Shown here in pieces: positions 1 to 64,000 of a DNA stretch of 64,000 bases. Numbering within the stretch: position 1 is the stretch's first letter; every line of letters starts with the position of its first letter. The notes under the pieces were generated by a model. The model saw only the letters and a list, made by a program, of their open reading frames with translations. It ran no database searches and was not told the DNA's origin. The DNA is from a virus. The DNA lies in the IMG/VR virus record IMGVR_UViG_3300020172_001405, positions 37,465 to 101,464 of that record; one strand, given 5' to 3'. The position numbers and the translations under genes are program-made.

Positions 1-715
1 AGTCTTGATTTGACTTTAGCTCGTAAAGAAAAACTATTTCATTTGGTGCGGACTCTAGTGTGCCCTCTTCAACCATAAGATGAGTTAAGTGTAGGTATAC
101 CTGTCCCTGTAGAATGTGGGATCTAAAAGGCTGCCTAATGTTTTTCCAAGCAGCGTCTAGATCAGCGCCGCCATTAAATAGCGCTGGCATCTCCATACGA
201 ATTGTTCCCGGGCCTACTGACTTAATCTCTATGAGAAAGTCTTCCCCGAGTCCCTTTACCCAACCATCAGAATGGCCTGAGATTCTGTGCTTTGGACTAG
301 ATAAAGGGACTTCTCGATACTCATAAATACCTGTGCCAAGGTTAACCTCGTTAGAGACACCCCACACATAATCATTATCAGTCTCGCAATACCATTTGCC
401 ATAAAGGACACCCATATCGTTTAGCCAACCCTGCCACTTAGCGTGAACAGAATGGCCAACACTGAATATAGAACTAAGTCTAAGAGTAGGCTTCTCTCTA
501 ACCTCAACATAATTCCCATTTAATGCGTGATAGGCCGCAAGAGCGCACCACTCAGGCTTAATTATGTCAGAAGGGTGGAGCACATCCTGCGAACGCTCAT
601 CAAAAGGTTGAGCGAGCATATGACGCTCCATATAACCCAATAAACGAGTCTCTCGCTTATTAGCATCTAAGAAAGCTTTGAGCTTCTTACTAGAGACTGT
701 TTGAGATTTTGCCAC
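1..715 (-). CDS. PD-(D/E)XK nuclease, RecB/Cas4-like (C-terminus cut by window edge)
   Basis: Partial gene; 238 codons are visible from a GTG start directly after the WhiB stop codon, with AAGGAAAA upstream as ribosome binding site. I translated it by hand. It shows the RecB/Cas4-type nuclease pattern in order: a motif GHSVHAKWQGWL, then ISGHSDGW (metal-binding Asp), LIEIKS (the E-x-K core) and QGQVYLHL (the QxxxY motif of RecB-family nucleases). Such phage enzymes process DNA ends in recombination-dependent replication, which fits the neighbouring RecA-like and resolvase-like genes. The 3' end lies outside the window, so total length and any extra domain are unknown. An alternative is a Cas4-like nuclease, but the Fe-S cysteines would have to lie in the missing part. 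Confidence 0.7.
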   Translation of the reverse strand, partial: MAKSQTVSSKKLKAFLDANKRETRLLGYMERHMLAQPFDERSQDVLHPSDIIKPEWCALAAYHALNGNYVEVREKPTLRLSSIFSVGHSVHAKWQGWLNDMGVLYGKWYCETDNDYVWGVSNEVNLGTGIYEYREVPLSSPKHRISGHSDGWVKGLGEDFLIEIKSVGPGTIRMEMPALFNGGADLDAAWKNIRQPFRSHILQGQVYLHLTHLMVEEGTLESAPNEIVFLYELKSNQD

Positions 716-1030
716 TTATTTTTCCTTTTCTAACCATTCATCCAGGGTAAGGCCTTGTTTTTCATACTTACGTTTCATAGCATTACGTTCTCTGTGGGAC
801 ATGCCCCCAAAGATTCCATGAAGTTCGTCGTTGTTTACAGCTTCACGTAAACATTGCTTGCGAACAGGGCAGGCAGACTTACCGTCTTTGCCCCAACATA
901 TCGCCTTAGCTTTGTCTGCAATTGGCTTGTATAGTGCTTTGTCTCTTGGTGGAAAAAAGATTTCAGTGTCTTCGCCACGACACTTTGCATCATATCTCCA
1001 AGCCCAGGGAGGGTTTTCCCTGTTGTCCAA
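716..1030 (-). CDS. WhiB-family transcription factor
   Basis: 104 aa with the four-cysteine WhiB layout: one Cys near residue 17, a second in AICWG, then the closely spaced pair in SACPVRKQC. The family signature G[IV]WGG appears as GIFGG, followed by SHRER and a basic tail. WhiB proteins bind a 4Fe-4S cluster and contact the housekeeping sigma factor to alter promoter choice; phage copies can redirect host transcription. The start is TTG, chosen because AAGGAG lies 5 bases upstream. The stop touches the next gene's GTG. This is one of two WhiB genes in the window and is strong evidence for an actinobacterial host. Confidence 0.9.
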   Translation of the reverse strand: MDNRENPPWAWRYDAKCRGEDTEIFFPPRDKALYKPIADKAKAICWGKDGKSACPVRKQCLREAVNNDELHGIFGGMSHRERNAMKRKYEKQGLTLDEWLEKEK

Positions 1031-1348
1031 TTATTCTCCTTGTAGTGAGTTTCGAAGTTCAAAAAAATCCTCCTCTCCAAGTATTACGTAGTTCTCCCCG
1101 TCAAGGTGTATACCAAGAATAGGTATACGTCCATCAAGAATAGCCTCCATAGTAATCTTTTTAAGAACATCTGATTTAACTGTGACCTGTTTTTTACCAG
1201 TCCACTTGTGCTCAATCAATAGCTCTTTGTTTCTTACGTCACCTTTTCTAGACCAAAAAGCTCCAGAAGCAGCAGACACAGACCCACCAATTACTTTTGC
1301 AAGCCTATTCTCATGCTTGCGCGATTGTTTTTGACCCTCAGTCCTCAT
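1031..1348 (-). CDS. Holliday junction resolvase-like nuclease
   Basis: 105 aa. The core reads SRKGDVRNKELLIEHKWT, a PD-(D/E)XK-like active site in which D (GDV) and the E-x-K (EHK) are spaced as in small archaeal-Hjc-like and phage resolvases. The C-terminal half (RIPILGIHLDG, YVILGEEDF) has the alternating strand pattern of that fold. It overlaps the end of the RecA-like gene by 11 bases, so the two are probably translationally coupled. A role in resolving recombination intermediates before packaging is inferred from fold and context. A different small restriction-like nuclease remains possible. Confidence 0.65.
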   Translation of the reverse strand: MRTEGQKQSRKHENRLAKVIGGSVSAASGAFWSRKGDVRNKELLIEHKWTGKKQVTVKSDVLKKITMEAILDGRIPILGIHLDGENYVILGEEDFFELRNSLQGE

Positions 1349-2390
1349 TGCCCACCATTAAAACCGGTTGAGACTTTAAAGTATCAAGAACAGCCTTGCT
1401 TAGTTCTTCACTAAGATCAATCTCTTCACGAAGAGAATCAATCAAAGCTTGGGCTCCTTGCCACTTTCGATCACCGTAGTACATCCACCCTCCACGGCGT
1501 TCGATAATCCCGTTAAGGATTCCTAAAGCAACAATTTCCTTGCCCCTATCATACTCCCCTCCGGAGATAGCTCCCCCACCTGAGAAGTAGAAGTCCATAT
1601 ATGCGGTCTGTTGAGGAGGAAATGTCTTGTTCTTAATAGTTCTTACTCGAATTGTCTGACCCACACGCTTCTTATCCTGGCCTGTGCCTACCTCTAGCCA
1701 GTCATCGCGCTTTACTTCGCAACGAATACTGTAGGCGTAGTCCTTGCCTAGACCACCAGGAGTCGTACGAGGATCGCCATGCATAACGCCAATCTTCATA
1801 CGATACTGATTAATCATTAGTCCGAGTACTGGTCGTTCTTCTTCAACGAGGTCTCTCTTGGTAGCTGACGCCACTTTTCTAAAGAACTTATTGGTAATAA
1901 GTGCGCCACGACCCACAGTAAATTCTTCCATGTGTTTTTCATCTTCTGCGCTAGGGACAAGGGCAGGAAGAGAATCGACAACGACCATGTCCACAGCCTT
2001 GCTTTCCATAAACTGAATAACCGAATCAAATGCATCCTCCATACTATTAGTTTCTACTAAAAGAACTCTCTGTGTATCAACCCCACACATCTCTGCGTAG
2101 CCGGTATCAAACTGTTCTGCTGCAATCCATACAACGGTGAAGTCTGGGTTTAGCTTTTGGTTTGCCGCTATAGTCTTTAGAGCTATCGCGGTCTTACCGT
2201 GTGAAGCCTCACCAACAACCTCTACCCAGTGATTCATTGGCCAACCCCCACCAAGAACAACATCTAGGGTTAAAGACCCGGTAGTAATTCTTTTAGGCAC
2301 ATGAACCTTGTCAGCAGTTACAACTGTGTGGTCCCCAAGCTTCTTATTAATTAAAGCTGCAATCTTTAGTACGTCCGAATTTAGAGCCAT
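1338..2390 (-). CDS. RecA/UvsX-like recombinase
   Basis: 350 aa, close to RecA length. The Walker A motif GEASHGKT is at residues 60-67, preceded by the family pattern TGSLTLDVVLGGG. Walker B is VDMVVVDSLPALVP. LMINQYRMKIGVMHGDPRTTPGG matches the segment of the RecA core that holds the DNA-binding loops. The protein should form filaments on ssDNA and drive strand exchange. The ATG overlaps the upstream stop (TAATG) with AGGA seven bases ahead. The adjoining resolvase-like and RecB-like nucleases make a compact recombination unit. Confidence 0.9.
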   Translation of the reverse strand: MALNSDVLKIAALINKKLGDHTVVTADKVHVPKRITTGSLTLDVVLGGGWPMNHWVEVVGEASHGKTAIALKTIAANQKLNPDFTVVWIAAEQFDTGYAEMCGVDTQRVLLVETNSMEDAFDSVIQFMESKAVDMVVVDSLPALVPSAEDEKHMEEFTVGRGALITNKFFRKVASATKRDLVEEERPVLGLMINQYRMKIGVMHGDPRTTPGGLGKDYAYSIRCEVKRDDWLEVGTGQDKKRVGQTIRVRTIKNKTFPPQQTAYMDFYFSGGGAISGGEYDRGKEIVALGILNGIIERRGGWMYYGDRKWQGAQALIDSLREEIDLSEELSKAVLDTLKSQPVLMVGNED

Positions 2391-2779
2391 TATTGAATCC
2401 TATCTACTATGACGTTTGGTTTAAAGCCTGATCCTTGATTAGGTTGTTTAGCTGGTATTGCTGCACCGCCGCTGGAACTAGTAGAGATTACTCCACTTCC
2501 GGCTTGTACCAAAGGATACCCACAATCATAGCAGCGCATCAAGTTGGTTCCTGGAGGCGACATATAGTTTCCTGAGTTACATCCTGGACAACGGGTACTT
2601 TGACGAGAACTTTGAGCTTTACTCATAGTTTGGTCGCTAGCTTGATCGTAAGTAACCTGTACGTTTGGACTTCCCGGCTGATGCGCGTACGGCAAGTTAA
2701 CAGGAGGACTAGTTCGTGGAGTAGAACTAGTATTAGGTTGGGTGCTTAATTTCTTAGCCCACCAGTCATTATTCGTCAT
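2390..2779 (-). CDS. Zinc-ribbon protein of unknown function
   Basis: 129 aa. The N-terminal half is low-complexity, rich in Ser, Thr, Pro, Gln and Asn. A single treble-clef/zinc-ribbon motif follows: CPGC, a 15-residue spacer, then CYDCGYP. The tail is again low complexity (SSGG, PNQGSGF). It sits between the RecA-like gene and a small gene after the polymerase, so a DNA- or replisome-associated role is plausible but only inferred. Start supported by an AGGTGG nine bases upstream. Confidence 0.6.
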   Translation of the reverse strand: MTNNDWWAKKLSTQPNTSSTPRTSPPVNLPYAHQPGSPNVQVTYDQASDQTMSKAQSSRQSTRCPGCNSGNYMSPPGTNLMRCYDCGYPLVQAGSGVISTSSSGGAAIPAKQPNQGSGFKPNVIVDRIQ

Positions 2780-3212
2780 CGTTTGATACCACCTTTGTTT
2801 CTAGTAAACCGAGATTCATTAAAGTTGAGATACAGGATACTGAAGACGACATAGATACTAATTTAAATAACCTAGTTAATTCTTCTAAAGCTTCTTCACT
2901 ACCCGGAACAGCGCTATTAACAAGATCTGCTTCTATAGAGTATGCTGCACAGGCAATTTGCGCTGCTATCTCAGCATGAGAATCTATAAAAGGAAGTAAT
3001 GCGGAAAACTGTGAGATTCGCTCTTCACTCGCACGTATTTCCATTTCTGATACCTCATCAGATATTGGTTCTAACCCCATCATTGTTGAGATCTTATCTG
3101 CAGAGTCAAAAATTGAATCATAAATTACTTGGCGAATAAGTATAGGCATAGATACATTAACTACGTGATCTACAATGTCATACTTGTCTTTACGCTTTCT
3201 AAATGGCCACAT
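2769..3212 (-). CDS. Hypothetical protein downstream of DNA polymerase
   Basis: 147 aa from the ATG at 3212 (MWPFRKRKDK), chosen because it overlaps the polymerase stop as TAATG and follows GAGAGG. A short basic N-terminus is followed by a mostly helical, acidic body with many Ile, Leu, Ser and Glu. No motif was recognised. Position directly after the polymerase suggests co-expression with replication genes. Confidence 0.55.
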   Translation of the reverse strand: MWPFRKRKDKYDIVDHVVNVSMPILIRQVIYDSIFDSADKISTMMGLEPISDEVSEMEIRASEERISQFSALLPFIDSHAEIAAQIACAAYSIEADLVNSAVPGSEEALEELTRLFKLVSMSSSVSCISTLMNLGLLETKVVSNDDE

Positions 3213-5191
3213 TACTTTGCCTCTCCCCAACGAGACACTATCTTAACATCTGCCAGCATAGGTATGCTGAGGGCGCGTATCTCCTCCATAGCTAGGCGGA
3301 TCTGCTCTGCAGTCTCCTCAGCTAGGTAGTCTGGAGTAACAGTAACAAGCTCATCGTGAACGGTCAAAATTAGGCTTGCCTCATCCGGAATCATGGCGCT
3401 AGCTCGTACCATAGCTACCTTAATTAGATCTGCTGCAGAACCCTGAATCACGGTATTAAAAGCCTGTCGTTCAGCCCTAGACCGCTTCCACTGTTCTTTT
3501 GCACGAAGATCTGGCAAATAACGTCTACGCTTAAGCAGAGTGTTTACAAATGGGATAGGTGCTCTACGTCTGCTATCTGCAATCACCTGTCTTTTGTATC
3601 GATTAACTGCAGGAAACTTTGCAGAGAATGAGTCTAACAACTCACGTGCTTCGGTAAGGCTACACCCAATTTCGGTAGCAATCTTATCTGGACCAACACC
3701 ATACGCTAAAGAAAGAACTAATACCTTTCCTGCTTTACGATCTACGCCCATTGTATTTCCAATAGTAGTGTAAATATCTTCTTTGTTTTGATACGCCTGT
3801 ATCATGGTACGGTCGTGACTAAAAGACGCTATGATTCTAGGTTCTATTTGACTGTAATCAGCTACAACTAATTTATGTCCCTCTGGAGCAACAAAAAGAT
3901 TGCGAATTGCTTTACCATTAGCAGTATGCGGAGCCGGCACATTCTGCAAATTCGGATTGCGACTCGAGAATCGGCCGGTCTCCGCACCATATTGAACAAA
4001 GTCTGTGTGAATACGCCCACGGTATAGAAGGCTTTCTTTTGCTACAAGCTTCTCTTTTCCTAACAAAGTTCTTGCTACGTCACCGCCAAGGTACGGCACT
4101 ACATACGTCGTAAGAAGCTTATTCAATTCTGAGTACTTAAGCAGGTTACCTACAAGAGCATCTTTTTCTCTAAACATATCTATGGCAGGCTCGGCTACTG
4201 AGTAGTCGTTTACTGTAGGGGTTAAGCCGCTGTCTATTCTCTTTTGTCCCGCTGGAGTTGTTACCTTAGGCTTTAGTCCTCTACCCCCATCTTTTTTAGA
4301 TGTAAATAGTAGTTGCTGTCGTTCTGGTACAGAGTTAATATTAAAAGCTCTGCCAGCTAAACCAAAGATAGTTGCTTTTGTTTTTTCTAATTGCTCGTCT
4401 AAATCATCTTTTAAGAGCGCTAGTTGCTCTACATCTACATCTGCTCCGTGTAGTTCCATGTCGCAGATAACCTTTAGAACATCCATCTCTAGGCTAAATA
4501 TTCCCCATAGACCGTCTTCTTTTAGGCGCTCCTCATACCGCTTGTAGAGTTTCCAAGTCCATTCAGCATCTAATCCAGCATAGGTAGCTACCTCATCAAA
4601 GGAGTGGTCTTCGATCTTTTTACCCACTCCCTTGACCATATCAAAATCAAATTCTCTTTTTAAACAGTCATCTAATCCAAGATCAGTTCTGTCTTGACTG
4701 TTGATTACAAAAGCCGCATTCAAGGTGCAGAAAAAAGTAGGCTCTGGTCTTCCGCCCATGTACTTAGCCACGCTCTGTAGATCAAACTTTAGGTTATGGC
4801 CAACCTTTACCTTATCTCCCTTAAGTAAAGGCTTAAGTGCTTTAAATACTTCTCCACGAGTTAGCTGCTCAGGAGGCTCAGAAAATATCTTTGTTGCTTT
4901 TCGACCATCTTTACTGTAGTCATAGTCTGGTCGTAATTCTAATCCCTGCTCCATACGAGCTAAGGCAGAAGGCAGTAATGGGTAGTCAGTTCGTATGTAT
5001 TGGCCATTTGGGTGGCCCATAGGAATAACATCTACGCGATCGTGTGTTGCGAGAGCGATCCAAACTACGTCGTTCTGTCTTGGATCTCCTCTGTGAGGGC
5101 CCATTGTTTCTACGTCATATACGAACGCGTCAACTTTTTCATACGCGCTTACAACTTCATCTAACTGTTCTTTAGTTAATACGATCCTCAT
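3212..5191 (-). CDS. Family A DNA polymerase with 3'-5' exonuclease
   Basis: 659 aa. Exonuclease motifs: Exo I VYDVETMGP (D26, E28), Exo II KVGHNLKFDL, Exo III ATYAGLDAEWTW. Polymerase motifs: TGRFSSRNPNLQNVP, motif A LVVADYSQIEPRI, motif B RQAFNTVIQGSAADLIK, motif C ILTVHDELV. No 5'-3' exonuclease domain is present, as is usual for phage replicative PolA enzymes. This is likely the replicative polymerase, working with the DnaB-like helicase, primase and ssDNA-binding-like protein encoded upstream. The gene is separated from the upstream ssDNA-binding-like gene by a long hairpin. Confidence 0.93.
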   Translation of the reverse strand: MRIVLTKEQLDEVVSAYEKVDAFVYDVETMGPHRGDPRQNDVVWIALATHDRVDVIPMGHPNGQYIRTDYPLLPSALARMEQGLELRPDYDYSKDGRKATKIFSEPPEQLTRGEVFKALKPLLKGDKVKVGHNLKFDLQSVAKYMGGRPEPTFFCTLNAAFVINSQDRTDLGLDDCLKREFDFDMVKGVGKKIEDHSFDEVATYAGLDAEWTWKLYKRYEERLKEDGLWGIFSLEMDVLKVICDMELHGADVDVEQLALLKDDLDEQLEKTKATIFGLAGRAFNINSVPERQQLLFTSKKDGGRGLKPKVTTPAGQKRIDSGLTPTVNDYSVAEPAIDMFREKDALVGNLLKYSELNKLLTTYVVPYLGGDVARTLLGKEKLVAKESLLYRGRIHTDFVQYGAETGRFSSRNPNLQNVPAPHTANGKAIRNLFVAPEGHKLVVADYSQIEPRIIASFSHDRTMIQAYQNKEDIYTTIGNTMGVDRKAGKVLVLSLAYGVGPDKIATEIGCSLTEARELLDSFSAKFPAVNRYKRQVIADSRRRAPIPFVNTLLKRRRYLPDLRAKEQWKRSRAERQAFNTVIQGSAADLIKVAMVRASAMIPDEASLILTVHDELVTVTPDYLAEETAEQIRLAMEEIRALSIPMLADVKIVSRWGEAK

Positions 5192-5208
5192 TATTGCTCC
5201 TTGTTAAA

Positions 5209-5277
5209 GCTAAGGGGCCTAGTAGAAGGGAGGGTTTGCTCGGAAAGGCATTAACGAGCAAATCTAGGCCCCTTAGC
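5209..5277. other. Nested inverted repeat (long hairpin) between polymerase and SSB-like genes
   Basis: A perfect 14-bp inverted repeat (GCTAAGGGGCCTAG at 5209-5222, complement at 5264-5277) encloses a second perfect 8-bp repeat (TTTGCTCG at 5235-5242, CGAGCAAA at 5255-5262). As minus-strand RNA this folds into a two-tier stem, but no T-run follows it. It may act as an attenuator, an RNA-processing or stability element, or a protein-binding site. It lies in the only sizeable gap of this part of the replication operon. Confidence 0.6.
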
Positions 5278-5289
5278 ATGGTTGAGAGA

Positions 5290-6006
5290 TTACTGACCTT
5301 GGATGATTTCTTTAGCGATTTCATCAAGTTCCGCTGTCGTAGACATGCGGAGTGCTTCAGGTCCAAGTGGCTTCATTTTTGAAGTCAACTCAGATGCAAC
5401 TGCAGGATCAATCTCCCAATCTTCAACAAGATCACGCTCTTTTACTGGCATGATTGAATATGAAGTTTTGGTTCCTTGACCAGACTTACTTACCGCCCAG
5501 TAAATATCTGGGCGATCTAGTGGACCGGTTTTCTTGTCAGAGTTTAGTTTCTCTAACTGACCGCACAAACGAATTCCACAAGTCATCATTTGGATCTGTG
5601 GTTCTTCATCTGAAAGGTTTACGACTGTGAAAGCAAACTTGCGTTCGGGCTTGTTGCCAACACGGGATAGTGGATCATTTTCCCAGCCAATGAAAGACTT
5701 CTTGCCTGGACGTTGAACCCAATGCTGCAAAAAGCTCATGGGCTCAGCAGATAGGAACTTGATTAGTTGTACATCTTCATCAAACTTGAAATCAGCAGTA
5801 TAGGATTTATTTGCTTCAGACGCTGCACGTTTTGCAGCAGCCCATCCAGTTTGAATTACAGAAGAGCGATCAGGTACTTCATTCTCTGAGTCTTCTTCGA
5901 AGAGTTCTACAGAAGTATCTACTTCTGCAGTTGGGATATCGCTGACATAAGAGTCAACATTTGGAGCATCTTTTTTGATGCGTAGTGCATTTGCTTGAAC
6001 TGACAT
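5290..6006 (-). CDS. Single-stranded DNA-binding-like protein
   Basis: 238 aa from the ATG at 6006, chosen because AAAGGA lies about 10 bases ahead; the longer frame begins inside the upstream gene. The N-terminal 60 residues are acidic. The middle resembles the OB-fold core of phage gp32-like proteins: LIKFLSAEPMSFLQHWVQR, FAFTVVNL, MMTCGIRLCGQL, then YWAVSKSGQG and SYSIMPVKERDL, with alternating strands and aromatic residues. I see this pattern next to polymerase genes in other phages. Assignment rests on pattern plus context rather than on a diagnostic motif. Expected role: coating ssDNA at the fork. Confidence 0.55.
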   Translation of the reverse strand: MSVQANALRIKKDAPNVDSYVSDIPTAEVDTSVELFEEDSENEVPDRSSVIQTGWAAAKRAASEANKSYTADFKFDEDVQLIKFLSAEPMSFLQHWVQRPGKKSFIGWENDPLSRVGNKPERKFAFTVVNLSDEEPQIQMMTCGIRLCGQLEKLNSDKKTGPLDRPDIYWAVSKSGQGTKTSYSIMPVKERDLVEDWEIDPAVASELTSKMKPLGPEALRMSTTAELDEIAKEIIQGQ

Positions 6007-6047
6007 TTGAGTGTTAGTTCCTTTCTTAGCCATAGCCATAGGTAAAG

Positions 6048-6518
6048 TCAAGAAACGGTTGCTTCTTGAGTGTGAATCATAGTCCAATTCTCCAATAATT
6101 CAATTGAGAGATCTGGCCAACGATTCCAATCAATCCGTGGAGAATCTAAAAGATTCCTGGATTGAAAACTGTGAATTGCAGACTCTATCATAGCACGGCT
6201 GTACATACGAGAGCCGGGCAGTTTCTTTCCATCTACAATTATTGATTTAAGTCTATAGGGCGCTCTAGGTATATATCCTTTTCTTTCCCACAACCGAACA
6301 GTAACCACTGGTCGGCCTAAGGCAAGACATAAAGATCCTACACTAAATAGCTCAACGGTTTTTCCTCCTGGTAAAGCTTTTACTTTACCTTGAGATTCCC
6401 ACCCTTCTTTTACTTCCTTCTTTTTTGGTTCAGGAAAGGCTACAGATTTACGTTTGCGTTTAGACCCCGGATAATACTGGTCCATATCTTTAAACATTGA
6501 ATCAATAGCATCAGACAT
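6048..6518 (-). CDS. MerR-like winged-helix DNA-binding protein
   Basis: 156 aa. After a basic linker (KRKRKSVAF, PKKKEVKEG) comes LFSVGSLCLALGRPVVTVRLWERKGYIPRAPYRL, written here only to show the order: a recognition-helix segment (VTVRLWERKGYIP) typical of MerR-type winged helices, then a wing with GSRMYSR. The C-terminal part is rich in Trp and Leu with no sensor domain. It is most likely a small DNA-binding regulator or replisome accessory; no target is known. The residue run quoted is the helix-turn-helix segment near positions 57-90. Confidence 0.5.
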   Translation of the reverse strand: MSDAIDSMFKDMDQYYPGSKRKRKSVAFPEPKKKEVKEGWESQGKVKALPGGKTVELFSVGSLCLALGRPVVTVRLWERKGYIPRAPYRLKSIIVDGKKLPGSRMYSRAMIESAIHSFQSRNLLDSPRIDWNRWPDLSIELLENWTMIHTQEATVS

Positions 6519-6520
6519 AA

Positions 6521-6964
6521 TTAACCCTTAGAAGGAATAAAAGCCCAAGTGATCTTCTTTGGAAACATTGCATCTACTTCTTCTTCGGTTAACTTACCTT
6601 CGTAAAGACAAGACATAATCTCATCTTCATCAACCGTAGGAACAGAACGAATGCAACGCTCTGCAAGACCGCGCTTTGTTAAAGTTAAGATTGCTGTGTC
6701 CATATCTAAAGACTGAGACACTCTACGTTGACGCTGCATAGAAACATAGCCATCAACTTCTTCTGGAAGAGATACCCAAACGTGACCTTTATCGTCAACT
6801 TCGCCGTGCTCTTCTACATACTGGTTTAACTCAGCTTTTATTTCATTTTGCTTTTTAGTAAACTCGTCTACTCTTGTTTTGTAAGAGATAAACTCCCGAA
6901 ACTTTGCGACTAAAGGATTTCCTTTAGCCTCAGGTTTGCGTGCTGGTTCAGCAATTTTTGCCAT
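6521..6964 (-). CDS. Hypothetical protein
   Basis: 147 aa. Residues 20-60 are strongly helical and probably coiled coil (VAKFREFISYKTRVDEFTKK, IKAELNQYVEEHGE). A short beta segment follows (DKGHVWVSL, DGYVSMQRQRR), and an acidic C-terminal segment has TEEEVDAMFPKK. Not recognised. It is co-transcribed with the MerR-like and SSB-like genes. Confidence 0.55.
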   Translation of the reverse strand: MAKIAEPARKPEAKGNPLVAKFREFISYKTRVDEFTKKQNEIKAELNQYVEEHGEVDDKGHVWVSLPEEVDGYVSMQRQRRVSQSLDMDTAILTLTKRGLAERCIRSVPTVDEDEIMSCLYEGKLTEEEVDAMFPKKITWAFIPSKG

Positions 6965-7000
6965 TTATTTACCCTCCTTGATAGGTGTTTGTACCCTACA

Positions 7001-7162
7001 TTAGATTTTTTCTTCTTGCAACTCTTTGATGTACACCTCTAGTGCACGGATTATGACATCGGTCACAGTCCTGTTTTCGTAAGCTGCCTTAGCCTTTACC
7101 GCTGCCCATAGGTCATCTGGGACTCTTATGGTACGGGTAGGCGTCTTTGGTGCATTTGGCAC
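7001..7162 (-). CDS. Ribbon-helix-helix (CopG/Arc-type) DNA-binding protein
   Basis: 53 aa, hand-translated. The start is GTG with AGGAGA six to seven bases upstream. The strand TRTIRVPDDLW followed by two helices (AAVKAKAAYENR, TVTDVIIRALEVYIKEL) is the standard ribbon-helix-helix layout, in which the strand inserts into the DNA major groove as a dimer. It lies immediately after the SNF2-like helicase. No toxin partner adjoins it, so it is probably a phage regulator rather than an antitoxin. Confidence 0.75.
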   Translation of the reverse strand: MPNAPKTPTRTIRVPDDLWAAVKAKAAYENRTVTDVIIRALEVYIKELQEEKI

Positions 7163-7171
7163 GGTCTTCTC

Positions 7172-8758
7172 CTAAACTATAGCGGACTGTAAGAATGCCC
7201 TCAAACTGCCCGCGGTAAGGTTTACGCCCCCACGGTCGTTTATGCCCTCACCATCTACAACAGCATTAGCTACAGCGCTCTTTTGCTCTAGAAGGGCGTG
7301 TTGCCGTTCTTCGATAGAACCCTGCATCAGGATATCCTGAATAACTATGCTCTTCCAGGTGCTTGAGGCACGCATTATTCTACCGTTTCTTTGTACGGCT
7401 AACCCTGCATTCCAAGGTAAATCGTAATTTATTAAAAGATTAGCCTGAGGTAGGTCTACCCCATATCCTCCGGCATCAGAGCTGACCAGCACTCTAACAT
7501 TTGGGTCTGTTTGAAAACTAATCTTTGACTCTTCTTTTTCTTTAGCGTTCATTTGCCCTGTGTATGGAGTACTTCCCCACTCAATCAAAGAATCCCTAAT
7601 TATGTCTACCATTTTTACATAGCTAGTAAAGATAACAACTTTATTGCCAGGATAGGCAGACAAAAAGTTATCTACATACTCTTTTAAAACAGCAAGCTTT
7701 GGTGCTTTTTTAATTGAATCTAGTAACCCTGAATCTTTTAACTCTGCTGCGTATTTAGATCCTTCTCCACGCATAGGGTTGTATATATCAGCAGAGTGGC
7801 GAATTAAATCTGGGTGATCGCACAACATGCGTAGTGAAGTTAACTTTGACATTATTTTTCCCCGTAGTTCGTCCATAGGACCACCTTGATCGCTCTGATG
7901 ACCGTAGTGGGCAAAGATGTCAAAGGATCCGCCAAAAGAGTTTAGGGCGTCATCTAGGTCAGTTAAAAGCTCAGTAACTATAGAGTTGTACAGGTTTCTA
8001 GTGGCTGCATCAAAGAGTACAAATATTGGCTCAGCCATAAGTGACTCAGGTAAATACGGAGCTACATCAGGATCTGACTGGCGCTTTCGTACGCATGCCT
8101 TGCTTAAAGTTTTGTGTAGTACCGGTAAATTACGGTATCTGTCTACCCCACCAAATTGATTACGAACAATAAAGGTTGAGTCAAATAAATCAAATCTTCC
8201 TAAAACTTTAGGGTCTACGAACTGCATTATTGAGTATAGCTCTTCAGGCTTACCGTTCTCAATTGGAGTACCGGTTAAAGCAAATTTATAGGGGCTCTCT
8301 AGTTTCTTTACATACTTAGATCTTTTGGATCTAAAACTTTTGATTGCGGTGGCTTCGTCAATGACGATAAATCCTGTTGGGAGCTTTTCGATGTACTCCC
8401 AGTCGTTAACAACTTGCTCATAGTTAACAATGACATAATTAATGAGCGAATGCCCCCAGTCGAAGGCTTGAGCATACTGCGCTGCTCGTTGTTTCGGCGT
8501 TCCATCCACGACCAGAGTTGTAGAAGATCCATCAGTAAATTTCTCAATCTGTGAGGCCCATTGATATTTAAGGGAAGAGAGACAAATTATAAGGCCTGGT
8601 TCAGTAATCTTACCCTCATCCATCAAGTTTTCTAACGCCGCTATAGTCAAAACGGTTTTACCTAATCCAAGGTCGTAGGCAACAAGCATCTTTTTTCTAA
8701 CCATCATTCGCTCTACAGCTTCAGGTTGGTATGGCAAAAGAGTACCTGTAAAGGTCAT
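7172..8758 (-). CDS. SNF2-like superfamily 2 helicase
   Basis: 528 aa. Motifs in order: Q-like LLPYQPEAVERM, Walker A DLGLGKT (29-35), motif Ia CLSSLKYQW, NYEQV, Walker B with DEAT (134-137), motif III ALTGTPIENG, and in the second RecA domain VVIFTSYVKM, SSDAGGYGVDLPQANLLIN and the arginine finger region QRNGRIMR. This is the SNF2/UvsW-like remodeler architecture. Phage relatives drive branch migration, fork regression or initiation. The gene overlaps the primase stop by four bases (ATGA). Confidence 0.88.
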   Translation of the reverse strand: MTFTGTLLPYQPEAVERMMVRKKMLVAYDLGLGKTVLTIAALENLMDEGKITEPGLIICLSSLKYQWASQIEKFTDGSSTTLVVDGTPKQRAAQYAQAFDWGHSLINYVIVNYEQVVNDWEYIEKLPTGFIVIDEATAIKSFRSKRSKYVKKLESPYKFALTGTPIENGKPEELYSIMQFVDPKVLGRFDLFDSTFIVRNQFGGVDRYRNLPVLHKTLSKACVRKRQSDPDVAPYLPESLMAEPIFVLFDAATRNLYNSIVTELLTDLDDALNSFGGSFDIFAHYGHQSDQGGPMDELRGKIMSKLTSLRMLCDHPDLIRHSADIYNPMRGEGSKYAAELKDSGLLDSIKKAPKLAVLKEYVDNFLSAYPGNKVVIFTSYVKMVDIIRDSLIEWGSTPYTGQMNAKEKEESKISFQTDPNVRVLVSSDAGGYGVDLPQANLLINYDLPWNAGLAVQRNGRIMRASSTWKSIVIQDILMQGSIEERQHALLEQKSAVANAVVDGEGINDRGGVNLTAGSLRAFLQSAIV

Positions 8759-9696
8759 ATTGCTAACGCCCCCATCACACAGTGCTTGGCTTGCTCGAGG
8801 CCTAAGTCTATCTGATCAGCAGACATATCCCCTATATCCTTTACGTCACTGGAAGTGTAATTAAAGAACCAGCACTCTATCCCAACCTTTCTAAAGGTAG
8901 ATAGTAGGGTTTGACTTGACTTCTTGCCCGCCACATCGTTGTCCATGGCAATAACTAAAGTCTTTGCTCTACGCATTATCTCTATCTGATCGCTGCTTAC
9001 GGTAGCCCCAAAGGTTGCTACGCCTCCTGGTATGCCCACAGAGGCTAATTTGACGGCATCTAGAGGAGACTCAACAACAATCATCTGATCCCCATCCCAA
9101 CAGTCCAGGCCAAATAAAGTCTTTGACTTTGGGACGCCTGGAGGACGGTTAAAGAATCTTCTTGAAAGCTGACCCTTTTCTTGCCAGCCAAGCAGTTTGT
9201 TGTGGTCAACTGTTCGTATCGGTAGGATCCAAGAAGAATCGTTTGCTTGCCAGCGGACCCCATACCTATTGCAAGCATCAATAGTTATACCCCGCTCATT
9301 AGCTGCCCATATCGGCACGTCTCCAAAGACAGCTAGTCGAGCTTCGCTCATTGGTACAAGCCTAGGCAAATGGATGTAGGTTTTTTTAGCTTCATCCAAC
9401 TGCCGGGATATAAAATCAATGTCTAACTCAACATCTGTTCTAAGCCATGATTTAGCTTTTTCTAGATCTCCGTACTCAAGAAGATCTGAGATGAGGGTTA
9501 GTAGGTTACCTTTGTAACCACAGGAGAAACAATTATGTGCGCCAGTAATAGCATTTATAGACCAAGAAGGATTATTATCTTTCTTACCGGTTCTGTACTC
9601 GTGCATAGGGCACATAGCCCCAAGTTCACGGCTGCGAGGAATCGATACTATGCTTAGGCGCAGTAAAGTACGCTCTACTTCTCCTTCACGAAACAT
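8755..9696 (-). CDS. DnaG-type DNA primase
   Basis: 313 aa. A CHC2-type zinc finger lies at the N-terminus: CPMH (C29, H32) and CFSC (C56, C59), with the family pattern NPSWSINAITGAHNCFSC. A TOPRIM domain follows: IVVESPLDAVKL (E209) and the DxD-type AMDNDVAG (D252, D254). It is about half the length of bacterial DnaG because the helicase-interaction domain is missing, common in phages. The DnaB-like helicase is encoded three genes upstream, so the two presumably work together at the fork. Confidence 0.9.
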   Translation of the reverse strand: MFREGEVERTLLRLSIVSIPRSRELGAMCPMHEYRTGKKDNNPSWSINAITGAHNCFSCGYKGNLLTLISDLLEYGDLEKAKSWLRTDVELDIDFISRQLDEAKKTYIHLPRLVPMSEARLAVFGDVPIWAANERGITIDACNRYGVRWQANDSSWILPIRTVDHNKLLGWQEKGQLSRRFFNRPPGVPKSKTLFGLDCWDGDQMIVVESPLDAVKLASVGIPGGVATFGATVSSDQIEIMRRAKTLVIAMDNDVAGKKSSQTLLSTFRKVGIECWFFNYTSSDVKDIGDMSADQIDLGLEQAKHCVMGALAI

Positions 9697-9916
9697 AGGG
9701 CTTATCCACTAAGGTTGGCGCTAGGGCATAAGTACCGCATAAAGCGCATTCCATTTGAAGAAGATAGGTAGAAATTTCGTAGTCATCAAACGAAACTTTT
9801 ACATTCCATAAGTTTGATTCGCAATGTGGGCAATCATGGTGAATTTCTTCTGCATGATCCATAGTGCCCGTGTAATCAGGTTTCAGCTCACGAATTGACT
9901 TAGGAGACGCGTGCAC
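9686..9916 (-). CDS. Small zinc-ribbon protein
   Basis: The frame ends with CPHC, a 26-residue strand-rich spacer, and CALCGTYAL, a four-cysteine zinc ribbon. The open frame extends far upstream through the WhiB gene, but that part is a shadow. I chose the GTG at 9916 (76 aa, 17-base overlap with WhiB); the ATGs at 9979 and 9862 are alternatives and none has a strong ribosome binding site. Function unknown. It overlaps the primase start by 11 bases. Confidence 0.55.
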   Translation of the reverse strand: MHASPKSIRELKPDYTGTMDHAEEIHHDCPHCESNLWNVKVSFDDYEISTYLLQMECALCGTYALAPTLVDKPYVS

Positions 9917-10154
9917 GTCGTCTTCTATTAATGCGGACTCTACTTCTATCTCGTGGCGTTGTGGCGCCCCATATCCCATCAAGATCCGGTTGAGATATCG
10001 CGTAATCGGCGCAAGGAACGACAAGAGGGCACTTGTTACAGATATCTTTAGCCAGTCTAATCTGAGTGTGGCTATTGTAGTCCTGCGGAAAAAAAAGTTC
10101 CGGATCTTCCTTAGCGCATAGTTGACGGCCATCATACGGATACTCCTGAGCCAT
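9900..10154 (-). CDS. WhiB-family transcription factor (second copy)
   Basis: 84 aa from the ATG at 10154, chosen because GGAAGG lies 10 bases upstream; a TTG nine bases earlier is too close to it. The WhiB signature is clear: LCAKEDPELFFP (first Cys), DICNKCPLVVPC (three Cys, spacing CxxCxxxxxC) and GIWGATTPRDR, ending in a run of arginines. It overlaps the helicase gene end by 23 bases. Its position within the replication operon suggests early expression. Confidence 0.9.
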   Translation of the reverse strand: MAQEYPYDGRQLCAKEDPELFFPQDYNSHTQIRLAKDICNKCPLVVPCADYAISQPDLDGIWGATTPRDRSRVRINRRRRARVS

Positions 10155-11364
10155 ATTCTTCAAACCTTCCCTCTTCCCAGTCCCAAAGTAGCTCTACTTC
10201 TGCAGGGCCACAGTTACGGCTTGCAACAATCCGCAACAATCTTGAACTATCATCGTTTTCATCTTGTCTTTGTAAAGCAAAGATCACATCCGAATCTTGG
10301 TAAAAAGATGAGGAGTAACCAATAGCATCTGCGGTAACTTGACCTCTACGCATTTTATGGGTCAATACCTGGGTAGTCATAACAATAGGTTTTTTGTGCT
10401 TTTGAGCTAGTCTTTTCATAGACCTCGTTATATTAGTTAAAGCCATAGGTGTGTTTGCCTCTCCAGTAACCTCATCAATCATTAAGTAAACGCCATCAAC
10501 AAAAATAATATCTGGCTGAAGCTTCTCTATCTTTAAAGATAACCCAGTTATAGTTGAGGCTGTCACGGAGTCGGTCAAATAAAAATTATGCATGCCGTCC
10601 ATATGATCTAAAGTTTTTTGGTACCTAGCTTCTTCTAAAGGAGTTAAAGCACCTCGTATTAATCTGCCGTGAGATATGTGGGCACGCATAGAGTCGTGCC
10701 TACGTTGTTGTTCCATGTTGCTCATTTCAAAAGATTGATAGAGGGGTACAAAACCATCCTCGTGAGTATTGACTGCCATCTGTAAAGAAAGAACTGACTT
10801 ACCAGTCTTAGGTGGAGCAATTACAGTAACTAGCTGTCCAGGCTGTAACCCAGCAGTTGCTACGTCCATTACCTGGAACCCTGTAGCAATTCCCAATAGG
10901 CCATTTGGTCGAGTCTTAATATTTAAGTACTCGTCGTATCGTGTGTGAGTGTTCTTAGTTAAATCTATATCGCTAGTTTGAGAAGCACCCTCATCAGAAA
11001 GCTTGGCTACTCCTGAGCCCATTAAAGTTATTGCTGCATCATGGTCTCCAGCAGATACCGCGTCAGCGGCAAGTTGAACAACCTCAATAGTCTTTTGACG
11101 TTTACGGTACTCAACTAGTTGATCTAACAAGTATGAAATTGAATCGTCAACCGCCAAAAGGCGATAGGTAGGAAAATTATCTTTTACAGTTGTAGCTGTA
11201 GGAACTTCGCTGTACTTAGTCCAGTGCTGCCGTATAAATTTCCATACGGCACGGTTCTCATCAACGTAAAACCACTCGTCTTGTAGTCCGCGCTCTAGTA
11301 GTTCAGAGATGTCTCTATCGCGTACAGCTTTAGAGATTAATCTAATCTCGTTGTCAGCTGCCAC
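10132..11364 (-). CDS. DnaB-like replicative helicase
   Basis: 410 aa from a GTG at 11364, chosen because GGGAGGA lies just upstream; an in-frame TTG at 11385 has no such site. The N-terminal region is helical (ISELLERGLQDEWF). The RecA-type motor has TGFQVMDVATAGLQPGQL, Walker A APPKTGKS (about residues 183-190), a YQSFEMSN motif, Walker B PDIIFVDGVYLM, and the late motif SRNCGPAEVELLWD. This matches phage DnaB/gp41-type hexameric 5'-3' helicases. A loader and an initiator-like gene lie upstream in the same operon. Confidence 0.88.
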   Translation of the reverse strand: MAADNEIRLISKAVRDRDISELLERGLQDEWFYVDENRAVWKFIRQHWTKYSEVPTATTVKDNFPTYRLLAVDDSISYLLDQLVEYRKRQKTIEVVQLAADAVSAGDHDAAITLMGSGVAKLSDEGASQTSDIDLTKNTHTRYDEYLNIKTRPNGLLGIATGFQVMDVATAGLQPGQLVTVIAPPKTGKSVLSLQMAVNTHEDGFVPLYQSFEMSNMEQQRRHDSMRAHISHGRLIRGALTPLEEARYQKTLDHMDGMHNFYLTDSVTASTITGLSLKIEKLQPDIIFVDGVYLMIDEVTGEANTPMALTNITRSMKRLAQKHKKPIVMTTQVLTHKMRRGQVTADAIGYSSSFYQDSDVIFALQRQDENDDSSRLLRIVASRNCGPAEVELLWDWEEGRFEEYGSGVSV

Positions 11365-11770
11365 TATTAATCCTCCCAATGTCAATGAACTTTCCGCCGT
11401 ATCTTAGGCCACGTTCAGGTATATCTACAACTCCTACCAACTCTGGTCGGTAGGGCAACTCACTTACTAGATCTGAGATTGTTTGATAGGCAGTGTAGTA
11501 GTTAAACGGATTTGTGCCCAAATTATCTAGATCTTCTAATATGTCCTTCATTTCTTTTTTTGTGTATCCAAATCCAGCTATTTCCATAGAGTACCCAAAT
11601 TTCTGTGCAAAGTTCCAAAACAAAGATAGGGCACGTCGGTTGTAAGTAACCTCTTCTTTAAAAACAGGAATACCCAAAACTTTTTTCATCGCTGGTTTGC
11701 GATCTAGTATGCAATCAAGAGTCACTACAACTCTCATTGGAACTTCGTTTGAGATATCCCCCCCTTTCAT
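11354..11770 (-). CDS. Hypothetical protein between helicase and SWIM protein
   Basis: 138 aa. A beta strand MRVVVTLDCIL opens the protein, followed by helices rich in aromatic residues (RALSLFWNFAQKFGYSM) and a C-terminal strand region (ELVGVVDIPERGLRYGGKF). The opening DxxL and overall alternation vaguely recall HAD-like folds, but the DxD signature is absent, so I do not assign it. ATG at 11770 follows the SWIM gene stop by two bases. A second in-frame ATG lies at 11737. Confidence 0.55.
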   Translation of the reverse strand: MKGGDISNEVPMRVVVTLDCILDRKPAMKKVLGIPVFKEEVTYNRRALSLFWNFAQKFGYSMEIAGFGYTKKEMKDILEDLDNLGTNPFNYYTAYQTISDLVSELPYRPELVGVVDIPERGLRYGGKFIDIGRINSGS

Positions 11771-11772
11771 CC

Positions 11773-12033
11773 TTAGCCTACTTTTACTTGGCCATAGCGA
11801 AGTACCAAATCACGGAACTTATCCGGAGATTTAGAAGAGTCGGCTACCTCAGATTTAGAAGCAGATCTTTTTATTTCTTTTTCTACAAGTGGTTCAACTT
11901 GCGTGGTGTGCTTGCATTTAGATCGTAAACTAAATCCGTTACAACTACATCGCATTTTTCCTTCTTCGTTTAGTTGAACTTCACTAACACCTGTTGATAG
12001 TGATATAAAAAATTGAACTGTTCTCCAAGTCAT
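11773..12033 (-). CDS. SWIM-type zinc-binding protein
   Basis: 86 aa. The motif CSCNGFSLRSKCKH fits the SWIM zinc finger consensus CxCx(n)CxH, preceded by strands (VQFFISLSTGVSEVQL, GKMRCSC) as in that fold. The C-terminal half is a charged Lys/Ser/Glu linker ending in DKFRDLVLRYGQ. SWIM domains mediate DNA or protein contacts, including partnering with RecA-family ATPases in some systems. Here it lies between the helicase loader and the DnaB-like helicase, so an accessory replisome role is inferred. Start ATGA-overlaps the loader stop. Confidence 0.6.
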   Translation of the reverse strand: MTWRTVQFFISLSTGVSEVQLNEEGKMRCSCNGFSLRSKCKHTTQVEPLVEKEIKRSASKSEVADSSKSPDKFRDLVLRYGQVKVG

Positions 12034-12737
12034 ATTGCTCTCCTATCTCCTTCTGTTGACTCTACAACAATTGGCATAAATGCTTCTTTGACAAAACTAC
12101 CCATAGGTTGACCGTAGGTATCTCCCCAGTCTTTTATAGGAACGTTAGTTGTTACTATAGTTGGGAGGCCAGCGTTAAAGCGAGCCCGCAGTAAAGCATC
12201 AAAAGTATTCTCTGCCCAACCAGACGCGGTTCGATATTCTTTACCAATATCATCTAAAACTAAAACCTTAATGTTTAAATGCTCGGGAGCATCTGCATAG
12301 ATACCGTCCATAAGATTTTGAATTTCACTTTCCCCGTCATCTTCCCAGTTTCGCTTTTGAAGCCGTAGAAGCTTGGGATAATCCGTAAAATACGCCGGAC
12401 GGAGGGGAAGCCTTTCCGGTGTACCTATAACGTCTCGTGGAATAGTCCTTAAAAGCTCCTGGAGGACCGTAGAGGCGAGAGTAGTCTTTCCGTGACCAGG
12501 TTTACCCACCAGCAATAATCCGAGGCCGCAGGTAGACGTTCCAGGAGCTTTTATAACATTTCCTAACCTGACTGAATTAAGCCAAGCCTCTACAGAGTCT
12601 AATACTGGTCCCTGACCTTGGATATGGGCGTATGGGCGAAGATCAGATAGTTCTAGCCCAATACTTTTAATTGGAAGGCCAGCAGCGTTTATCTGAGCCC
12701 GCACACTTGGCGCAAGATCTTTTAGGTTATAGCTCAT
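12030..12737 (-). CDS. DnaC/IstB-like AAA+ helicase loader
   Basis: 235 aa. Walker A GKPGHGKT (78-85), Walker B VLVLDDIGKEY, sensor 1 TIVTTNVP and a C-terminal arginine-rich STEGDRR. The order and length match DnaC/DnaI/IstB-like ATPases that open and place the replicative helicase on DNA. It sits between an initiator-like gene and the helicase operon, the typical phage order. The gene starts with ATGA overlap onto the initiator-like stop. Confidence 0.82.
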   Translation of the reverse strand: MSYNLKDLAPSVRAQINAAGLPIKSIGLELSDLRPYAHIQGQGPVLDSVEAWLNSVRLGNVIKAPGTSTCGLGLLLVGKPGHGKTTLASTVLQELLRTIPRDVIGTPERLPLRPAYFTDYPKLLRLQKRNWEDDGESEIQNLMDGIYADAPEHLNIKVLVLDDIGKEYRTASGWAENTFDALLRARFNAGLPTIVTTNVPIKDWGDTYGQPMGSFVKEAFMPIVVESTEGDRRAI

Positions 12738-13621
12738 TTGCCCTCCAGCAGTTTTAACATACGTTCTTGATTAGCAAGAGCATCTTCGTCCACAAAGTCA
12801 GTTTCTGCAACTCGAGAAGTAATGCCGTGGATAGTTGGGTAAAACGCAATAAACCTGCGCCATATCGGCTGACCTATGCCGGCATCATTCAAAAGTCTAG
12901 GGTCAGCAAAGAACACGCGGATTGCTTTTAGGATTGAAAGGTTTGTGGCGTCAGACTCCGAGATAGTTTTATTGATCCACTTGGCTAACTGCTCGCCGTT
13001 AATCTGACCTGGGATACCAGAAGCCTTTTCACGGACTAGGTCGTAAAACTCTGAGACAAGATCTTTTGAGTTCCAGGTTTCCTCTGGTCGCTCGTACCTA
13101 CGCATACTTGCTGGTACCGCCTCAAACTTAGTTTTCTTGTACTTGGCATTACGCATTGCCTTTTTGTCTTCAATTTTGCCGACAGCCCCAGGAGCCTCGT
13201 CAATATCAGATCTCTTCTTTGGTAAATTCTCATCTAGGTTTGGCCAACCCATTTCGATTCCTTCCTTCGGTTTCAGCGCAGCTGAAGTATTAGAAGTACG
13301 TAGTACTTCTAATACATTTAGACTAGTAGTTATATCATTAGTATTAAGTAAGCTATATAGAGCGCCTGGATTACCGACGCCTGATAATCCGTCGTCGGTG
13401 AACTTCAAAGTAGTGCGCCATTGACCTCCAACTTGTGCTTTTACGGCCTTTATGTAGCCAGCATCTTTGAGTTCTTTCATGGCAGAACGAATCGCGTCCC
13501 GACCTTCCGGGACTGCTGTGGATATTTCATCGGCAGATAGAACTCTGCCTGTTTCTATATAAAACGCATATAGCCCGCGGGCGCGTAGCGATAAGTATGG
13601 ATTAGAATACGGTGATTGCAT
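12734..13621 (-). CDS. Replication initiator/organizer-like wHTH protein
   Basis: 295 aa. Residues 1-75 form a winged helix: YLSLRARGLYAFYIETGR, the helix pair SADEISTAVPEGRDAIRSAM, KELKDAGYIKAV and a wing GQWRTTLKF. A long charged linker follows, then a helical C-terminal domain with many Trp, Leu and Ile. This two-part architecture followed by a DnaC-like loader is typical of phage O-like or DnaD-like replisome organizers; the assignment is inference from layout. It is the first gene of the replication operon, with GAGGGGGG six bases before its ATG. An origin may lie within it but I saw no iteron array. Confidence 0.55.
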   Translation of the reverse strand: MQSPYSNPYLSLRARGLYAFYIETGRVLSADEISTAVPEGRDAIRSAMKELKDAGYIKAVKAQVGGQWRTTLKFTDDGLSGVGNPGALYSLLNTNDITTSLNVLEVLRTSNTSAALKPKEGIEMGWPNLDENLPKKRSDIDEAPGAVGKIEDKKAMRNAKYKKTKFEAVPASMRRYERPEETWNSKDLVSEFYDLVREKASGIPGQINGEQLAKWINKTISESDATNLSILKAIRVFFADPRLLNDAGIGQPIWRRFIAFYPTIHGITSRVAETDFVDEDALANQERMLKLLEGK

Positions 13622-13644
13622 GTAGACCCCCCTCTACAAAAATC

Positions 13645-13920
13645 TTACAACCTATCTACCCTCTTTGGCAAACCACGCATTTCACGGACTGATGGTCCCG
13701 TAAAAACTTGTTCTACCAACAAGGACATAGTCAGTCCTAAGAACGTTGAGGCAAGACAATAAATCAAAAGGGGTAGCCCCGAAATCCCTAAGATTATGGA
13801 AGAAGGAATTGCTATGGCTGCGGCAAGTAAACCGCGCCACTTTCCAATAGATACTATAAGTCCTTCAACTGCTGTTAAAACACAGGCAGTTGCGAGTGCG
13901 GCTATAACAACATTTGTCAT
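13645..13920 (-). CDS. Small integral membrane protein
   Basis: 91 aa from the ATG at 13920; an in-frame TTG at 13956 would overlap the upstream tail gene. Two or three hydrophobic segments are visible: MTNVVIAALATACVLTAVEG, LLAAAIAIPSSIILGISGL and IYCLASTFLGLTMSLL. The tail is basic (REMRGLPKRVDRL). It could be a holin-like or superinfection-exclusion protein, but it is far from the lysis genes, so I leave it unassigned. No strong ribosome binding site precedes the ATG. Confidence 0.55.
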   Translation of the reverse strand: MTNVVIAALATACVLTAVEGLIVSIGKWRGLLAAAIAIPSSIILGISGLPLLIYCLASTFLGLTMSLLVEQVFTGPSVREMRGLPKRVDRL

Positions 13921-13930
13921 AGGCCAGAGG

Positions 13931-16900
13931 CTACTCTCTAAAAACAACCCTGTCAATATGGAAGGTTTGACCTATAGCAGCTGTGGCGGTAGTGGCGCAA
14001 GTTACCCTTAGTACGGCATAAGAAGCTCCAGCAGTGTCTTCTGCGGCAACATTGGTTGCTATATAGGCCCAACGAGTTGTATCAGTTACTGTGGCTACGG
14101 CAGTTTTAGTAATTATTAGGACGTCAAATTCATCATAAAATTTTACGCTTAGGGTGTAGACGCCGGCGGAGTTAGAGTTTTCTGGTTTTACGGCAATTGA
14201 TGCGTAGTAGCCACGTAAACCTAATAAAGGAACCTGTGCCGTAGTAATACCAAACGTACTTGCGGCAGTTGATGTTACTTTACAGAACGCTGTTCCGTGT
14301 GTGCAGTTTCCCTCAAATAAAATGCCGCGAGTTACTGTTCTTGATAGGTTAGCTGAGACTCCAGACCAAGACCCTAAATTTTTTTCAAATGATGCTGAAG
14401 GAATCAAGGAAGTTTCAAGATCTGGGTATGGAATAGTTGTTTTTCCTGCTTCTATACACCAGCTACTTCCTTGTGGAAGAACTTTTGGCAATGTATAATA
14501 CAGCCTAGTATATTTTTCGTAGTAGTTAGACCAATAGTTACTCTTGCCCCCATGTTGACTTTCTTCTCTAGAAAGATACATGTTTTTAGTTATGTCCCCA
14601 GTATTTGGACGAGTTACTACTCCAGAACCTGCAGGGTCTGCAAACTTTGAAGGTACCCTCCCTAGTTCTGCTTGAACTCCATCTATATAAAATACGGCAG
14701 CGGAGCCAGATCCTGTAGATAAAGACACAGTTAATGTGAAGGTAGTTTCCCCAACAGCAGCAATTCTGTTAACGTGTATTCTTGTCCAATAATCTTTATT
14801 AGTTTCTTCTACGTCAAATACATTTGCTGCCTGCCCATTTGTAGAAATAGAATATGCGCCCGCTTTATTCCTCACATAAGCTGAAATAACTATGTCTTCA
14901 CCACCAACAGCTGCGTTTGGAAGAGTAACTACTGTAGATATAGATCCTCCGCCAGCTTTACTTACTTTTCCTTGTTTACTTCCGTATAAAGCTGGAGATA
15001 TTTCACTTACAGACGTAAAGGTAGTCCCTGCCTCAGCAGTCCAACCTGTAGTATCTTCTAAAGAAGGATTAGATACAAAATTAACGACATTTTTAATTTC
15101 CCAGTGACAATCTGCTGGCACGTAAAAAGTAGAGGTATTTGGGTTTGTTGGGGTAGGTGCCCCATTTCCTTGAAAAAATGAATCAACTGAAGGTATTTGC
15201 TGCAGCAAAGCCGCATCAAAATAAAACACATCATTAGCTGTTGCGGCTTCTGTATACACAGATACTTTTGCTAAAGGTGTCCCGGAGTCCTTAGTTTGTA
15301 CTGGTGCTACTGACGTAACTGACAGTCTTTGGGCGGTAGAAGTAAGCGTTACCGTTTCAGAATCAACATAATAGGGGGCTATAGGATAATACTGACCATT
15401 TACATCACTAAGAATAGTAACTTGATCATAATCTGATTGTTGTGAGGAGTACTCAATTCTTGCTTTTACTGCGCGGGTAGCGCCACTAGCATAAATACTA
15501 AAAGTATAATTTGCTCCAGGAACAACAGGTACCCAATCAGAAACAAAAGCTGCCGTGCCAGTAGAGGTAGCCTTTACTTTTGCAACCGCAGAACCAAAAA
15601 TTTTTGATGTAGATGGGGGATTAAAGTCTTGGGATATTGTAGCGTTTAGCGCTAACCAGTTAGCAGTACTATTATCAAATCCAGGGTTAGGAAGAATATT
15701 TTCTTTTTCTCCAGAAATTGTTACTATGACTTTTCTAGCGTCTTGATATTCAAGACTATACTCAGTTTCAGCAACCTGAAACATATCAAATAAAAGATCG
15801 GTGCTGGCAGGAACGCCCTGTAAAAGTATTTCTACGCCCGCGTATACCGCATTTTCTGGCGGAAGTTCGTTTGAAGGGGTTTTACAAGAAAAATAAGCCC
15901 AAGAGTTAGTTATTTCTGTAACCTGTCCTGAAAGAGTAGTCGCACTAATTCTAACCCCATCTTTATCAAAATAAACAAACTGTCCTAATAAATTTGGGTA
16001 CGTAGCAGTAGCAGACGTTCTTGCAGCTTTAGACCTAACCCAACCAGTAAAGGTATATGTTTTTCCTGCTTTAATAGGTATTCCATAAGATTTTGCAGAT
16101 ATGGCGGTGTTCCACCCTACTAAAGCAATTGCTTGTTTATCAGACGTTCCTGTAGAACCCCTGCTTAATTTCATAAATCCAACAGTTCTTGGCGGATAAA
16201 TATTGTCATAAAAATTTCCGGTAGGCGGAGTTATCTCTACCCCTATATCAGCTAAAGATGTGGAGTATTTTTGCTGCGTTAATGTCCACCCAACGTGAAA
16301 CGTAGAAGAGCTATACCCGGACCCAGTTGATGGCTGAATAACATTTGTCCAACGACCGATAGACTCTTCAAAGGAAGAGTCGTTGTAATCTAACATTAAA
16401 TTGTGGCCAGTTCGGATACTAGTATCCCAATGAGTTAAGGCTGTTGTGTATGTAGATATTCCTTTAGAAGTTCCCTTAGAAGCATTAATTATATTTCCAG
16501 CTTTGTAGAGAGATCTATGGTAGGTATCTCCTAAAGTAGGCTCATATTCAAACCCTAAATCTTGAATTTTATTGCGCAATAGGGCTGTAGATATTTTTTT
16601 AAAGTTTGAGCTTTTTTCTAAAATCTGCGCTTCAGCACGAAGTCGATCGTAGGCAAAAGAATAAGCAGATAGAGTTTTGTATAGCTCATTAGTTGGCTCT
16701 GTTTCTCCAACTGAGTCTCCTTCACCATAAATATTGTTAAGCCATACTCTAGGTATCCACTTACTGACTTTATTTATAGTGTCTGTACTAATTACAGCTA
16801 AAGCTTTTGTGTTTCCACAGTTTATCCACTTAATTCCGTTAAATACCCAAAATGAATACGTAATTTCAGAGTTTTGCTCTAAAGTTTGCACGTCTATTTT

Positions 16901-17161
16901 AGATAGACGATAAGAGCTTATTACATCTTCATCCACAGAAATTCCGTCATACGGAGTTAGTGGTGCCCCAGAAAAAGATTTAATTAGTTTCCAGTGCGTT
17001 GGGGAAGGGTCCTGGGGATCGGTAATTACAGATCCCCAAGTTAAGGATATAGCCTGATACTCATACGACCAGGCAGTAAGGCCAACGTTATAAAAAACAC
17101 GGTTGTTTTCTATTTCGCCGTATTTAGGGGACCCATATTGCGTAAACGAATATTTAGCCAT
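13931..17161 (-). CDS. Baseplate/tail protein (I-like N-terminus) with carbohydrate-binding-like modules
   Basis: 1076 aa. The first 240 residues include a helical segment (YSFAYDRLRAEAQILEKSSN, LLRNKIQDLGFEYEPT) of the kind seen in tail protein I, and the gene follows the J-like gene as in P2- and PBSX-type clusters. The rest is built from repeated beta-sandwich modules resembling CBM4/9-type domains. At least three open with a diagnostic phrase: LPNPGFDNSTANW, VSNPSLEDTTGW and IPSASFEKNLGSW. These would bind glycans at the cell surface. Likely a baseplate protein fused to receptor-binding modules. Last gene of the tail operon before the membrane protein. Confidence 0.6.
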   Translation of the reverse strand: MAKYSFTQYGSPKYGEIENNRVFYNVGLTAWSYEYQAISLTWGSVITDPQDPSPTHWKLIKSFSGAPLTPYDGISVDEDVISSYRLSKIDVQTLEQNSEITYSFWVFNGIKWINCGNTKALAVISTDTINKVSKWIPRVWLNNIYGEGDSVGETEPTNELYKTLSAYSFAYDRLRAEAQILEKSSNFKKISTALLRNKIQDLGFEYEPTLGDTYHRSLYKAGNIINASKGTSKGISTYTTALTHWDTSIRTGHNLMLDYNDSSFEESIGRWTNVIQPSTGSGYSSSTFHVGWTLTQQKYSTSLADIGVEITPPTGNFYDNIYPPRTVGFMKLSRGSTGTSDKQAIALVGWNTAISAKSYGIPIKAGKTYTFTGWVRSKAARTSATATYPNLLGQFVYFDKDGVRISATTLSGQVTEITNSWAYFSCKTPSNELPPENAVYAGVEILLQGVPASTDLLFDMFQVAETEYSLEYQDARKVIVTISGEKENILPNPGFDNSTANWLALNATISQDFNPPSTSKIFGSAVAKVKATSTGTAAFVSDWVPVVPGANYTFSIYASGATRAVKARIEYSSQQSDYDQVTILSDVNGQYYPIAPYYVDSETVTLTSTAQRLSVTSVAPVQTKDSGTPLAKVSVYTEAATANDVFYFDAALLQQIPSVDSFFQGNGAPTPTNPNTSTFYVPADCHWEIKNVVNFVSNPSLEDTTGWTAEAGTTFTSVSEISPALYGSKQGKVSKAGGGSISTVVTLPNAAVGGEDIVISAYVRNKAGAYSISTNGQAANVFDVEETNKDYWTRIHVNRIAAVGETTFTLTVSLSTGSGSAAVFYIDGVQAELGRVPSKFADPAGSGVVTRPNTGDITKNMYLSREESQHGGKSNYWSNYYEKYTRLYYTLPKVLPQGSSWCIEAGKTTIPYPDLETSLIPSASFEKNLGSWSGVSANLSRTVTRGILFEGNCTHGTAFCKVTSTAASTFGITTAQVPLLGLRGYYASIAVKPENSNSAGVYTLSVKFYDEFDVLIITKTAVATVTDTTRWAYIATNVAAEDTAGASYAVLRVTCATTATAAIGQTFHIDRVVFRE

Positions 17162-17169
17162 CTATTAGG

Positions 17170-17709
17170 TTACATCCCAGCTAGTAGAAAAGGGTCAAAT
17201 CTAACTGCCTGTGCTTGCTCAAGAGCCGATGTAGCTGTAGTATTTAGGTCTGTGTATTCTGAGCTTCCTACATATAGCACGTTTGCAGTACCAACTTTAG
17301 GAATTCCTAAGCTGTTTAAATTAAATCCTAGAGCGTCGTTAGATGCCCTGCTTTCAAATAAATTAGCAGTTCCCGCAGTAGTTTTTACAACTAAAGCTAC
17401 AGTTCCAGAAGGAGGTTGAATAGAGTCTCCAACTTTTTTTACGTAGGGGCTTGATGCACCGGTGCCGCTAACTAACCCCGCCTCAATATTATTTAAACGC
17501 TCGTCTATAGAGACCCAAGATGTAGTAGCTGAAGTAAATGTGCCGCCAAAAGAAGAAGTAAGAATATTAGTGCTTGGATTTCCGGTAAGAGCTATTGACA
17601 TAGCTCTAATTTCATTTTGAAGCGAATTTACGTGGTCCGCAAGGACAGTGTCAACTAAGTCAACCTTGTTTGTAAAAGGCCTAATATTTACTGGAAAAAA
17701 TTGAGACAC
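17170..17709 (-). CDS. Baseplate-associated structural protein
   Basis: 179 aa, GTG start. The N-terminus (FPVNIRPFTNKVDLVDTVLA, DHVNSLQNEIRAMSIAL) is helical. It is followed by a Ser/Thr/Gly-rich beta region (GTVALVVKTTAGTANLF) similar to short fibre shaft segments. It lies between the J-like and I-like genes, so it is probably part of the baseplate or a short tail fibre attachment. No specific family recognised. Confidence 0.5.
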   Translation of the reverse strand: MSQFFPVNIRPFTNKVDLVDTVLADHVNSLQNEIRAMSIALTGNPSTNILTSSFGGTFTSATTSWVSIDERLNNIEAGLVSGTGASSPYVKKVGDSIQPPSGTVALVVKTTAGTANLFESRASNDALGFNLNSLGIPKVGTANVLYVGSSEYTDLNTTATSALEQAQAVRFDPFLLAGM

Positions 17710-17727
17710 TATTTTACCTACCTATCC

Positions 17728-19293
17728 TTAGAGCAATCCGCCGTCTGGCGTAATTATTAATGCTACTGGCAACAAATAAGGGATCTGATTTGCTGCAAGG
17801 GTTATTGTAGCTACACCAGACCCATTATCTGTGTTTAACTTAGTTAAAGTTATTGATTCTACGCCCGCAATTCCAGCTGCTTTTGATATAACAGAGGATA
17901 GGGCGATAGTTCTTCCAAAGGTATTACTTTCGTAAGAAAATAGGCCGCCGGCGTTTAAAAAAGCCTTGGCAATATCTAGTTTTACAGTGTTTCGTTTAAA
18001 AGCAGCCCCAACAACTACGTTCATAGATACGTATATGGGCACATATGTAGGTTGAACAATAGTTAATGTTGTTCCTACAGGAATTTTATCGGCTAAGTAC
18101 TTTTTAACATTGCTTTCAAGAGTAGTCCAAGTAGAGGTTGGTGATCCTCCCGCAATTCCGGGAGTATTAGTTCCATCATTTTGAGTCTGTATGTACAAAG
18201 TTACTGAACTGTAAATAGACGATATTGCTTTAGCTCTACCAATTTGTGGGGTTTGATTTGCTAAAAATTCGTAGTCTTCTAGGGTCACTGCACGTCTGCG
18301 GGCAGAAATTGCTGATTTAATCTTTGTGCGTAGTTGATCTGAAGTATCAGCATCTGCTCCGCCAATAGCTGAAGCATCATTTGTTACAGACAGATAAGAG
18401 ACTGCTTCGGGGTCTATATTTCCGGGAATAAAAGTAACTTCAGTGATAGCACTAGATACCACATTTCCTGCGGCACCAAGGCTTGTTTTATACGAGGCAC
18501 TTATAAGTTGTCCTGTAGGAGGAACTGCACCATTAACCCCATCTCCAAATATAACTGTTAAACTTCCATCTGCATTTTGAGAAGTTGTAAATACTAGGGC
18601 TGTTGGGCCATACTCAGAAAGAGTGTCAACATAAGACCACGCAGAAAATGCAGCTCCTTGCCCTACATACACAATAAGTGAGCTATCTACAAGGCCAAAG
18701 TCAGGAATTACTATTTCTTGGCTTGACTCGCCTGTAGATGACCCAAGACTTGCTGGTAATGGCTTGTTATTAACTGGGTTAATTAAGTCGGGACGATCAG
18801 TATTTACTGTCTTACCTTCTTTTGCGGTAAGAGTAATTGTTGCTGCGGCCGCTAGCTGTGTAGCAGACTGAGTAGTTTCAAAGTAAACTTCTGTATACGG
18901 CCCATATGTTAATGGGGCCATTATTTGAGTTCCAATAGGAATGTCTATTGGGGCAGCGCTAGTATTTGTAAAAAGCACGTTTACTGTAGCTGGAGTAGGT
19001 CCAGAAGGTTTGTATCCGTACAAAGCTGCAAAATTTAAAAGAGTTTCCCGTTTTACGGCAGTTTCTACTGATGACTCATTAGCTACTCGGTCTAGATAGT
19101 AAGACATTACGTCTCCCATATAGGCAAAGGCTTCTACAAGAACGGAGCCTAAATCGGAAGGGTCTGCGGTATCCCAAGCTTTACCTGTTCTTGAACTAAT
19201 TAAGTTTATAAGATCAGTCTTAAGGGCCGCAAAATCTCTAGAAGTGTAGTCAATCTGGGCCATATTATTTAAATTTGAACTGTCGTATGCCAT
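17728..19293 (-). CDS. Baseplate J-like (gp6/gp47-type wedge) protein
   Basis: 521 aa. The N-terminus DYTSRDFAALKTDLINLI, then DPSDLGSVLVEAFAYMGDVMSYYLDRV, is the recurring opening of phage baseplate J/gp47 proteins. Mid-protein GDGVNGAVPPTGQLISASYK and the helix RTKIKSAISARRRAVTLEDYEFLA match the family core, as does the C-terminal VVGAAFKRNTVKLDIAKAF. These proteins form the wedge ring that anchors the sheath. It directly follows the gp25-like gene, as expected. Confidence 0.88.
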   Translation of the reverse strand: MAYDSSNLNNMAQIDYTSRDFAALKTDLINLISSRTGKAWDTADPSDLGSVLVEAFAYMGDVMSYYLDRVANESSVETAVKRETLLNFAALYGYKPSGPTPATVNVLFTNTSAAPIDIPIGTQIMAPLTYGPYTEVYFETTQSATQLAAAATITLTAKEGKTVNTDRPDLINPVNNKPLPASLGSSTGESSQEIVIPDFGLVDSSLIVYVGQGAAFSAWSYVDTLSEYGPTALVFTTSQNADGSLTVIFGDGVNGAVPPTGQLISASYKTSLGAAGNVVSSAITEVTFIPGNIDPEAVSYLSVTNDASAIGGADADTSDQLRTKIKSAISARRRAVTLEDYEFLANQTPQIGRAKAISSIYSSVTLYIQTQNDGTNTPGIAGGSPTSTWTTLESNVKKYLADKIPVGTTLTIVQPTYVPIYVSMNVVVGAAFKRNTVKLDIAKAFLNAGGLFSYESNTFGRTIALSSVISKAAGIAGVESITLTKLNTDNGSGVATITLAANQIPYLLPVALIITPDGGLL

Positions 19294-19294
19294 A

Positions 19295-19690
19295 TTACCT
19301 AACCGCCGTTACTGTTCCATCAGAACTGAATAGTGCACTACTTACATCTAAGGTCTTTATTGTACTGTCTGGAAGCATTACAGTAATAGTTACCTGAGCT
19401 TGCCCGCCATATTCTGGAAGTAGAGTTGAGATGCTCTGTATCTTAATCTCTGGCAACCAGACTCTTACCGCGGTGCTTACCGCCTGCTTTATAGAGGTGT
19501 CTAAAACATTTTCGTTTTCAAATAATGCTTGCATAAGGTCTGTGCCATAGGATGTAAGCATTGGTCGTTGTCCTACATTTGTCGATAGTAGAGTTAATAG
19601 GCGATCTAACCAAATTTTACTAGCCCGTTCTGTAATTTCTACAGCCCCATCTGGGGATAAAGTATAGGGGTAGTTTATAGCGCGGCTCAT
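19295..19690 (-). CDS. gp25-like baseplate wedge protein
   Basis: 131 aa from the ATG at 19690, which ATGA-overlaps the spike gene stop and follows AGGAG. The GPW/gp25 pattern is visible: ITERASKIWLDRLLTLLSTN, then GQRPMLTSYGTDLMQALFEN and a C-terminal strand region with VTITVMLPD. gp25 proteins resemble a lysozyme fold but are structural, linking wedge to sheath. Order spike, gp25, J is conserved in contractile tails. Confidence 0.85.
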   Translation of the reverse strand: MSRAINYPYTLSPDGAVEITERASKIWLDRLLTLLSTNVGQRPMLTSYGTDLMQALFENENVLDTSIKQAVSTAVRVWLPEIKIQSISTLLPEYGGQAQVTITVMLPDSTIKTLDVSSALFSSDGTVTAVR

Positions 19691-20310
19691 TGCACTCCTA
19701 TCCATACTGGGTACTCAGGGTCTCCCGCAACAAACATAACCCATACTAGTTGTCCAACTTTAGGGATAAGTCGATGCGGGGTGTGTTCCGCCACTCTAAC
19801 TGGGGCTGAAGATCTATTAGTGCCAAAACCAGCCTCTATAGGGTCTATATCTAATCCCTTAGGCGTTAAGTCTTGTTCTTGAGCATCATTCCATCGTTGA
19901 GTAGTATTTTCTATTGTATCGTGCTTATGGGTCAATTGATGGGTTGTATCAGGAGTTTTTCCAGCATGATTGTTTGTATGGGAAAAAGTAACGGTCACGC
20001 TGTGAGCATGGGCCGGGTCTCCTTCAGTAGAGGTAGTAAATGTAGCGCTATGGTTTCCGTGGCCTAACAACAGAGCCGCCACTTCAGAAGCTAAATGAGG
20101 AAGGTGGTCGGGGTGATTTGCCATATTTGTTATAGGCTGGCAAGACCGAGCCCAGCCAGAAATTTCTTGACCAGTAGACTGCTGTACCTTTACTTTAATT
20201 CTATTCTTTCTTAAAGGATCTTCTATATCTACTACTTTAGCCTCATATATACCAAAAAACCTAAATCGACCTGTAGGATCCATTCCATAGTCTTGATCAT
20301 TTATAATCAT
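19687..20310 (-). CDS. OB-fold baseplate spike/hub protein with His-rich insert
   Basis: 207 aa. The N-terminus FFGIYEAKVVDIEDPLRKNRIKVKV and the C-terminal LIPKVGQLVWVMFVAGDPEYPVWIGV are the two halves of the gp5/gpV-type OB fold that caps the tail tube. Between them is an insert of about 60 residues with nine histidines, including HAH, SHTNNH and THQLTHKH. HxH motifs bind an iron ion at the tip of P2-type spikes. No lysozyme domain is present. The metal-tip idea is inference. Confidence 0.7.
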   Translation of the reverse strand: MIINDQDYGMDPTGRFRFFGIYEAKVVDIEDPLRKNRIKVKVQQSTGQEISGWARSCQPITNMANHPDHLPHLASEVAALLLGHGNHSATFTTSTEGDPAHAHSVTVTFSHTNNHAGKTPDTTHQLTHKHDTIENTTQRWNDAQEQDLTPKGLDIDPIEAGFGTNRSSAPVRVAEHTPHRLIPKVGQLVWVMFVAGDPEYPVWIGVQ

Positions 20311-20909
20311 TAACTAACCCTCTCATTCGCAGCCCAAGTAACTGGGCGTTTAATAATAGAAAAATCTGGAACAACATCTTGACCCAGATCATTATAGGGC
20401 TTAACGACTACAGAGCTTGGAGGCGTGACTCCGTAGTTAGGCTCTAAAGTAGAGTTATTTATTGAAAAAGAATAGTCTTGGAGCGTAGATAAAGCCGGTG
20501 TTATAGCTTGTCCCGAAAGTTCTCCAGATATGTCTCTTTTTGAGAAGGCTTTATAAGCGTCTGGATTAGTTTGACCTAAAATATCTGTGCCAACCTCCAG
20601 TTTCATCATATATCTTGCTGGGATTCCACCAAATATGTGTTTAACTGAAAGAACTGTCCAATACCCATCCATCCCGTCTGGCAATCCGTCTAAGTAAATA
20701 GGCTCATACGGTTTAACTAGGCAGTCTCCAATTAAATTTACTTTTGCCCTATAAGCATATCTTTGAGCGTCAGCAAAGTCATTAGCAATATATTTACTTT
20801 CAGTAAGAGTAGTGGCTACCTCAAAAACATTATGCTTAGTAAAAGCTGCTTTAGAAGATCCGCTATTACTTTTGTTTACCTTAGAAAATCTAGAGTTTTT
20901 AGAAGTCAT
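20310..20909 (-). CDS. Tail hub (gpD/gp27-like), C-terminal half as separate gene
   Basis: 199 aa from the ATG at 20909, which overlaps the upstream stop as ATGA and has GGGAGG eight bases ahead. Residues about 25-115 match the last domain of gpD-type hub proteins: KYIANDFADAQRYAYRAKVN, LIGDCLVKPYEPIYLDGL, GYWTVLSVKHIFGG. The tail is low complexity. The first part of the hub is encoded by the gene just upstream, so the hub is assembled from two polypeptides. The clean overlap and good ribosome binding site argue against a sequencing frameshift. Confidence 0.6.
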   Translation of the reverse strand: MTSKNSRFSKVNKSNSGSSKAAFTKHNVFEVATTLTESKYIANDFADAQRYAYRAKVNLIGDCLVKPYEPIYLDGLPDGMDGYWTVLSVKHIFGGIPARYMMKLEVGTDILGQTNPDAYKAFSKRDISGELSGQAITPALSTLQDYSFSINNSTLEPNYGVTPPSSVVVKPYNDLGQDVVPDFSIIKRPVTWAANERVS

Positions 20910-21772
20910 TGAAGGGCCTCCCAAGCTTTAAAGTCTGCAGAAGTTTCTTCTACTACAACAATTCCTTTATCTTCAAATTGAAAGTCTTTAAGCGCATGCT
21001 TTGTTTCAATAATTGTGCCTGTTTTTTCATTATACCCAGTTATAATTCTGTCTACTCTTGAACCCAGTTCTGGAGACTCATCTGAAACTATTGGATCAAA
21101 AGAAATAATGCTACCCATTGCTCTTTCAAGACGAGTAACAGACCCGCCAAGCTCTTTGTCTACATAGTTAAAGTAAGGTGCTTGATCTTTTTTATTAGCA
21201 TAAATTTTATTTTTAGAAACAAATATAATTGTTGTGCCCTCAACTCTTAGCGCAAATCCAGTCTGCTTAGCTAAGCGGCGTAATAGTTGCCAGTCACTTT
21301 GTCCAGCTTGAACTATAGTTTTTCTTACTCGAGGGTGCCTTTGAGTAACAGCTTTCATACCATATTTAGAGGCAACTTTTTTAACAACCTGGTCTGCGGT
21401 AACATTTTTATAGATTTTTTGGTCTGTATTTTTTAATAGGTATGACGCAGATACGCATAAAATATTTGTATTTTGAGCGTCTGATTCATTTATAGGCTCA
21501 ACAGAGTACACATACCCATAAAAGTTTTGTTTTATATTATTTGTACTATAAGTAAATTGAATTGGGTCACCTGAAGACACAACTGTGCCGTCAGAATAAG
21601 GCTTACCTTTAAAGTGCAGCATAAGACGATCATGTTGATCCCTGTCTTGATACAGCTCTGCGCCTATTAGTATAAGTTTAAACTCGGGAGCTTTAGGAAA
21701 AGAAACCTTATACGAATTGTACTCAGCGCTAGATTCCCAAGGGAAAAATTTTCCAGGACCATTACTTAGCAT
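20906..21772 (-). CDS. Tail hub (gpD/gp27-like), N-terminal half
   Basis: 288 aa. Central features match late-control-D/gp27 hub proteins: GDPIQFTYST, a bridging domain FYGYVYSVEP, ITADQVVKK-like DQVVKKVASKYGM, and SDWQLLRRLAKQTGFALRV followed by TIIFV. The usual C-terminal domain is missing here and is found in the next gene. The hub trimer joins the tube to the spike. It overlaps the LysM gene by 11 bases. Confidence 0.75.
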   Translation of the reverse strand: MLSNGPGKFFPWESSAEYNSYKVSFPKAPEFKLILIGAELYQDRDQHDRLMLHFKGKPYSDGTVVSSGDPIQFTYSTNNIKQNFYGYVYSVEPINESDAQNTNILCVSASYLLKNTDQKIYKNVTADQVVKKVASKYGMKAVTQRHPRVRKTIVQAGQSDWQLLRRLAKQTGFALRVEGTTIIFVSKNKIYANKKDQAPYFNYVDKELGGSVTRLERAMGSIISFDPIVSDESPELGSRVDRIITGYNEKTGTIIETKHALKDFQFEDKGIVVVEETSADFKAWEALQ

Positions 21773-22043
21773 ACGGCATCCTTATTGTTGTGCCGGGTTC
21801 TATAGAAAAAGGGTCAGAAATTAATTGGTTAATTTCTAAAATTTGCCACCAATATTTAGAGTGGCCTATAAAATTTTTAGCAAGCTCCCCTAAAGAGTCC
21901 CCATCTTTCCACACGTAATCAATATATTTATAGATAACGTCATCTGGAAAGTATCTAAACACAGCAATAGTGTACTCGTTTGTGTATTTGTGCTTAACTT
22001 GGGCAAGAGGCCCATCATAATACCTAGATACTCTATCAATCAT
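21762..22043 (-). CDS. LysM-domain tail protein
   Basis: 93 aa. The C-terminal half is a LysM-like motif: VWKDGDSLGELAKNFIGHSK, then WWQILEINQLISDPFSIEPG and TTIRMP. In contractile tails (XkdP, gp53, eCIS baseplate proteins) such LysM proteins are structural and clamp tube-initiator and hub. Its place directly before the hub genes fits this. Confidence 0.75.
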   Translation of the reverse strand: MIDRVSRYYDGPLAQVKHKYTNEYTIAVFRYFPDDVIYKYIDYVWKDGDSLGELAKNFIGHSKYWWQILEINQLISDPFSIEPGTTIRMPYAK

Positions 22044-23848
22044 GGTGTTGTCGTTCCTGTACTTGCAGTTTTACTTGCATTTGGGTCAACTTCAGGTATT
22101 GTAGAGTCTTCTTTGTTTTTCTTCTTTAAGTAATCGTCAACAGTTGATCCTGATGGATACCTTAAGAAGCTAATGCTGACTATTGAAAGCATTGGAACCA
22201 TTTTGTCAGTAAAAACTACGTGGTCTACGCTTATGTTTTGTAGGGATCCATAATACCGCATATTGTCGTGAAGCACGAACCATAGGGGTACTCCAGTTAT
22301 GTATCCCTTATCCGCAGACTCTCCATCATAGGTTAATAGCGAGTTGCCTTTCATATCTCTATTTCCGTTAACAGCTCTATATAGAAATTCAAGGTCGTAC
22401 TCAGTACCTCGCAATAAAATTCCCTCAACTTCTTCTTTAGATAGCTGTCTAGGGTAGTTTTTTGAATGTAGTGTTGGCGCTGCTTTTAGTGGCATTAACT
22501 CAGTCATATCGGCAATTCTATTTAAGTAAAGAGTAAAATTAACGGCAATATTTCCAGCAATGAGGTTTGCGGGATCTTGAGTAGATAAGGTCCAGTCAAT
22601 AGACGTATTCATAGGAATGCTATAATTCATACTTTGGGGGTTGTACATAAATTTAAATCCAAAAATAGGTACTTTACCCTTTGTTTGAGTAGCTACGTTT
22701 AAAGATTCTGCAGCTCCTTGGCTTTGAAAAATACGGCCAAGGTTATTTCTACTATCTACAAATTGACTAAATACCGAGTTTGCCTTAAAGGTATCAATAA
22801 CAATGCTTTTATTTTCACGCATGGCGGTTTCGTAGTCAGCAACACGTACTCCGTGAGATATGCCCCTAGACACATAATGTGCAGGTGGGTTGTACGTAAT
22901 ACTGTCCGTGCTAGGTATAGTTAATCCACCCTCTGGTGGTTCAGGGGTCGGGGCTACTGGCTCCTCACAGTTTGCAGAATTAGCTTTAAGGAGCAATTGT
23001 TTAGCGTATTTCTCGCTAGGTTGTTTTACAGGTGAGCCAACTAATATTCCGGCCGTGTCAAATCTGTATAAAATCCAACTAGTAGCTATCGCCGCTGGGA
23101 AACGAATGTCTGGCTGCGTAAATAGTATTTTTAAAGCTAACCATTGTTTTTTACACGCATCGTAAACTATGTTATATTGATAATCTGGCACATTAGGTTT
23201 TTCAGAGTAGTCATACCACGAAGTTCTAGTTCCTGCTAGAGGTGGGCTTGGGACTGCCCATGTAGTTCCAGGAAACATAGCATCAATAATTAATTTAAAA
23301 GGTCTAGTTGGCGTTGTTGCTGCAGCAGTAAAGTTAACAGCTGGTACCTTTCCTTTACGGTCATAATTAACGGCATCAAAGGGCAGCGGCGTAGATGACC
23401 CAACTTTAACACTTATTATTGGCCTAGCAGTAGTCTGTACGTCAGAAGTAACATTAAACCAAAATACTGTGCCAGAACCTCCACCTACGTTTGATTCTGG
23501 CTCTTGTTTTATTCCAGTTATTGTTCCCTTAAAAGTTGTGTTAGCAGTTACAGTTACGTTAACGCCACCCTCTTCGTTATCGCCAAGGAAATTAATAGCC
23601 AATTGGTTGCTTTGTTGGGGGGTTCTTTTATAGACTCTAATTCTATATTGAACAGTATTTCGTGTGTTTACCTGTTTTCCATCAGAAGGTATTAAAACCC
23701 ACTCATTACTATAATAAAAGTCAACTGTTTCTCGGCCACCACGCGCCGATGAACTTGAGCCTGCTGCAGAAACAGAGTAAGTTATAGGACTTATATCTGA
23801 GTACTCATACGCTTGAACTGTGTAATAAAAGTCAGCTGCTGAAGTCAT
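22040..23848 (-). CDS. Tail/baseplate protein, CIS tube-initiator-like C-terminus
   Basis: 602 aa. The N-terminal half is beta-rich with Thr and Ser and not recognised. The C-terminal third has FGFKFMYNPQSMNYSIPMNT, TLYLNRIADMTEL, PLWFVLHDNMRYYGSLQNIS and VDHVVFTDKMVPMLSIVSIS. A phrase of the form FxYNPxSxxYS plus VPLWFVL resembles tube-initiator/XkdP-like proteins that precede a LysM domain. Here the LysM part is the separate next gene. A Pro/Glu-rich linker (EEPVAPTPEPPEGG) joins the two halves. Confidence 0.5.
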   Translation of the reverse strand: MTSAADFYYTVQAYEYSDISPITYSVSAAGSSSSARGGRETVDFYYSNEWVLIPSDGKQVNTRNTVQYRIRVYKRTPQQSNQLAINFLGDNEEGGVNVTVTANTTFKGTITGIKQEPESNVGGGSGTVFWFNVTSDVQTTARPIISVKVGSSTPLPFDAVNYDRKGKVPAVNFTAAATTPTRPFKLIIDAMFPGTTWAVPSPPLAGTRTSWYDYSEKPNVPDYQYNIVYDACKKQWLALKILFTQPDIRFPAAIATSWILYRFDTAGILVGSPVKQPSEKYAKQLLLKANSANCEEPVAPTPEPPEGGLTIPSTDSITYNPPAHYVSRGISHGVRVADYETAMRENKSIVIDTFKANSVFSQFVDSRNNLGRIFQSQGAAESLNVATQTKGKVPIFGFKFMYNPQSMNYSIPMNTSIDWTLSTQDPANLIAGNIAVNFTLYLNRIADMTELMPLKAAPTLHSKNYPRQLSKEEVEGILLRGTEYDLEFLYRAVNGNRDMKGNSLLTYDGESADKGYITGVPLWFVLHDNMRYYGSLQNISVDHVVFTDKMVPMLSIVSISFLRYPSGSTVDDYLKKKNKEDSTIPEVDPNASKTASTGTTTP

Positions 23849-26800
23849 TAGTATGTCCCTATTCCATTTAAGCGTAGTTCGTCTTCTAAGACTTTTTTAA
23901 ATTTTCTAACCATAGCTTCAGCTTCAGCATTACTTGCTTGAGCTATTTGAACGTGCATGGTCACATTTATGTCTTGTTTTGAAGCTGTAGAAAAACTAGA
24001 CGTACTACGTGAGCTATTAACAGCTTGTGCACCAGTAGTGGCCCCAAGAGACATAGACTGCGCAGATCCAATATTTTCTGACCCGCCAATACCGTCTGCC
24101 CCACCAATACCTGCGGCTTTTTGTGCTGTTGCTGCATCATCTAAAAATTTAGTAAATTTGCCGCTAGTAAAGGTTGTCCAACCTTTCCAATGCTTTCCTT
24201 GGTTACTTTTTTCGTAAGCAGCTGCAATATTATACTCTGCATTCTTTAATCTACTGCCGTCACGATAGGGGTCACTATACGCTTTCCAATCTTTTAAGGA
24301 TCTAATTTGGAACGCGCCATAGCTAGGGCCCCATTTTTCAGACACTAAATGTTTATCACCAACTGCGTCTGCCCGACCGCCGGACTCAGCTAAAGCAACA
24401 GCAAAAGCAGTTTGAAGTGACTTTCCTCGAAAACCTTTTGCATATAGCATCTGCATTAACCCTTTGCGGCTTCCTCCGGTCATGCCAGAGCTGTCTCCTG
24501 AAACTGGGTTTTCTTCTGAGTTAATGATTGCTGTTCCTCGTTTTTTACCTAAACCTACTTTACCGCCGCCGTAATTACTAACGTCTTCCCAACCTACGGG
24601 GCTTCCAGAGCTTATTCTGCTGCTTATTAAAGATCCTAGGTCAGCGGAGCTTATGTCAGATAGTGAAGTAGACCCCGCTGAACCGCTTCCCGAAATTGAG
24701 TGAGTAGAGTCTTGTTTATTTCTATTAAATAATCTATTAATTACTTTTCTACCTACGCTAATTCCGGTAGTAACCATGTTTTTAATAAATTGAAACGCTT
24801 TGCCAAAGAATGATTTAGGATCTTTTCTTCCCTGAGCACCTACGCCACCATGGTCTCTAACCTCAAAGTGAAGGTGGGGACCAGTAGATGTTCCGGCGCC
24901 TGAAGAGCCCTTAGCTCCACCAGACTTTGCAACTTCTTGCCCGCTAACAACTTTGTCGCCCTTTTTAACAAGAAGTTTACTAAGGTGAGCATACATAGTT
25001 GATTTACCACCAGCATGCTTAATAATTAAATATCGTCCATATTGACGGTGCATTCCTGTTTCAGAAACTGTTCCATCTCCTGCAGCCGAAACAGAACTTC
25101 CTACAGCTACGCCGTAGTCAATACCTGAGTGGTTTGAACTAATGCCTGGGTTTCTTGCAGCAGCGCCTGGACGTGGACCATAAGGAGAGGTTACCTTTGT
25201 TCCAGGAGGAACTGGCATTTGTAAGATATTTCCGTTTGCTTTTGCAACAGTTGATGCAACGTTTCCACTTGTTGGCATTTCTGGGCCACCCATTCCATGG
25301 GAACAGCCCATTGATCCGTGGGAACATCCTCCGTCCCCACCTCCCATGCCGCCGTCTTTAACTCCACCAGTTGCTAAGTTTCCAACTCCACCTGCAGCAA
25401 TACCTGCAAAAGCTCCAGGTACACCGCCAGCAGCTAATCCAGTAAGTCCGCCTTGACCTAAATCAAATGCAAAGTTTCCTAGCCATTTAGCCCAACCAGG
25501 TAACTTACTACCTTTTTTATTTAACCACTGCTGCGCTTTTTCCATTCCCGTGTAGATACCCGCAGCTAATCCAAGACGGCCAAATTTTGCTAACTTAGAC
25601 CCCTTAGCAAGAATTCCAGTAGCTTTAAATTTACCTTTACCGGTAAGCATACTCATTAAACCTGCTCCAAGCCCTGTTGCCCCAGCAGCACCCGCAGCAC
25701 CCGCACCACCACCACCAGCTGCAGCTGCAGCAGCGCCTGGCCCAATAATTCCAACACGTTTTGCTAAATTAGCAGCCAGTAACATTTGGCCTATGTTCAT
25801 TGCGCCGCCAGCTGCCATACCACCAAGATTAGAGAGTGTAGCGCCAGTATTACCTGCTCCAGGAAATGTTTGAAGAGCACCTTTAAAAGTCATAAGTGCT
25901 TGAGTTACCGAAGGAAGGGCTTCAGCAAGAGAGCTAAACCCATCATTTACAGATGCAGTAGTTCTAAGAGCTACGTTATAGCCCCCTACTAATCCAGACT
26001 CTGTAGCCTGTAACTTTCTAGCTTCGCTAGTATTGTATCTAAATTGTGATCTAATAGGGCTGTCTTTAGCTACGCCCATTAAATCTAATGCTTTATTTGA
26101 ATTGTTTAGGTCGCTTTTTTTTAATCCCCCGCCTTTTGACGCACGAGCAACAATTCCTGCTTGCAAAACTCCTAGAAGATTAGGGTCTCCGCCAGCAACA
26201 GCCATAAGAGATGCATAACCCTTACTGTTTGGGTTATATACCATCTGCGCTTGTTCTGCGGTTATTTTTTTGCCGCCATATAAAAAGTTATATGTATCAT
26301 TAATAATCTGATTCATTGGTCTTTGGTTACCCTGAGCGTCGCGAGTTTTTACGCCCATACGTAAAAAGCTCATGCCGTTCATACCAGCAATTGCGCCAGC
26401 TACTTGCTCATTTGAACCTCCGCTTATTGCGCTAAGCCCACCAATTTGGCCCATAACGTTTTTAGAGCTTCTAGTATTAGCTAAGTATCCACCTTGATAG
26501 GCAAGAGCTGAAGCAGCCATAGTAGGGCCCATAGCGCTTGTAGCACCATTTCCTACTTGTTTATTTGCAAGCCCAAGAGCTTGACGCGTAGACATCCCAC
26601 TTCTACCCGCGTAAGTGTCTAAAGCCATTCTCTGGGTAACAGCCGCCATAGTGTCTGGGGCCATTGAATACGCCAAGCCACCAACAGCAGCGGTTGCTAG
26701 TGCAGCTCCGCCAACAATTTTTTCAGTGCGAGTAAAGCTGCCTAGGCCAAGTTTCTGGTTTCCATCATACTTTCCACCAGTAGCGGCAGACATAGCCTTA

Positions 26801-26958
26801 GCGGCTTTTTCAAAATTTTTGGCAAATTTATCAGACATGTCAACTAACGTCTTCATGTCTTTTATAAAGCCTTTACCGGCTTTATCCATCTTACTTGTGG
26901 TGCCCGCAGCCTTTTTTTCGTCTTCAGGGGTCACTAAGTTTTGACCTTTTGCCGCCAT
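23848..26958 (-). CDS. Tape measure protein with M23 peptidase and lysozyme-like domains
   Basis: 1036 aa. The first 530 residues are helical, Ala/Gly/Met-rich, with hydrophobic stretches, as in tape measures. Residues about 582-705 form an M23 (LytM) endopeptidase: HSGID (H610, D614) and PHLHF (H695, H697), complete for zinc binding. Residues about 825-945 resemble a lytic transglycosylase/lysozyme: AVALAESGG with E858 and SYGAFQI. A linker carries the pair CSHGSMGCSHG (545-555). It sets tail length and probably digests peptidoglycan during DNA injection. Confidence 0.85.
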   Translation of the reverse strand: MAAKGQNLVTPEDEKKAAGTTSKMDKAGKGFIKDMKTLVDMSDKFAKNFEKAAKAMSAATGGKYDGNQKLGLGSFTRTEKIVGGAALATAAVGGLAYSMAPDTMAAVTQRMALDTYAGRSGMSTRQALGLANKQVGNGATSAMGPTMAASALAYQGGYLANTRSSKNVMGQIGGLSAISGGSNEQVAGAIAGMNGMSFLRMGVKTRDAQGNQRPMNQIINDTYNFLYGGKKITAEQAQMVYNPNSKGYASLMAVAGGDPNLLGVLQAGIVARASKGGGLKKSDLNNSNKALDLMGVAKDSPIRSQFRYNTSEARKLQATESGLVGGYNVALRTTASVNDGFSSLAEALPSVTQALMTFKGALQTFPGAGNTGATLSNLGGMAAGGAMNIGQMLLAANLAKRVGIIGPGAAAAAAGGGGAGAAGAAGATGLGAGLMSMLTGKGKFKATGILAKGSKLAKFGRLGLAAGIYTGMEKAQQWLNKKGSKLPGWAKWLGNFAFDLGQGGLTGLAAGGVPGAFAGIAAGGVGNLATGGVKDGGMGGGDGGCSHGSMGCSHGMGGPEMPTSGNVASTVAKANGNILQMPVPPGTKVTSPYGPRPGAAARNPGISSNHSGIDYGVAVGSSVSAAGDGTVSETGMHRQYGRYLIIKHAGGKSTMYAHLSKLLVKKGDKVVSGQEVAKSGGAKGSSGAGTSTGPHLHFEVRDHGGVGAQGRKDPKSFFGKAFQFIKNMVTTGISVGRKVINRLFNRNKQDSTHSISGSGSAGSTSLSDISSADLGSLISSRISSGSPVGWEDVSNYGGGKVGLGKKRGTAIINSEENPVSGDSSGMTGGSRKGLMQMLYAKGFRGKSLQTAFAVALAESGGRADAVGDKHLVSEKWGPSYGAFQIRSLKDWKAYSDPYRDGSRLKNAEYNIAAAYEKSNQGKHWKGWTTFTSGKFTKFLDDAATAQKAAGIGGADGIGGSENIGSAQSMSLGATTGAQAVNSSRSTSSFSTASKQDINVTMHVQIAQASNAEAEAMVRKFKKVLEDELRLNGIGTY

Positions 26959-26960
26959 AT

Positions 26961-27089
26961 TTATCTCACCGCCTTAGGTTTCATTGCAGCTTTACTTAAC
27001 CAAACCATTCTTTCTCTAAAAGAGAGGGAACGAATATCTGTTAACGTCCATCCTGGATAGTGCTGAGCTAGAAGATCGTAGCTATCCAT
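26961..27089 (-). CDS. Small tail chaperone-like ORF upstream of tape measure
   Basis: 42 codons from an ATG at 27089, found by hand. It encodes MDSYDLLAQHYPGWTLTDIR and then SLSFRERMVWLSKAAM. Its stop lies two bases before the tape measure ATG. Short ORFs with a W-T-xx-xI/xxL-xxRxxW pattern occur here in other myoviruses. No ribosome binding site precedes the ATG, and the frame is open upstream into the previous gene, so it may instead be made as a frameshift extension. Confidence 0.55.
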   Translation of the reverse strand: MDSYDLLAQHYPGWTLTDIRSLSFRERMVWLSKAAMKPKAVR

Positions 27090-27108
27090 TAGTACGTCAT
27101 AACTTGAC

Positions 27109-27924
27109 TCATTCTCGAAACAAATCCGCTAACGTTAGCGGTAGCGACACCTCCTGCTCGCAACTTGAGCATGTTTTTTTAATCTCGCTTAGTTGTGGGC
27201 CCGGGTTGCGATTGGTTATTTCTTCAAGTAGTGCTCGTCGGTCTTTAATGCTTAGATCACGGATCTGTTGAACGCTCATTACTGGCGCCCCATTAATAGA
27301 AGCTATGCAGCCTTTAAGCAAGATAGTATCTAGCTCAGCTGAGTTCTTATTAGTAGCATTGACTAGTGCTTTTTGAGTTGTTCCTGTAGGAAGGTTTAAA
27401 ACTACTGTTCCAACCTTACAAGTAACTGTAAACTCTCGGTTTTCGTCATTTAGTTTTTTAATTTCAACGTCTTTTTCAAGGTCAATTTCAAAAGTCTTTG
27501 CTTCGCCACAGTTAGGGCACATTGGCCCAACTTTTACGTCTGGACCAAATGTAGCAATTCGAATAGCTAACAGAATCATTTCTCGATCTCCCGCAAGAAG
27601 AGAGTCTAAAGTCTCTTTGTCAGCAGGCTTATCGCCAATTTTTACTGTTGCTTTTTCTAGAATAGCTAGGAGCCCCTTACCAGCATCTGTAATTCTGGCA
27701 AGTTGTTCTTCGTCTGCTCCAGTTAATTCTCTAATCTCTACCGTGGTAGTTAGACCATCAAAAGGGTCAAATAGTCCACCTGGTAGTTCTACCTGAGTAT
27801 CAGGAGGTGATGGGATTTCTGTTTTTGAGGCAGTTACCACCACCTCCTGCTCAGATAAAGCCTGGTTTACAAGCTTATTGGCAAGGGCTGGATCGGATGA
27901 TGCACTGATAGTTTCTGTAGACAT
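27109..27924 (-). CDS. Tail assembly/baseplate hub chaperone-like protein with zinc ribbon
   Basis: 271 aa. An acidic, flexible N-terminus leads into VEIRELTGADEEQLARI, a phrase typical of T4 gp26-like/tail chaperone proteins of myophages. A zinc ribbon is formed by CPNCGEAKTFEIDL and the C-terminal CSSCEQEVSLPL. IRDLSIKDRRALLEEI is another conserved segment. Its place between tube and tape measure genes supports a role in tape-measure or hub assembly. A 51-codon open frame overlaps its 3' end. Confidence 0.65.
   Translation of the reverse strand: MSTETISASSDPALANKLVNQALSEQEVVVTASKTEIPSPPDTQVELPGGLFDPFDGLTTTVEIRELTGADEEQLARITDAGKGLLAILEKATVKIGDKPADKETLDSLLAGDREMILLAIRIATFGPDVKVGPMCPNCGEAKTFEIDLEKDVEIKKLNDENREFTVTCKVGTVVLNLPTGTTQKALVNATNKNSAELDTILLKGCIASINGAPVMSVQQIRDLSIKDRRALLEEITNRNPGPQLSEIKKTCSSCEQEVSLPLTLADLFRE
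27112..27120 (-). other. Candidate +1 frameshift site joining chaperone ORFs
   Basis: The upstream frame ends TTG TTT CGA GAA TGA. Slipping +1 on TTT-C would place TTC in the P site and enter the frame beginning GAG AAT GAG, which stays open for 51 codons to 26961. The second frame has no start codon with a ribosome binding site. This resembles programmed frameshifting in tail-assembly chaperones before the tape measure gene, although -1 is more common. Inference from sequence only. Confidence 0.35.
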
Positions 27925-27945
27925 ATAGTTTTCCTATTCTTTTAA

Positions 27946-28599
27946 TTAAGAACCAAAGGTTCCGTTTGCGTTGAATTTTTTAGCCGAGCTTCCAGGTTGG
28001 TATGCTACTCCGTTAACTGGGGCAGCTGCAAAAGTAACGTCAAACCCTTCATGCACTAGAGTCATTTCTTCAACCATAAGAGTTGAAGATCCTGCGTCTA
28101 GGTTGCTGTACCCAAGAGAGGTAATCCATGCGTTGTGTACACGGAAGCGCATAGAGGCGTGTTGATCGTATACACTCGCTGCTGCACCTGTTGAATTTGA
28201 CTCAGCGTATGCTGCTGGGTTTGGGTGGCTCAATACTGCGATATCAATATCGCAACGGAAGTTAGCGCCAATGCCGCTTGTAGCGTTTGGTGTTAGTACT
28301 GAGAATAGACGACGCATCCACTTAGCGTGAGCATCATTTCCCAACATTACGCCCTTTGAAAGGCTAATTGGGCCAAATGAACTTTGACCAGGGATCTGGT
28401 GCACGTTTGTGTTGTAGCCGCCTTCGCGGTATGCGATTGACTCTGTTGTAACGCTTAGGCCGGAGAGTGAAACAAACCCCATTTTTCCAAATGAAGTCCC
28501 CCACTTACCGTCAGCGCTTTCTGGCAGAAACTCAACCACAAACTTAAAATTACGTACTGGATCTGTTGCCAGAGTACTTAAGGGGTTAGTATAACTCAT
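27946..28599 (-). CDS. Tail tube protein (gp19-like)
   Basis: 217 aa. Conserved phrases of T4 gp19-type tube proteins are visible: DPVRNFKFVVEF, FVSLSGLSVTTESIAYREGG, HQIPGQSSFGPISLSKGVML and FRVHNAWITSLGYSNLDAGS. About 50 residues longer than minimal tubes. It lies immediately after the sheath gene, the standard order. Confidence 0.88.
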   Translation of the reverse strand: MSYTNPLSTLATDPVRNFKFVVEFLPESADGKWGTSFGKMGFVSLSGLSVTTESIAYREGGYNTNVHQIPGQSSFGPISLSKGVMLGNDAHAKWMRRLFSVLTPNATSGIGANFRCDIDIAVLSHPNPAAYAESNSTGAAASVYDQHASMRFRVHNAWITSLGYSNLDAGSSTLMVEEMTLVHEGFDVTFAAAPVNGVAYQPGSSAKKFNANGTFGS

Positions 28600-28613
28600 T
28601 TCTTTTTATCTCC

Positions 28614-30179
28614 TTACGCCGTAGCGTTTCCTGTTAGCTGACCAAGTTTGATGACAATAAACTCTGCTGGGTACTCTAGGGCTACGCCAATTTCAACATT
28701 AACGCGACCTGAAGTAAGGTCAGAGGCACTGTTTGTTGATGCATCGCATCGTACATAGAAAGCCTTATCTGGGCTTGATCCACGAAGTCCACCCTGTTGC
28801 CAGTATGAACGTAGGAAAGAGCCAAGAGTTACACGAAGCTGAGACCATAGACGTTCGTCATTGTTCTCAAAAATCGCAAATGAGCTTCTATCTGTCATTT
28901 CTTTCTTGATGTATATTAGAGAGCGACGTACGTTAATGTAGCGGTCTCCTGGGGTGTTATTCATTGTACGTCCGCCCATTACAACAATTCCGGCACCAGG
29001 TACTTGACGGATTACGTTAATTGGACGTGATGAGACGTTCAAAGAATCTAATTGAGCATTAGTCAATTGACGTTCTGCAGATACTGCAAGAGCCACGCGG
29101 TTTGTATAACCAGCTGGGGTCTTGAATACTCCACGAGAAGCGTCAGTTGCTAAATACTGGCCTACCATCGCTGCACCAGGTGCTTGATTGCGAGTTGCAG
29201 AAGATGAGGCACGAAGTGTGTCTGGAATTGCTATCCATGGGTAGTAGACCGCAGCACATCCACCATCAGATGCGGCAATAAATGCTGCAGTTACGTCGTT
29301 TGCATATGTTTGAGCCTCAGTTGGATTAAGACCTGCTGGAGTATCTACAACTGCAAACGCATCTCCACGACCTTCGCAGTAAGCTACAAGATCTGACTGA
29401 ATGTTAACAGAGAGTGTTCGCTCGGTAGTAGTTCCTGCAGTATTGTACAGGTAGGCAGCTTCTGGTACGTTAAATATCAGAGGATTTTCAATTGGATCAA
29501 ATGAGTCAAGAGATGCAGAGTACTCAGTTCTTGTTGGTGCAGATCCGTTAAGGCCTGATATAAGAGTTTTTACTCCGTCAACCTTAGGCATATCGTCTGG
29601 CGATACAGAAGCTGAGTTTAGATCAGAAACTATAATAACGCTAGACTGTGAGTTAATTACTGATACGACATAACGTGGGTCAGTAGTAACCATGCTTAAA
29701 TCTGTATACTGCTCAAGAATATTAGAGGTTGCGTTTCCACCAATAGTTGGAGCTCCATATACTACAAGAGAGAACCGAGTTGGCGATCCCGCAGCTTTTG
29801 TTTCTACAGATATAGAATTTCCCCAAGTACCAGCGTTTGCAGCTTTTACTAGAAGGGTGTTTAGGGGGGTAGCCGCACGATCAGTCAAGGTTACTTGAGC
29901 TTGTGCAGCACCTGTTCCTACTACACGCTTTACGTATAGTTGACGGCCGCCATTAGCAAAAAAGTTATAGGCAGCCCAAGTTGTTGAATAAGCGTCTTCT
30001 AAAGCTCCAAAAGTCTTGGTAAAATCTGTCCAAGAATTTAGAAGAACAGGGTTAACTGAAGGTCCCTTTGATAGTGGACCTACAAATGCTCCAATAGCGT
30101 TTCCGCTATCTGCAAGAGTTATTGCCTGTGGAAGTTCAACTTCCTGAATGAAAACGCCAGGTCTACTGTATGTAGCCAT
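28614..30179 (-). CDS. Tail sheath protein
   Basis: 521 aa. The start YSRPGVFIQEVELP is the classic sheath N-terminus, which forms the handshake strand. GAFVGPLSKGPS, FTKTFG, YNFFANGGRQLYVKRVVG and the C-terminal VGGRTMNN-like VMGGRTMNNTPGDRYINVRR, YIKKEMTDRSSFAIFENND and SWQL-like LWSQLRVTLGSFL all match phage sheath families. This establishes a contractile tail. Confidence 0.93.
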   Translation of the reverse strand: MATYSRPGVFIQEVELPQAITLADSGNAIGAFVGPLSKGPSVNPVLLNSWTDFTKTFGALEDAYSTTWAAYNFFANGGRQLYVKRVVGTGAAQAQVTLTDRAATPLNTLLVKAANAGTWGNSISVETKAAGSPTRFSLVVYGAPTIGGNATSNILEQYTDLSMVTTDPRYVVSVINSQSSVIIVSDLNSASVSPDDMPKVDGVKTLISGLNGSAPTRTEYSASLDSFDPIENPLIFNVPEAAYLYNTAGTTTERTLSVNIQSDLVAYCEGRGDAFAVVDTPAGLNPTEAQTYANDVTAAFIAASDGGCAAVYYPWIAIPDTLRASSSATRNQAPGAAMVGQYLATDASRGVFKTPAGYTNRVALAVSAERQLTNAQLDSLNVSSRPINVIRQVPGAGIVVMGGRTMNNTPGDRYINVRRSLIYIKKEMTDRSSFAIFENNDERLWSQLRVTLGSFLRSYWQQGGLRGSSPDKAFYVRCDASTNSASDLTSGRVNVEIGVALEYPAEFIVIKLGQLTGNATA

Positions 30180-30230
30180 TCGGTTTTACTCCTTAATATG
30201 TTAGGTTGTTTACTGTGGGTTCCGAATTTA

Positions 30231-30827
30231 TTAACTGATTTGTGTGAAATCTGTAAATTGCTCTTGTAGTGTGATGTTTGGTGGTGTGAGCACTTCATAT
30301 AGCTGTACAAGCTGAGCTGGGAGAAATTCCGAGCTAACTTGAACATTGTAGATATTCTTAAACAAGCGCTTGTCTTGTTCAGTAGTATCTCGTTTTACGA
30401 ACCCCATCATATCTATCCTGCGTACAGTGCCATCTTCAGGAATTCTGAGGAGTCCAAATCTTAACGGTAGTCTTGTTGGAGAAAATAAAGCGTTTATAAT
30501 TTGTCTATCGTGCCTAGGTTGACGAGCATATGTTGTTATTTGATAGTCTAAAGCTACTGGTATTGGGTACCAGGTTGCGTACTCTTCATTTGGGTTTCCA
30601 CCCTCAGGAGTATACGGCAAATCTATATAGCCTCTGTGAGCCCTATCTAGGGATTCAGCAATTCCCACAAGATCAATTGTAATATATGGGTAGCTCTGCT
30701 GACGGATTTCATTATCTGGTTGTCCAAACCACACCCCTACAGGGCGAGTTGCGTTACCAGAGTCAGAAACAGTAATGCCGCTTATTAAAGTTTTTAACGC
30801 TTTATCTTCATTAATGATATAGGGCAT
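30231..30827 (-). CDS. Tail terminator/neck-like protein
   Basis: 198 aa. ALKTLISGITVSD at the start, then YITIDLVGIAESLDRAHRG and a DYQITTYARQPRHDRQIINA segment. A two-strand/two-helix layout with Y-Q-I-x-T-Y is seen in tail terminators that cap the tube at its head end. Placed just upstream of the sheath gene, as tail terminators are. Assignment is from position and pattern only. Confidence 0.5.
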   Translation of the reverse strand: MPYIINEDKALKTLISGITVSDSGNATRPVGVWFGQPDNEIRQQSYPYITIDLVGIAESLDRAHRGYIDLPYTPEGGNPNEEYATWYPIPVALDYQITTYARQPRHDRQIINALFSPTRLPLRFGLLRIPEDGTVRRIDMMGFVKRDTTEQDKRLFKNIYNVQVSSEFLPAQLVQLYEVLTPPNITLQEQFTDFTQIS

Positions 30828-31153
30828 TACATTATCCCCGCTTCCATAAGTTTATCGAACCATTCGTCGCCAAGATCTGGTTCCATTCCACGAATGAAGT
30901 CTCTAATAACTGGGTTTGGAGGTACGGAGTCAGTCCCGTACTCAAGGTCAATTACTTGATTATCTATAGCTTTAGGATATTTTACAGACCACTTGCCATC
31001 AGATCTATCGTTAGAGACGGATAGTTGCATAACAATAGAGACAGGCCATCCTGCCTGTCGTGCATAATTTCTGAGGTTAGCGGTTAGTGTTACCGCTTCT
31101 TTAACTGCTGCTTTTGCGTAAGAGTCTAAGAGGACTTTAGTTACTGAATTCAC
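30827..31153 (-). CDS. Tail completion/neck-like protein
   Basis: 108 aa with a GTG start that overlaps the upstream stop (GTGA). A helix (LLDSYAKAAVKEAVTLTANL) leads to a strand region (SIVMQLSVSNDRSDGKW) and an IDLEYGTDSVPPNPVIRDF segment. The last phrase (LEYGT, PPNPVIR) is reminiscent of HK97 gp10-like head-tail proteins. The role is inferred from this and from its position next to the terminator-like gene. Confidence 0.5.
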   Translation of the reverse strand: MNSVTKVLLDSYAKAAVKEAVTLTANLRNYARQAGWPVSIVMQLSVSNDRSDGKWSVKYPKAIDNQVIDLEYGTDSVPPNPVIRDFIRGMEPDLGDEWFDKLMEAGIM

Positions 31154-31311
31154 TTCTTCTTAACCGCCGCAGTCAATACATACCCCGCAACAAGTCCAGC
31201 TAAGAATCTCTTCTTACCCTTTTTGTCGTCAAAAGCTGTAAGGCCGCGAACGAACTCTACTCGGTCTGCATCAGACTGAGCTTGGTATAGCCGTTTGGCT
31301 AGAAGTATCAT
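31150..31311 (-). CDS. Small hypothetical protein
   Basis: 53 aa, found by hand. ATG at 31311 with GGAGG seven bases upstream, and a stop overlapping the next GTG. Sequence pattern: helix ILLAKRLYQAQSDADRVEFV, a basic turn with DDKKGKKR, and a hydrophobic segment FLAGLVAGYVLTAAV, possibly one membrane span, ending in three lysines. Function unknown. Confidence 0.6.
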   Translation of the reverse strand: MILLAKRLYQAQSDADRVEFVRGLTAFDDKKGKKRFLAGLVAGYVLTAAVKKK

Positions 31312-31387
31312 AGTAAATCCTCCAATAGAAGGCGCAGGTTAAGCAGCAGGGTTCCGGGTTTCCCCGGCGTCATTTCAAAGGATAAAT

Positions 31388-31410
31388 GAAAAAGGCCCCT
31401 TTCGGGGCCT
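31388..31410 (-). terminator. Rho-independent terminator
   Basis: On the minus strand a stem AGGCCCC / GGGGCCT closed by a GAAA tetraloop is followed by TTTTTC. It lies after the cluster of tiny Cys-rich genes and before the 53-aa gene and tail operon, so it separates neck/fibre transcription from the sheath-tube-tape operon. Confidence 0.8.
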
Positions 31411-31425
31411 AAGTCAATAATTCTT

Positions 31426-31569
31426 TTACATACCCTTTTTTCTGACCATATTGGACTTCTTGGCCTTACCTTTAGAGTCCTTCTTTTTGGCATACTTCTT
31501 ATTTGCGGCGTCTATAGTCTTTTGGCCATGCTTATTCTTAGGCATTCCGCAGCCACAGGTGGAGCACAT
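31426..31569 (-). CDS. Tiny Cys-rich basic protein
   Basis: 47 aa. The N-terminus MCSTCGCGMPKNKHG has three cysteines in a CxxCxC pattern that could bind metal. The rest is very basic (KKYAKKKDSKGKAKKSN) and ends RKKGM. It overlaps the EF-hand gene stop as TAATG. I know of no function; metal and nucleic-acid binding are guesses from composition. Confidence 0.6.
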   Translation of the reverse strand: MCSTCGCGMPKNKHGQKTIDAANKKYAKKKDSKGKAKKSNMVRKKGM

Positions 31570-31742
31570 TACTTCTTCTTCTTTCGTAGGGCGGCAAAGT
31601 CAGATCCCTCTAACTTGCCGTCTTTGTCTACATCAAGCTTTTTCTGCTTAGCTGACATGCTCTTTGAGCCTGTCTTCTTTCCTTTACAAGACTTGCAAGT
31701 ACCGCAGGTACAGGACTTGCCTTTAGCTTTCTTCTTAAGCAT
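31569..31742 (-). CDS. Small EF-hand-like protein with Cys-rich N-terminus
   Basis: 57 aa. Residues 11-19 are CTCGTCKSC, four cysteines in nine residues. Residues 37-48 read DVDKDGKLEGSD, a complete 12-residue EF-hand calcium loop (Asp at 1, 3, 5 and 12, Gly at 6, hydrophobic at 8), followed by FAAL. A single loop suggests a dimer or a dockerin-like use. It is very basic at both ends. Overlaps both neighbours as TAATG. Confidence 0.65.
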   Translation of the reverse strand: MLKKKAKGKSCTCGTCKSCKGKKTGSKSMSAKQKKLDVDKDGKLEGSDFAALRKKKK

Positions 31743-31957
31743 TATTTCTTACCTTTCTTATGGGGGTTCTTCTTATGCCAATCTTTGGTGGCTTTAACGC
31801 CTTCCTTGACTGTCTTAGCCCCAGCTTTCTTAGTTAGGTTAATCTTATCGTACTTTCCAGCTTTAGCACTAGCGTCGTGATCAACAATAATGTCGCCCTT
31901 TTTATTCTTCTTTATTGCGTGGCCGGCGCCACCTACTTTAATCTTAGCTGTTGGCAT
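31742..31957 (-). CDS. Small basic protein
   Basis: 71 aa from the ATG at 31957, which follows GGAG by six bases; the longer frame runs into the upstream gene. Lys-rich throughout (KKNKKGD, KKGKK at the end) with a VGGAGHAI motif and a DGxxxVDHDAS-like turn GDIIVDHD. Probably nucleic-acid- or virion-associated; no family recognised. Confidence 0.55.
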   Translation of the reverse strand: MPTAKIKVGGAGHAIKKNKKGDIIVDHDASAKAGKYDKINLTKKAGAKTVKEGVKATKDWHKKNPHKKGKK

Positions 31958-32522
31958 CTCTAGCTCCAAACGGGTTGTAGTTTGCATAAGCCTGGAATTG
32001 TGGGTCATTGATCATTTCTTCAGAGTTTACCTGGTTACAGTCAATGCTGAAGAGGGTGTAGGCATCGGTAATAATTCCTTTAGCAAATACTTGCTTAGGG
32101 GTAAAGACCTGATCACGGAATACAATTCTATCTCTTAGATAAGAGTCTGGATTTGTAGGTAGGTATTTAAGCTCAGGTATAATTTGAGACTCTGCCCCAG
32201 ATAGGCTAGACCCGTCAATTACATCCATATTTATAGTAAGACGGAGTACGTCAGTATTGTAAAAACCTCTATCACCCTGAACAGTTACGCCTTGGAATAA
32301 GGCCGCATTAACCACAGGTATTGAGTGTGGCCCGTCCCACCTACGTCCTCCACTATTGCTACCTACGTCATAAATTGGGTCTACAACGCTACTAGTGCTG
32401 TTGTAAAACCACCACTCAACGTTGTATCCAACCGTACGTACTACCTCTTTTGAGGTGGCAGAGATAATGGCGCCACGCTCATGGTCTACGCTAAAGCGGC
32501 CTACCACTCTCTCTCCGCGCAC
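31944..32522 (-). CDS. Putative neck/structural protein
   Basis: 192 aa, GTG start overlapping the upstream TAG. Beta-rich: GRFSVDHERGAIISATS, YNVEWWFYNSTSSVVDPIYD and WDGPHSIPVVNAALFQGV. The W-W-Y pattern followed by VYD resembles neck or head-closure proteins that I have seen near tail-completion genes, but no diagnostic motif is present. C-terminus is Asn-rich. Confidence 0.45.
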   Translation of the reverse strand: MRGERVVGRFSVDHERGAIISATSKEVVRTVGYNVEWWFYNSTSSVVDPIYDVGSNSGGRRWDGPHSIPVVNAALFQGVTVQGDRGFYNTDVLRLTINMDVIDGSSLSGAESQIIPELKYLPTNPDSYLRDRIVFRDQVFTPKQVFAKGIITDAYTLFSIDCNQVNSEEMINDPQFQAYANYNPFGARDANS

Positions 32523-32731
32523 TAGTCCTCCTGAGGAGCGGTAAAGACACCGGTCTCTGGGTTGTAGGTGCTGCTGATAAATACGCCATCTTCTACGTCG
32601 GTTACATCAACCATCAAAGGTTCGCTTAAAAATATAGCGGCTAGACGATCATCGGTATGGATAATATCTACTACTTGATTGTCGATAATAAATGCGACTT
32701 TATTTGGGGGCAAATTAGGTGCAGTAGTCAT
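32522..32731 (-). CDS. Small phage protein with GxFxxP end motif
   Basis: 69 aa from the ATG at 32731 (ATGA overlap with the upstream stop). KVAFIIDNQVVDIIHTDDRL opens a small beta fold, and it ends VFISSTYNPETGVFTAP. Short domains ending in Y-x-x-x-x-G-x-F-x-x-P are common in aquatic phage fibre regions; the 144-aa protein at 43933-44367 has a comparable ending (GSIWDGATFTDP). Function unknown. Confidence 0.55.
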   Translation of the reverse strand: MTTAPNLPPNKVAFIIDNQVVDIIHTDDRLAAIFLSEPLMVDVTDVEDGVFISSTYNPETGVFTAPQED

Positions 32732-32973
32732 TCGATCTCTTTCTTGTACGATATTTGTATAGCTTCCCACTTATGAAGGGGGCAAGAAGCATTAGGTAAC
32801 TTTGATTTTAATTTCATTATGCATCCACATTCTTTACACTGAGAAGTAGACTTTATAAACCTATCACATCCGCGACATATGTCTAAACGTGTTTCAGCTA
32901 TATCTGTTTCTACTCGGCCTATGTTCTTATTAAAAAGGTCCCATGGCCTAGCAGGTCTTGTGTTTTCAGTCAT
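32728..32973 (-). CDS. Zinc-ribbon protein, paralogue of 43684-43929
   Basis: 81 aa. Starts RPWDLFNKNI and has the set ICRGCDRF, QCKECGCIMKLKSKL and SCPLHKW. The same pattern recurs in the 81-aa protein at 43684-43929 (ECLSCENL, SCKLCGCIMPLKTTL, ECPIGKW). Five or six conserved cysteines suggest one or two zinc sites. Such small proteins are widespread in aquatic phages; a function is not known to me. Confidence 0.65.
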   Translation of the reverse strand: MTENTRPARPWDLFNKNIGRVETDIAETRLDICRGCDRFIKSTSQCKECGCIMKLKSKLPNASCPLHKWEAIQISYKKEIE

Positions 32974-32981
32974 TGCTCTCC

Positions 32982-34727
32982 TTAAATTGTACCTAAGAAA
33001 TTATCGAGTGTTGATCCTTGAGACCCCGATGAAGGGGCTTTAATTATACCTACTGAGGTTCCTTTTGTAGGACTCGTAGGCGTAATAACTATATTTGAGC
33101 CTAGCTGGCTTGTCAATCCCGCAGCAGCATAGGCTTTAGCGGTAATTTGGTTGCCAACAGTAGAGACAATTAATGACCCTACAGTAGTGTAGCCAGAGTT
33201 TGTGTTGGTAGCTAGGCGGGTAGCAGATTGAGAAACTACGTTTCCAGACACTGAGCTAACAATAACAAGGTCTGTGTAGTAGGTAGTATCTCCACCAGAG
33301 TAAGATACCCCTGAACAGCAGCCAGATGGTGTACATCCCGCCCCTGAACAGGTAGCTTGTCCTCCAGAGCAAGAGCTGCTAGTTCCTATTTGATTTTGGT
33401 TTAGGCCCCCACACGCACCGCCCGTATAGCAGTTAAATCCTGTGCAAGATGCAGACCCTGTGCAGCTACTAGTCTGCTGCAGTTCCCCGCAATAGTATTG
33501 CGTTGATGAGGTTGAAGATTGTGTATGGCAATTATAGTAATCAGTATGTGAAGGGTACGTACTTTGATTATAGTTTCCAATACATTTTCCAGAGGTAACT
33601 GTTGTAGTTTCGCAATTTTCCCAACAATAAATAGTTTGAGTGTTGCAGTTTCCAGTACAGGATGTGGTAGTGCTATCACTAGTTCTACAGCAAACAAATG
33701 CGGCGTTTTGAATACATTGGCTGCTGGTCGAGTTAGGTACTACTACGCTCCCTGGAGAACAGCCATCTCCACCATATTGTGGATTTTCTGCGGGGTAGTA
33801 AGAAAACCCACTACCCGGACTAGTTACAGATCCTGAACATTGTGTACCGCAGGCAGCTATACTATAGGTAGTGTACGGCACAGACCCTGAACATTGTGTG
33901 CCGCATTGGGGGATAACATACCTAGTTGAAGTGCTTGTAGTTTGCTCGCGTAATGTACCTGGGCAACAGTTAGCCGAAGGACTTCCCGTCCAGCCTAGAT
34001 AAGTGTTTGTATAATCACAATAAGAGTTGTCTACTTGTGTAGTTTGTGTATATGCAAACGTAGCACCACAACCTGAAGCACAACTACCAAGTGTGACTCC
34101 GTTTTGATAATTGCTACAAGTGAGTTGCCCCGGAATAGAGGTAACGGGAGAACAGCATCCTGAAGGAACGCACCCAGTCCCTCCTCCAGAACAAGGGCTA
34201 GTAGTTCCCAAACTTCTAGTTCCTGTACAAGCAGAGCCGGCTTGAGATGTATTCCAGGTAGAGTAGTAATAGCTAAAAGATTGAGTGGTTGTGCAACTTC
34301 CTACAATAGCTGAAGTAGACTGAGTATATTGAGGGTACGTAGCCCACCAAGATCCGGAGTCGGTTATCCAAAAAACAGCGCCGGTGCCTCCTGAAACATC
34401 TGCTCTTACAGAAACATCTGTATTACCTAGATTAGCTGAAGCAATTGGGTAAGAGCTTGCCGCATCATCTGAAGTGGCTGAGTTAGACCCACTAATACGC
34501 CAATTTCCACGAAGTGCTGTCCATACTTGTCCGCTGTCTGCGGTGCCTAGGCCAGTAGTAGTTGATGCTCTATTAAAAGCGTCTTGAACTTTAGAAGCAA
34601 ACCATTGTCTCCATACTCCATTAACTTTAATGAATGCCGAAGTAGCCGTTCTCCATTGACCACTTACTTTTACTGAAAGACCAGATGCGGTCCTCCAGGC
34701 ACCATTAATTTTGGAGTTACCTGGCAT
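32982..34727 (-). CDS. Fibre-like protein with a 36-cysteine insert
   Basis: 581 aa. Residues 1-43 contain three short repeats (INGAWRTASG, VSGQWRTATS, VNGVWRQW), common at the start of phage minor tail or fibre proteins. Residues 48-135 look like the first part of a lectin-like beta sandwich (DAFNRAS, GNWRISGSNS, FWITDSGSWW). Residues 145-471 are Ser/Thr/Gly-rich with 36 cysteines; both flanks have none. The sandwich appears to resume after it (YYTDLVIVSS, GSLIVSTVGN). Insert repeats include GCVPSGCCS/GCTPSGCCS and two copies of CGTQCSGSV. Probably a disulphide-stabilised or metal-binding adhesion module. Confidence 0.6.
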   Translation of the reverse strand: MPGNSKINGAWRTASGLSVKVSGQWRTATSAFIKVNGVWRQWFASKVQDAFNRASTTTGLGTADSGQVWTALRGNWRISGSNSATSDDAASSYPIASANLGNTDVSVRADVSGGTGAVFWITDSGSWWATYPQYTQSTSAIVGSCTTTQSFSYYYSTWNTSQAGSACTGTRSLGTTSPCSGGGTGCVPSGCCSPVTSIPGQLTCSNYQNGVTLGSCASGCGATFAYTQTTQVDNSYCDYTNTYLGWTGSPSANCCPGTLREQTTSTSTRYVIPQCGTQCSGSVPYTTYSIAACGTQCSGSVTSPGSGFSYYPAENPQYGGDGCSPGSVVVPNSTSSQCIQNAAFVCCRTSDSTTTSCTGNCNTQTIYCWENCETTTVTSGKCIGNYNQSTYPSHTDYYNCHTQSSTSSTQYYCGELQQTSSCTGSASCTGFNCYTGGACGGLNQNQIGTSSSCSGGQATCSGAGCTPSGCCSGVSYSGGDTTYYTDLVIVSSVSGNVVSQSATRLATNTNSGYTTVGSLIVSTVGNQITAKAYAAAGLTSQLGSNIVITPTSPTKGTSVGIIKAPSSGSQGSTLDNFLGTI

Positions 34728-34963
34728 TATACGTACTGCACCCAGATATCTCCATCAATGCCCTGACCTGAAGTAGGAGCATTTGCGGATACATGAATGT
34801 TTCTAACTACCGCCGAAGAAGTAGACGCAGTAGTAACTGTTCCGTTTACAACATTAACGGCCCCAATAGCTGCAGGAGTAATACCTAAGCTAGCTGGGTT
34901 TAATTGTGGACTACCAAATGCTTCCCACTGCCCTGTAGATACGTCATAGCGTTTAATAGCCAT
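34727..34963 (-). CDS. Small fibre-associated protein
   Basis: 78 aa. Opens IKRYDVSTGQWEAFGSP and continues with a short helix-turn LGITPAAIGAV. It ends with SANAPTSGQGIDGDIWVQYV, a phrase used in many phage fibre modules to contact the next chain. Likely a fibre subunit or adaptor between two neighbouring fibre proteins. Confidence 0.55.
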   Translation of the reverse strand: MAIKRYDVSTGQWEAFGSPQLNPASLGITPAAIGAVNVVNGTVTTASTSSAVVRNIHVSANAPTSGQGIDGDIWVQYV

Positions 34964-35532
34964 TAGTTAACTCCATACACTAGTGCTGTGCCACCAGAAA
35001 ACGTTCCGGTGGATAAAGAGATTGTCATTTTTGTAAGTGCAGCTGCTTGGGTGTATGCCGCTGTATTGTCTAGCAACGTTACTACGCTAGAGTTATTAGT
35101 ATACACTCCCTTTAAATAGCCCCAAGAAAAGCTTGCGGTATCTTGGGTATCAACAATATCTACCGTCCAATGATTTGTTGTTACTGCTGGTTTAACGTTT
35201 GGGACAGTAAATAAAGCGGACCCAGTACTGTAGTTAGTGACGTCATCATTAAGAGTTATACTTACTGTTGCGTTAACAGATGGCTGTACACCTCGGAATA
35301 CTACATACACATCTTTGTAGACAGTTAGGATAGATAAGTCAACAAAAGCCCCAGTTAAACTTACGCTAGAAATTAAGTTTTTACCAGCATTATTAAACGG
35401 GTCAGAGTCAACCCAAACGTCTCCGTCTATAGGAGAGGCTGGAGTATTGGGGCCTACGAATACTCGCTTACCCTTACGATCATCAGTAAACTGCAGGGGA
35501 CCAAGATGCTGGCCGTTATTTTGTACCGCCAT
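34963..35532 (-). CDS. Fibre-like structural protein
   Basis: 189 aa. The N-terminus has GPNTPASPIDGDVWVDSDPF, the same type of xDGDxW module as the 78-aa neighbour. The rest is a Thr/Val/Asn-rich beta region (VSITLNDDVTNYSTGSALF). Start and stop overlap neighbours by one base. Probably part of the distal tail or fibre. Confidence 0.55.
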   Translation of the reverse strand: MAVQNNGQHLGPLQFTDDRKGKRVFVGPNTPASPIDGDVWVDSDPFNNAGKNLISSVSLTGAFVDLSILTVYKDVYVVFRGVQPSVNATVSITLNDDVTNYSTGSALFTVPNVKPAVTTNHWTVDIVDTQDTASFSWGYLKGVYTNNSSVVTLLDNTAAYTQAAALTKMTISLSTGTFSGGTALVYGVN

Positions 35533-35870
35533 TACGCACCAATTTCAGAGCCGAATGCTTGGAAGCTAAGGTTGGCTGTAGAGGCTACAACTGTTATTGA
35601 GTCGGTAGTTGAGAGGGTTACGCCAAGAGTAAAAGTAGTTGTAGTATTGCCAGGGATAACCGCATCGTAAGCAAGATACTGTTTATCTGCTAGGGTTGAG
35701 TTGTCTTCACGTATAGCAATACGGTAAGTTGCGGAAGAGGATCCGCGGTTGCATATGGCTATAGTTGAGACCACAGCGCTTCCTGTAGATCCTACAGCGT
35801 ATAGCTGGGTTCCTCCGGAAACGTTAGCTGCTGGCGCAACTTGGCCAAGAATTTTATATAATGTTGCCAA
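35532..35870 (-). CDS. Small virion beta-protein
   Basis: 112 aa from a TTG start with AAGGAG seven bases upstream. The pattern YKILGQVAPAANVSGGTQLY, AVVSTIAICNRGSS and SATYRIAIRED is a small beta sandwich that I have often seen in aquatic phage structural clusters. Ends in a serine-rich strand region. Exact location in the virion unknown. Confidence 0.6.
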   Translation of the reverse strand: MATLYKILGQVAPAANVSGGTQLYAVGSTGSAVVSTIAICNRGSSSATYRIAIREDNSTLADKQYLAYDAVIPGNTTTTFTLGVTLSTTDSITVVASTANLSFQAFGSEIGA

Positions 35871-35941
35871 TGGATGGCTCCTTCAAGTAGGATGGGTCAG
35901 TTAAGCTAAATTCTACAGCTTTAGGGCCTATATTGTGTTCT

Positions 35942-36466
35942 TTATCCTAGGGGTGATTGGGCGGCAAATTTAGTAGATTCATCACCAAAAACAAAGGTAG
36001 TTATTGAGTACCTTTCCCCCTCTACAACCGGAAATACTTGATGTTTAAGGTGGGCACTATGAATGACCATGCTTCCTGCTCTCGGGGTAATGCTTAGGCC
36101 AAGAGTTGGGTATATTAGCTCTCCCCCAGTAAAGTCGTCATTTAGATATATAGCAATACCGAAGACTATTTTTCTTGGGTCATCAGGGTTTCCACCATCT
36201 GTATGGGGCCACATAAACTCTGAGTTTGTTAACTTTCGTAAATCGCGAGAATAGGCAATCGACCCCACATTAGTAAAAAATGTTTCAATACTTTTATACA
36301 CAGTTTGCGCTTTAAAGTACATCTCATCACCCATATCTTTAACTATGTTTCCTATATGTAGGGTAGTCCAGTCTACGTTTTCTTTAGCCTTAGATAAAAA
36401 AGCCATTCTCTGCTCTTCATCTAAAAACTTTTCAATTTCGTATACACCTTCTGCATGTACTTTCAC
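35942..36466 (-). CDS. 2OG-Fe(II) oxygenase, prolyl-4-hydroxylase type (1)
   Basis: 174 aa, the shortest of the seven. Iron ligands: HTD (H88, D90) and H142 in LKHQV; R152 in ERYS binds the 2-oxoglutarate carboxylate. The intervening phrase YLNDDFTGGELIYP is the P4H-type signature shared by its neighbours. It should hydroxylate a protein or small-molecule substrate using O2 and 2-oxoglutarate. It ends the cassette at its promoter-distal side, one base after the SDR gene. Confidence 0.85.
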   Translation of the reverse strand: MKVHAEGVYEIEKFLDEEQRMAFLSKAKENVDWTTLHIGNIVKDMGDEMYFKAQTVYKSIETFFTNVGSIAYSRDLRKLTNSEFMWPHTDGGNPDDPRKIVFGIAIYLNDDFTGGELIYPTLGLSITPRAGSMVIHSAHLKHQVFPVVEGERYSITTFVFGDESTKFAAQSPLG

Positions 36467-37138
36467 TTAGTTGCCCCACTTGCTACTGTTGATGTGGCAA
36501 ATTTCAATTTCGTTTATATTAACATGGCTCGGCAACGACCCCACCCAGTAGATAGCTTCTGCCAGATCTTCTGCGGTCAATGCCTGATCTCGTTTTTGTT
36601 CTTGGGTATCAATGGTGGCCGGACAGATCTCCGTAATTTTAATGCCAAATTGGGGGAACTCAAGCCTCATCGTATCAATTAAGCCGCGCTCACCCCTCTT
36701 AGCATTTGTGTAGTTTCCTCCACCACGGTAGGGCACCTTACCACCAAAGGAAGTAATAAATATAATAGTTGGGGACTGCGACCTTTCCATGCAGGGTACA
36801 AATAGTTGGGACAGGTACATAGGGCCAGTAACGTTTATGTCGTAGGCTCTTCTAAAGTTTTCTGGGGTTTCATTAATAATATTGGTTGGGCCCGACCCGC
36901 CGCCAGCATTATTAACCAAAAGATCTAGTGTTATGTCTTTGTACTTCTCAAAGAAGCACTCTATTGCTTTAGAGTCTGTTACGTCTAGTTGATAAACCTC
37001 AACGTTGTTAGATACAAGCTTAGAGACTTTAGAAAGGTCTCTTGAAACAGCAATAACTTTATACCCATTTTCAGACAGGCGCCTAACTGTCGCTAATCCT
37101 ACGCCTTTACTGGCCCCTGTAACTATTGCTGTTTTCAA
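36467..37138 (-). CDS. Short-chain dehydrogenase/reductase (SDR)
   Basis: 223 aa. Classical SDR motifs are intact: nucleotide-binding TGASKGVG (residues 7-14), NNAG (76-79), and the catalytic set S130, Y143, K147 (YTNAK). An R-D pair after the second strand (VSRDLS) favours NADP(H). A typical SDR is about 250 aa, so it is slightly short. It overlaps no neighbour but is directly abutted by oxygenase genes on both sides. Substrate unknown; it may act on the product of a neighbouring hydroxylase or on a sugar. Confidence 0.85.
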   Translation of the reverse strand: MKTAIVTGASKGVGLATVRRLSENGYKVIAVSRDLSKVSKLVSNNVEVYQLDVTDSKAIECFFEKYKDITLDLLVNNAGGGSGPTNIINETPENFRRAYDINVTGPMYLSQLFVPCMERSQSPTIIFITSFGGKVPYRGGGNYTNAKRGERGLIDTMRLEFPQFGIKITEICPATIDTQEQKRDQALTAEDLAEAIYWVGSLPSHVNINEIEICHINSSKWGN

Positions 37139-37894
37139 TTACATGCCTTGGTTCTTATTAAGCTCCATGTTGTTATGGATCCAATGTCCAGGGATCATAT
37201 ATTTAAAACCAGATTTTACAACGTGTGCTGTATGGAAATAGGGCGGAAATGCTGGAAATATTACAACGCTATTTTCCTTTGGCTTTAGGCCAAAGTCGAT
37301 TGCTTTATCTGCAACAGCTATATCATAGTCTAGGTCTACTCCTGGAGCTGACCCTTTAGAAAAACCATCAGCGCTGGTCCACCCGCCGTCATAGTCCTTT
37401 AGTTGAAAAGATATTTCTCCGCCTTCACAGTCATCGTTTAGGTACATAACTAATGAGTACCTTAACGTTTTATCCCCGTCTAGTTGGTCAAAGTGTGCGC
37501 CCATGCCCACTCCAGTATTGTACTTTTTTATGTTAAAGGTTGGAAAAAGCCTTGGCTCATCAAAGTCTCCCAAAGAAGCGGCATAGTCTTTGCAAACATT
37601 ATACATTGTAGTCATAATAGCGTTGTAGATATACTTACTTTTTTCTGCTACTTCAGCTGAATCCTGCGAAAAGATTGGGCTAAGCTTGTGTATTGCATTA
37701 ATATCAAAAGTTTTTGTTTCTCCGTAGATAAAATCTTTATCATTAGAGGCAGTCCAAGGGTTCCAAACATTTACCCCTGAATCTGGGTATTGTTCAAGAG
37801 CATCTAACTCTTTTAAGATTTTTTTAAAAGTACCAAAATCTTCAATAGCATCAGTATAGTAATATGCTTTTGGGTCTAGTATTTCTCTATTCAT
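37139..37894 (-). CDS. 2OG-Fe(II) oxygenase (2), Lys-type
   Basis: 251 aa. HFD (H134, D136), distal His in the HTAHVV segment (H224) and a lysine at 231 (GFKY) where several paralogues have Arg. The core YLNDDCEGGEISF is followed by a 40-residue insertion not found in the others. Lys at the carboxylate-binding position is typical of collagen-type prolyl 4-hydroxylases. Substrate unknown. Confidence 0.82.
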   Translation of the reverse strand: MNREILDPKAYYYTDAIEDFGTFKKILKELDALEQYPDSGVNVWNPWTASNDKDFIYGETKTFDINAIHKLSPIFSQDSAEVAEKSKYIYNAIMTTMYNVCKDYAASLGDFDEPRLFPTFNIKKYNTGVGMGAHFDQLDGDKTLRYSLVMYLNDDCEGGEISFQLKDYDGGWTSADGFSKGSAPGVDLDYDIAVADKAIDFGLKPKENSVVIFPAFPPYFHTAHVVKSGFKYMIPGHWIHNNMELNKNQGM

Positions 37895-37905
37895 GCTCTT
37901 CTTCC

Positions 37906-38565
37906 TTAGTATTTATTTCTTGTATAGTGGTCTTTTTCTTTAATGAACCCGACAAGAACGTACCTTATTGGACCATCCCCTACGTGCTTGACGCCGTGCT
38001 CATACTCTTCGTTTCCTGGAAAAAATAACATAGTTCCTGGTTTAGGTTTTAACTGAATATTAAGATTTGGAAAAAATAACTCGCCATCCGCATAGTTATC
38101 GTTAATGTATACAATTGTAGCGTACTTTATAGAGGGGTCTGTTTTTTGATCAGTATGCGCTTTTAACTCTACCCCTGGTTGCATCCTTTGAATTGTTGCA
38201 AAACCACTTAAAATTAATTCTGGGTCAGCTTTTATTACCATTGAGTTTACAACGTCATATAAAGGTCTTTGAATTTCATGATGTAGTATGTTAAAGTTTT
38301 TATCTTTCCAATTTTGAGTAATTTCAAACTTGCCCTCAGCAACCAGATTTTCTACATCATCTCTGCCAAATTTTTCCATGCAAAAATACTTTAAGTTTGC
38401 GTGGTACTCTACTTCCCAATCTTCTTGAGATGTACTATGAATAATGTCCCAAAAAGTGTCTATTTGGTCTTGTGATAGAAAATTTTCAACAGAGAATAGT
38501 TCTGGGGTAATGTCTGTAACTACATAACCACTCTCTTTTAGCTGTTGTTTAAAAACCTCAATCAT
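37906..38565 (-). CDS. 2OG-Fe(II) oxygenase (3)
   Basis: 219 aa. HTD (H137, D139), YEHGV with H190 and R201 in IRYVLVGF; core YINDNYADGELFFPN and LKPKPGTMLFFPG. All catalytic residues present. N-terminal 100 residues vary from paralogues and could set specificity. Overlaps the next gene upstream by eight bases. Confidence 0.85.
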   Translation of the reverse strand: MIEVFKQQLKESGYVVTDITPELFSVENFLSQDQIDTFWDIIHSTSQEDWEVEYHANLKYFCMEKFGRDDVENLVAEGKFEITQNWKDKNFNILHHEIQRPLYDVVNSMVIKADPELILSGFATIQRMQPGVELKAHTDQKTDPSIKYATIVYINDNYADGELFFPNLNIQLKPKPGTMLFFPGNEEYEHGVKHVGDGPIRYVLVGFIKEKDHYTRNKY

Positions 38566-39313
38566 TTGAAATATCTTCTATTTTGTACTTATTTCCAGCA
38601 GCATCTAATTTCCAACCCTGCTTAAGAAGCTCTTGCCACTCTGCTCGTTCAATTTCTTGTTGAGCTCTAGTAGCTTTCATTTCTTCAGCCCAAGCATCTC
38701 TTACTTCTTGTGGATAATCTGACTCTTCTCGGTCATCCCAGAAAGATCCAATGGTGTATCTTACGCCGCTTTCTATTAAAGAAACTTCGTGCATGTTATT
38801 AAATCCGCCGTCAAATACGGCAAGCATTCCAACCTCTGGTTTAATCTCTATATTTTGACTTGGGAACTTAAGTAATCCGCCCTTAAAGTCATCATTAAGA
38901 TATAGAAACCCAGCATAGCGGCTTCTTGTAAATGCGCCCGAGTTTCCTTCAGCGTCTGTGTTGTCGGAATGAATTCTTGCGTATGCTCCTGGCTCCCACT
39001 TTTGTGTGTGGTACCCAATTTTACAAATTGTTTTTGGGTCTAAATCGTGGACTGAGGCAATTGCTTCTGGCATTGCTTTTTCAATGTCTGAAAATATAGT
39101 TGGGGAGAGGCCAGCGTCAATTACTTCTTGGTCGTTATCTTGTGGCAAAACTGAAGAGTATGACTCATAAAATGAGATAGGCATCCAAGAAATTGCACCG
39201 TTGGCTGCTTGAGCATCCAGGGCTTGAATCATTTTTTTGCAGTCTTCTTTGCCTATAAAGTTTTCATAAACAACTAGGTCTTTTGTTATTCTTTTTTTGT
39301 TTTTCAAATTCAT
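38558..39313 (-). CDS. 2OG-Fe(II) oxygenase (4)
   Basis: 251 aa. HSD (H115, D117), MHEV with H175, R185 in VRYTIGSFW; core YLNDDFKGGLLKFPS. A helical C-terminal extension of about 60 residues (ERAEWQELLKQGWKLDAAGN) is unique to this copy and may mediate binding. Complete active site. Confidence 0.85.
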   Translation of the reverse strand: MNLKNKKRITKDLVVYENFIGKEDCKKMIQALDAQAANGAISWMPISFYESYSSVLPQDNDQEVIDAGLSPTIFSDIEKAMPEAIASVHDLDPKTICKIGYHTQKWEPGAYARIHSDNTDAEGNSGAFTRSRYAGFLYLNDDFKGGLLKFPSQNIEIKPEVGMLAVFDGGFNNMHEVSLIESGVRYTIGSFWDDREESDYPQEVRDAWAEEMKATRAQQEIERAEWQELLKQGWKLDAAGNKYKIEDISND

Positions 39314-39329
39314 CGTATTTTTGCTCCGT

Positions 39330-40103
39330 CTAGTTATTTATAAGTGATTTATCTCCAGCAATAAGCTTTTCTATTTCCTGCTGAACAAGGGCGTACTCTT
39401 CTTCAAATACTTCTGGGGTTCTGCCTTCTCCCATAGTAGCGGGAATTCCTTCTTCTAGAAGGGCCTCTTTTAATGTCTTTTCAATATCATAATTTAAAAC
39501 AGTGCACTGAAACCAGTTTGCTACATACCCATCTTTATCAATAAGGTACTTTTCAAAGTTTCCGCCCTGCTCAGCACCATTAGAAATAGGCTGATTAAGC
39601 CAAGGGGATAGGTACCCGTCTCTATCTGGAATGCCAAGTTCTTTTTGTTTTGCAGCATATGCGTGCATTTGGTCTTTAATCTCCCGATACAATTCATGGG
39701 TTTCTTGTTTAGGCTGACCTAAGCCGTTTACAGAATTATCCCCTTTATGCTCACTTAATGCATTTGCACTTTCATTTGGGTTTGATGAGACCATTTCTGA
39801 AAACTGAAAAGTAGTTCCATAAACATCTTTGCCGTACTCTTGTGAGTCCGCCCCACAGGTAATACCTTGTGACCACTTACCCTTAGTAATCCCTACCCCA
39901 CAGTAGTCATTAGTAGGGATAGCAATTACCTGGAAATCATCTCCGCCGTACTTATCTTGAAGCCATTGTAGAACTTCCATCTGGTTTGCATTGCCGCAGC
40001 CAACTGTGGTGTTTGCCAGTAGCGTTACTTTACCCTTAAACTGGTTTAAGAAGCCCGGAGACCCGTCAGCCGAGTTAAGCGGAATATCATAGATCGATTT
40101 CAT
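39330..40103 (-). CDS. Glutathione-peroxidase/thioredoxin-fold protein
   Basis: 257 aa. The start SIYDIPLNSADGSPGFLNQF then GKVTLLANTTVGCGNANQME matches glutathione peroxidases, whose pattern is GKVLLIVNVAS-C-G-xTxQ; the peroxidatic Cys is C36. Later GGNFEKYLIDKDGYVANWF matches the family's NFEKFLVD segment. It is about 80 residues longer than usual, with a mid insertion around residues 100-160 and a helical tail. It could protect iron enzymes or the infected cell from peroxide, or have lost that activity. Confidence 0.7.
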   Translation of the reverse strand: MKSIYDIPLNSADGSPGFLNQFKGKVTLLANTTVGCGNANQMEVLQWLQDKYGGDDFQVIAIPTNDYCGVGITKGKWSQGITCGADSQEYGKDVYGTTFQFSEMVSSNPNESANALSEHKGDNSVNGLGQPKQETHELYREIKDQMHAYAAKQKELGIPDRDGYLSPWLNQPISNGAEQGGNFEKYLIDKDGYVANWFQCTVLNYDIEKTLKEALLEEGIPATMGEGRTPEVFEEEYALVQQEIEKLIAGDKSLINN

Positions 40104-40124
40104 GTGGTTTATTGTACTCCGTTA

Positions 40125-40811
40125 CTACGGCTTTCTATCCCCTGTATGCGCGGTTATTTCCCAAAAAAATGGGCATGTAAATCTTAGGCCGCTCTTGATC
40201 TCAGTAACCCCGTGAATGTAGTTTTTATCCCCTGGGAAGAAGTAAGCGGCGCCCTTTTTAGGTTTAAACTGTACGCCCTGCAGTGGGAAGTAGAGCTCCC
40301 CACCTTCATAGTCGTCGTTTAAATAGAACAGACTCGAGAGGTCATAGTTTGGAAAATCATTAGGTGTTCCAGCATCTGGGCCCTCATGAAGCTCTTTATC
40401 AGCATGAGGTTTTTGAAACTGCCCAGGGAGCCATTTAACAATAGTCGTACCAGTTGGAATAACCTCTACCTTATAAAACTCTTCAATAATTGGCCTTAGT
40501 CTTTGAAATAGCCCTGCAATTATTGGGGATATCTTTGGATCATTTTTATCCAAAGTGGGTTGGGTTGCAACCCTATCTTTCCAGTAATCTGAGTCGTAAG
40601 TGACTGTACCATTCTCATTTGTATGGCTTTGAGTTACATCCCAGATTGTTAGAGACTTAGCTGCTTTTTCTAAAAACTCTATCTCTTCTTGAGTCATAAA
40701 GTTCTCTAGCTCTACGATCATGTCTTTGCTATCTCCAAACCAGCCAGACGGTGTCATAGACGGCGTTCTTTTTGCTACGGTATATGAATCTTTGTTTTGT
40801 TCCATGTTCAT
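40125..40811 (-). CDS. 2OG-Fe(II) oxygenase (5)
   Basis: 228 aa. HAD (H136, D138), IHGV with H200, R210 in LRFTCPFFW; core YLNDDYEGGELYFPL and PKKGAAYFFPG. Complete active site. N-terminus MNMEQNKDSY is disordered-looking. It overlaps the DUF6065-like gene upstream by four bases, suggesting tight coupling. Confidence 0.86.
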   Translation of the reverse strand: MNMEQNKDSYTVAKRTPSMTPSGWFGDSKDMIVELENFMTQEEIEFLEKAAKSLTIWDVTQSHTNENGTVTYDSDYWKDRVATQPTLDKNDPKISPIIAGLFQRLRPIIEEFYKVEVIPTGTTIVKWLPGQFQKPHADKELHEGPDAGTPNDFPNYDLSSLFYLNDDYEGGELYFPLQGVQFKPKKGAAYFFPGDKNYIHGVTEIKSGLRFTCPFFWEITAHTGDRKP

Positions 40812-41524
40812 AGTATATTCCCTTTCGTTTTATCTACTACCCCTAATTTTAATGCTTTTACTTCATGGGAGCCTTGAGACTCTTCTTTTTCATTTACAGC
40901 GTCTCTATACCAGTCTGTCCATTTTCCAGCAGAGTTTATTGCTTGTGCGGCAGTCCCATAGGACATGTTTGCATCTAGTCTTTTTCTGTCTGGATCCCTA
41001 TACTCAACAATCTCAATATCTGTCCCATTTAAATTTGACAAAGATATGGGGATAATTGTGGCAACTGGGGTTCCCGCCTTAATAACTACACGCTTATTTG
41101 CAGTCTTTGCCTTGATAGCTAAAGGCAACGGGTTGTCATAAAACGAAGTGCTAATTAAAGACGCCATTGTCTCAAACTCATCACTAAAATAATTTACTGG
41201 GTTAATGGTAAAGATACTAACATCCTGCTCTGTCCTAAAAACTAAGCCTGTATTTAGGCTTATAGAGGACTGACCTCTTCCAGAATAAGATCCTTCTGGA
41301 CTAAATACTTGAACATGATCTGGAGTTTGGTCGTTTACACCATCCCAAATAAACTCAATATCTTCTAGACAAGACAGGCTCCAGCCAATTACATTTGATT
41401 GGGTTACTGGAAAACACCTATAAGCATGGTTCTCTGATGTTGCATCCATCCAGTCTCTTTTAATTGACATAGGTTGGATATCAAACAAAGCCCCCTGTGT
41501 TTTTTCAACGGAGATCTTAAACAT
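40808..41524 (-). CDS. DUF6065-like protein between two oxygenases
   Basis: 238 aa. The segment HAYRCFPVTQSNVIGWSLSC followed by LEDIEFIWDG matches my recollection of DUF6065 proteins (C-x-P-x-x-x-A/S-N-x-x-G-W, then FxxxWDG). A beta-rich middle follows (GLVFRTEQDVSIFTINPVNY, then IIPISL). No catalytic residues known. It shares overlaps of four bases and one base with its oxygenase neighbours. May be a cupin-like accessory protein; function unknown. Confidence 0.55.
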   Translation of the reverse strand: MFKISVEKTQGALFDIQPMSIKRDWMDATSENHAYRCFPVTQSNVIGWSLSCLEDIEFIWDGVNDQTPDHVQVFSPEGSYSGRGQSSISLNTGLVFRTEQDVSIFTINPVNYFSDEFETMASLISTSFYDNPLPLAIKAKTANKRVVIKAGTPVATIIPISLSNLNGTDIEIVEYRDPDRKRLDANMSYGTAAQAINSAGKWTDWYRDAVNEKEESQGSHEVKALKLGVVDKTKGNIL

Positions 41525-42180
41525 TAATCTGCGTCTGCGCTATACATTTCTGGAGTATGGAACTTTTTGCTGTAGTCAAGCATTGTTACAATAGAGTACT
41601 TAGTTCCAGAGGTTACTGGCATTGCTTGGTGTGGGTACATAAAGTTTGACGGGAAAATAAACAGGTCTCCAGCTTCTGGTTTAACCTTTAAGTTTTGCAG
41701 TCTAAAGTAGAGCTCCCCGCCCTCATAGTCATCATTGACGTATGAGACTAGAGAAACAGTGCAGTTATAAGAAAAGCCGTGGTCATGGTGCTCCATGAAG
41801 TGCTGGCCTGGACCATACTTAATAAAGTTAAACGCTTCCCAGTACTTTAAATTATTAATATTATACATTCTTGAATAATCTTGTACCGCAGGCAGTTTGG
41901 CATCATACAGGTCTTGCCAAAGGGTTTGAAGGTTTTGTGATATTTCGCTTTTGTCTGGTTCTAGATCTGTTTTTTTAAACTTAAAGTCGTTGCAGTCTCT
42001 ATACTCTGGCATAAGCTGTTTATACCCAACATAGGCGGGTTGCCAAGCGTATCCAGTCGTATCTCCTTCTGGCTTAAGGTTAGCCTCAAGCCTATTTATC
42101 ACATCAAAACTTTCTTTAATAACTCCCTTGTAACGAAATATGCCGTTTCCAAGGTCTTCTTTTTCTGTCCATGTCTGCAT
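41524..42180 (-). CDS. 2OG-Fe(II) oxygenase (6), Lys-type
   Basis: 218 aa. EHHDHGF supplies H131 and D133, YPHQAMP gives H184, and K194 in GTKYSIVTM replaces Arg. The core YVNDDYEGGELYFRL is conserved. A Cys-containing phrase RDCNDFKFK (about 61-69) recurs in oxygenase 7 as RDCVDFKYK, showing that these two are the closest pair. Likely duplicated from one ancestor. Confidence 0.86.
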   Translation of the reverse strand: MQTWTEKEDLGNGIFRYKGVIKESFDVINRLEANLKPEGDTTGYAWQPAYVGYKQLMPEYRDCNDFKFKKTDLEPDKSEISQNLQTLWQDLYDAKLPAVQDYSRMYNINNLKYWEAFNFIKYGPGQHFMEHHDHGFSYNCTVSLVSYVNDDYEGGELYFRLQNLKVKPEAGDLFIFPSNFMYPHQAMPVTSGTKYSIVTMLDYSKKFHTPEMYSADAD

Positions 42181-42189
42181 TATGCTCTC

Positions 42190-42957
42190 CTATTTGTAGT
42201 CTCTTTTTGACCAAATTTTGTTTTGATATACCCCACCATCAGGCTGGCGGTAAAATTGCATGTTATTAACTAGTTTATCATACATCGTAGATTGATCTGG
42301 AATTTCTATTTTGTGCTCCCAGTTTTCTCGTTTAAACGGAAGAACCTGCATGTATGGGGTTCCTTCTGGCAAGGTACCTTCCCAGCCTTCTGGAAGAAAA
42401 AATGGAAAAGTTCCAAGTAAGTGGAGTTTATCCGAGTCTACGACGCCAGTAGTATTTAAAAATGGTAAGTCAAACCTATTCATTGGCGTCATAAACAGGG
42501 CACTGTATCCTTCTGGAAGCTCTAGCCCCCAGGGAGAACTCCAAGCAAAATGAGTTTGGTAGTATCCCTTTGGGTGCTCAAACTGTGGCATTGGAGGCCT
42601 TTGGGTACAAAAATCCTGATACTTAGGGTTATCAATCTTTACATCTATAATTCCCTGATCGTTTTTATAAAAAACTAAATCGCAGGGTGTCTTAAAAACG
42701 TACCCGGTTGTAAAGGCGTCCATAATAGCTGGGCACGCTTTCCACGTAGGAATCTTTCCATAGTCATCAGTTGTGCCTTCTTTAGGAAATGGGCAAACTT
42801 CTTTTGGCGCTTTGTAGTATTCCCCGTTTGGCATTTTTGCAAATCTGTCTGCGTCTTTATACCAATCTGGCATTTGTGTTTGTGTTGGTACGGGGACAGA
42901 AATATGCTTCTTATCTATCCACGGCCTAAAAGATCTAAATATAGCTACTAAAGACAT
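42190..42957 (-). CDS. DUF6065-like/uncharacterised protein
   Basis: 255 aa. MPDWYKDADRF, KACPAIMDAFTTGYVFKTPC and DLVFYKNDQG resemble proteins found beside phage oxygenases in aquatic phages, with a pattern parallel to the 40808-41524 protein (Cys-Pro, G-Y/W, then a D-x-x-F/Y strand). FTTGYVF is followed by beta segments ending YMQVLPFKRENW. No enzyme motif seen. It lies between oxygenases 6 and 7. Confidence 0.5.
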   Translation of the reverse strand: MSLVAIFRSFRPWIDKKHISVPVPTQTQMPDWYKDADRFAKMPNGEYYKAPKEVCPFPKEGTTDDYGKIPTWKACPAIMDAFTTGYVFKTPCDLVFYKNDQGIIDVKIDNPKYQDFCTQRPPMPQFEHPKGYYQTHFAWSSPWGLELPEGYSALFMTPMNRFDLPFLNTTGVVDSDKLHLLGTFPFFLPEGWEGTLPEGTPYMQVLPFKRENWEHKIEIPDQSTMYDKLVNNMQFYRQPDGGVYQNKIWSKRDYK

Positions 42958-43664
42958 TACTTGTGCCCCAATTCATTGATATCTGTCATAACAACAACGC
43001 AGTATTTTGTCCCTGAAACCATCGGCAGAGAAGCATGTTCATAAATATAGTTTGACGGGAAGACTGCAATGTCCCCTACTTTTGGTTTATAAACTAAATT
43101 ATCAAGTCTTGGGAACTTTAGATCTCCACCCTCATAATCATCATTAATATAGATAACGGCAGACACAGTACAGTTATATGCGGGACCGTGATCTGCATGA
43201 ATATTAAAGTGGGTACCGCTTCCCTCATACTTTACAAAGTTAAATGCCTCGTAATACACTACGTTAATGCCCCAATACCTGGCATAATCATCTATGCAGT
43301 ACTTAAGCTTTTGATAGATTTCTTCATGCAAGTCTATAAGTTCTGCATTTGTTTCGTCTCTTGGGCCAAGGTTTTCCTGCTTGTACTTAAAATCTACGCA
43401 GTCTCTTGCCTTCTTAACTGGAACGGCAGACTGAGTAACCTGTGCTTCTGACCACTTATACTTATTTCCTGGAGATAGGTTGGACTCAAGAGTATTGATA
43501 TATCTGGTGGCATCCTCAATAGAGAAAGTATTTTGGTAAACGTGTAGGCCCAAACCTAAGTTTTTGACGCTTACTTTATTATCTAGCGCCCTCTCAGGAA
43601 CCCTATTTGAGGCTGTCTCTGACCTATCTTTTGTAAACCAGGCATTTTCATTTTCATCGTGCAT
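42957..43664 (-). CDS. 2OG-Fe(II) oxygenase (7), Lys-type
   Basis: 235 aa. HADH (H156, D158), YEHASLP with H210, K220 in GTKYCVVVM; core YINDDYEGGDLKFPR. Closest to oxygenase 6 (shared RDC-x-DFK, EAFNF-x-KY, YNCTVS and SGTKY phrases). First oxygenase gene in the transcriptional order. Its upstream neighbours are the zinc-ribbon gene and the fibre cluster. Confidence 0.86.
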   Translation of the reverse strand: MHDENENAWFTKDRSETASNRVPERALDNKVSVKNLGLGLHVYQNTFSIEDATRYINTLESNLSPGNKYKWSEAQVTQSAVPVKKARDCVDFKYKQENLGPRDETNAELIDLHEEIYQKLKYCIDDYARYWGINVVYYEAFNFVKYEGSGTHFNIHADHGPAYNCTVSAVIYINDDYEGGDLKFPRLDNLVYKPKVGDIAVFPSNYIYEHASLPMVSGTKYCVVVMTDINELGHK

Positions 43665-43683
43665 TTTTATACCGTCCTATAAA

Positions 43684-43929
43684 TTAATCGAGTGGTTGTT
43701 TTTTCCATTTTCCAATAGGGCACTCTGCATCGGCAAGTGTTGTTTTTAGAGGCATAATGCACCCGCATAGCTTACAGCTTTTTGTAACTTTAATGAGGTT
43801 TTCACAAGAGAGGCACTCGTCAAGTCTTTTTTTAATAATCTCTGGGTCATTAATTTTTTTGCCAGAATCAATTAGGTGCCAAGGCCTTGAGTCCCCAAGA
43901 GCTTCTTTCCACTCGCTCCATTTAGACAT
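43684..43929 (-). CDS. Zinc-ribbon protein, paralogue of 32728-32973
   Basis: 81 aa, same length as its paralogue. SRPWHLIDSGKKI, then ECLSCENLI, SCKLCGCIMPLKTTL and ECPIGKWKKQ. The CxxC...CxxCGCxMxLKxxL...CPxxKW signature is identical between the two. The pair brackets the oxygenase cassette and the first fibre cluster. Confidence 0.68.
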   Translation of the reverse strand: MSKWSEWKEALGDSRPWHLIDSGKKINDPEIIKKRLDECLSCENLIKVTKSCKLCGCIMPLKTTLADAECPIGKWKKQPLD

Positions 43930-43932
43930 GAG

Positions 43933-44367
43933 CTACTCCGGATCAGTAAAAGTTGCGCCATCCCAGATAGAGCCGCGAACGGCTGTTTGACCTTCTGGTA
44001 CTTTAATAATGATAACCTCTTGAGCAAACGCAGCGGCGTTCATCAAATCTGTGTGACTATTTTTTGGGGCCACCGTAGTTAAAAAAACGGTGTTGTCTAC
44101 TAGGAAAGAGTATCTTCCCCAGTCAGGAGTGTCATTGAATCTTTCAGGTCTTTCTCCGCCTACAAACGATTCACCATCCCAAACTGATCCAGGATATACC
44201 TCTGGAATATCTGTTGTATTCATTGTGATTATTGGAAGTCCACTATCTAACGCAGCATCAATACGCTGGATTAAAGCGTGTGCTTTAGGGCCATCAAGAT
44301 GCAGCGTATTAAAAACTTCGTAAGAGTCTTCAGATACTTTTACTGCGTATGCGTATGTGCAAGTCAT
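43933..44367 (-). CDS. Hypothetical fibre-region protein
   Basis: 144 aa. Contains two short modules of the form GSxWDGxxF (GSVWDGESFVGG and the C-terminal GSIWDGATFTDP), with an internal linker WGRYSFLVDNTVFLTTVAP. The ending resembles that of the small protein at 32522-32731. Seen in my memory near fibre genes of marine and freshwater phages. Function unknown. Confidence 0.55.
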   Translation of the reverse strand: MTCTYAYAVKVSEDSYEVFNTLHLDGPKAHALIQRIDAALDSGLPIITMNTTDIPEVYPGSVWDGESFVGGERPERFNDTPDWGRYSFLVDNTVFLTTVAPKNSHTDLMNAAAFAQEVIIIKVPEGQTAVRGSIWDGATFTDPE

Positions 44368-44386
44368 AGTATTAGTTTACCACAGC

Positions 44387-45358
44387 TTAGTAAGCACACT
44401 GACAGCCGCAACCCGCACCAAAGTCGTAAGCGCAGAAGTAACAGGCTGAACCACAGCCACCAAAGCTTGGGAAAGATGGTGGGAAGAAAGGCGGGAAGAA
44501 TGGTGGAAAGAACGGGAAGAACGGAGGGAAAAATGGTGGGAAGAACGGAAAGAACGGAAAGAATGGTGGAAAGAATGGTGGAAAGAACGGAAAGAATGGC
44601 GGAAAGAAGGGCGGGAAGAATGGGAAGAATGGGAAAAATGGTGGGAAGAATGGAGGAAAGAATGGGAAGAAGGGTGGAAAGAATGGTGGGAAAAATGGTG
44701 GAAAGAATGGTGGGAAGAATGGGAAGAATGGAAAGAACGGCGGAAAGAACGGAGGAAAGAATGGGGCTAGGGTAGTAATTGATCCAGATGCAGGCGAAGC
44801 AACGCTTGTTCCATTAGCGTTAGTGGCAGTAACTGTGTAAGTCTGCGAGGTATCCGCGGTATCATTAATAGTAATTGGGGAGGTAGCACCTGTGCCAGTA
44901 GTAGCATCAGAGCCTGTTACGGTAAAGCCAGTAATGGCGCTACCGCCAGTTGCTGGGGCTGTAAAAGCAATTGAGTTCTGATTAACTCCAGCAGTTGGAG
45001 TTGGCGCAGACATTGTTGCAGGAACTGTTGTTGCGGTAATAGAAGCAGAGGCTGTAGATGCCTGAGAGGTTCCGGCAGCGTTTGTTGCGGTTACGGTAAA
45101 TGTGTAGGATGTGGCAGACTGAAGTCCAGCTACTGTAATTGGAGAAGATGCGCCAGTTCCTGTATATCCGCCAGGAGATGAAGTTACAGTAAATGATGTA
45201 GCGGCAGGAGATAGTGCAGGCAAAGAGAAGGTAACTGTCGCTGCGCCATTGTTAAACGCTCTGCCTGTTCCAACATCTGTGGCAGATACGCCTGTGGGTG
45301 CTAATGGCTCTAGAAAGTCATTTGATGCAGCAGAACGTCTGCCCGTCTTCTTAGCCAT
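44387..45358 (-). CDS. Fibronectin-III protein with Phe-Phe-Pro repeat and Cys-rich tip
   Basis: 323 aa. Residues about 15-105 and 110-195 are two fibronectin type III domains (AATSFTVTSSPGGYTGTG; SYTFTVTATNAAGTSQAS; AITGFTVTGSD; TYTVTATNANGTS). From about 198 to 290 the chain is almost only F and P: about 25 blocks of FFPP or FFP. It ends GGCGSACYFCAYDFGAGCGC with seven cysteines in the last 28 residues. Fn3 domains are common on phage surfaces; the FFP stalk and Cys tip are unusual. Possibly an adhesin or membrane-active fibre tip. Confidence 0.8.
   Translation of the reverse strand: MAKKTGRRSAASNDFLEPLAPTGVSATDVGTGRAFNNGAATVTFSLPALSPAATSFTVTSSPGGYTGTGASSPITVAGLQSATSYTFTVTATNAAGTSQASTASASITATTVPATMSAPTPTAGVNQNSIAFTAPATGGSAITGFTVTGSDATTGTGATSPITINDTADTSQTYTVTATNANGTSVASPASGSITTLAPFFPPFFPPFFPFFPFFPPFFPPFFPPFFPPFFPFFPPFFPPFFPFFPFFPPFFPPFFPFFPPFFPPFFPFFPFFPPFFPPFFPFFPPFFPPFFPPSFPSFGGCGSACYFCAYDFGAGCGCQCAY
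44468..44768 (-). repeat. Purine-rich (plus strand) tandem repeat encoding FFP/FFPP
   Basis: About 300 bases are almost exclusively G and A on the plus strand, built from units like GGAAAGAAT and GGTGGGAAGAA. The protein has a higher-order unit of seven blocks (4-4-3-3-4-4-3 residues, 25 residues, 75 bases) that recurs at least twice exactly at protein level. Third-codon positions vary between copies (TTC/TTT, CCA/CCC/CCG/CCT), so the repeat has been kept by selection on the protein and is not a recent slippage product. A + strand ORF here is an antisense shadow. Confidence 0.85.
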
Positions 45359-45370
45359 TTATCCCCCCTA

Positions 45371-47113
45371 TTATGCTGTTAGATCGCCGTAAACTACCCA
45401 AGTATTTGTTGCTCTCTTGAATAGTGTGCATGAAGACCATGTTGTTCTTAGCTTTAATCCCGGTGTTGCGTTTACTGTTACTCCAGCATCTCCAGCAATT
45501 GTTACCTGTCCCGTAGAAGTTTGGAGAATATCAATAGATGTTCCAACCGGAAAAGCCACTGCTGAGTTTAGAGGGATAGTAATTGTTGTAGCGCTTCCAC
45601 TAGCAACTTCAATTAAACTATCTCTTTCAGTTAATGCTGACAGTGTGTATGACGCTGTCTTTTGAATAATTGGTGTGCGTGAAGGCGCAGCTTCTTTTGT
45701 TTGTGTTCCGTCTGAAAACACAATTCCTTCCGCAGGAAGAGTTACTGTTCCAGTAAATGTTGGTGAAGCAAGTGGTGCTTTTAGTGCAAGATTAGTTGTG
45801 ACTGTGCTAGCAAAGTTTGCGTCATCACCAAGTGCTGCTGCAAGCTCATCAAGAGTATTAAGTGCTGCTGGAGCACCTGATAGTAGTGCGTTAACTTGTG
45901 ATGTTGCATCTGCGATTGCTTCTGACTTAGCAGTCGCAATTGCTGTAGCCTGTGCTGTAGATACTGGCTTTGCTGTATCTGCTGTATCATCAACATTGCC
46001 GAGGCCTACCATAGACTTTGTAATACCAGAGACTGTACCTGTAAATGTAGGGTTTGCAAGGTTGGCTTTTAAATCAAGAGCAGTCTGTTGCGCGGTTGAT
46101 ACCGGCTTGCTTGCATCTGCCGTGTTATCAACATTTCCAAGACCTACGTCTGACTTAACTAATCCCGCTGGGGTAGTAATTGTTTTATTTGTAAGCGTTT
46201 GAGATCCAGTTGTTGTTACAAGAATGCTGGTATCCGTAATCCCATGAACAGCGGTAGTATCTGAAGAATGAGTAGAAACTGCACTATCGGCATAGGTCTT
46301 TGTAGCAAGCTCTGCTGTATCTGCAATGCCATGTACGGCCGTTGTATCTGCAATGTGTGTTGAGACTACACCATCAGCATAGGTTTTTGTGGCTAGTGCT
46401 GAAGTATCCGGTATACCATGAACATCTGTAGTGTCTGAACTATGTGTGCTTACAGCAGTGTCTGCGTATGTTTTTGTGGCAAGTGCTGCTGTATCCGTAA
46501 TTCCATGCACATCCAAAGTATCTGTAGAGTGTGTAGAAAGTGATGTAGAGACTGCATTATTTGCTGCACTATCGGCATAGGACTTAGTAGCAAGCTCTGC
46601 TGTATCTGCAATTCCGTGGACACTTGTTGTATCTGAAGAGTGTGTAGACACAGCGCTGTCTGCATACGTCTTTGTAGCAAGCGCTGAAGTATCCGCAATG
46701 CCGTGAACAGAGGTTGTGACTGAAGTGTGTGTGCTTACCGCGCTATTTGCGTAATCTTGTGTAGCAAGTGTTCCTGTTGAGTCTGGAAGAGTCAATGTTC
46801 TATCTGCTGTAGGGTCTGCTACTACAAGAGTAGTCTCAAAATCATTTGCAGTTTGGCCTTCAAACACAAGGTTGACACCAGTGCCCAAAGACACTGAGCC
46901 GGTAAAAGTAGGGTTATTAATTGTGGCGTAGAGGCTTGCTGCAGCTGATGGAGTTAAGGTTATATAAGGTAGGGAAGCCCAAACTGTAAGTCCGTCTCCA
47001 ACCTTAAGCTTCTTACTATCAGTTTCTACGCCAACCTCTCCTTCAAGAAGGATTGGGTTTGATGCGGTCCACTCAGCCGCAGTTCCCCTGCGTAGTAGAA
47101 TACTAACTGCCAT
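45371..47113 (-). CDS. Tail fibre with Mtd-like N-terminus and 29-residue repeats
   Basis: 580 aa. The N-terminus ILLRRGTAAEWTASNPILLE then GEVGVETDSKKLKVGDGLTV is the Mtd-like/fibre-attachment motif seen in many phage fibres. Residues about 125-300 hold six tandem repeats of about 29 residues with the core STHSSDTTSVHGIADTSALA and TKTYADSAV. KSDVGLGNVDNTADASKPVS (twice, variant) is a hallmark of long tail fibres. The C-terminal beta domain (TSIDILQTSTGQVTIAGDAG) is typical of aquatic phage fibres. Confidence 0.85.
   Translation of the reverse strand: MAVSILLRRGTAAEWTASNPILLEGEVGVETDSKKLKVGDGLTVWASLPYITLTPSAAASLYATINNPTFTGSVSLGTGVNLVFEGQTANDFETTLVVADPTADRTLTLPDSTGTLATQDYANSAVSTHTSVTTSVHGIADTSALATKTYADSAVSTHSSDTTSVHGIADTAELATKSYADSAANNAVSTSLSTHSTDTLDVHGITDTAALATKTYADTAVSTHSSDTTDVHGIPDTSALATKTYADGVVSTHIADTTAVHGIADTAELATKTYADSAVSTHSSDTTAVHGITDTSILVTTTGSQTLTNKTITTPAGLVKSDVGLGNVDNTADASKPVSTAQQTALDLKANLANPTFTGTVSGITKSMVGLGNVDDTADTAKPVSTAQATAIATAKSEAIADATSQVNALLSGAPAALNTLDELAAALGDDANFASTVTTNLALKAPLASPTFTGTVTLPAEGIVFSDGTQTKEAAPSRTPIIQKTASYTLSALTERDSLIEVASGSATTITIPLNSAVAFPVGTSIDILQTSTGQVTIAGDAGVTVNATPGLKLRTTWSSCTLFKRATNTWVVYGDLTA
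46200..46750 (-). repeat. Coding tandem repeats in tail fibre gene
   Basis: Six copies of an approximately 87-base unit encode THSSDTTSVHGIADTxxLAT and KTYADSAV. Copies differ at synonymous and some non-synonymous sites (VHGIADT, VHGITDT, VHGIPDT). One copy has a short insertion (AANNAVSTSL). They form a fibre shaft; copy number could change by recombination. Confidence 0.8.
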
Positions 47114-47388
47114 TACGAAACTCCTCCGTCATAAGACCCTGTAAATGAGGGGGTATAGGAAAATCCCCCATCTACATCTGGCGTTCCTCCGTAAAAAGAA
47201 GCGGGCGTTCCACCATTTATTTGAAGCTGACCCGCACCACCAGTACCAATAATGTCAGCCCAAATTGAGCCGTCATATATTCTTAATTTTAGGGTAGTAG
47301 TATCAAAGTATAGATCACCTGCTCGTTGGCCAACAGGCTCGCTGCTTTTAGCCAGTACGTTTAGAGGTACTAATGACTTTGTACTCAT
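47113..47388 (-). CDS. Small fibre-associated protein
   Basis: 91 aa. SLVPLNVLAKSSEPVGQRAG then DLYFDTTTLKLRIYDGSIWA is a fibre-module phrase (RxGDLYFDTTxxxLRxYDGSxW), and the C-terminus is a Gly/Pro-rich tail (GGTPDVDGGFSYTPSFTGSY). Likely a fibre subunit between the two large fibre genes. Confidence 0.6.
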   Translation of the reverse strand: MSTKSLVPLNVLAKSSEPVGQRAGDLYFDTTTLKLRIYDGSIWADIIGTGGAGQLQINGGTPASFYGGTPDVDGGFSYTPSFTGSYDGGVS

Positions 47389-47393
47389 TTATG

Positions 47394-48758
47394 TTATCCG
47401 ATTACAACTACTCTGTAGGCATTGGATGTTGGTGCAGATGCAAAGCCAAGTGTTACAGTAGATGTTGTGGCGCGAATGTTATCTACAATAACCTCTTCGC
47501 CAGTAGCTACTTCGTAAACTTGAACATGAACGTCTAGTGTTCCTAGATTGTGAGTAATTGTGTAAGAAGTAGCTGAGGTAGAAAGTGTCTGTGAGAACTT
47601 GCGAGCTACTACAGTGGCATCAACAGAGATAGTGTTGGTTCCAACGACGATACCATTACCAGCACCAATTGCAAAGCCGTTAGCGTCTGTGGCAGCACCA
47701 GAGTTAGTAGCAAGCTTGATTGCTCCACCGTTAGAGTCTGTCTTCAAACCACCTGTTGTAGCTGGGGCAAATGTAAAGTTAGTACCTGTAAGAAGAACAC
47801 CGTTAGAAGATGTGAATGTTCCGGCACCTGAGAACTGTGCAAAAGTAAGGGCAGTAGTTCCTAGTGTAATAGGGTTGTCAGTTGTTAATACCCAGCCGCT
47901 ATTTCCGTTTACAGTTCCTTGTTCTACGAATGTAAACATTCCCGAAGTAACATCTGCGCCAGAGTTTGCGTCTAAAGCACGGTCTGGAGCTCCAGAAACC
48001 TTAACTACGTAGATACCATTTTCAGAACCGTCTGCCTGATGCTTAACAAGAATGCGGTCACCAGTAGCAAGAGTTACTCCATCAAGAGTATCTCCATTTT
48101 CAAGATCTGTTGCAAGTGTTACTGCTGCAGTAGTTGCTGCACGAACTGATGCCTTAACATCTAGTCCTTGTGCAACAGAGTCAACGTAGTTCTTAGTTGC
48201 AGCATCTTGTGCGCTTACTGGGTCTGCTACGTTGGTGATTAGCTGGCTGTTCATTGAGAACGAGCTGGTTGGTGCTGTTAAATCTGTGACCTTGTTGGTT
48301 GTAAGGATTACTGTTCCGCTAGCATCAGGGAGAGTGATTGTGCGGTCAGCGGTTGGGTTAGTGGCGGTAAGTGTAGTCTCACTAGAATCCGCAGAAGAAC
48401 CTTCAAATACAATTGAAGAGTCTAAAGAAACCGTACCTGTGAATACAGGGTTAGCTAGTGGAGCCTTTAGGTCTAACTGACCTTGAATCCCAGAAGTAAC
48501 GCCGTCAACATAGTTAAGTTCTGTTGTAGTAAGAGTTGCGCCATCAAGGATGTTGATTTCTGCAGCATCTGCAGTTACGCCGTTAAGCCCAACAGCTTCC
48601 CAAATAGTGCCATTATAAACACGCATTTCGTTAGAAGCAGTGTTGTAATAAATCTGACCAGTTACTGGGCTTGCTGGATCAGTGGCTAAATTTTGAATTC
48701 GGGCATTTTGTAACTCTAATTTGCCTAAATCAATTGGGGTTAAAAATTTACGTGCCAT
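47394..48758 (-). CDS. Long tail fibre protein
   Basis: 454 aa. MARKFLTPIDLGKLELQNAR, PVTGQIYYNTASNEMRVYNG, GVTADAAEINILDGATLTTT and ELNYVDGVTS form the well-known fibre signature of aquatic T4-like phages. DAATKNYVDSVAQGLDVKAS and LENGDTLDGVTLATGDRILV continue it. The C-terminal domain (TSYTITHNLGTLDVHVQVYE) is a beta tip. It probably forms a trimeric distal fibre. Confidence 0.85.
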   Translation of the reverse strand: MARKFLTPIDLGKLELQNARIQNLATDPASPVTGQIYYNTASNEMRVYNGTIWEAVGLNGVTADAAEINILDGATLTTTELNYVDGVTSGIQGQLDLKAPLANPVFTGTVSLDSSIVFEGSSADSSETTLTATNPTADRTITLPDASGTVILTTNKVTDLTAPTSSFSMNSQLITNVADPVSAQDAATKNYVDSVAQGLDVKASVRAATTAAVTLATDLENGDTLDGVTLATGDRILVKHQADGSENGIYVVKVSGAPDRALDANSGADVTSGMFTFVEQGTVNGNSGWVLTTDNPITLGTTALTFAQFSGAGTFTSSNGVLLTGTNFTFAPATTGGLKTDSNGGAIKLATNSGAATDANGFAIGAGNGIVVGTNTISVDATVVARKFSQTLSTSATSYTITHNLGTLDVHVQVYEVATGEEVIVDNIRATTSTVTLGFASAPTSNAYRVVVIG

Positions 48759-48769
48759 TTACTATCTCC

Positions 48770-49075
48770 TTATGATAGGTAAGCTTTTCCGCTAAAGCCA
48801 GACCTAAACGTTAGCAGTACTGTAGTAGGGGTTGGATAAGAAATCTCTCCTTCAACAACACTACCCCCAGAGTCTACTACCGTAACATTTGGGTGAAAGG
48901 TTAAATTATGAGAAATGGTCCAGGTATCAGATGGCGTAGCTTGGGAGTAGATAAACCCGAGCTGTGGTTCCTCTATACTAGGGTCTGAAAGTACAATAGC
49001 GGGAGGATTTATGATGCCAATAATGTCTGGATTTTGTTGCCCATAGATCGGGTTATCTTGCCAAATTGGGGTCAA
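48770..49075 (-). CDS. Small fibre-tip-like protein
   Basis: 101 aa. The C-terminal domain TWTISHNLTFHPNVTVVDSG, GSVVEGEISYPTPTTVLLTF, RSGFSGKAYLS is a widespread phage receptor-region beta domain (like that in the 454-aa fibre: SYTITHNLGTLDVHVQV). The N-terminus is Pro/Ile-rich. It overlaps the connector-like gene by four bases. Confidence 0.65.
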   Translation of the reverse strand: MTPIWQDNPIYGQQNPDIIGIINPPAIVLSDPSIEEPQLGFIYSQATPSDTWTISHNLTFHPNVTVVDSGGSVVEGEISYPTPTTVLLTFRSGFSGKAYLS

Positions 49076-50145
49076 GTTGTCACCTGTTTTTCTGTGAAGA
49101 CCTTTCCTTTAGCATAGGTTTTAATTGTTCCGTCAGCAGCGGTCATCTGAATATCATAATAAGCTGTTTTTGGTAGATTAACCGTAGTAGCTGCAGGTAG
49201 TGTGATGATCAGCCCGTCTACAACGTTGTTGCTGTTGACGGAGTATTTTGTAATAATAAAGTCTGCAAGTAGTAATGGCCCAATTTGGGCATAGCCTCCT
49301 TGGGTATACAGGCGGACCTGTCCTTTAGGAGTAAAGTTAGTAAGATCAAATCCGAACTGGTATCTCATAGAGAAGTCATCTCCAGCGTACATTGAGATGT
49401 CTCGGCTAAGAATTGTTGTAGAGGGCGTAATATCTCCGTAGTCTGGCATAGGTAAGTTAACTCTTTGTGGCATAGAGTGATCATCTATCTCTTGTGGTCG
49501 ATAAATTGGTACGTAATGATTAGTACGTCGGCTAATCTTTCGAAGTGTAAAGACTTCGATGCGGTGCATACCTAAGCCAAGCAAAACGCACAGCTCTCTA
49601 TATTGTTCTTTACGAGTAGTTACTACCTCCATTAACTGCCTAAAACGCTCAGATCGAGGGATGGATACGCCGTCTGGAGAAATAATGTCAATATCAAACG
49701 CTGAATCAGTAGCTAAGGTATATAAAGCCATACTGGAAGCTAATAGTACAAGGGGGTACTCATCAATAACGGGGATGGTAGTTAAAGTAGCACGGCTACC
49801 ATTTGCATCTGTGGTGCTACGAGCGTGCTCTATAAAGGCAGTATTTACGTAATACTCAATTTCTTTATTTGTAAAGTATTTATACGCAGTTCCCGAAACA
49901 GTTAGTACTGCATTATTTGCTGGGGCAGCGGCGAGCTCTATCATCCCAGTAACTTCTTCTATTATTGCGGTAGAAGATACGCTAGTGTTTCCAACCTTTA
50001 TTACTAGGTTTGTTCCACTTACTGGGGCATAAGTAAGCTGAAAACGCTTCTGAGAACCGTCTCCTGTAAAGGTTTCTACGAAAGAACGACCCATGTCTCC
50101 GATTTCGGCACGAAGTCTATCTGAAAGAGCTGAAAGCGTTGCCAC
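49072..50145 (-). CDS. Neck/connector-like structural protein
   Basis: 357 aa. N-terminus LSALSDRLRAEIGDMGRSFV is followed by a beta module (VETFTGDGSQKRFQLTYAPV) and a helical segment FIEHARSTTDANGSRATLTT. A second half (MYAGDDFSMRYQFGFDL...AYYDIQMTAADGTIK) is another beta domain common in aquatic phages. It lies between capsid and fibre genes and may be a head-tail adaptor with a decoration domain. Role inferred. Confidence 0.5.
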   Translation of the reverse strand: MATLSALSDRLRAEIGDMGRSFVETFTGDGSQKRFQLTYAPVSGTNLVIKVGNTSVSSTAIIEEVTGMIELAAAPANNAVLTVSGTAYKYFTNKEIEYYVNTAFIEHARSTTDANGSRATLTTIPVIDEYPLVLLASSMALYTLATDSAFDIDIISPDGVSIPRSERFRQLMEVVTTRKEQYRELCVLLGLGMHRIEVFTLRKISRRTNHYVPIYRPQEIDDHSMPQRVNLPMPDYGDITPSTTILSRDISMYAGDDFSMRYQFGFDLTNFTPKGQVRLYTQGGYAQIGPLLLADFIITKYSVNSNNVVDGLIITLPAATTVNLPKTAYYDIQMTAADGTIKTYAKGKVFTEKQVTT

Positions 50146-50216
50146 TAATCCTCCGACTTATCTGTAAATCTAATCATCCAAGCATTTTGGAGTTTAGTCA
50201 GTGTAAACAATAAGAA

Positions 50217-50252
50217 GCCCACTCTGACAGGAGGGCGTTAGTCAGAGTGGGC
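50217..50252 (-). terminator. Hairpin, probable terminator after head gene
   Basis: Perfect 12-bp arms (GCCCACTCTGAC / GTCAGAGTGGGC) with a 12-base loop. On the minus strand the stem is followed by TTCTTATTGTTT, a weak T-rich tract. It lies in the 121-base gap between the 121-aa head gene and the connector-like gene. Confidence 0.65.
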
Positions 50253-50266
50253 AACCTAGTGGAGGC

Positions 50267-50632
50267 TTAGAGCCTGTCGTAAAGGTAGCCTTTTTCCTGA
50301 AGGTGTTGGGCCACTGCCTTAGACACTTTGTACTTCTGACCGGACTTAAAAGAGTAATGATTACCCACGCCGATAGTTACAAAGTCCAAATCTTCCGCTA
50401 CTCGAATAACTGTTGAGTCGTCAGCTGAGGTAACCCCAACATTTTCAACTTCATCAATAACAGTAGGTTCGCCCGGAACTGTCAAATCGACAACTTCTGT
50501 TTCCATGCGTACTGCATCAATTGCAGTTGCGATAGACATTTCTTCTGATCTCTTTGAAAGAGCTTCAGCATTTTGCTTAATTAGCTCTTCACGTTGACGT
50601 CCTGTGACGTCTGTTACTTTTGCTTTTGCCAC
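50267..50632 (-). CDS. Head-associated hypothetical protein
   Basis: 121 aa. Helical N-terminus (REELIKQNAEALSKRSEEMS), acidic middle (EVENVGVTSADDST) and a compact end with DFVTIGVGNHYSFKSGQKYK then VSKAVAQHLQEKGYL. The last segment resembles a small phage domain found next to capsid genes, where it may be a decoration or head-completion protein. Unproven. Confidence 0.55.
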   Translation of the reverse strand: MAKAKVTDVTGRQREELIKQNAEALSKRSEEMSIATAIDAVRMETEVVDLTVPGEPTVIDEVENVGVTSADDSTVIRVAEDLDFVTIGVGNHYSFKSGQKYKVSKAVAQHLQEKGYLYDRL

Positions 50633-50660
50633 GATTATTATTCTCCTGTAAGTTTGTGTT

Positions 50661-50686
50661 GGGGGCGGATTTTAAGGCCCGCCCCC
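50661..50686. other. GC-rich hairpin downstream of major capsid gene
   Basis: GGGGGCGG and CCGCCCCC arms (8 bp) with a 10-base loop, between the capsid stop at 50699 and the next gene start. No T-run follows on the minus strand, so it may protect the capsid mRNA 3' end or slow transcription rather than terminate. Confidence 0.55.
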
Positions 50687-50698
50687 TAACGGGGTAAA

Positions 50699-51775
50699 TT
50701 AGTTGGTTTCTGCTAGAACTACAGACTGATCTGTGATTAGACCTAGACCGTAGATTGCGTACCAAGCAAGTGCATGCTCACGACCGAAGTCAAGAATACC
50801 GCCATCGCGGAGCTCAACTGGTAGAGAGATTGCGTGACCAAATGCATTGTCACCAATAAAGATAGCTGTGTAGCGATCCTTGTTACCGTTACCGGTCTTT
50901 GTTACTGGAGAAGTATAGCCTCCACCAGTTGGGTACTGAATGCTGCCAGCAGCAACTGCGGTGTCTGCAGAGTATCCTGAACCTGCACCGTTTGTTACCT
51001 TCTGGATCTGTGTGGTCTCGATAAATACTGTGTCGTATAGACGACCAATTTCACCAAGCATGAAGTTACCTGGAGCTGCGTACTTTGTTACTTCGATAAA
51101 CTCTGGGTTGTCACGAAGCTTGCGGCTCTGGTGTGGGTGAATGAATGCAACATATGTCTCACCTAGGCGAGGGATGTTCTTTGTTGCAAGTGTCTCTACT
51201 GCGTCCTTAACAACACCTGTGGTGAGGTCAAATGCGCCAGTTAGAGATGCACGGTTTGTACCAGCGGTACCTGTTCCGTACCAGTCATTTGCAGCTGTAA
51301 GACCTGTGCGGTCATAGCCGTAGATAACTGAAGATGCGGCCATGAGTGTGTCACGAGCCTGACCATCAAGGTATAGGGCCATGTTACGGCCGAGTAGACG
51401 TGAGGCTGAAGCCATTACGTCATCAAATGATGCGTTAAGTAGGAGTTCAGAAACAGCAATTGCATAACCGTGTTCAGCAACTGTAATTGAGAATTGCTGA
51501 GCTGTTAGTGCCTTAGTTTCCATACGAACGCCTTCAACAAGCGTACCGGCAAAGCCGAGGTTGTTGTAACGCATAAAGTTGATCTGAAGACCTGGTGCAA
51601 CTCCTAGTTCTGTCTTCTTAACAGCGAACTGCTCGAAGCGAAGAATAGGCATTGACTGGAAAAGAATTTCCTTTGACCAGATGGTTTGAATTGCTTGTGT
51701 AAGCTGGCTGTTAGCGCCAGAATACGCTGTTGGGGCAGCGGCTAGATTGCCGGTACCAGTTACGGCTGATGCCAT
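50699..51775 (-). CDS. Major capsid protein (N4 gp56/HK97-like)
   Basis: 358 aa. Conserved phrases of the N4gp56-type capsid family are visible: LTQAIQTIWSKEILFQSMPI, LRFEQFAVKKTELGVAPGLQ, INFMRYNNL, ITVAEHGYAIAVSELLLNAS, and YVAFIHPHQSRKLRDNPEF. The C-terminal HALAWYAIYGLGLITDQSVV is also typical. Located just after the scaffold gene. Strong AAGGAG about 10 bases before the ATG. Confidence 0.87.
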   Translation of the reverse strand: MASAVTGTGNLAAAPTAYSGANSQLTQAIQTIWSKEILFQSMPILRFEQFAVKKTELGVAPGLQINFMRYNNLGFAGTLVEGVRMETKALTAQQFSITVAEHGYAIAVSELLLNASFDDVMASASRLLGRNMALYLDGQARDTLMAASSVIYGYDRTGLTAANDWYGTGTAGTNRASLTGAFDLTTGVVKDAVETLATKNIPRLGETYVAFIHPHQSRKLRDNPEFIEVTKYAAPGNFMLGEIGRLYDTVFIETTQIQKVTNGAGSGYSADTAVAAGSIQYPTGGGYTSPVTKTGNGNKDRYTAIFIGDNAFGHAISLPVELRDGGILDFGREHALAWYAIYGLGLITDQSVVLAETN

Positions 51776-51793
51776 GTCGGTGTTACTCCTTAG

Positions 51794-51811
51794 TTAATTA
51801 ATTAATTAATT
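51794..51811. repeat. TTAA tandem repeat in capsid leader
   Basis: Four and a half copies of TTAA (18 bases) in the short gap between the scaffold and capsid genes, at about 20 bases before the capsid ribosome binding site. A/T-only, probably keeps the capsid leader RNA unpaired. May act as a slippage-prone site. Confidence 0.6.
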
Positions 51812-51831
51812 GATAGGTAATGTCTTTAGAA

Positions 51832-52605
51832 CTACCCGAATATTCCCTTGCCACGATCAGTTGCTGCTTGTCCTAACAACTTACCGCGATATTTTGCGTA
51901 TTCAGTAACCGACATAGCGGCAATTTGATCCGCTGTGAACTGTTGTTGATCCGAATTGGTGTCGAGGGGTCCGGTTGGCGGCGCGGTTACCCGGCTGCCT
52001 GTCATTTCTTTACGAGCAGACTGCATAGCCTGCTGTGCAGAGTCAAGGATACGGGATGACCGATCCTTTAGTCCCGCGATGCTTGCTTCAATTTCTTCCT
52101 TACTGTTTCCAGTAATTAAGTCGAGAAGTTCCGGGATTATTTCAGTTTCTTCTTGGCGTAGGCGGCTAGTGCGGTACTCAGTGAGTTCCGCGTACTCGCG
52201 CTCGCGCTCCAAAAGACTAAAAGCTCTTTCACGCTCATTGCGCTCTTGCTCAAGACTTTTTGCCCATTCTTGTTCTTTTGTTTCCAAAAGTTGACGGACA
52301 TCCATCTCGGCCTCTGCCTTTTTACGGGTATCGGCTTCCTGTTCTGCACGAAGCTTTTCAGCCTCTGCTTGACGCTCTTCGCGCTCCTTCTTCAGAATAT
52401 TAAGCTCTTCTTTCAAAGAATCTATCTGAGGATAGAGTTTGGACTTTTCCTGTTCTCTAACCCGACGAAGATCTTCTTCGGAGTATGACTTATCAGGAGT
52501 TTGAGATTGCATTGGTGTTACTAGAGCTTCTGTTGCTACTGGCACGTCTTGGAAGAATGCTTCCTGGGCTGCCGGCGTATCAACAATATTTGTTGTTTCT
52601 GACAT
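51832..52605 (-). CDS. Capsid scaffolding protein
   Basis: 257 aa. Residues about 40-165 form a long charged coiled coil (SEEDLRRVREQEKSKLYPQI, EELNILKKEREERQAEAEKL, RKKAEAEMDVRQLLETKEQE). N-terminus and C-terminus are flexible (TPPTGPLD-like, and the end TAADRGKGIFG-like GQAATDRGKGIFG). This is the usual composition and position of a phage scaffold, between portal and major capsid. Confidence 0.78.
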   Translation of the reverse strand: MSETTNIVDTPAAQEAFFQDVPVATEALVTPMQSQTPDKSYSEEDLRRVREQEKSKLYPQIDSLKEELNILKKEREERQAEAEKLRAEQEADTRKKAEAEMDVRQLLETKEQEWAKSLEQERNERERAFSLLEREREYAELTEYRTSRLRQEETEIIPELLDLITGNSKEEIEASIAGLKDRSSRILDSAQQAMQSARKEMTGSRVTAPPTGPLDTNSDQQQFTADQIAAMSVTEYAKYRGKLLGQAATDRGKGIFG

Positions 52606-52675
52606 ATTTATTCCTTAGGTTTAAGAGGTCGTTGTCCGAATAAGTGCCACGATGACCTGCGGATATCGTTTGTAG

Positions 52676-52709
52676 TAGGTTGACAAAATTCTTAGGTTTT
52701 GTCAGCCTA
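52676..52709. other. Hairpin between portal and scaffold genes
   Basis: 13-base arms (TAGGTTGACAAAA / TTTTGTCAGCCTA, one G-U pair) with an 8-base loop. Upstream to the left the 108-base gap has no ORF. No T-run follows on the minus strand. It may punctuate the portal-scaffold-capsid transcripts. Confidence 0.5.
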
Positions 52710-52713
52710 AACT

Positions 52714-54420
52714 TTAATTTTCCCCGTATTTCGAGTCTTCTTTACTTCCTCGACGTTGTGGGAGCTTAGTACCATATGCTTTTGTTACTAAGTCTGTTTG
52801 CATCTGCTCAATTGTTTGAGCCTCAAATGGAGTCACTATTCCTGGCTGACCAGCAGGTCCAGGCCCAACGCCCGCCCCAGCCTCTTGTCCAGGCGCTAAT
52901 TCGCCCTGTCCTTCAGGTAGTATTCCCGTGAGTGATGCAATAGCTGAGTTTATCTGTGACTTGATAAGATTCAAGGCTCCATCGGCCTTGGCGTCTTCTA
53001 TAAGCTCTGAACGTATTTCTTCTAACTTCTCGTCTGGGAAGTCTTCGCCTAGGGTACGTAACGCACCTTCTCGGCTTTCTAAGTTCATGCTCATCTTTGT
53101 CTGGATTTCGTTCAAAAGAATTAGCTTGTCTAGTGGGAGAGGCTGTGGAAAGTGCACAGTAGTCTCATACGTTAATGGGTCATTAGGGTCGCATACCTGT
53201 AGTTGATCCGATTTAATCGGCCCATTAAAGTCTGGGTTATACATAAACATCTCGGGTTCTTTAACTGCAAGAGTTAAAAGAATAAGTTCATTAATTCTCT
53301 TTAAACCTTCACTGTATTGAACAATTTTTTGGTTGTATCGGTTCATAAGTGGCTGGTATTGAATAGCCAAAGCAACACCGGAAGTATTAGAAATTTGTTG
53401 TACTTGACCAAGAGCAGATTCAGGAACACCGATCATTTCGTGCATAGATGTTTTAATAATCTTTAGGTACTCCATAGCACCAACAAGACCTTGTCCGCCA
53501 CCTTCTAAGTTAAATACTTGGGCGTCTTTTGGTAGCCCGCCCCAGACCTTTTTAGGTCCCTTTTCTAGAGACGAGGCCTTAGCACCTGTAATAACAGTAA
53601 CCGGTGCCGCATGGTAGTTAACAATGTCCGAGATGTCAGTAGCGATTTCGTTATAGCTACGGTTTAGAACAATAATGTCGTGGCCATCTGAAAGGCCCCA
53701 TGGAGATCCAGAAACACGTACGTTAGGTATATGAATAACCGGAACAGTTCCTAGTGGGTTTGGTCGTGAATCAATAAGCTCGTCGTTAATATACTCTTCA
53801 ATGCGGTCATCTGTAAGAATTTCAGTATATGTGTATACCTGACGAGTTCCTTCAAGAGAAGTACCCCAAAAACGATACTTAAGCTTAAAACGTATTAAAC
53901 GTGAACGATCGTGAGGGTGAAACTCTGGGAAACAGAAAGAAGAGTTAAGCGGAAGGATTCGCACACGTCCTGGATGATTGCGGCCTACACTATCCGTAAA
54001 AGATTCTTCATAGGCGACTTTTACAAAGCAGTCTCCAGAAACTCCGCCTTGTTGGCCCATTTCCCACATAACGCCATGCTTATCGTTATCTGTTTCCCAC
54101 ACTCTTTGTAGGACATCGGGGATGATTGCCTCTGTTGCGTAAGGGCTACGGAATGATGCTCCGCGACCAAAACTAAAATTTACTATGTAATCTGTAAAAG
54201 CTCTGTAATAGTTAAATACCATCTGTGCTTCGCCAATTTCACGGCGATAAGCCCAGTGATGGCCAAGGTACATTGCCCAGTTAAGGGAGTATCTATTTAG
54301 GCGTGGACCATGGACTTCGAACTCTTCATCAGCAAGTTCTACAAGTCCTAGTGGAGAAATGGAGATCGTTAAGTCAGATGAGGCTGCCCTATAACTTGGT
54401 GGGCTAAAGTCAATACTCAC
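52714..54420 (-). CDS. Portal protein
   Basis: 568 aa. Starts with YSLNWAMYLGHHWAYRREIG then a helix FNYYRAFTDYIVNFSFGRG. Central features of phage portals follow: VSGDCFVKVAYEE, VPVIHIPNVRVSGSPWGLSD and the long helix MEYLKIIKTSMHEMIGVPES, and LALAIQYQP-like GVALAIQYQPLMNRYNQKIV. The Pro/Gly-rich C-terminus is typical. It forms the 12-mer ring for DNA packaging; terminase is encoded just upstream. Confidence 0.85.
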   Translation of the reverse strand: MSIDFSPPSYRAASSDLTISISPLGLVELADEEFEVHGPRLNRYSLNWAMYLGHHWAYRREIGEAQMVFNYYRAFTDYIVNFSFGRGASFRSPYATEAIIPDVLQRVWETDNDKHGVMWEMGQQGGVSGDCFVKVAYEESFTDSVGRNHPGRVRILPLNSSFCFPEFHPHDRSRLIRFKLKYRFWGTSLEGTRQVYTYTEILTDDRIEEYINDELIDSRPNPLGTVPVIHIPNVRVSGSPWGLSDGHDIIVLNRSYNEIATDISDIVNYHAAPVTVITGAKASSLEKGPKKVWGGLPKDAQVFNLEGGGQGLVGAMEYLKIIKTSMHEMIGVPESALGQVQQISNTSGVALAIQYQPLMNRYNQKIVQYSEGLKRINELILLTLAVKEPEMFMYNPDFNGPIKSDQLQVCDPNDPLTYETTVHFPQPLPLDKLILLNEIQTKMSMNLESREGALRTLGEDFPDEKLEEIRSELIEDAKADGALNLIKSQINSAIASLTGILPEGQGELAPGQEAGAGVGPGPAGQPGIVTPFEAQTIEQMQTDLVTKAYGTKLPQRRGSKEDSKYGEN

Positions 54421-54462
54421 TTGCCTTCACTCTCCATAAATCTATGTCGCCCTCTCATTTGA

Positions 54463-54732
54463 TTACAGTATGTTCCGCTCTTTTTTTTCTTTTTTAATCC
54501 TTGAAATTTTTGCTTTTTTCTTATCTTCTAATTCTTTTTTAGGATCCCGTAATTTTGGATCTACTTCTCGTATAGAGCTTACCCAATCGCCGCCTTGTCT
54601 AGCGTACTCTTGACTAGCCCATTTATTAGCTGCCCTATTAGTACCAGCCCCTGGACGTTTTGTTGGATACTTAGCTTTCGCTTGTCGCATCAAGCTATTC
54701 CATAGCTTTTGATTCGCTGCTACTTTAGCCAT
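54463..54732 (-). CDS. Small basic hypothetical protein
   Basis: 89 aa. KLWNSLMRQAKAKYPTKRPG, NRAANKWASQEYARQGGDWV then a highly charged Lys/Glu tail (KKELEDKKKAKISRIKKEKK). The first part resembles a short DUF seen in aquatic phages (xxWNxxxxRAKAKYP...WxxxxYxxxGG), name uncertain. Function unknown. Confidence 0.6.
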   Translation of the reverse strand: MAKVAANQKLWNSLMRQAKAKYPTKRPGAGTNRAANKWASQEYARQGGDWVSSIREVDPKLRDPKKELEDKKKAKISRIKKEKKERNIL

Positions 54733-54748
54733 TTATCTCCTAAATAAT

Positions 54749-54795
54749 TATAGGTGCCCGACTTCGGAGAAAGAGTACGAAGCCGGGTACCTATA
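54749..54795. other. Long hairpin after 134-aa structural gene
   Basis: 18-base arms (TATAGGTGCCCGACTTCG and CGAAGCCGGGTACCTATA) pair over their full length with two G-U pairs and an 11-base loop. On the minus strand the stem is followed by ATTATTTAGGAG, which contains the next gene's ribosome binding site, so it may influence translation of the 89-aa gene as well as transcript ends. Confidence 0.6.
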
Positions 54796-54808
54796 AAGTA
54801 TATCTTAT

Positions 54809-55213
54809 TTAGTCAGTAACAGCTGCAGGGTTCATACGCTGGTAGCGTGAACCTGAGCGGAATACTTCTTCGATCTTAATTTCTGCATAGTCGCCAAAAG
54901 TTCCGCTTGAGAACTCTCCAACATATGTAGGTGCCTCCACCCAAGCAGCAGATCCAACGTGAGCGCGAGCTCGCATGGTCTCTTCTGGGTACTTTTCCAT
55001 AACATTAACGTTATGGTTTGGGCGACCAGCTGGTGTGTCGTAACCTTGGTTAAGACCTAGCTGGAAGTCATTTGGAACGTCTGTATCAGTAGCTACGCCT
55101 TCTTCAAAACGAAGTGGACCACGAAGTCCTGCTTGTGCTGCTGACATTTTACGCTCATAGACTGTTCCCACGCGCTCTGGGAAAGATGGAACTGGCGCAA
55201 TGTTTTCTGCCAT
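54809..55213 (-). CDS. Putative virion protein
   Basis: 134 aa. No recognised motif. It has PVPSFPERVGTVYERKMSAA, LGLNQGYDTPAGRPNHNVNV, HVGSAAWVEAPTYVGEFSSG and a C-terminus IEEVFRSGSRYQRMNPAAVT. The flexible, Gly/Pro/Asn-rich composition and position between terminase and portal suggest a virion or head-assembly component. Strong hairpins flank it on both sides, hinting at separately controlled, possibly abundant expression. Confidence 0.55.
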   Translation of the reverse strand: MAENIAPVPSFPERVGTVYERKMSAAQAGLRGPLRFEEGVATDTDVPNDFQLGLNQGYDTPAGRPNHNVNVMEKYPEETMRARAHVGSAAWVEAPTYVGEFSSGTFGDYAEIKIEEVFRSGSRYQRMNPAAVTD

Positions 55214-55234
55214 TTATATTTTCTCCTATAGGTT

Positions 55235-55246
55235 TAAGGATCCTTA
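55235..55246. other. Palindrome in 85-base gap
   Basis: TAAGGATCCTTA, a perfect 12-bp palindrome between the terminase stop and the 134-aa gene. TTAAGTA and TACTTAA arms close by could form a second weak stem. No gene in the gap. Possible terminator or regulatory site; not decided. Confidence 0.4.
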
Positions 55247-55298
55247 AGTAAGAGTTTGGTACTAATACTTAAACTTTTCTGCCTAAACTCAAAAATCT

Positions 55299-56939
55299 TT
55301 ACTTAAAGAAGGGGGATGCACTTACCTCTACGGTAGGCATAACCATCTCTTGAGTTAAAGAACAAGCTAGGGCCAATGAGTCCACAAAGTCATCGTGAGC
55401 ATGCGCCTCTTCAGGGGCCGCCACTAAGAAGTTAGGACCCTTATATTGTACTTCTGCATCGGTCATTTGTTGGTAGAAACGCTTCCACATACGTAATCGT
55501 CTAGTTTTGGCGTGAGCTGGCCAAGATATCATCTGGCGTTGAATTAGGGCTTGGAGGTGCTTCCAACGCTTTGACTGCTCGGTAGGGCTAGAAAGGGATG
55601 AAATTACCTGCGCCCTAGGTAGCAAAATTTTTAGTCTTTGGGCTACAGCATCGCCTACTCCGTTAGAGTCCACCGCAACAGCCATAACGTCATAATTACC
55701 TAAAAAGTTTACTATTTGAAAATACTGCTCTTCCCAGTCATCTCCCTGGATTTCCATCCAATTTAGAATACGATGGTCGTAATAGCCAAACTCATCAGGG
55801 CGATCCCAGTCAACCCAGACAACAGTAACAACCGTAGAGTCCATTTTTCTAGCCGGGTCAATACCAACGACGACGGGAGACCTATGCCAATTCTTAACAA
55901 GCTCTTGGGAAGTATCCCCGAGATCATCCATAATCGAAGAAGTGACGAACATACCTCTTTCCAAAAGCCACTTACAGTTGTACGAAAGCTGGAACTCATC
56001 TGAATCCTCTCCGATGCGGAGCATCTCTTTTCTAATAAACTTTTCATAATTAGGGTTAAATTTAGCTACATCTTTCCAATCCCATTGAAAATGGTTTTGT
56101 CTAGAAGATCTACTTGTCTGCCTGCGTTTGTTTAATTGTATAGACCTATAAAAGTTATTCTTATGGGTAGTCGGTGTCCCTGTTTTAACCATAGTCGCGT
56201 TGTAGTACGCACCCATAGGAGCGATAGACTTAGAAACAATAAAGTCATCTGCTTCTTGACACTCGTCAATAACCATCAAATGGAAAGACTTAGATTCAAT
56301 CTTTGCACGTGGGTTAGCGGTCATCATCATAAGAGATGATCCAGAGTTCTTTAGTTTGATATTTCTTGTTACTCCTGGAGTTTTGACGGTCATGTCATCA
56401 ATTTCAGCGTCCCCTAAAACTTCTAGTGCACGCTCACTTGTTAGGCGAGACACAGTTCTAGAAAACAACGTTTCTGCTTGAGCTTGAATAGGTGCGAACA
56501 TTCCCACCCATATACCGTCTGCAAACTTACTTAATAACTCTGGATACATTTTTGCTAAGCGGGGCAACAGGACCATCAAGGTAGCAACAGTATCTGCTAC
56601 AGTTTCTGATTTACCTGACTGACGTGAGGCTAAAGCCGTTACCTCTTCGCCATCGTTGACAATTACGGACTCAATGATGCGTCTAGCTAAAGGCTTTTGA
56701 TATGGGTGTAGGTCATGACCTACTAATATGACCATGAAATCCATGATCTTATTTACAAGAAGAGTAACGAACTCTTTAGATAGCTCATCTAACTCTTCTT
56801 CTTTGTGAAGCTTCTCAAACTCTTCTACGTCGTCATAGTCGTAGTCTTCATTTGCAGCATGATCGACTTCGTCTAGATCTTCGAGTTCGCTCTCTTCTTC
56901 GTCATCCTCAAAGTCTTCAAAGTCAAAATCTTCTTTCAT
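55299..56939 (-). CDS. Terminase large subunit
   Basis: 546 aa. An unusually acidic N-terminus (first 50 residues nearly all D/E) precedes the ATPase. Walker A SRQSGKSE (105-112), Walker B LMVIDECQE (D225, E226), then the RNase-H nuclease motifs VVVGIDPARKMDSTV (D361), VAVDSNGVGDAV (Asp) and HAHDDFVDSLALAC. The motor packages DNA through the portal. No clear small-subunit gene was found; one of the three small upstream genes may fill that role. Confidence 0.92.
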   Translation of the reverse strand: MKEDFDFEDFEDDEEESELEDLDEVDHAANEDYDYDDVEEFEKLHKEEELDELSKEFVTLLVNKIMDFMVILVGHDLHPYQKPLARRIIESVIVNDGEEVTALASRQSGKSETVADTVATLMVLLPRLAKMYPELLSKFADGIWVGMFAPIQAQAETLFSRTVSRLTSERALEVLGDAEIDDMTVKTPGVTRNIKLKNSGSSLMMMTANPRAKIESKSFHLMVIDECQEADDFIVSKSIAPMGAYYNATMVKTGTPTTHKNNFYRSIQLNKRRQTSRSSRQNHFQWDWKDVAKFNPNYEKFIRKEMLRIGEDSDEFQLSYNCKWLLERGMFVTSSIMDDLGDTSQELVKNWHRSPVVVGIDPARKMDSTVVTVVWVDWDRPDEFGYYDHRILNWMEIQGDDWEEQYFQIVNFLGNYDVMAVAVDSNGVGDAVAQRLKILLPRAQVISSLSSPTEQSKRWKHLQALIQRQMISWPAHAKTRRLRMWKRFYQQMTDAEVQYKGPNFLVAAPEEAHAHDDFVDSLALACSLTQEMVMPTVEVSASPFFK

Positions 56940-57163
56940 TGCGCCCTCTCACGTAAGGTATCAACTATTGCTTTAAGGGCTTCTATACCCACGTTTGCTT
57001 CTTCTAGGTAAAAAGTATCCCCACTTTTTTGCCAGGTTGATAAGTTACGGCTAACTGAATAGAGAGCGTTTTCTGACCAACCAACTAGTTCAGCACTAGG
57101 TAGGCTAGCAACTCTTTTTTCAAGCTTTGTTTTCTCTCTTTGTTCTTTCTTCTTTTTGAACAT
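56936..57163 (-). CDS. Small protein upstream of terminase
   Basis: 75 aa. A basic N-terminus (KKKKEQREKTKLEKR) leads to a helical body (ELVGWSENALYSVSRNLSTW and EANVGIEALKAIVDTLRER). ATGA overlap with terminase and a 44-base overlap with the upstream gene. Could be a small terminase-like protein but lacks an HTH I can recognise. Confidence 0.5.
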   Translation of the reverse strand: MFKKKKEQREKTKLEKRVASLPSAELVGWSENALYSVSRNLSTWQKSGDTFYLEEANVGIEALKAIVDTLRERAQ

Positions 57164-57455
57164 TTAGTTCGTTCTCCAAATCCATAGACCTAATAAAATC
57201 CCAATCAACCTCATCTTTTTTCAAACCCCTACCATTTATAGCGTAGGTTAGCGCTTGATTTTCTGAGTAACCAGTTTCTTTCCAGTGCCCTATAACTATA
57301 GCTTTACAGGTAAAGGGTACCCTAATTGCTAACCCATGACCTCTTCTGAATGGCTCGTCGATTTCTTGTGTATCTGCAGGTTCCCATAAACCCTTAGGCT
57401 TATACGGGTAAGTAAGGTTGTGCCAGTAAAAATTACCAAAGTCGCGTGTTCTCAT
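57120..57455 (-). CDS. Hypothetical protein
   Basis: 111 aa. GNFYWHNLTYPYKPKGLWEP and FRRGHGLAIRVPFTCKAIVI, then GHWKETGYSENQALTYAING and a charged tail (EERTKRENK). No family recognised. Its end overlaps the start of the next gene by 44 bases. Position suggests a packaging-related or early head function. Confidence 0.55.
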   Translation of the reverse strand: MRTRDFGNFYWHNLTYPYKPKGLWEPADTQEIDEPFRRGHGLAIRVPFTCKAIVIGHWKETGYSENQALTYAINGRGLKKDEVDWDFIRSMDLENELNVQKEERTKRENKA

Positions 57456-58072
57456 GTGTTCTTCTTTATTTGAAGGGCTCTTGCGCCTCTGTAGGCTAAA
57501 TACCGTAGTTTAGGGGGTAGGTCTGAAGTACTTGCAGGACCTCTAGGTTTAAAGTTTAAGTGGTCTGATATATACGCCCACTTAGTGGTTAAACCTTTGA
57601 AGTCTCTCCATTCGTCAATACTAACATCGTAATAGTTATAAATTGTTGAGTCTCTAAATATAAGTGTTAAAACAGATCTTTCTGGTGAGTAAGACGCCGC
57701 AACAGTTCGTGGCCTATCAATTTGGCTAGTTTGTGTTGGGACTTCTGTAAACTCTTCATTATCAAAAGGTGCGGGGTTATAGGCAGGATCGTCGTCTGGA
57801 TAGATAGCAAGGGCATCATCGCCAACTCTATACGGACCAGTTTGGTCAATATTATACCCGGCGCCTCTAACATCAATGTTTTTGTCTATATCCTCCCCAA
57901 AGGTATCTAAAATCTCTGTGAAGTCATATCGACCCTTTTCGTAAGCACTACGAACATTTGCTGGCAAACCTTCTAGATACTTTTGCTGGTCCACTGAATT
58001 TCTTACGCTACCAATTGCAGATCTTGCTTTTCTGGCAGCTATTTGCGCGGGAGTTAGTTTTCTTTCTGCCAC
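57452..58072 (-). CDS. KTSC-like domain protein
   Basis: 206 aa. The region VAASYSPERSVLTLIFRDST, IYNYYDVSIDEWRDFKGLTT, KWAYISDHLN matches the KTSC domain pattern (SxxDxxxxxLxVxFxxGxxYxYxxV...FxxxxSxGxxFN). A basic helix (LTPAQIAARKARSAIG) is at the N-terminus. KTSC domains occur in phage and host proteins of unknown function. Overlaps next gene by four bases. Confidence 0.55.
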   Translation of the reverse strand: MAERKLTPAQIAARKARSAIGSVRNSVDQQKYLEGLPANVRSAYEKGRYDFTEILDTFGEDIDKNIDVRGAGYNIDQTGPYRVGDDALAIYPDDDPAYNPAPFDNEEFTEVPTQTSQIDRPRTVAASYSPERSVLTLIFRDSTIYNYYDVSIDEWRDFKGLTTKWAYISDHLNFKPRGPASTSDLPPKLRYLAYRGARALQIKKNT

Positions 58073-58076
58073 TTAA

Positions 58077-58340
58077 TCACTCCTCGCAAATATGTGTTTC
58101 AGTTTGAGAATCAGGTATTACTAGTTCACAAGAGTTGCAACTGAACCACTTTGACTCTTTAAAGTTATTTTGTGCTGTTCCTTCAACAGGAAGATCTTCT
58201 TCCCCACTATCTGACTGACGATCGTATTCGTATACGATCTTTGGCTCAGCTAATAGCTCAGGTGGGAAAGGGCCCCTAGGTTCAGTTACCCTACCGGGTA
58301 CTGGGTGCCCTTGACGAGTTATGATCCGTTCAATTCTCAT
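58077..58340 (-). CDS. Small protein with CxxC...HxC motif
   Basis: 87 aa. The C-terminus FSCNSCELVIPDSQTETHIC gives three Cys and one His in a zinc-finger-like spacing. The N-terminus (RIERIITRQGHPVPGRVTEP) is Pro/Arg rich. Overlaps the start of the preceding gene's stop by four bases (ATGA). Unknown function. Confidence 0.5.
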   Translation of the reverse strand: MRIERIITRQGHPVPGRVTEPRGPFPPELLAEPKIVYEYDRQSDSGEEDLPVEGTAQNNFKESKWFSCNSCELVIPDSQTETHICEE

Positions 58341-58519
58341 TCAGCTGGTTGTGCTTCAGGCTCTGCCTGTGCTTTTTTCTTTACTGGCTTAACTTCTTCT
58401 TCTTTTACTTCCTCTTTAATAGCTTCTTCAATTGAAGGTGCTGGAGGTGGTGTAACTACCGGTAGCTCGCTAACGGCATCAGTAATAGATTTTTTATACT
58501 CTTCCCAAGATAATTTCAT
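58337..58519 (-). CDS. Small acidic protein
   Basis: 60 aa. A short helix LSWEEYKKSITDAVSELPVV precedes a Glu/Lys/Pro/Ala-rich disordered tail (EEAIKEEVKEEEVKPVKKKA). First gene of the head operon. AAGGAG precedes the ATG by about seven bases. Possibly a virion-internal or scaffold-like peptide. Confidence 0.55.
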   Translation of the reverse strand: MKLSWEEYKKSITDAVSELPVVTPPPAPSIEEAIKEEVKEEEVKPVKKKAQAEPEAQPAE

Positions 58520-58750
58520 ATGTAGCTCCTTTTCACCCCTAGTTTACACGTAGTCTATGTTTTTTATCACACTCAACGGTTGCGTGACCCCTGTATTTAC
58601 TGCTACGGTATATCCATGGCCCAGGCAACTGAGCCATCACTAACTACGTAACAAAAGGGTTGCAGTACGAACTTAACAGACAGACGTTGAGTTGCCCCAT
58701 GTGAGTGACACACATAGGGTCAGAACTGGCCTTCTAGCCTAGGAGATAGT
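58520..58750. promoter_or_regulatory. Divergent intergenic region
   Basis: The only divergent junction in the window, 231 bases between the head operon (minus strand) and the lysozyme-like gene (plus strand). It must contain promoters for both. I see an 8-bp inverted repeat ACTCAACG (58571-58578) / CGTTGAGT (58685-58692), which could mark a shared regulator site, but no convincing -35/-10 pair on either strand. Confidence 0.45.
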
Positions 58751-59272
58751 GTGCAAAGTAATGCAAAACAAAAAATTGGAATACTCGTACTATGTGCCGC
58801 ACTTCCGTGGATACCGCCAGCTTTAGCAGCTGAATCAGACGGATCTACTGTAACTGTGGTTACGCCAGTAAAAACTGGCTTAGACCTATATAGAGGAGCT
58901 ACCGAGCTCTCAGACCAAGACCTTAAAGACCTACTCAGCCAGGTAGGATTTAAAGGACAAACCCTCAGGATTGCCTGGGCGGTTGCCAAGAAAGAATCTA
59001 ACGGTCGTCCAAAAGCCCATAATGGAGACACAAGCACTGGAGATAATTCCTATGGAATTTTCCAGATAAACATGCTTGGTAGCCTAGGGGAAACTAGGCG
59101 GGAGAAATTCAACTTAGTAAGTGACGAAGATCTATTTGATCCAGTTAAGAACGCCCAAATTGCTTACTACATGACAAATGGTGGCAAAGACTGGTCTTCT
59201 TGGAAGATATACCCAGGACAGCGTAACGGAGAACGATACGAGGACTTTTTACAAAAGTTCCCTCAGAAGTAA
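58751..59272 (+). CDS. Secreted lysozyme-like muramidase/transglycosylase
   Basis: 173 aa, the only plus-strand gene. GTG start, AGGAG five bases ahead. Residues 1-27 look like a signal peptide (KQKIGILVLCAALPWIPPAL with an ALA-A cleavage site). The catalytic domain has AVAKKESNGRP (E82) and NSYGIFQIN, as in lytic transglycosylase/lysozyme-like domains; the TMP carries a related pair (ALAESGG, SYGAFQI). Likely secreted to digest peptidoglycan. The orientation and own terminator suggest separate timing. Confidence 0.8.
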   Translation: MQSNAKQKIGILVLCAALPWIPPALAAESDGSTVTVVTPVKTGLDLYRGATELSDQDLKDLLSQVGFKGQTLRIAWAVAKKESNGRPKAHNGDTSTGDNSYGIFQINMLGSLGETRREKFNLVSDEDLFDPVKNAQIAYYMTNGGKDWSSWKIYPGQRNGERYEDFLQKFPQK

Positions 59273-59273
59273 T

Positions 59274-59306
59274 AAAAAACCCCCGGCTAATAACCGGGGG
59301 TTTTTT
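59274..59306. terminator. Bidirectional rho-independent terminator
   Basis: AAAAAA, stem CCCCCGG / CCGGGGG with a 7-base loop, then TTTTTT. T-runs on both strands mean it can end the plus-strand lysozyme-like transcript and the minus-strand transcript of the cupin gene, whose stop codon overlaps the T-run at 59305. Confidence 0.9.
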
Positions 59307-59889
59307 ACTCTACCTTACTATTTAAATTATCTATTAAGAGTCCTGCTCTAGGACCATCGCACCAAACCTCATGTGAATTTTCAAGGGGCAGATAAAGCAT
59401 ATCCCCGGGATTTAACGTATGGGTGATGCCGCCGTCTATTTTCCAGAAAGATGTACCTAGTATTTGCCAATAAAATATATCGTGAGGGTCGTGGTGATCT
59501 GAAACAAGCCTGTTAGATAAAGAAACCCTTATTCCTTGAAAGTGCCAATCAAGGTCACAGTTATGGGACATAGTTTTATAGTAATTACATGAGGTATCTT
59601 CTTGTTCATTGTTTAAACCGTATAGAAGTTCTGATACGCCCTTAAATTCTTTAAATATGCCGGATGTTTGGGGGGCAAGCCAAAACTTGTTCTGTATTTG
59701 TACATTGCCGATCGAGGTAAAGTCACCGCTATTCTGTTGCTCTACTCTTTTTGCTAAGTCATGGTTTGTAGTCGTCGACTCTTTGTATAAAAAGGTTAGG
59801 ACCTCTTCCCAAGTAATATCTGGAGTTTGGTAGTTTTCAAATACAATTCCATGACTATTTTGCTTAGCTTCTTTAATTTTATCTAACAT
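59305..59889 (-). CDS. Cupin/JmjC-like 2OG oxygenase candidate
   Basis: 194 aa. SDHHDPHDIFYWQILGTSFW, ITHTLNPGDMLYLPLENSHE and GPRAGLLIDN resemble cupin-fold/JmjC-type oxygenases: HxD (H132, D134), distal H173 and an Arg (R181). It differs from the P4H-type cassette proteins. It may hydroxylate a host or phage protein (e.g. ribosomal). The N-terminal 90 residues are helical. Confidence 0.6.
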   Translation of the reverse strand: MLDKIKEAKQNSHGIVFENYQTPDITWEEVLTFLYKESTTTNHDLAKRVEQQNSGDFTSIGNVQIQNKFWLAPQTSGIFKEFKGVSELLYGLNNEQEDTSCNYYKTMSHNCDLDWHFQGIRVSLSNRLVSDHHDPHDIFYWQILGTSFWKIDGGITHTLNPGDMLYLPLENSHEVWCDGPRAGLLIDNLNSKVE

Positions 59890-59895
59890 CGCCCA

Positions 59896-60204
59896 CTATT
59901 TCTTTTTGTAGTTTGCTCTAATAGAACCGGTTTCGTTTATAGTAATTTCAGCATTCTGTAACATATGTAAATCTAAGTAGTCATTTCCTGCCGCACAGTG
60001 GGGGCAATCATCAGTGTGCCCTAAATTTCTAGGGACCTTTCTACCTTCTTTGTGGTCAAACTCTAAAAACTCATGCTGTCTATTAGGGCCATGTTTGCCA
60101 GAAACCACATCGCAACGGAGGCAGTCTTCATGATCCATATTAGTTTCAAAACGGTGGCCGTTTTTAAAAGCCTCTATGTGCTCTAATTCATTTTTATCAA
60201 ACAT
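59896..60204 (-). CDS. Small zinc-binding protein
   Basis: 102 aa. HEDCLRC and DDCPHCAAGNDYL form two CxxC knuckles about 40 residues apart, with many histidines between (KHGPNRQHEFLEFDHK). Not the HNH active site: no matching His-Asn-His order was seen. Function unknown; it sits between the cupin and endolysin genes. Confidence 0.5.
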   Translation of the reverse strand: MFDKNELEHIEAFKNGHRFETNMDHEDCLRCDVVSGKHGPNRQHEFLEFDHKEGRKVPRNLGHTDDCPHCAAGNDYLDLHMLQNAEITINETGSIRANYKKK

Positions 60205-60210
60205 TGTTTA

Positions 60211-60762
60211 CTACTTACCGCAGGTTGGGCACTTAGCTGCTGCTGGAGCCGCTGCCCCTGCTGCCTTGAACTTAGGGCGACCAAAGCCAACGATTGAAAT
60301 CAAGACTCCAGCCTTGTTCTTCTTAAATGCACGAAGCTGCTTGCACACTTCTCCGCCATTTCTTTGGCTTCCAGACTTCTTTGAAGATGTGTTGCCTTCT
60401 ATGCACCAAACGGTTCCGTCTTCATTGTCTTTTACAACAATGCCTACATGGCTAATTCGGTCTACACCATCTGAAGGAAAATCAAAATAAACGATATCTC
60501 CTGGTTCTGGGTCTGCAACGTCCCCATCAATCCACTGACCAGCCTTCTTAAATGCTTGCGCTCCGCCGGGTGTGTACACAGTATTAGGTACCTTTACCCC
60601 AGCTTCGTTAGCGCACCAGTTAATAAAACTTCCGCACCATGGTTGAAAGTTAGCTTTAGTGTACTTGCCGTACTTTGTCTCATTGTCTTTAGGGCCTTCA
60701 ATAGTGCCTAGCTCTGCTGTAGCAACTTCAATAAGGCGGGCCGCTGTTCCTTGGTCTGCCAT
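60211..60762 (-). CDS. CHAP-domain endolysin
   Basis: 183 aa. The catalytic Cys is in QPWCGSFINWC and the His in ISHVGIVV, with EGN (ECIEGNTSS-like WCIEGNTSSKK) as the Glu/Asn of the CHAP triad. GDIVYF matches the fold. The C-terminal tail (AAGAAAPAAAKCPTCGK) has a CxxC and an Ala/Pro linker. It cleaves a peptidoglycan amide or crosslink and is the likely endolysin. Confidence 0.82.
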   Translation of the reverse strand: MADQGTAARLIEVATAELGTIEGPKDNETKYGKYTKANFQPWCGSFINWCANEAGVKVPNTVYTPGGAQAFKKAGQWIDGDVADPEPGDIVYFDFPSDGVDRISHVGIVVKDNEDGTVWCIEGNTSSKKSGSQRNGGEVCKQLRAFKKNKAGVLISIVGFGRPKFKAAGAAAPAAAKCPTCGK

Positions 60763-60998
60763 TACTTACCCTTTCTCTTTCTCTTTATTGGAATTTTAGG
60801 TGTTGACGGAGACTCGGTGCGTACGCCCTTGCGAACCTTCTCTTCTCGATCATTAAGTTTGGGAATGTTTTCGTTTTTTAACTGGGGAAAACCTTTAACG
60901 GCTTCCTTTGTATTAAGACGGAATTCTTTAGTAGTGTTTTTATACTTAACTTTGCCCGAACCTTTTTTACGCGGTAAGTTTTTTTTTGTAGATTCCAT
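60762..60998 (-). CDS. Small basic protein
   Basis: 78 aa from the ATG at 60998, chosen because the longer frame begins inside the upstream membrane-protein gene. Almost a third Lys/Arg (KKNLPRKKGSGKVKYKN, IPIKRKRKGK). No motif. No clear ribosome binding site at the chosen start. Position next to the endolysin suggests lysis- or virion-associated expression. Confidence 0.5.
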   Translation of the reverse strand: MESTKKNLPRKKGSGKVKYKNTTKEFRLNTKEAVKGFPQLKNENIPKLNDREEKVRKGVRTESPSTPKIPIKRKRKGK

Positions 60999-61002
60999 TA
61001 TT

Positions 61003-61410
61003 TTATTTGTCCCAATCTTCGTCAACGGGTTGTTCTTCTGGCATAGCGCCATTTGGCTTTGCTGCTAAACGAGCAGCGGTGGCATCAATCTCTGCTTCAA
61101 GCTTCTTATCAGCCTGTGTGTTCTTAGCGTCCATCTCTTTGTTCTGTAGTTGGGCTGCCATAACGTCTTTAGCGCCAGAAGAACCAATAAGAATGCCCGC
61201 GAGTGTTCCCGTAATAAAAGTAGCAATGCTGCCTAGAACATTGAAGAACATCTTGTCATTTTCTGACTGTGCTCCAATTGGCTGCGTTACAAACAAAAGG
61301 CCATAAAGAATGCCGAGTGATGTGCATAGCAAGATTGTTCCTAGTGTAATTCCTAGAACAAACTTTAATCTAGCATCTAGATCTTGTGGTGTTAGCTTTT
61401 CTTTAGCCAT
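61003..61410 (-). CDS. Two-TM holin candidate
   Basis: 135 aa. Two hydrophobic segments FVLGITLGTILLCTSLGILY and NVLGSIATFITGTLAGILIG, a short loop between them and a charged helical C-terminus (AAQLQNKEMDAKNTQADKKL). Such class II-like topology beside an endolysin gene suggests a holin, but not proven. Confidence 0.6.
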   Translation of the reverse strand: MAKEKLTPQDLDARLKFVLGITLGTILLCTSLGILYGLLFVTQPIGAQSENDKMFFNVLGSIATFITGTLAGILIGSSGAKDVMAAQLQNKEMDAKNTQADKKLEAEIDATAARLAAKPNGAMPEEQPVDEDWDK

Positions 61411-61603
61411 TTGGTGTTCCTTCTGGTTGAGGTGTTTTTACTAAGTCTACAGGACAAGTTTGTGACGCAGTGCAAATAGGGGGCTTACATTCTGCGATTT
61501 CCCAGTTTTTTGGGTCCTGGCAAGGATATCGATAGAAACCTTGATAGCCGCAGCCAGTTAAAGATAAGGCTAATATTGCGGCTAGTAAAGACCTTTTAAT
61601 CAT
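61403..61603 (-). CDS. Small lipoprotein
   Basis: 66 aa. Signal LLAAILALSLTGC with the lipobox LTGC, then YRYPCQDPKNWEIAECKPPI and CTASQTCPVDLV. The YRYPCQDPxNWxxxECxPPxC core is common in small phage lipoproteins from aquatic phages, where it has been considered spanin-like. In a Gram-positive host a spanin role is less likely; membrane display is certain only as far as the signal. Confidence 0.65.
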   Translation of the reverse strand: MIKRSLLAAILALSLTGCGYQGFYRYPCQDPKNWEIAECKPPICTASQTCPVDLVKTPQPEGTPNG

Positions 61604-61770
61604 TCTTCATCCTTTGGATTACGTAATCGGTAAGTCACCGCCCACGCAAATATTGTGCCTACAATCGCATAGCCTACAATAGTTTTAGCTGACCCGTCTA
61701 GAACAACCCAGGCAATAAACATGCCTAATAGTGTCCATAGCTGGTCGATCATATCTCTTAGTACTCTCAC
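61600..61770 (-). CDS. Small two-TM membrane protein
   Basis: 56 aa, found by hand. GTG start with GGAG six bases ahead; stop overlaps the lipoprotein ATG (ATGA). Two hydrophobic segments: [20 protein letters not shown] and [19 protein letters not shown]. Ends RNPKDEE. Could be a second holin/antiholin or a lysis regulator. Confidence 0.65.
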
Positions 61771-63650
61771 GGTTTTCTCCTATATCCTGATGGGCCAGAA
61801 GCGCCTCCGCCTCCAGTACTTCCTCCTGTTGAGCCACTTGCAGCACCTGCAGCAGCACCAACAGCATTTATCGCAGCACCTGCTGCAATAACTGTTGCAA
61901 CAACAGCTTTTGTTGATTCTTCACGCTCTTCAGTGGACATATCAGCACCGATACTTGCGAATGCTTGTAGTGCTTCACCTGGGTCGCTAAATATTGCGCC
62001 GATTAATTCCGATGGGTTTTCTAGTAAAACTAGAGCCGCAGCTACGTCTGCTGTAATTATAACTTCGTTCCCTTCTTCATCCTGCCTAACCTCAACAGGG
62101 GTCTCTTCAGGAAGGTCTTTGTACTCAATTCCAGCATCTTGGATCTGCTCTTTAGTAAGAGTCTCGCCAGGGACTACTGATTCAATAAGAGCTTCCGCAA
62201 CTAATTCCTTTTCGGCGGTAGTCAATTTTCCGTCTTCAGACAAAGCCTCAGATAGAGCAGACACTTCTTCAGCCGTAACTTCACCATCTGCGTTTAAAGC
62301 ATCCATAACGGCTTCAGAATCAGCAGCAGAAAGAGTGCCGTCAGATAAAACATCCTCTACAGCACTGGCGACTTCTTCAGCTTCTGTGGTAGGATCTGGT
62401 TCTGGTTCTGGAGCAGGTTCCGGAGCAATTTCTTCAATAGGAGGTTCTAATGGTTCTGTGGACGGATTTTCTGGCTCTGGCTCTGGTAACACTGGTTCTA
62501 GTGGTGGTTCCTCGGGTGTGGCAGGTTCCTCAGGCGCCTCGGGCTCTACGGGTGGCGCTTCGGGCTCTACCGGTTCTGGTAGGGGCTCTGTGGGTGGCTC
62601 TGGCTCTTCTGTGGGTGGGTCAATAGGTGTTGGCTCAGGATCAGGTATTGCGACAGGTGGTTCAGTCTCTACGGGAGGCTCAGGAACAGGTTCTGGCGTT
62701 GGCTCAGGAACAGGTACGGGCTCTAGGGTTGGCGGCGGCTCAGTTGGAGTCACTGGCACAGGCTCAGAAGGCGGCAATGGAGTGGGATCTACAGGGGGCA
62801 CGGGCGTTGGTTCGGGCTGAGGAACAGGTTGAGGTTCTGGAACCGTGGGAGAAACCACAGGTGGTTCGGGAGATGGAGTTGGGGTAGGTGTCGGAGTTGA
62901 TTCTGGTTGTGGTTGTGGTGTTGGTTCCACTGCTGGTGGGATTGTTGGTATGGGTGTTGGCTCAACAGGAACAGGAGTAGGTGATGGAGTTGGTTCTGGT
63001 GTTTGTGGGGTTGCTGATGGGCTCGGTTCTGGGCTACTGGTCGGTGTTACTTCGGGTGTGGCGCTTGGAGAAGGAGTTGGCGCAGGCGTTGGCTCAGGTT
63101 GAGGAGTTGGCTCCGAAGTCGGAGTGGGTGTGGGTTCAGAAGTCGGAGTGGGAGTCGGTGAAGGTGAGACAGACGGACTTGGAGATGGCTCTGGACTCGG
63201 CACGGGGGAAGTTGATGGTTCGGGAGTAGGGGTTGTCGCGGTTGCTGTATCAGAAGGTGTTGGAGTCGGAGTAGGGGTTGTTGCAGTAGATGTATCAGAA
63301 GGTGTAGGTGTAGGAGATGGTTCTGGAGTAGGTGTTGGAGTTGGAGTTGGCTCTACTCCACCGTAATAACGAAGTGGTCCTTCAGGAACAGTTGTTGAAA
63401 CAAAAATTGGAAATCCACCAGAAAATCCGCCTTCACAGTACAGGCGTGCAATATCACCTTTACCTTGGAAAAAGATGTTTGAGTTATCCCAGCCAACGTT
63501 AGAAACTTTTTGAGTTCCGTCGTCTTTGGCGCAGGTGATTGTTGTACCCGCTGGGGTCATGGCTGCATAAGCAGGGTTCGGGAATAATAAAGGAAAGAAG
63601 GCTCCGGATATTAAAACAAATAGTGCTGCGAATAGGCGCAAGCGCTTCAT
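61767..63650 (-). CDS. Secreted Pro/Thr-rich surface protein
   Basis: 627 aa. Signal peptide ([20 protein letters not shown] then NPAYAAM). Residues 31-98 form a small beta domain with two cysteines ([18 protein letters not shown]). About 100-420 is a Pro/Thr/Glu/Ser repeat region ([10 protein letters not shown] and related), like the wall-spanning stalks of Gram-positive proteins. About 420-480 has three DGxxTxxE elements ([30 protein letters not shown]), possibly calcium-binding. The C-terminus is Ala/Gly rich. Probably secreted and wall-associated; function unknown. Confidence 0.7.
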
Positions 63651-63654
63651 ATGT

Positions 63655-63670
63655 AAAACTAATATATCAT
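63655..63670 (-). promoter_or_regulatory. Extended -10 promoter giving a near-leaderless mRNA
   Basis: On the minus strand ATGATATATT contains TG-n-TATATT, an extended -10, with its last base 10 bases before the ATG at 63650. A start about seven bases after it gives a leader of only about four bases. No ribosome binding site precedes the ATG, which is consistent. No good -35 is visible. Confidence 0.5.
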
Positions 63671-63680
63671 TTTAAAATGC

Positions 63681-63704
63681 AAAAAGCCCGCCAAACTGGC
63701 GGGC
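63681..63704 (-). terminator. Rho-independent terminator
   Basis: On the minus strand GCCCGCC-AGTTT-GGCGGGC is followed by TTTTT. It ends the partial gene at 63726 and lies directly upstream of the extended -10 element, so it isolates the Pro/Thr-rich protein's transcript. On the plus strand the stem is followed by TTTT only. Confidence 0.85.
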
Positions 63705-63725
63705 CTTTTGTTTGTGTTGGAAAGC

Positions 63726-64000
63726 TTATGAAGCTGCTGCCCAAGGTGTGATTGTGATCGTAGCTGTTGAAGCAACTGAAGCTGTTCCAGCTGCAACTGA
63801 CTGAGTCTTGAGTGTTCCAGCAACACCAGAAACAACACCAGCAAGACTTGTTAGAGCCTGTACTGTAGTTGCTGTTCCAGTTACTGTGAACACGTTTGCG
63901 CTTGTAACAGCAAGAACTGTCCAAGTACCGTTTACGCCATCTCCACCAGAAACGTCAGAAATCGTTACCTTGTTACCTGCAACAAAGCCGTGGCTTGCTG
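63726..64000 (-). CDS. Structural/surface protein, C-terminal part only
   Basis: Ninety codons visible before the stop TAA at 63726; the gene continues past 64000. The visible segment opens with ASHGFVAGNKVTISDVSGGD, then VNGTWTVLAVTSANVFTVTG, a small beta domain (HGFxxGxxVTISxVSG...NGTxTVxxVTxxxFTVT) common in phage tail, fibre or decoration proteins. The end is Ala/Thr/Ser-rich. It seems to be the last gene of another operon because a terminator follows. Confidence 0.55.
   Translation of the reverse strand, partial: ASHGFVAGNKVTISDVSGGDGVNGTWTVLAVTSANVFTVTGTATTVQALTSLAGVVSGVAGTLKTQSVAAGTASVASTATITITPWAAAS

Follow-up and report, generated by a model that had tools for sequence, protein, structure and literature searches.

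In collagen and extensin, several related 2OG enzymes of the P4H and P3H families act on different prolines of one repetitive structural protein. The phage locus described here likewise pairs several related 2OG enzymes with a repetitive protein, but its repeat is Phe-Pro and its enzymes form a phage operon. A collagen-like substrate, and with it a collagen-type modification, was rejected because no G-X-Y run of eight or more units occurs anywhere in the record.

The chlorovirus PBCV-1 encodes a prolyl 4-hydroxylase (Eriksson 1999, as reported in PMC9301287 and PMC7019647). Purified virions of PBCV-1 yielded no detectable hydroxyproline even though the virus encodes the enzyme (PMC7019647), which counts against the proline-hydroxylation reading that we favor below. 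PBCV-1 combines one enzyme, a eukaryotic host, and a viral substrate that is still open, whereas here up to ten enzymes adjoin a candidate array. T4-like cyanophages carry scattered 2OG-Fe(II) oxygenases, several per genome, for which a metabolic role has been proposed (PMC3037559). These enzymes belong to the same superfamily and the same PHROG family (phrog_61) as those of the cassette described here, with weak matches (<35% over most of the length) to two of its members, OG2 and OG3. 2OG oxygenases abound in aquatic phages, mostly without an explanation, and the best-known viral P4H still awaits a natural substrate; the present locus offers a concrete, testable candidate for its own enzymes.

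The combination of a Phe-Pro array with a matched multi-oxygenase cassette appears to be undescribed, although the enzyme family itself is old. No paper on DUF6065 or FFPPFFP was found in the open-access literature searched, where phage prolyl hydroxylases receive only metabolic or annotation-level remarks and the seven-oxygenase order reported here was not found. Among 50,697 phage records, none comes near the cassette DNA, D2 and the Fn3 protein of the locus have no match, and D1 matches haloarchaeal viruses only. The full set is present in no phage isolate searched.

An oxygenase cassette and its upstream array gene

We analyzed a 64,000-nucleotide window that corresponds to bases 37465–101464 of a linear IMG/VR record of 101,464 bp and has a GC content of 43%. 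The phage is contractile-tailed, since tail sheath and baseplate genes are present. Its terminase is 51–53% identical, and its DNA polymerase 38–40% identical, to those of the Streptomyces phages BRock, LuckySocke, Alone3, GiJojo, and pSt2308, which makes an actinobacterial host likely.

Surrounded by tail-fiber genes, the cassette at 35942–43664 comprises eleven ORFs, all on the minus strand, with neighbors that overlap by 1–8 bp or are separated by at most 21 bp. Including the genes upstream, the order of transcription is FPrich, a 144-aa protein, an 81-aa CxxC protein, OG1, D1, OG2, D2, OG3, GPx, OG4, OG5, OG6, SDR, and OG7. A preliminary description of this DNA had recognized the tight operon and its seven P4H-type 2OG oxygenases with complete active-site residues, both of which we confirm. 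It had drawn the limits of the unit too narrowly: the functional unit begins farther upstream, with an Fn3 and Phe-Pro-array gene (FPrich, 44387–45358) that the description did not include.

FPrich, encoded on the minus strand directly 5' of the cassette in relatives, is the proposed substrate. An Fn3 domain (PF00041, over the cut-off) forms its N-terminal part and is followed by the Phe-Pro array (44462–44764, minus strand) and a Cys-rich end. The array, the only one of its kind in the 101-kb record, is a stretch of 96 residues made exclusively of F and P, with 17 FFPP and 9 FFP units. Because its codons vary synonymously (CCA, CCG, CCT, and CCC; TTC and TTT), the residues are kept though the DNA is no uniform repeat. 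Two further minus-strand genes lie between FPrich and the cassette. The 144-aa protein (43933–44367), which often sits between array gene and cassette, has no Pfam or PHROG match, and the 81-aa CxxC protein (43684–43929) resembles DUF6171 with a score below the cut-off.

All seven oxygenase genes – OG1 (42957–43664), OG2 (41524–42180), OG3 (40125–40811), OG4 (38558–39313), OG5 (37906–38565), OG6 (37139–37894), and OG7 (35942–36466) – lie on the minus strand and encode complete HxD...H and K/R residues. The Fe(II)/2OG residues, iron ligands included, are invariant, alignment gaps aside, among about 514 orthologues encoded on other contigs. OG1–OG6 pass the curated cut-off of PF13640, and OG3 belongs to the cassette core. 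OG7, which is short and rare among relatives, is an outlier that matches only phrog_61 and, below threshold, Tet_JBP; the TET/JBP profile (PF12851) gives 20–21 bits for OG7 and OG3 and does not reach its cut-off of 34.9. The solved structures that best match a profile of the seven oxygenases are mostly prolyl hydroxylases. The top structural relatives include B. anthracis P4H and prolyl 3-hydroxylase 1, and the profile also matches PDB 5c5t (E 1.6e-7), the PBCV-1 prolyl 4-hydroxylase.

Local duplication, which the preliminary description had raised as a possible origin of the seven copies, was examined by phylogeny. Recent duplication was rejected because OG1–OG6 are old orthologous clades common to divergent phages, and the seven copies are old paralogues. 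The closest pair, OG1 and OG2, are sister clades that are 44% identical, and the remaining oxygenases are far less alike. The OG1/OG2 sisterhood fits an old duplication followed by specialization.

Two other cassette genes keep the identities first given to them. The classical SDR (36467–37138, minus strand; PF00106, 140 bits) has the motif TGASKGVG and the residues S130-Y143-K147, and the GPx-like protein (39330–40103, minus strand) scores 35.1 bits against a cut-off of 27 for PF00255. Their place in the set differs from the SDR-2OG-GPx-DUF6065 neighborhood that had been put forward. The SDR was found in 31 of 60 relatives (about half), and GPx is not conserved. Since most relatives have another 2OG oxygenase gene in its position, we reject GPx as a core redox partner or accessory gene of the set.

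Array and cassette across uncultured aquatic phages

The array protein with a multi-oxygenase cassette is widespread in uncultured aquatic phages, with up to ten prolyl-hydroxylase-like enzymes per set. At least 375 viral contigs carry a D1 relative. The best 80 of these mostly share the order OG1-D1-OG2-D2-OG3-(GPx or another OG)-OG4-OG5-OG6-(SDR), as far as the contigs reach; in more distant relatives D1, D2, OG1, and OG2 are reshuffled and the set is retained.

Searches seeded with either partner mostly found the other. Of 75 D1-seeded loci, 74 have an array no more than 4 kb upstream. Array DNA used alone as the seed yielded 80 loci that extend 3 kb or more downstream; at least one 2OG gene follows in 75 of them, and two or more in 73. 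Several array proteins lie far from any cassette on contigs that bear one elsewhere (6–13 2OG genes). PF13640 genes are present on 20 of 25 further contigs, and most of the remaining five terminate near the array. Three fragments of 38–62 kb (G004, G007, and G008) that contain an array and no PF13640 gene are unexplained and count against the reading favored below; several small fragments are likewise unexplained. We checked 16 contigs whose terminase shares 78% or more identity with that of this phage: 15 lack both array and cassette, and one has both.

The Fn3 N terminus is also joined to other C-terminal repeats, namely FGFSPF, FGAFGA, YNFYNF, FFAPP, and F[C/N/S]P, which allowed a comparison of 160 clear-cut distinct Fn3 proteins, each with at least 5.5 kb downstream. 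OG1/OG2/OG3 orthologues lie downstream of all 117 Fn3 proteins with F-P arrays and of none of the 43 with other repeats (FGFSPF, FGAFGA, or YNF); as the tips are related, these raw counts are not independent events. Across the Fn3 tree, at least six changes of array status occur, and the cassette moves the same way each time. Only three co-changes fall on strongly supported branches, so a sign test is not significant (p 0.25). Two loci outside the 160 (L435 and L454) were rejected as cases of an Fn3 array without a cassette, because their repeats are FGFSPF, apart from a lone FFP/FYP match. Where a single 2OG gene does sit beside FGFSPF repeats, it mostly matches the cassette enzymes at just 20–45% identity and over only part of the length.

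Array grammar is strict. Across 168 distinct arrays, each unit is [F/Y]F-P or [F/Y]F-P-P, with Tyr restricted to position 1. In a wider set of about 2,390 units, three have Tyr at position 2 and six have longer Pro runs, with F and P making up 96.4% of the array spans.

The enzyme set changes with the array pattern. (YFPP)n arrays are accompanied by OG2 and D1 only, (YFP)n arrays by OG1, OG2, and D1, and long mixed arrays by the full enzyme set. OG2 is the sole oxygenase of the (YFPP)n systems, which provide a minimal version of the locus. All six cassettes with arrays of Pro-Pro doublets only lack OG1; all 174 cassettes whose arrays hold isolated prolines have it. The six represent two lineages, one with YFPP and one with FFAPP units. 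One pair of loci is nearly isogenic by nature and yields a prediction as to which enzyme serves which proline: L559 and L501, 91.6% identical in DNA through the array gene inclusive and 82.8% beyond, differ in one OG1 gene (~730 bp) and in their array units (YFP versus YFPP). A search of the contigs in full, among them contigs of 43 and 49 kb, gave no second OG1. Arrays with more units come with more oxygenases (Spearman 0.80, n=98, uncorrected for kinship).

Several smaller observations were made on these arrays. Six array proteins have OG1 but not OG2; they appear to reflect contigs cut short, or secondary arrays at a distance from the start of a cassette. Other array features show nominal links to OG4, OG5, and the SDR (e.g., between Cys-rich ends and OG5), which may stem from kinship. 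Minimal modules contain a sulfotransferase-like gene, recognized from a motif by eye, with no Pfam or PHROG match.

A proposed proline-modification system and its alternatives

We consider it probable that the cassette is dedicated to modifying the array, its substrate, whose prolines would be hydroxylated with a division of labor. The match between OG1 and array pattern is hard to explain unless the enzymes act on the array. The target would be a phage tail-region, and probably virion, Fn3 protein with [F/Y]F-P and [F/Y]F-P-P units in its C-terminal part, and its array prolines would be hydroxylated inside the infected cell by the P4H-type oxygenases that the adjoining genes encode. OG1 would modify isolated prolines (F-P-F) and OG2 Pro-Pro doublets, while in long mixed arrays the remaining oxygenases would take on additional positions or add a second hydroxyl. 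D1 and D2 probably bind or chaperone the aromatic array, the SDR may oxidize some of the newly made hydroxyls, and the hydroxylated array probably serves host adsorption.

We see about an even chance that a more specific model holds, in which the low-complexity Phe-Pro array and prolyl hydroxylases that each serve their own sites (isolated Pro for OG1, Pro-Pro for OG2, and further positions for the rest) form a substrate-enzyme code that has coevolved unit by unit and yields a densely hydroxylated fiber segment, which would be a phage protein material of a new class. If true, phages produce a heavily hydroxylated Phe-Pro segment with their own tailoring enzymes. To our knowledge, such a segment has no described counterpart as a protein material. 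The preliminary description had left the choice between a post-translational and a glycan modification pathway; the former is the best supported, as strong comparative evidence points to a specific protein substrate, and the latter gained no support.

Two alternatives keep the link between array and cassette and change what is modified. The array might be the substrate with main products other than hydroxyprolines, such that oxidation or crosslinking of Phe and Tyr side chains gives a polar or crosslinked aromatic fiber. Some 2OG enzymes modify residues other than proline, and every array type is aromatic-rich. We nonetheless find this unlikely, given that proline-free aromatic repeats (YNF and FGAFGA) occur without a cassette orthologue, that the presence of OG1 tracks the proline pattern and not the aromatic pattern, and that the nearest solved structures are mostly those of prolyl hydroxylases. 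Alternatively, array and cassette could travel together as a host-range module whose oxygenases target another tail protein (e.g., the Cys-rich product of 32982–34727), a host surface molecule, or a glycan. The location among tail-fiber genes, in a region prone to modular exchange, speaks for such a module, but the unit-level fit of array pattern to OG1, the minimal systems of array, OG2, and D1, and the cassette-bearing contigs with array proteins far from the cassette all speak against it, and we judge it equally improbable.

Other substrates altogether are harder to reconcile with the locus. Nucleotide or DNA hypermodification by TET/JBP-like oxygenases together with dUTPase-like D1 and D2 would draw on the sub-threshold Tet_JBP matches of OG7 and OG3, on the dUTPase-like fold described below, and on the proximity of haloviral D1 relatives to RNR or thymidylate synthase genes. 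Because the top profile matches are of the P4H type, and the cassette tracks a protein array and sits in the tail region, this is very unlikely. We attach next to no weight to auxiliary metabolism, in which the oxygenases would use up 2-oxoglutarate and thereby influence the nitrogen status of the host, as has been suggested for cyanophages (PMC3037559). Cyanophages do have multiple 2OG genes per phage, but such a role does not predict orthologue-specific conservation or the link to the array.

Fold and relatives of D1 and D2

D1 (42190–42957) and D2 (40808–41524), both encoded on the minus strand, had been described as two DUF6065-like genes. For D2 this holds by Pfam (PF19541, over the cut-off); D1 has no Pfam match and joins D2 through phrog_7084, which is common to both, and through alignment of the two profiles (hhalign probability 94%).

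AlphaFold models (pLDDT 90.6 for D1 and 85.3 for D2) predict a dUTPase-like beta-clip fold for both proteins. The D2 model matches dUTPases with a best E of 1.1e-4 and a TMt of ~0.7, and the D1 match is weaker (best E 2.4e-3). At the sequence level, neither protein has a significant match to solved dUTPases. Of the five dUTPase motifs, inspection by eye found only a motif-3-like GVVDSD, in D1 only; D1 Asp174 and Asp176 are invariant. DUF6065 thereby gains a predicted fold and a genomic context.

Beyond the cassettes, haloviruses encode a distant D1 relative (~28–32% identical) near tail genes, in neighborhoods where no gene is annotated as a 2OG oxygenase. In bacterial genome contigs, a D2 relative was found on a single 5.3-kb contig of a Chitinophagaceae MAG, which we set aside as probably misbinned phage. 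D1 relatives also occur beside FGAFGA-type repeats even without an oxygenase (6/7 in class G), which suggests that the role of D1 is tied to the aromatic array itself rather than to oxygenation.

Aromatic tails and flanking tail-region genes

We compared the C-termini of Fn3 homologues from other contigs (L382, L497, L429, L442, L447, L423, L472 and others) and observed very different aromatic repeats – YNFYNF, FGAFGA, FGFSPF, FFAPP and FCPFFPNFCP – behind one common Fn3 N terminus. In many homologues the repeat is followed by a Hint-like segment (CIDQDTLI...). Judged by sequence, these C-termini are a family of apparently exchangeable aromatic low-complexity tails.

Upstream of FPrich, the Fn3 protein proposed as the cassette substrate, a fibre gene (window 45371-47113) encodes an N-terminal Mtd_N (PF18454), the N-terminal domain of major tropism determinant. 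Shortly downstream of the cassette lies a gene (window 32982-34727) for a Cys-, Ser- and Tyr-rich tail-region protein of 581 amino acids that had no match in Pfam. TYPNC motifs are repeated in its long relatives from other contigs, and the protein is a second candidate substrate.

A candidate sulfation step

In the minimal modules, small array systems with few cassette genes, the gene 3' of D1 (L559 7404-8105; L501 5504-6217) matched neither Pfam nor PHROG families. By eye, its product contains sulfotransferase-like motifs (FPRSANTFL and RNPLDAIAS), and it could possibly provide a next step in the modification pathway, sulfation of hydroxyls or tyrosine.

Relatives of D1 and D2, and oxygenase labels

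The haloviruses HF2 and HRTV-11 each carry a distant relative of D1 (L207 11866-12750; L208 9863-10750), located between nucleotide-metabolism genes (ribonucleotide reductase or thymidylate synthase) and a tail cluster. Together with the modelled dUTPase-like fold, this neighbourhood hints at the origin of the D1 family. Among the bacterial genomes scanned, the sole D2 relative (L209 2951-3652) came from a Chitinophagaceae MAG; the contig that carries it is 5.3 kb long and probably belongs to a phage and was misbinned.

The cassette 2OG oxygenases match phrog_2297, phrog_274 and phrog_3531, whose labels (DNA endonuclease, endonuclease V and ferrochelatase) are probably annotation errors.
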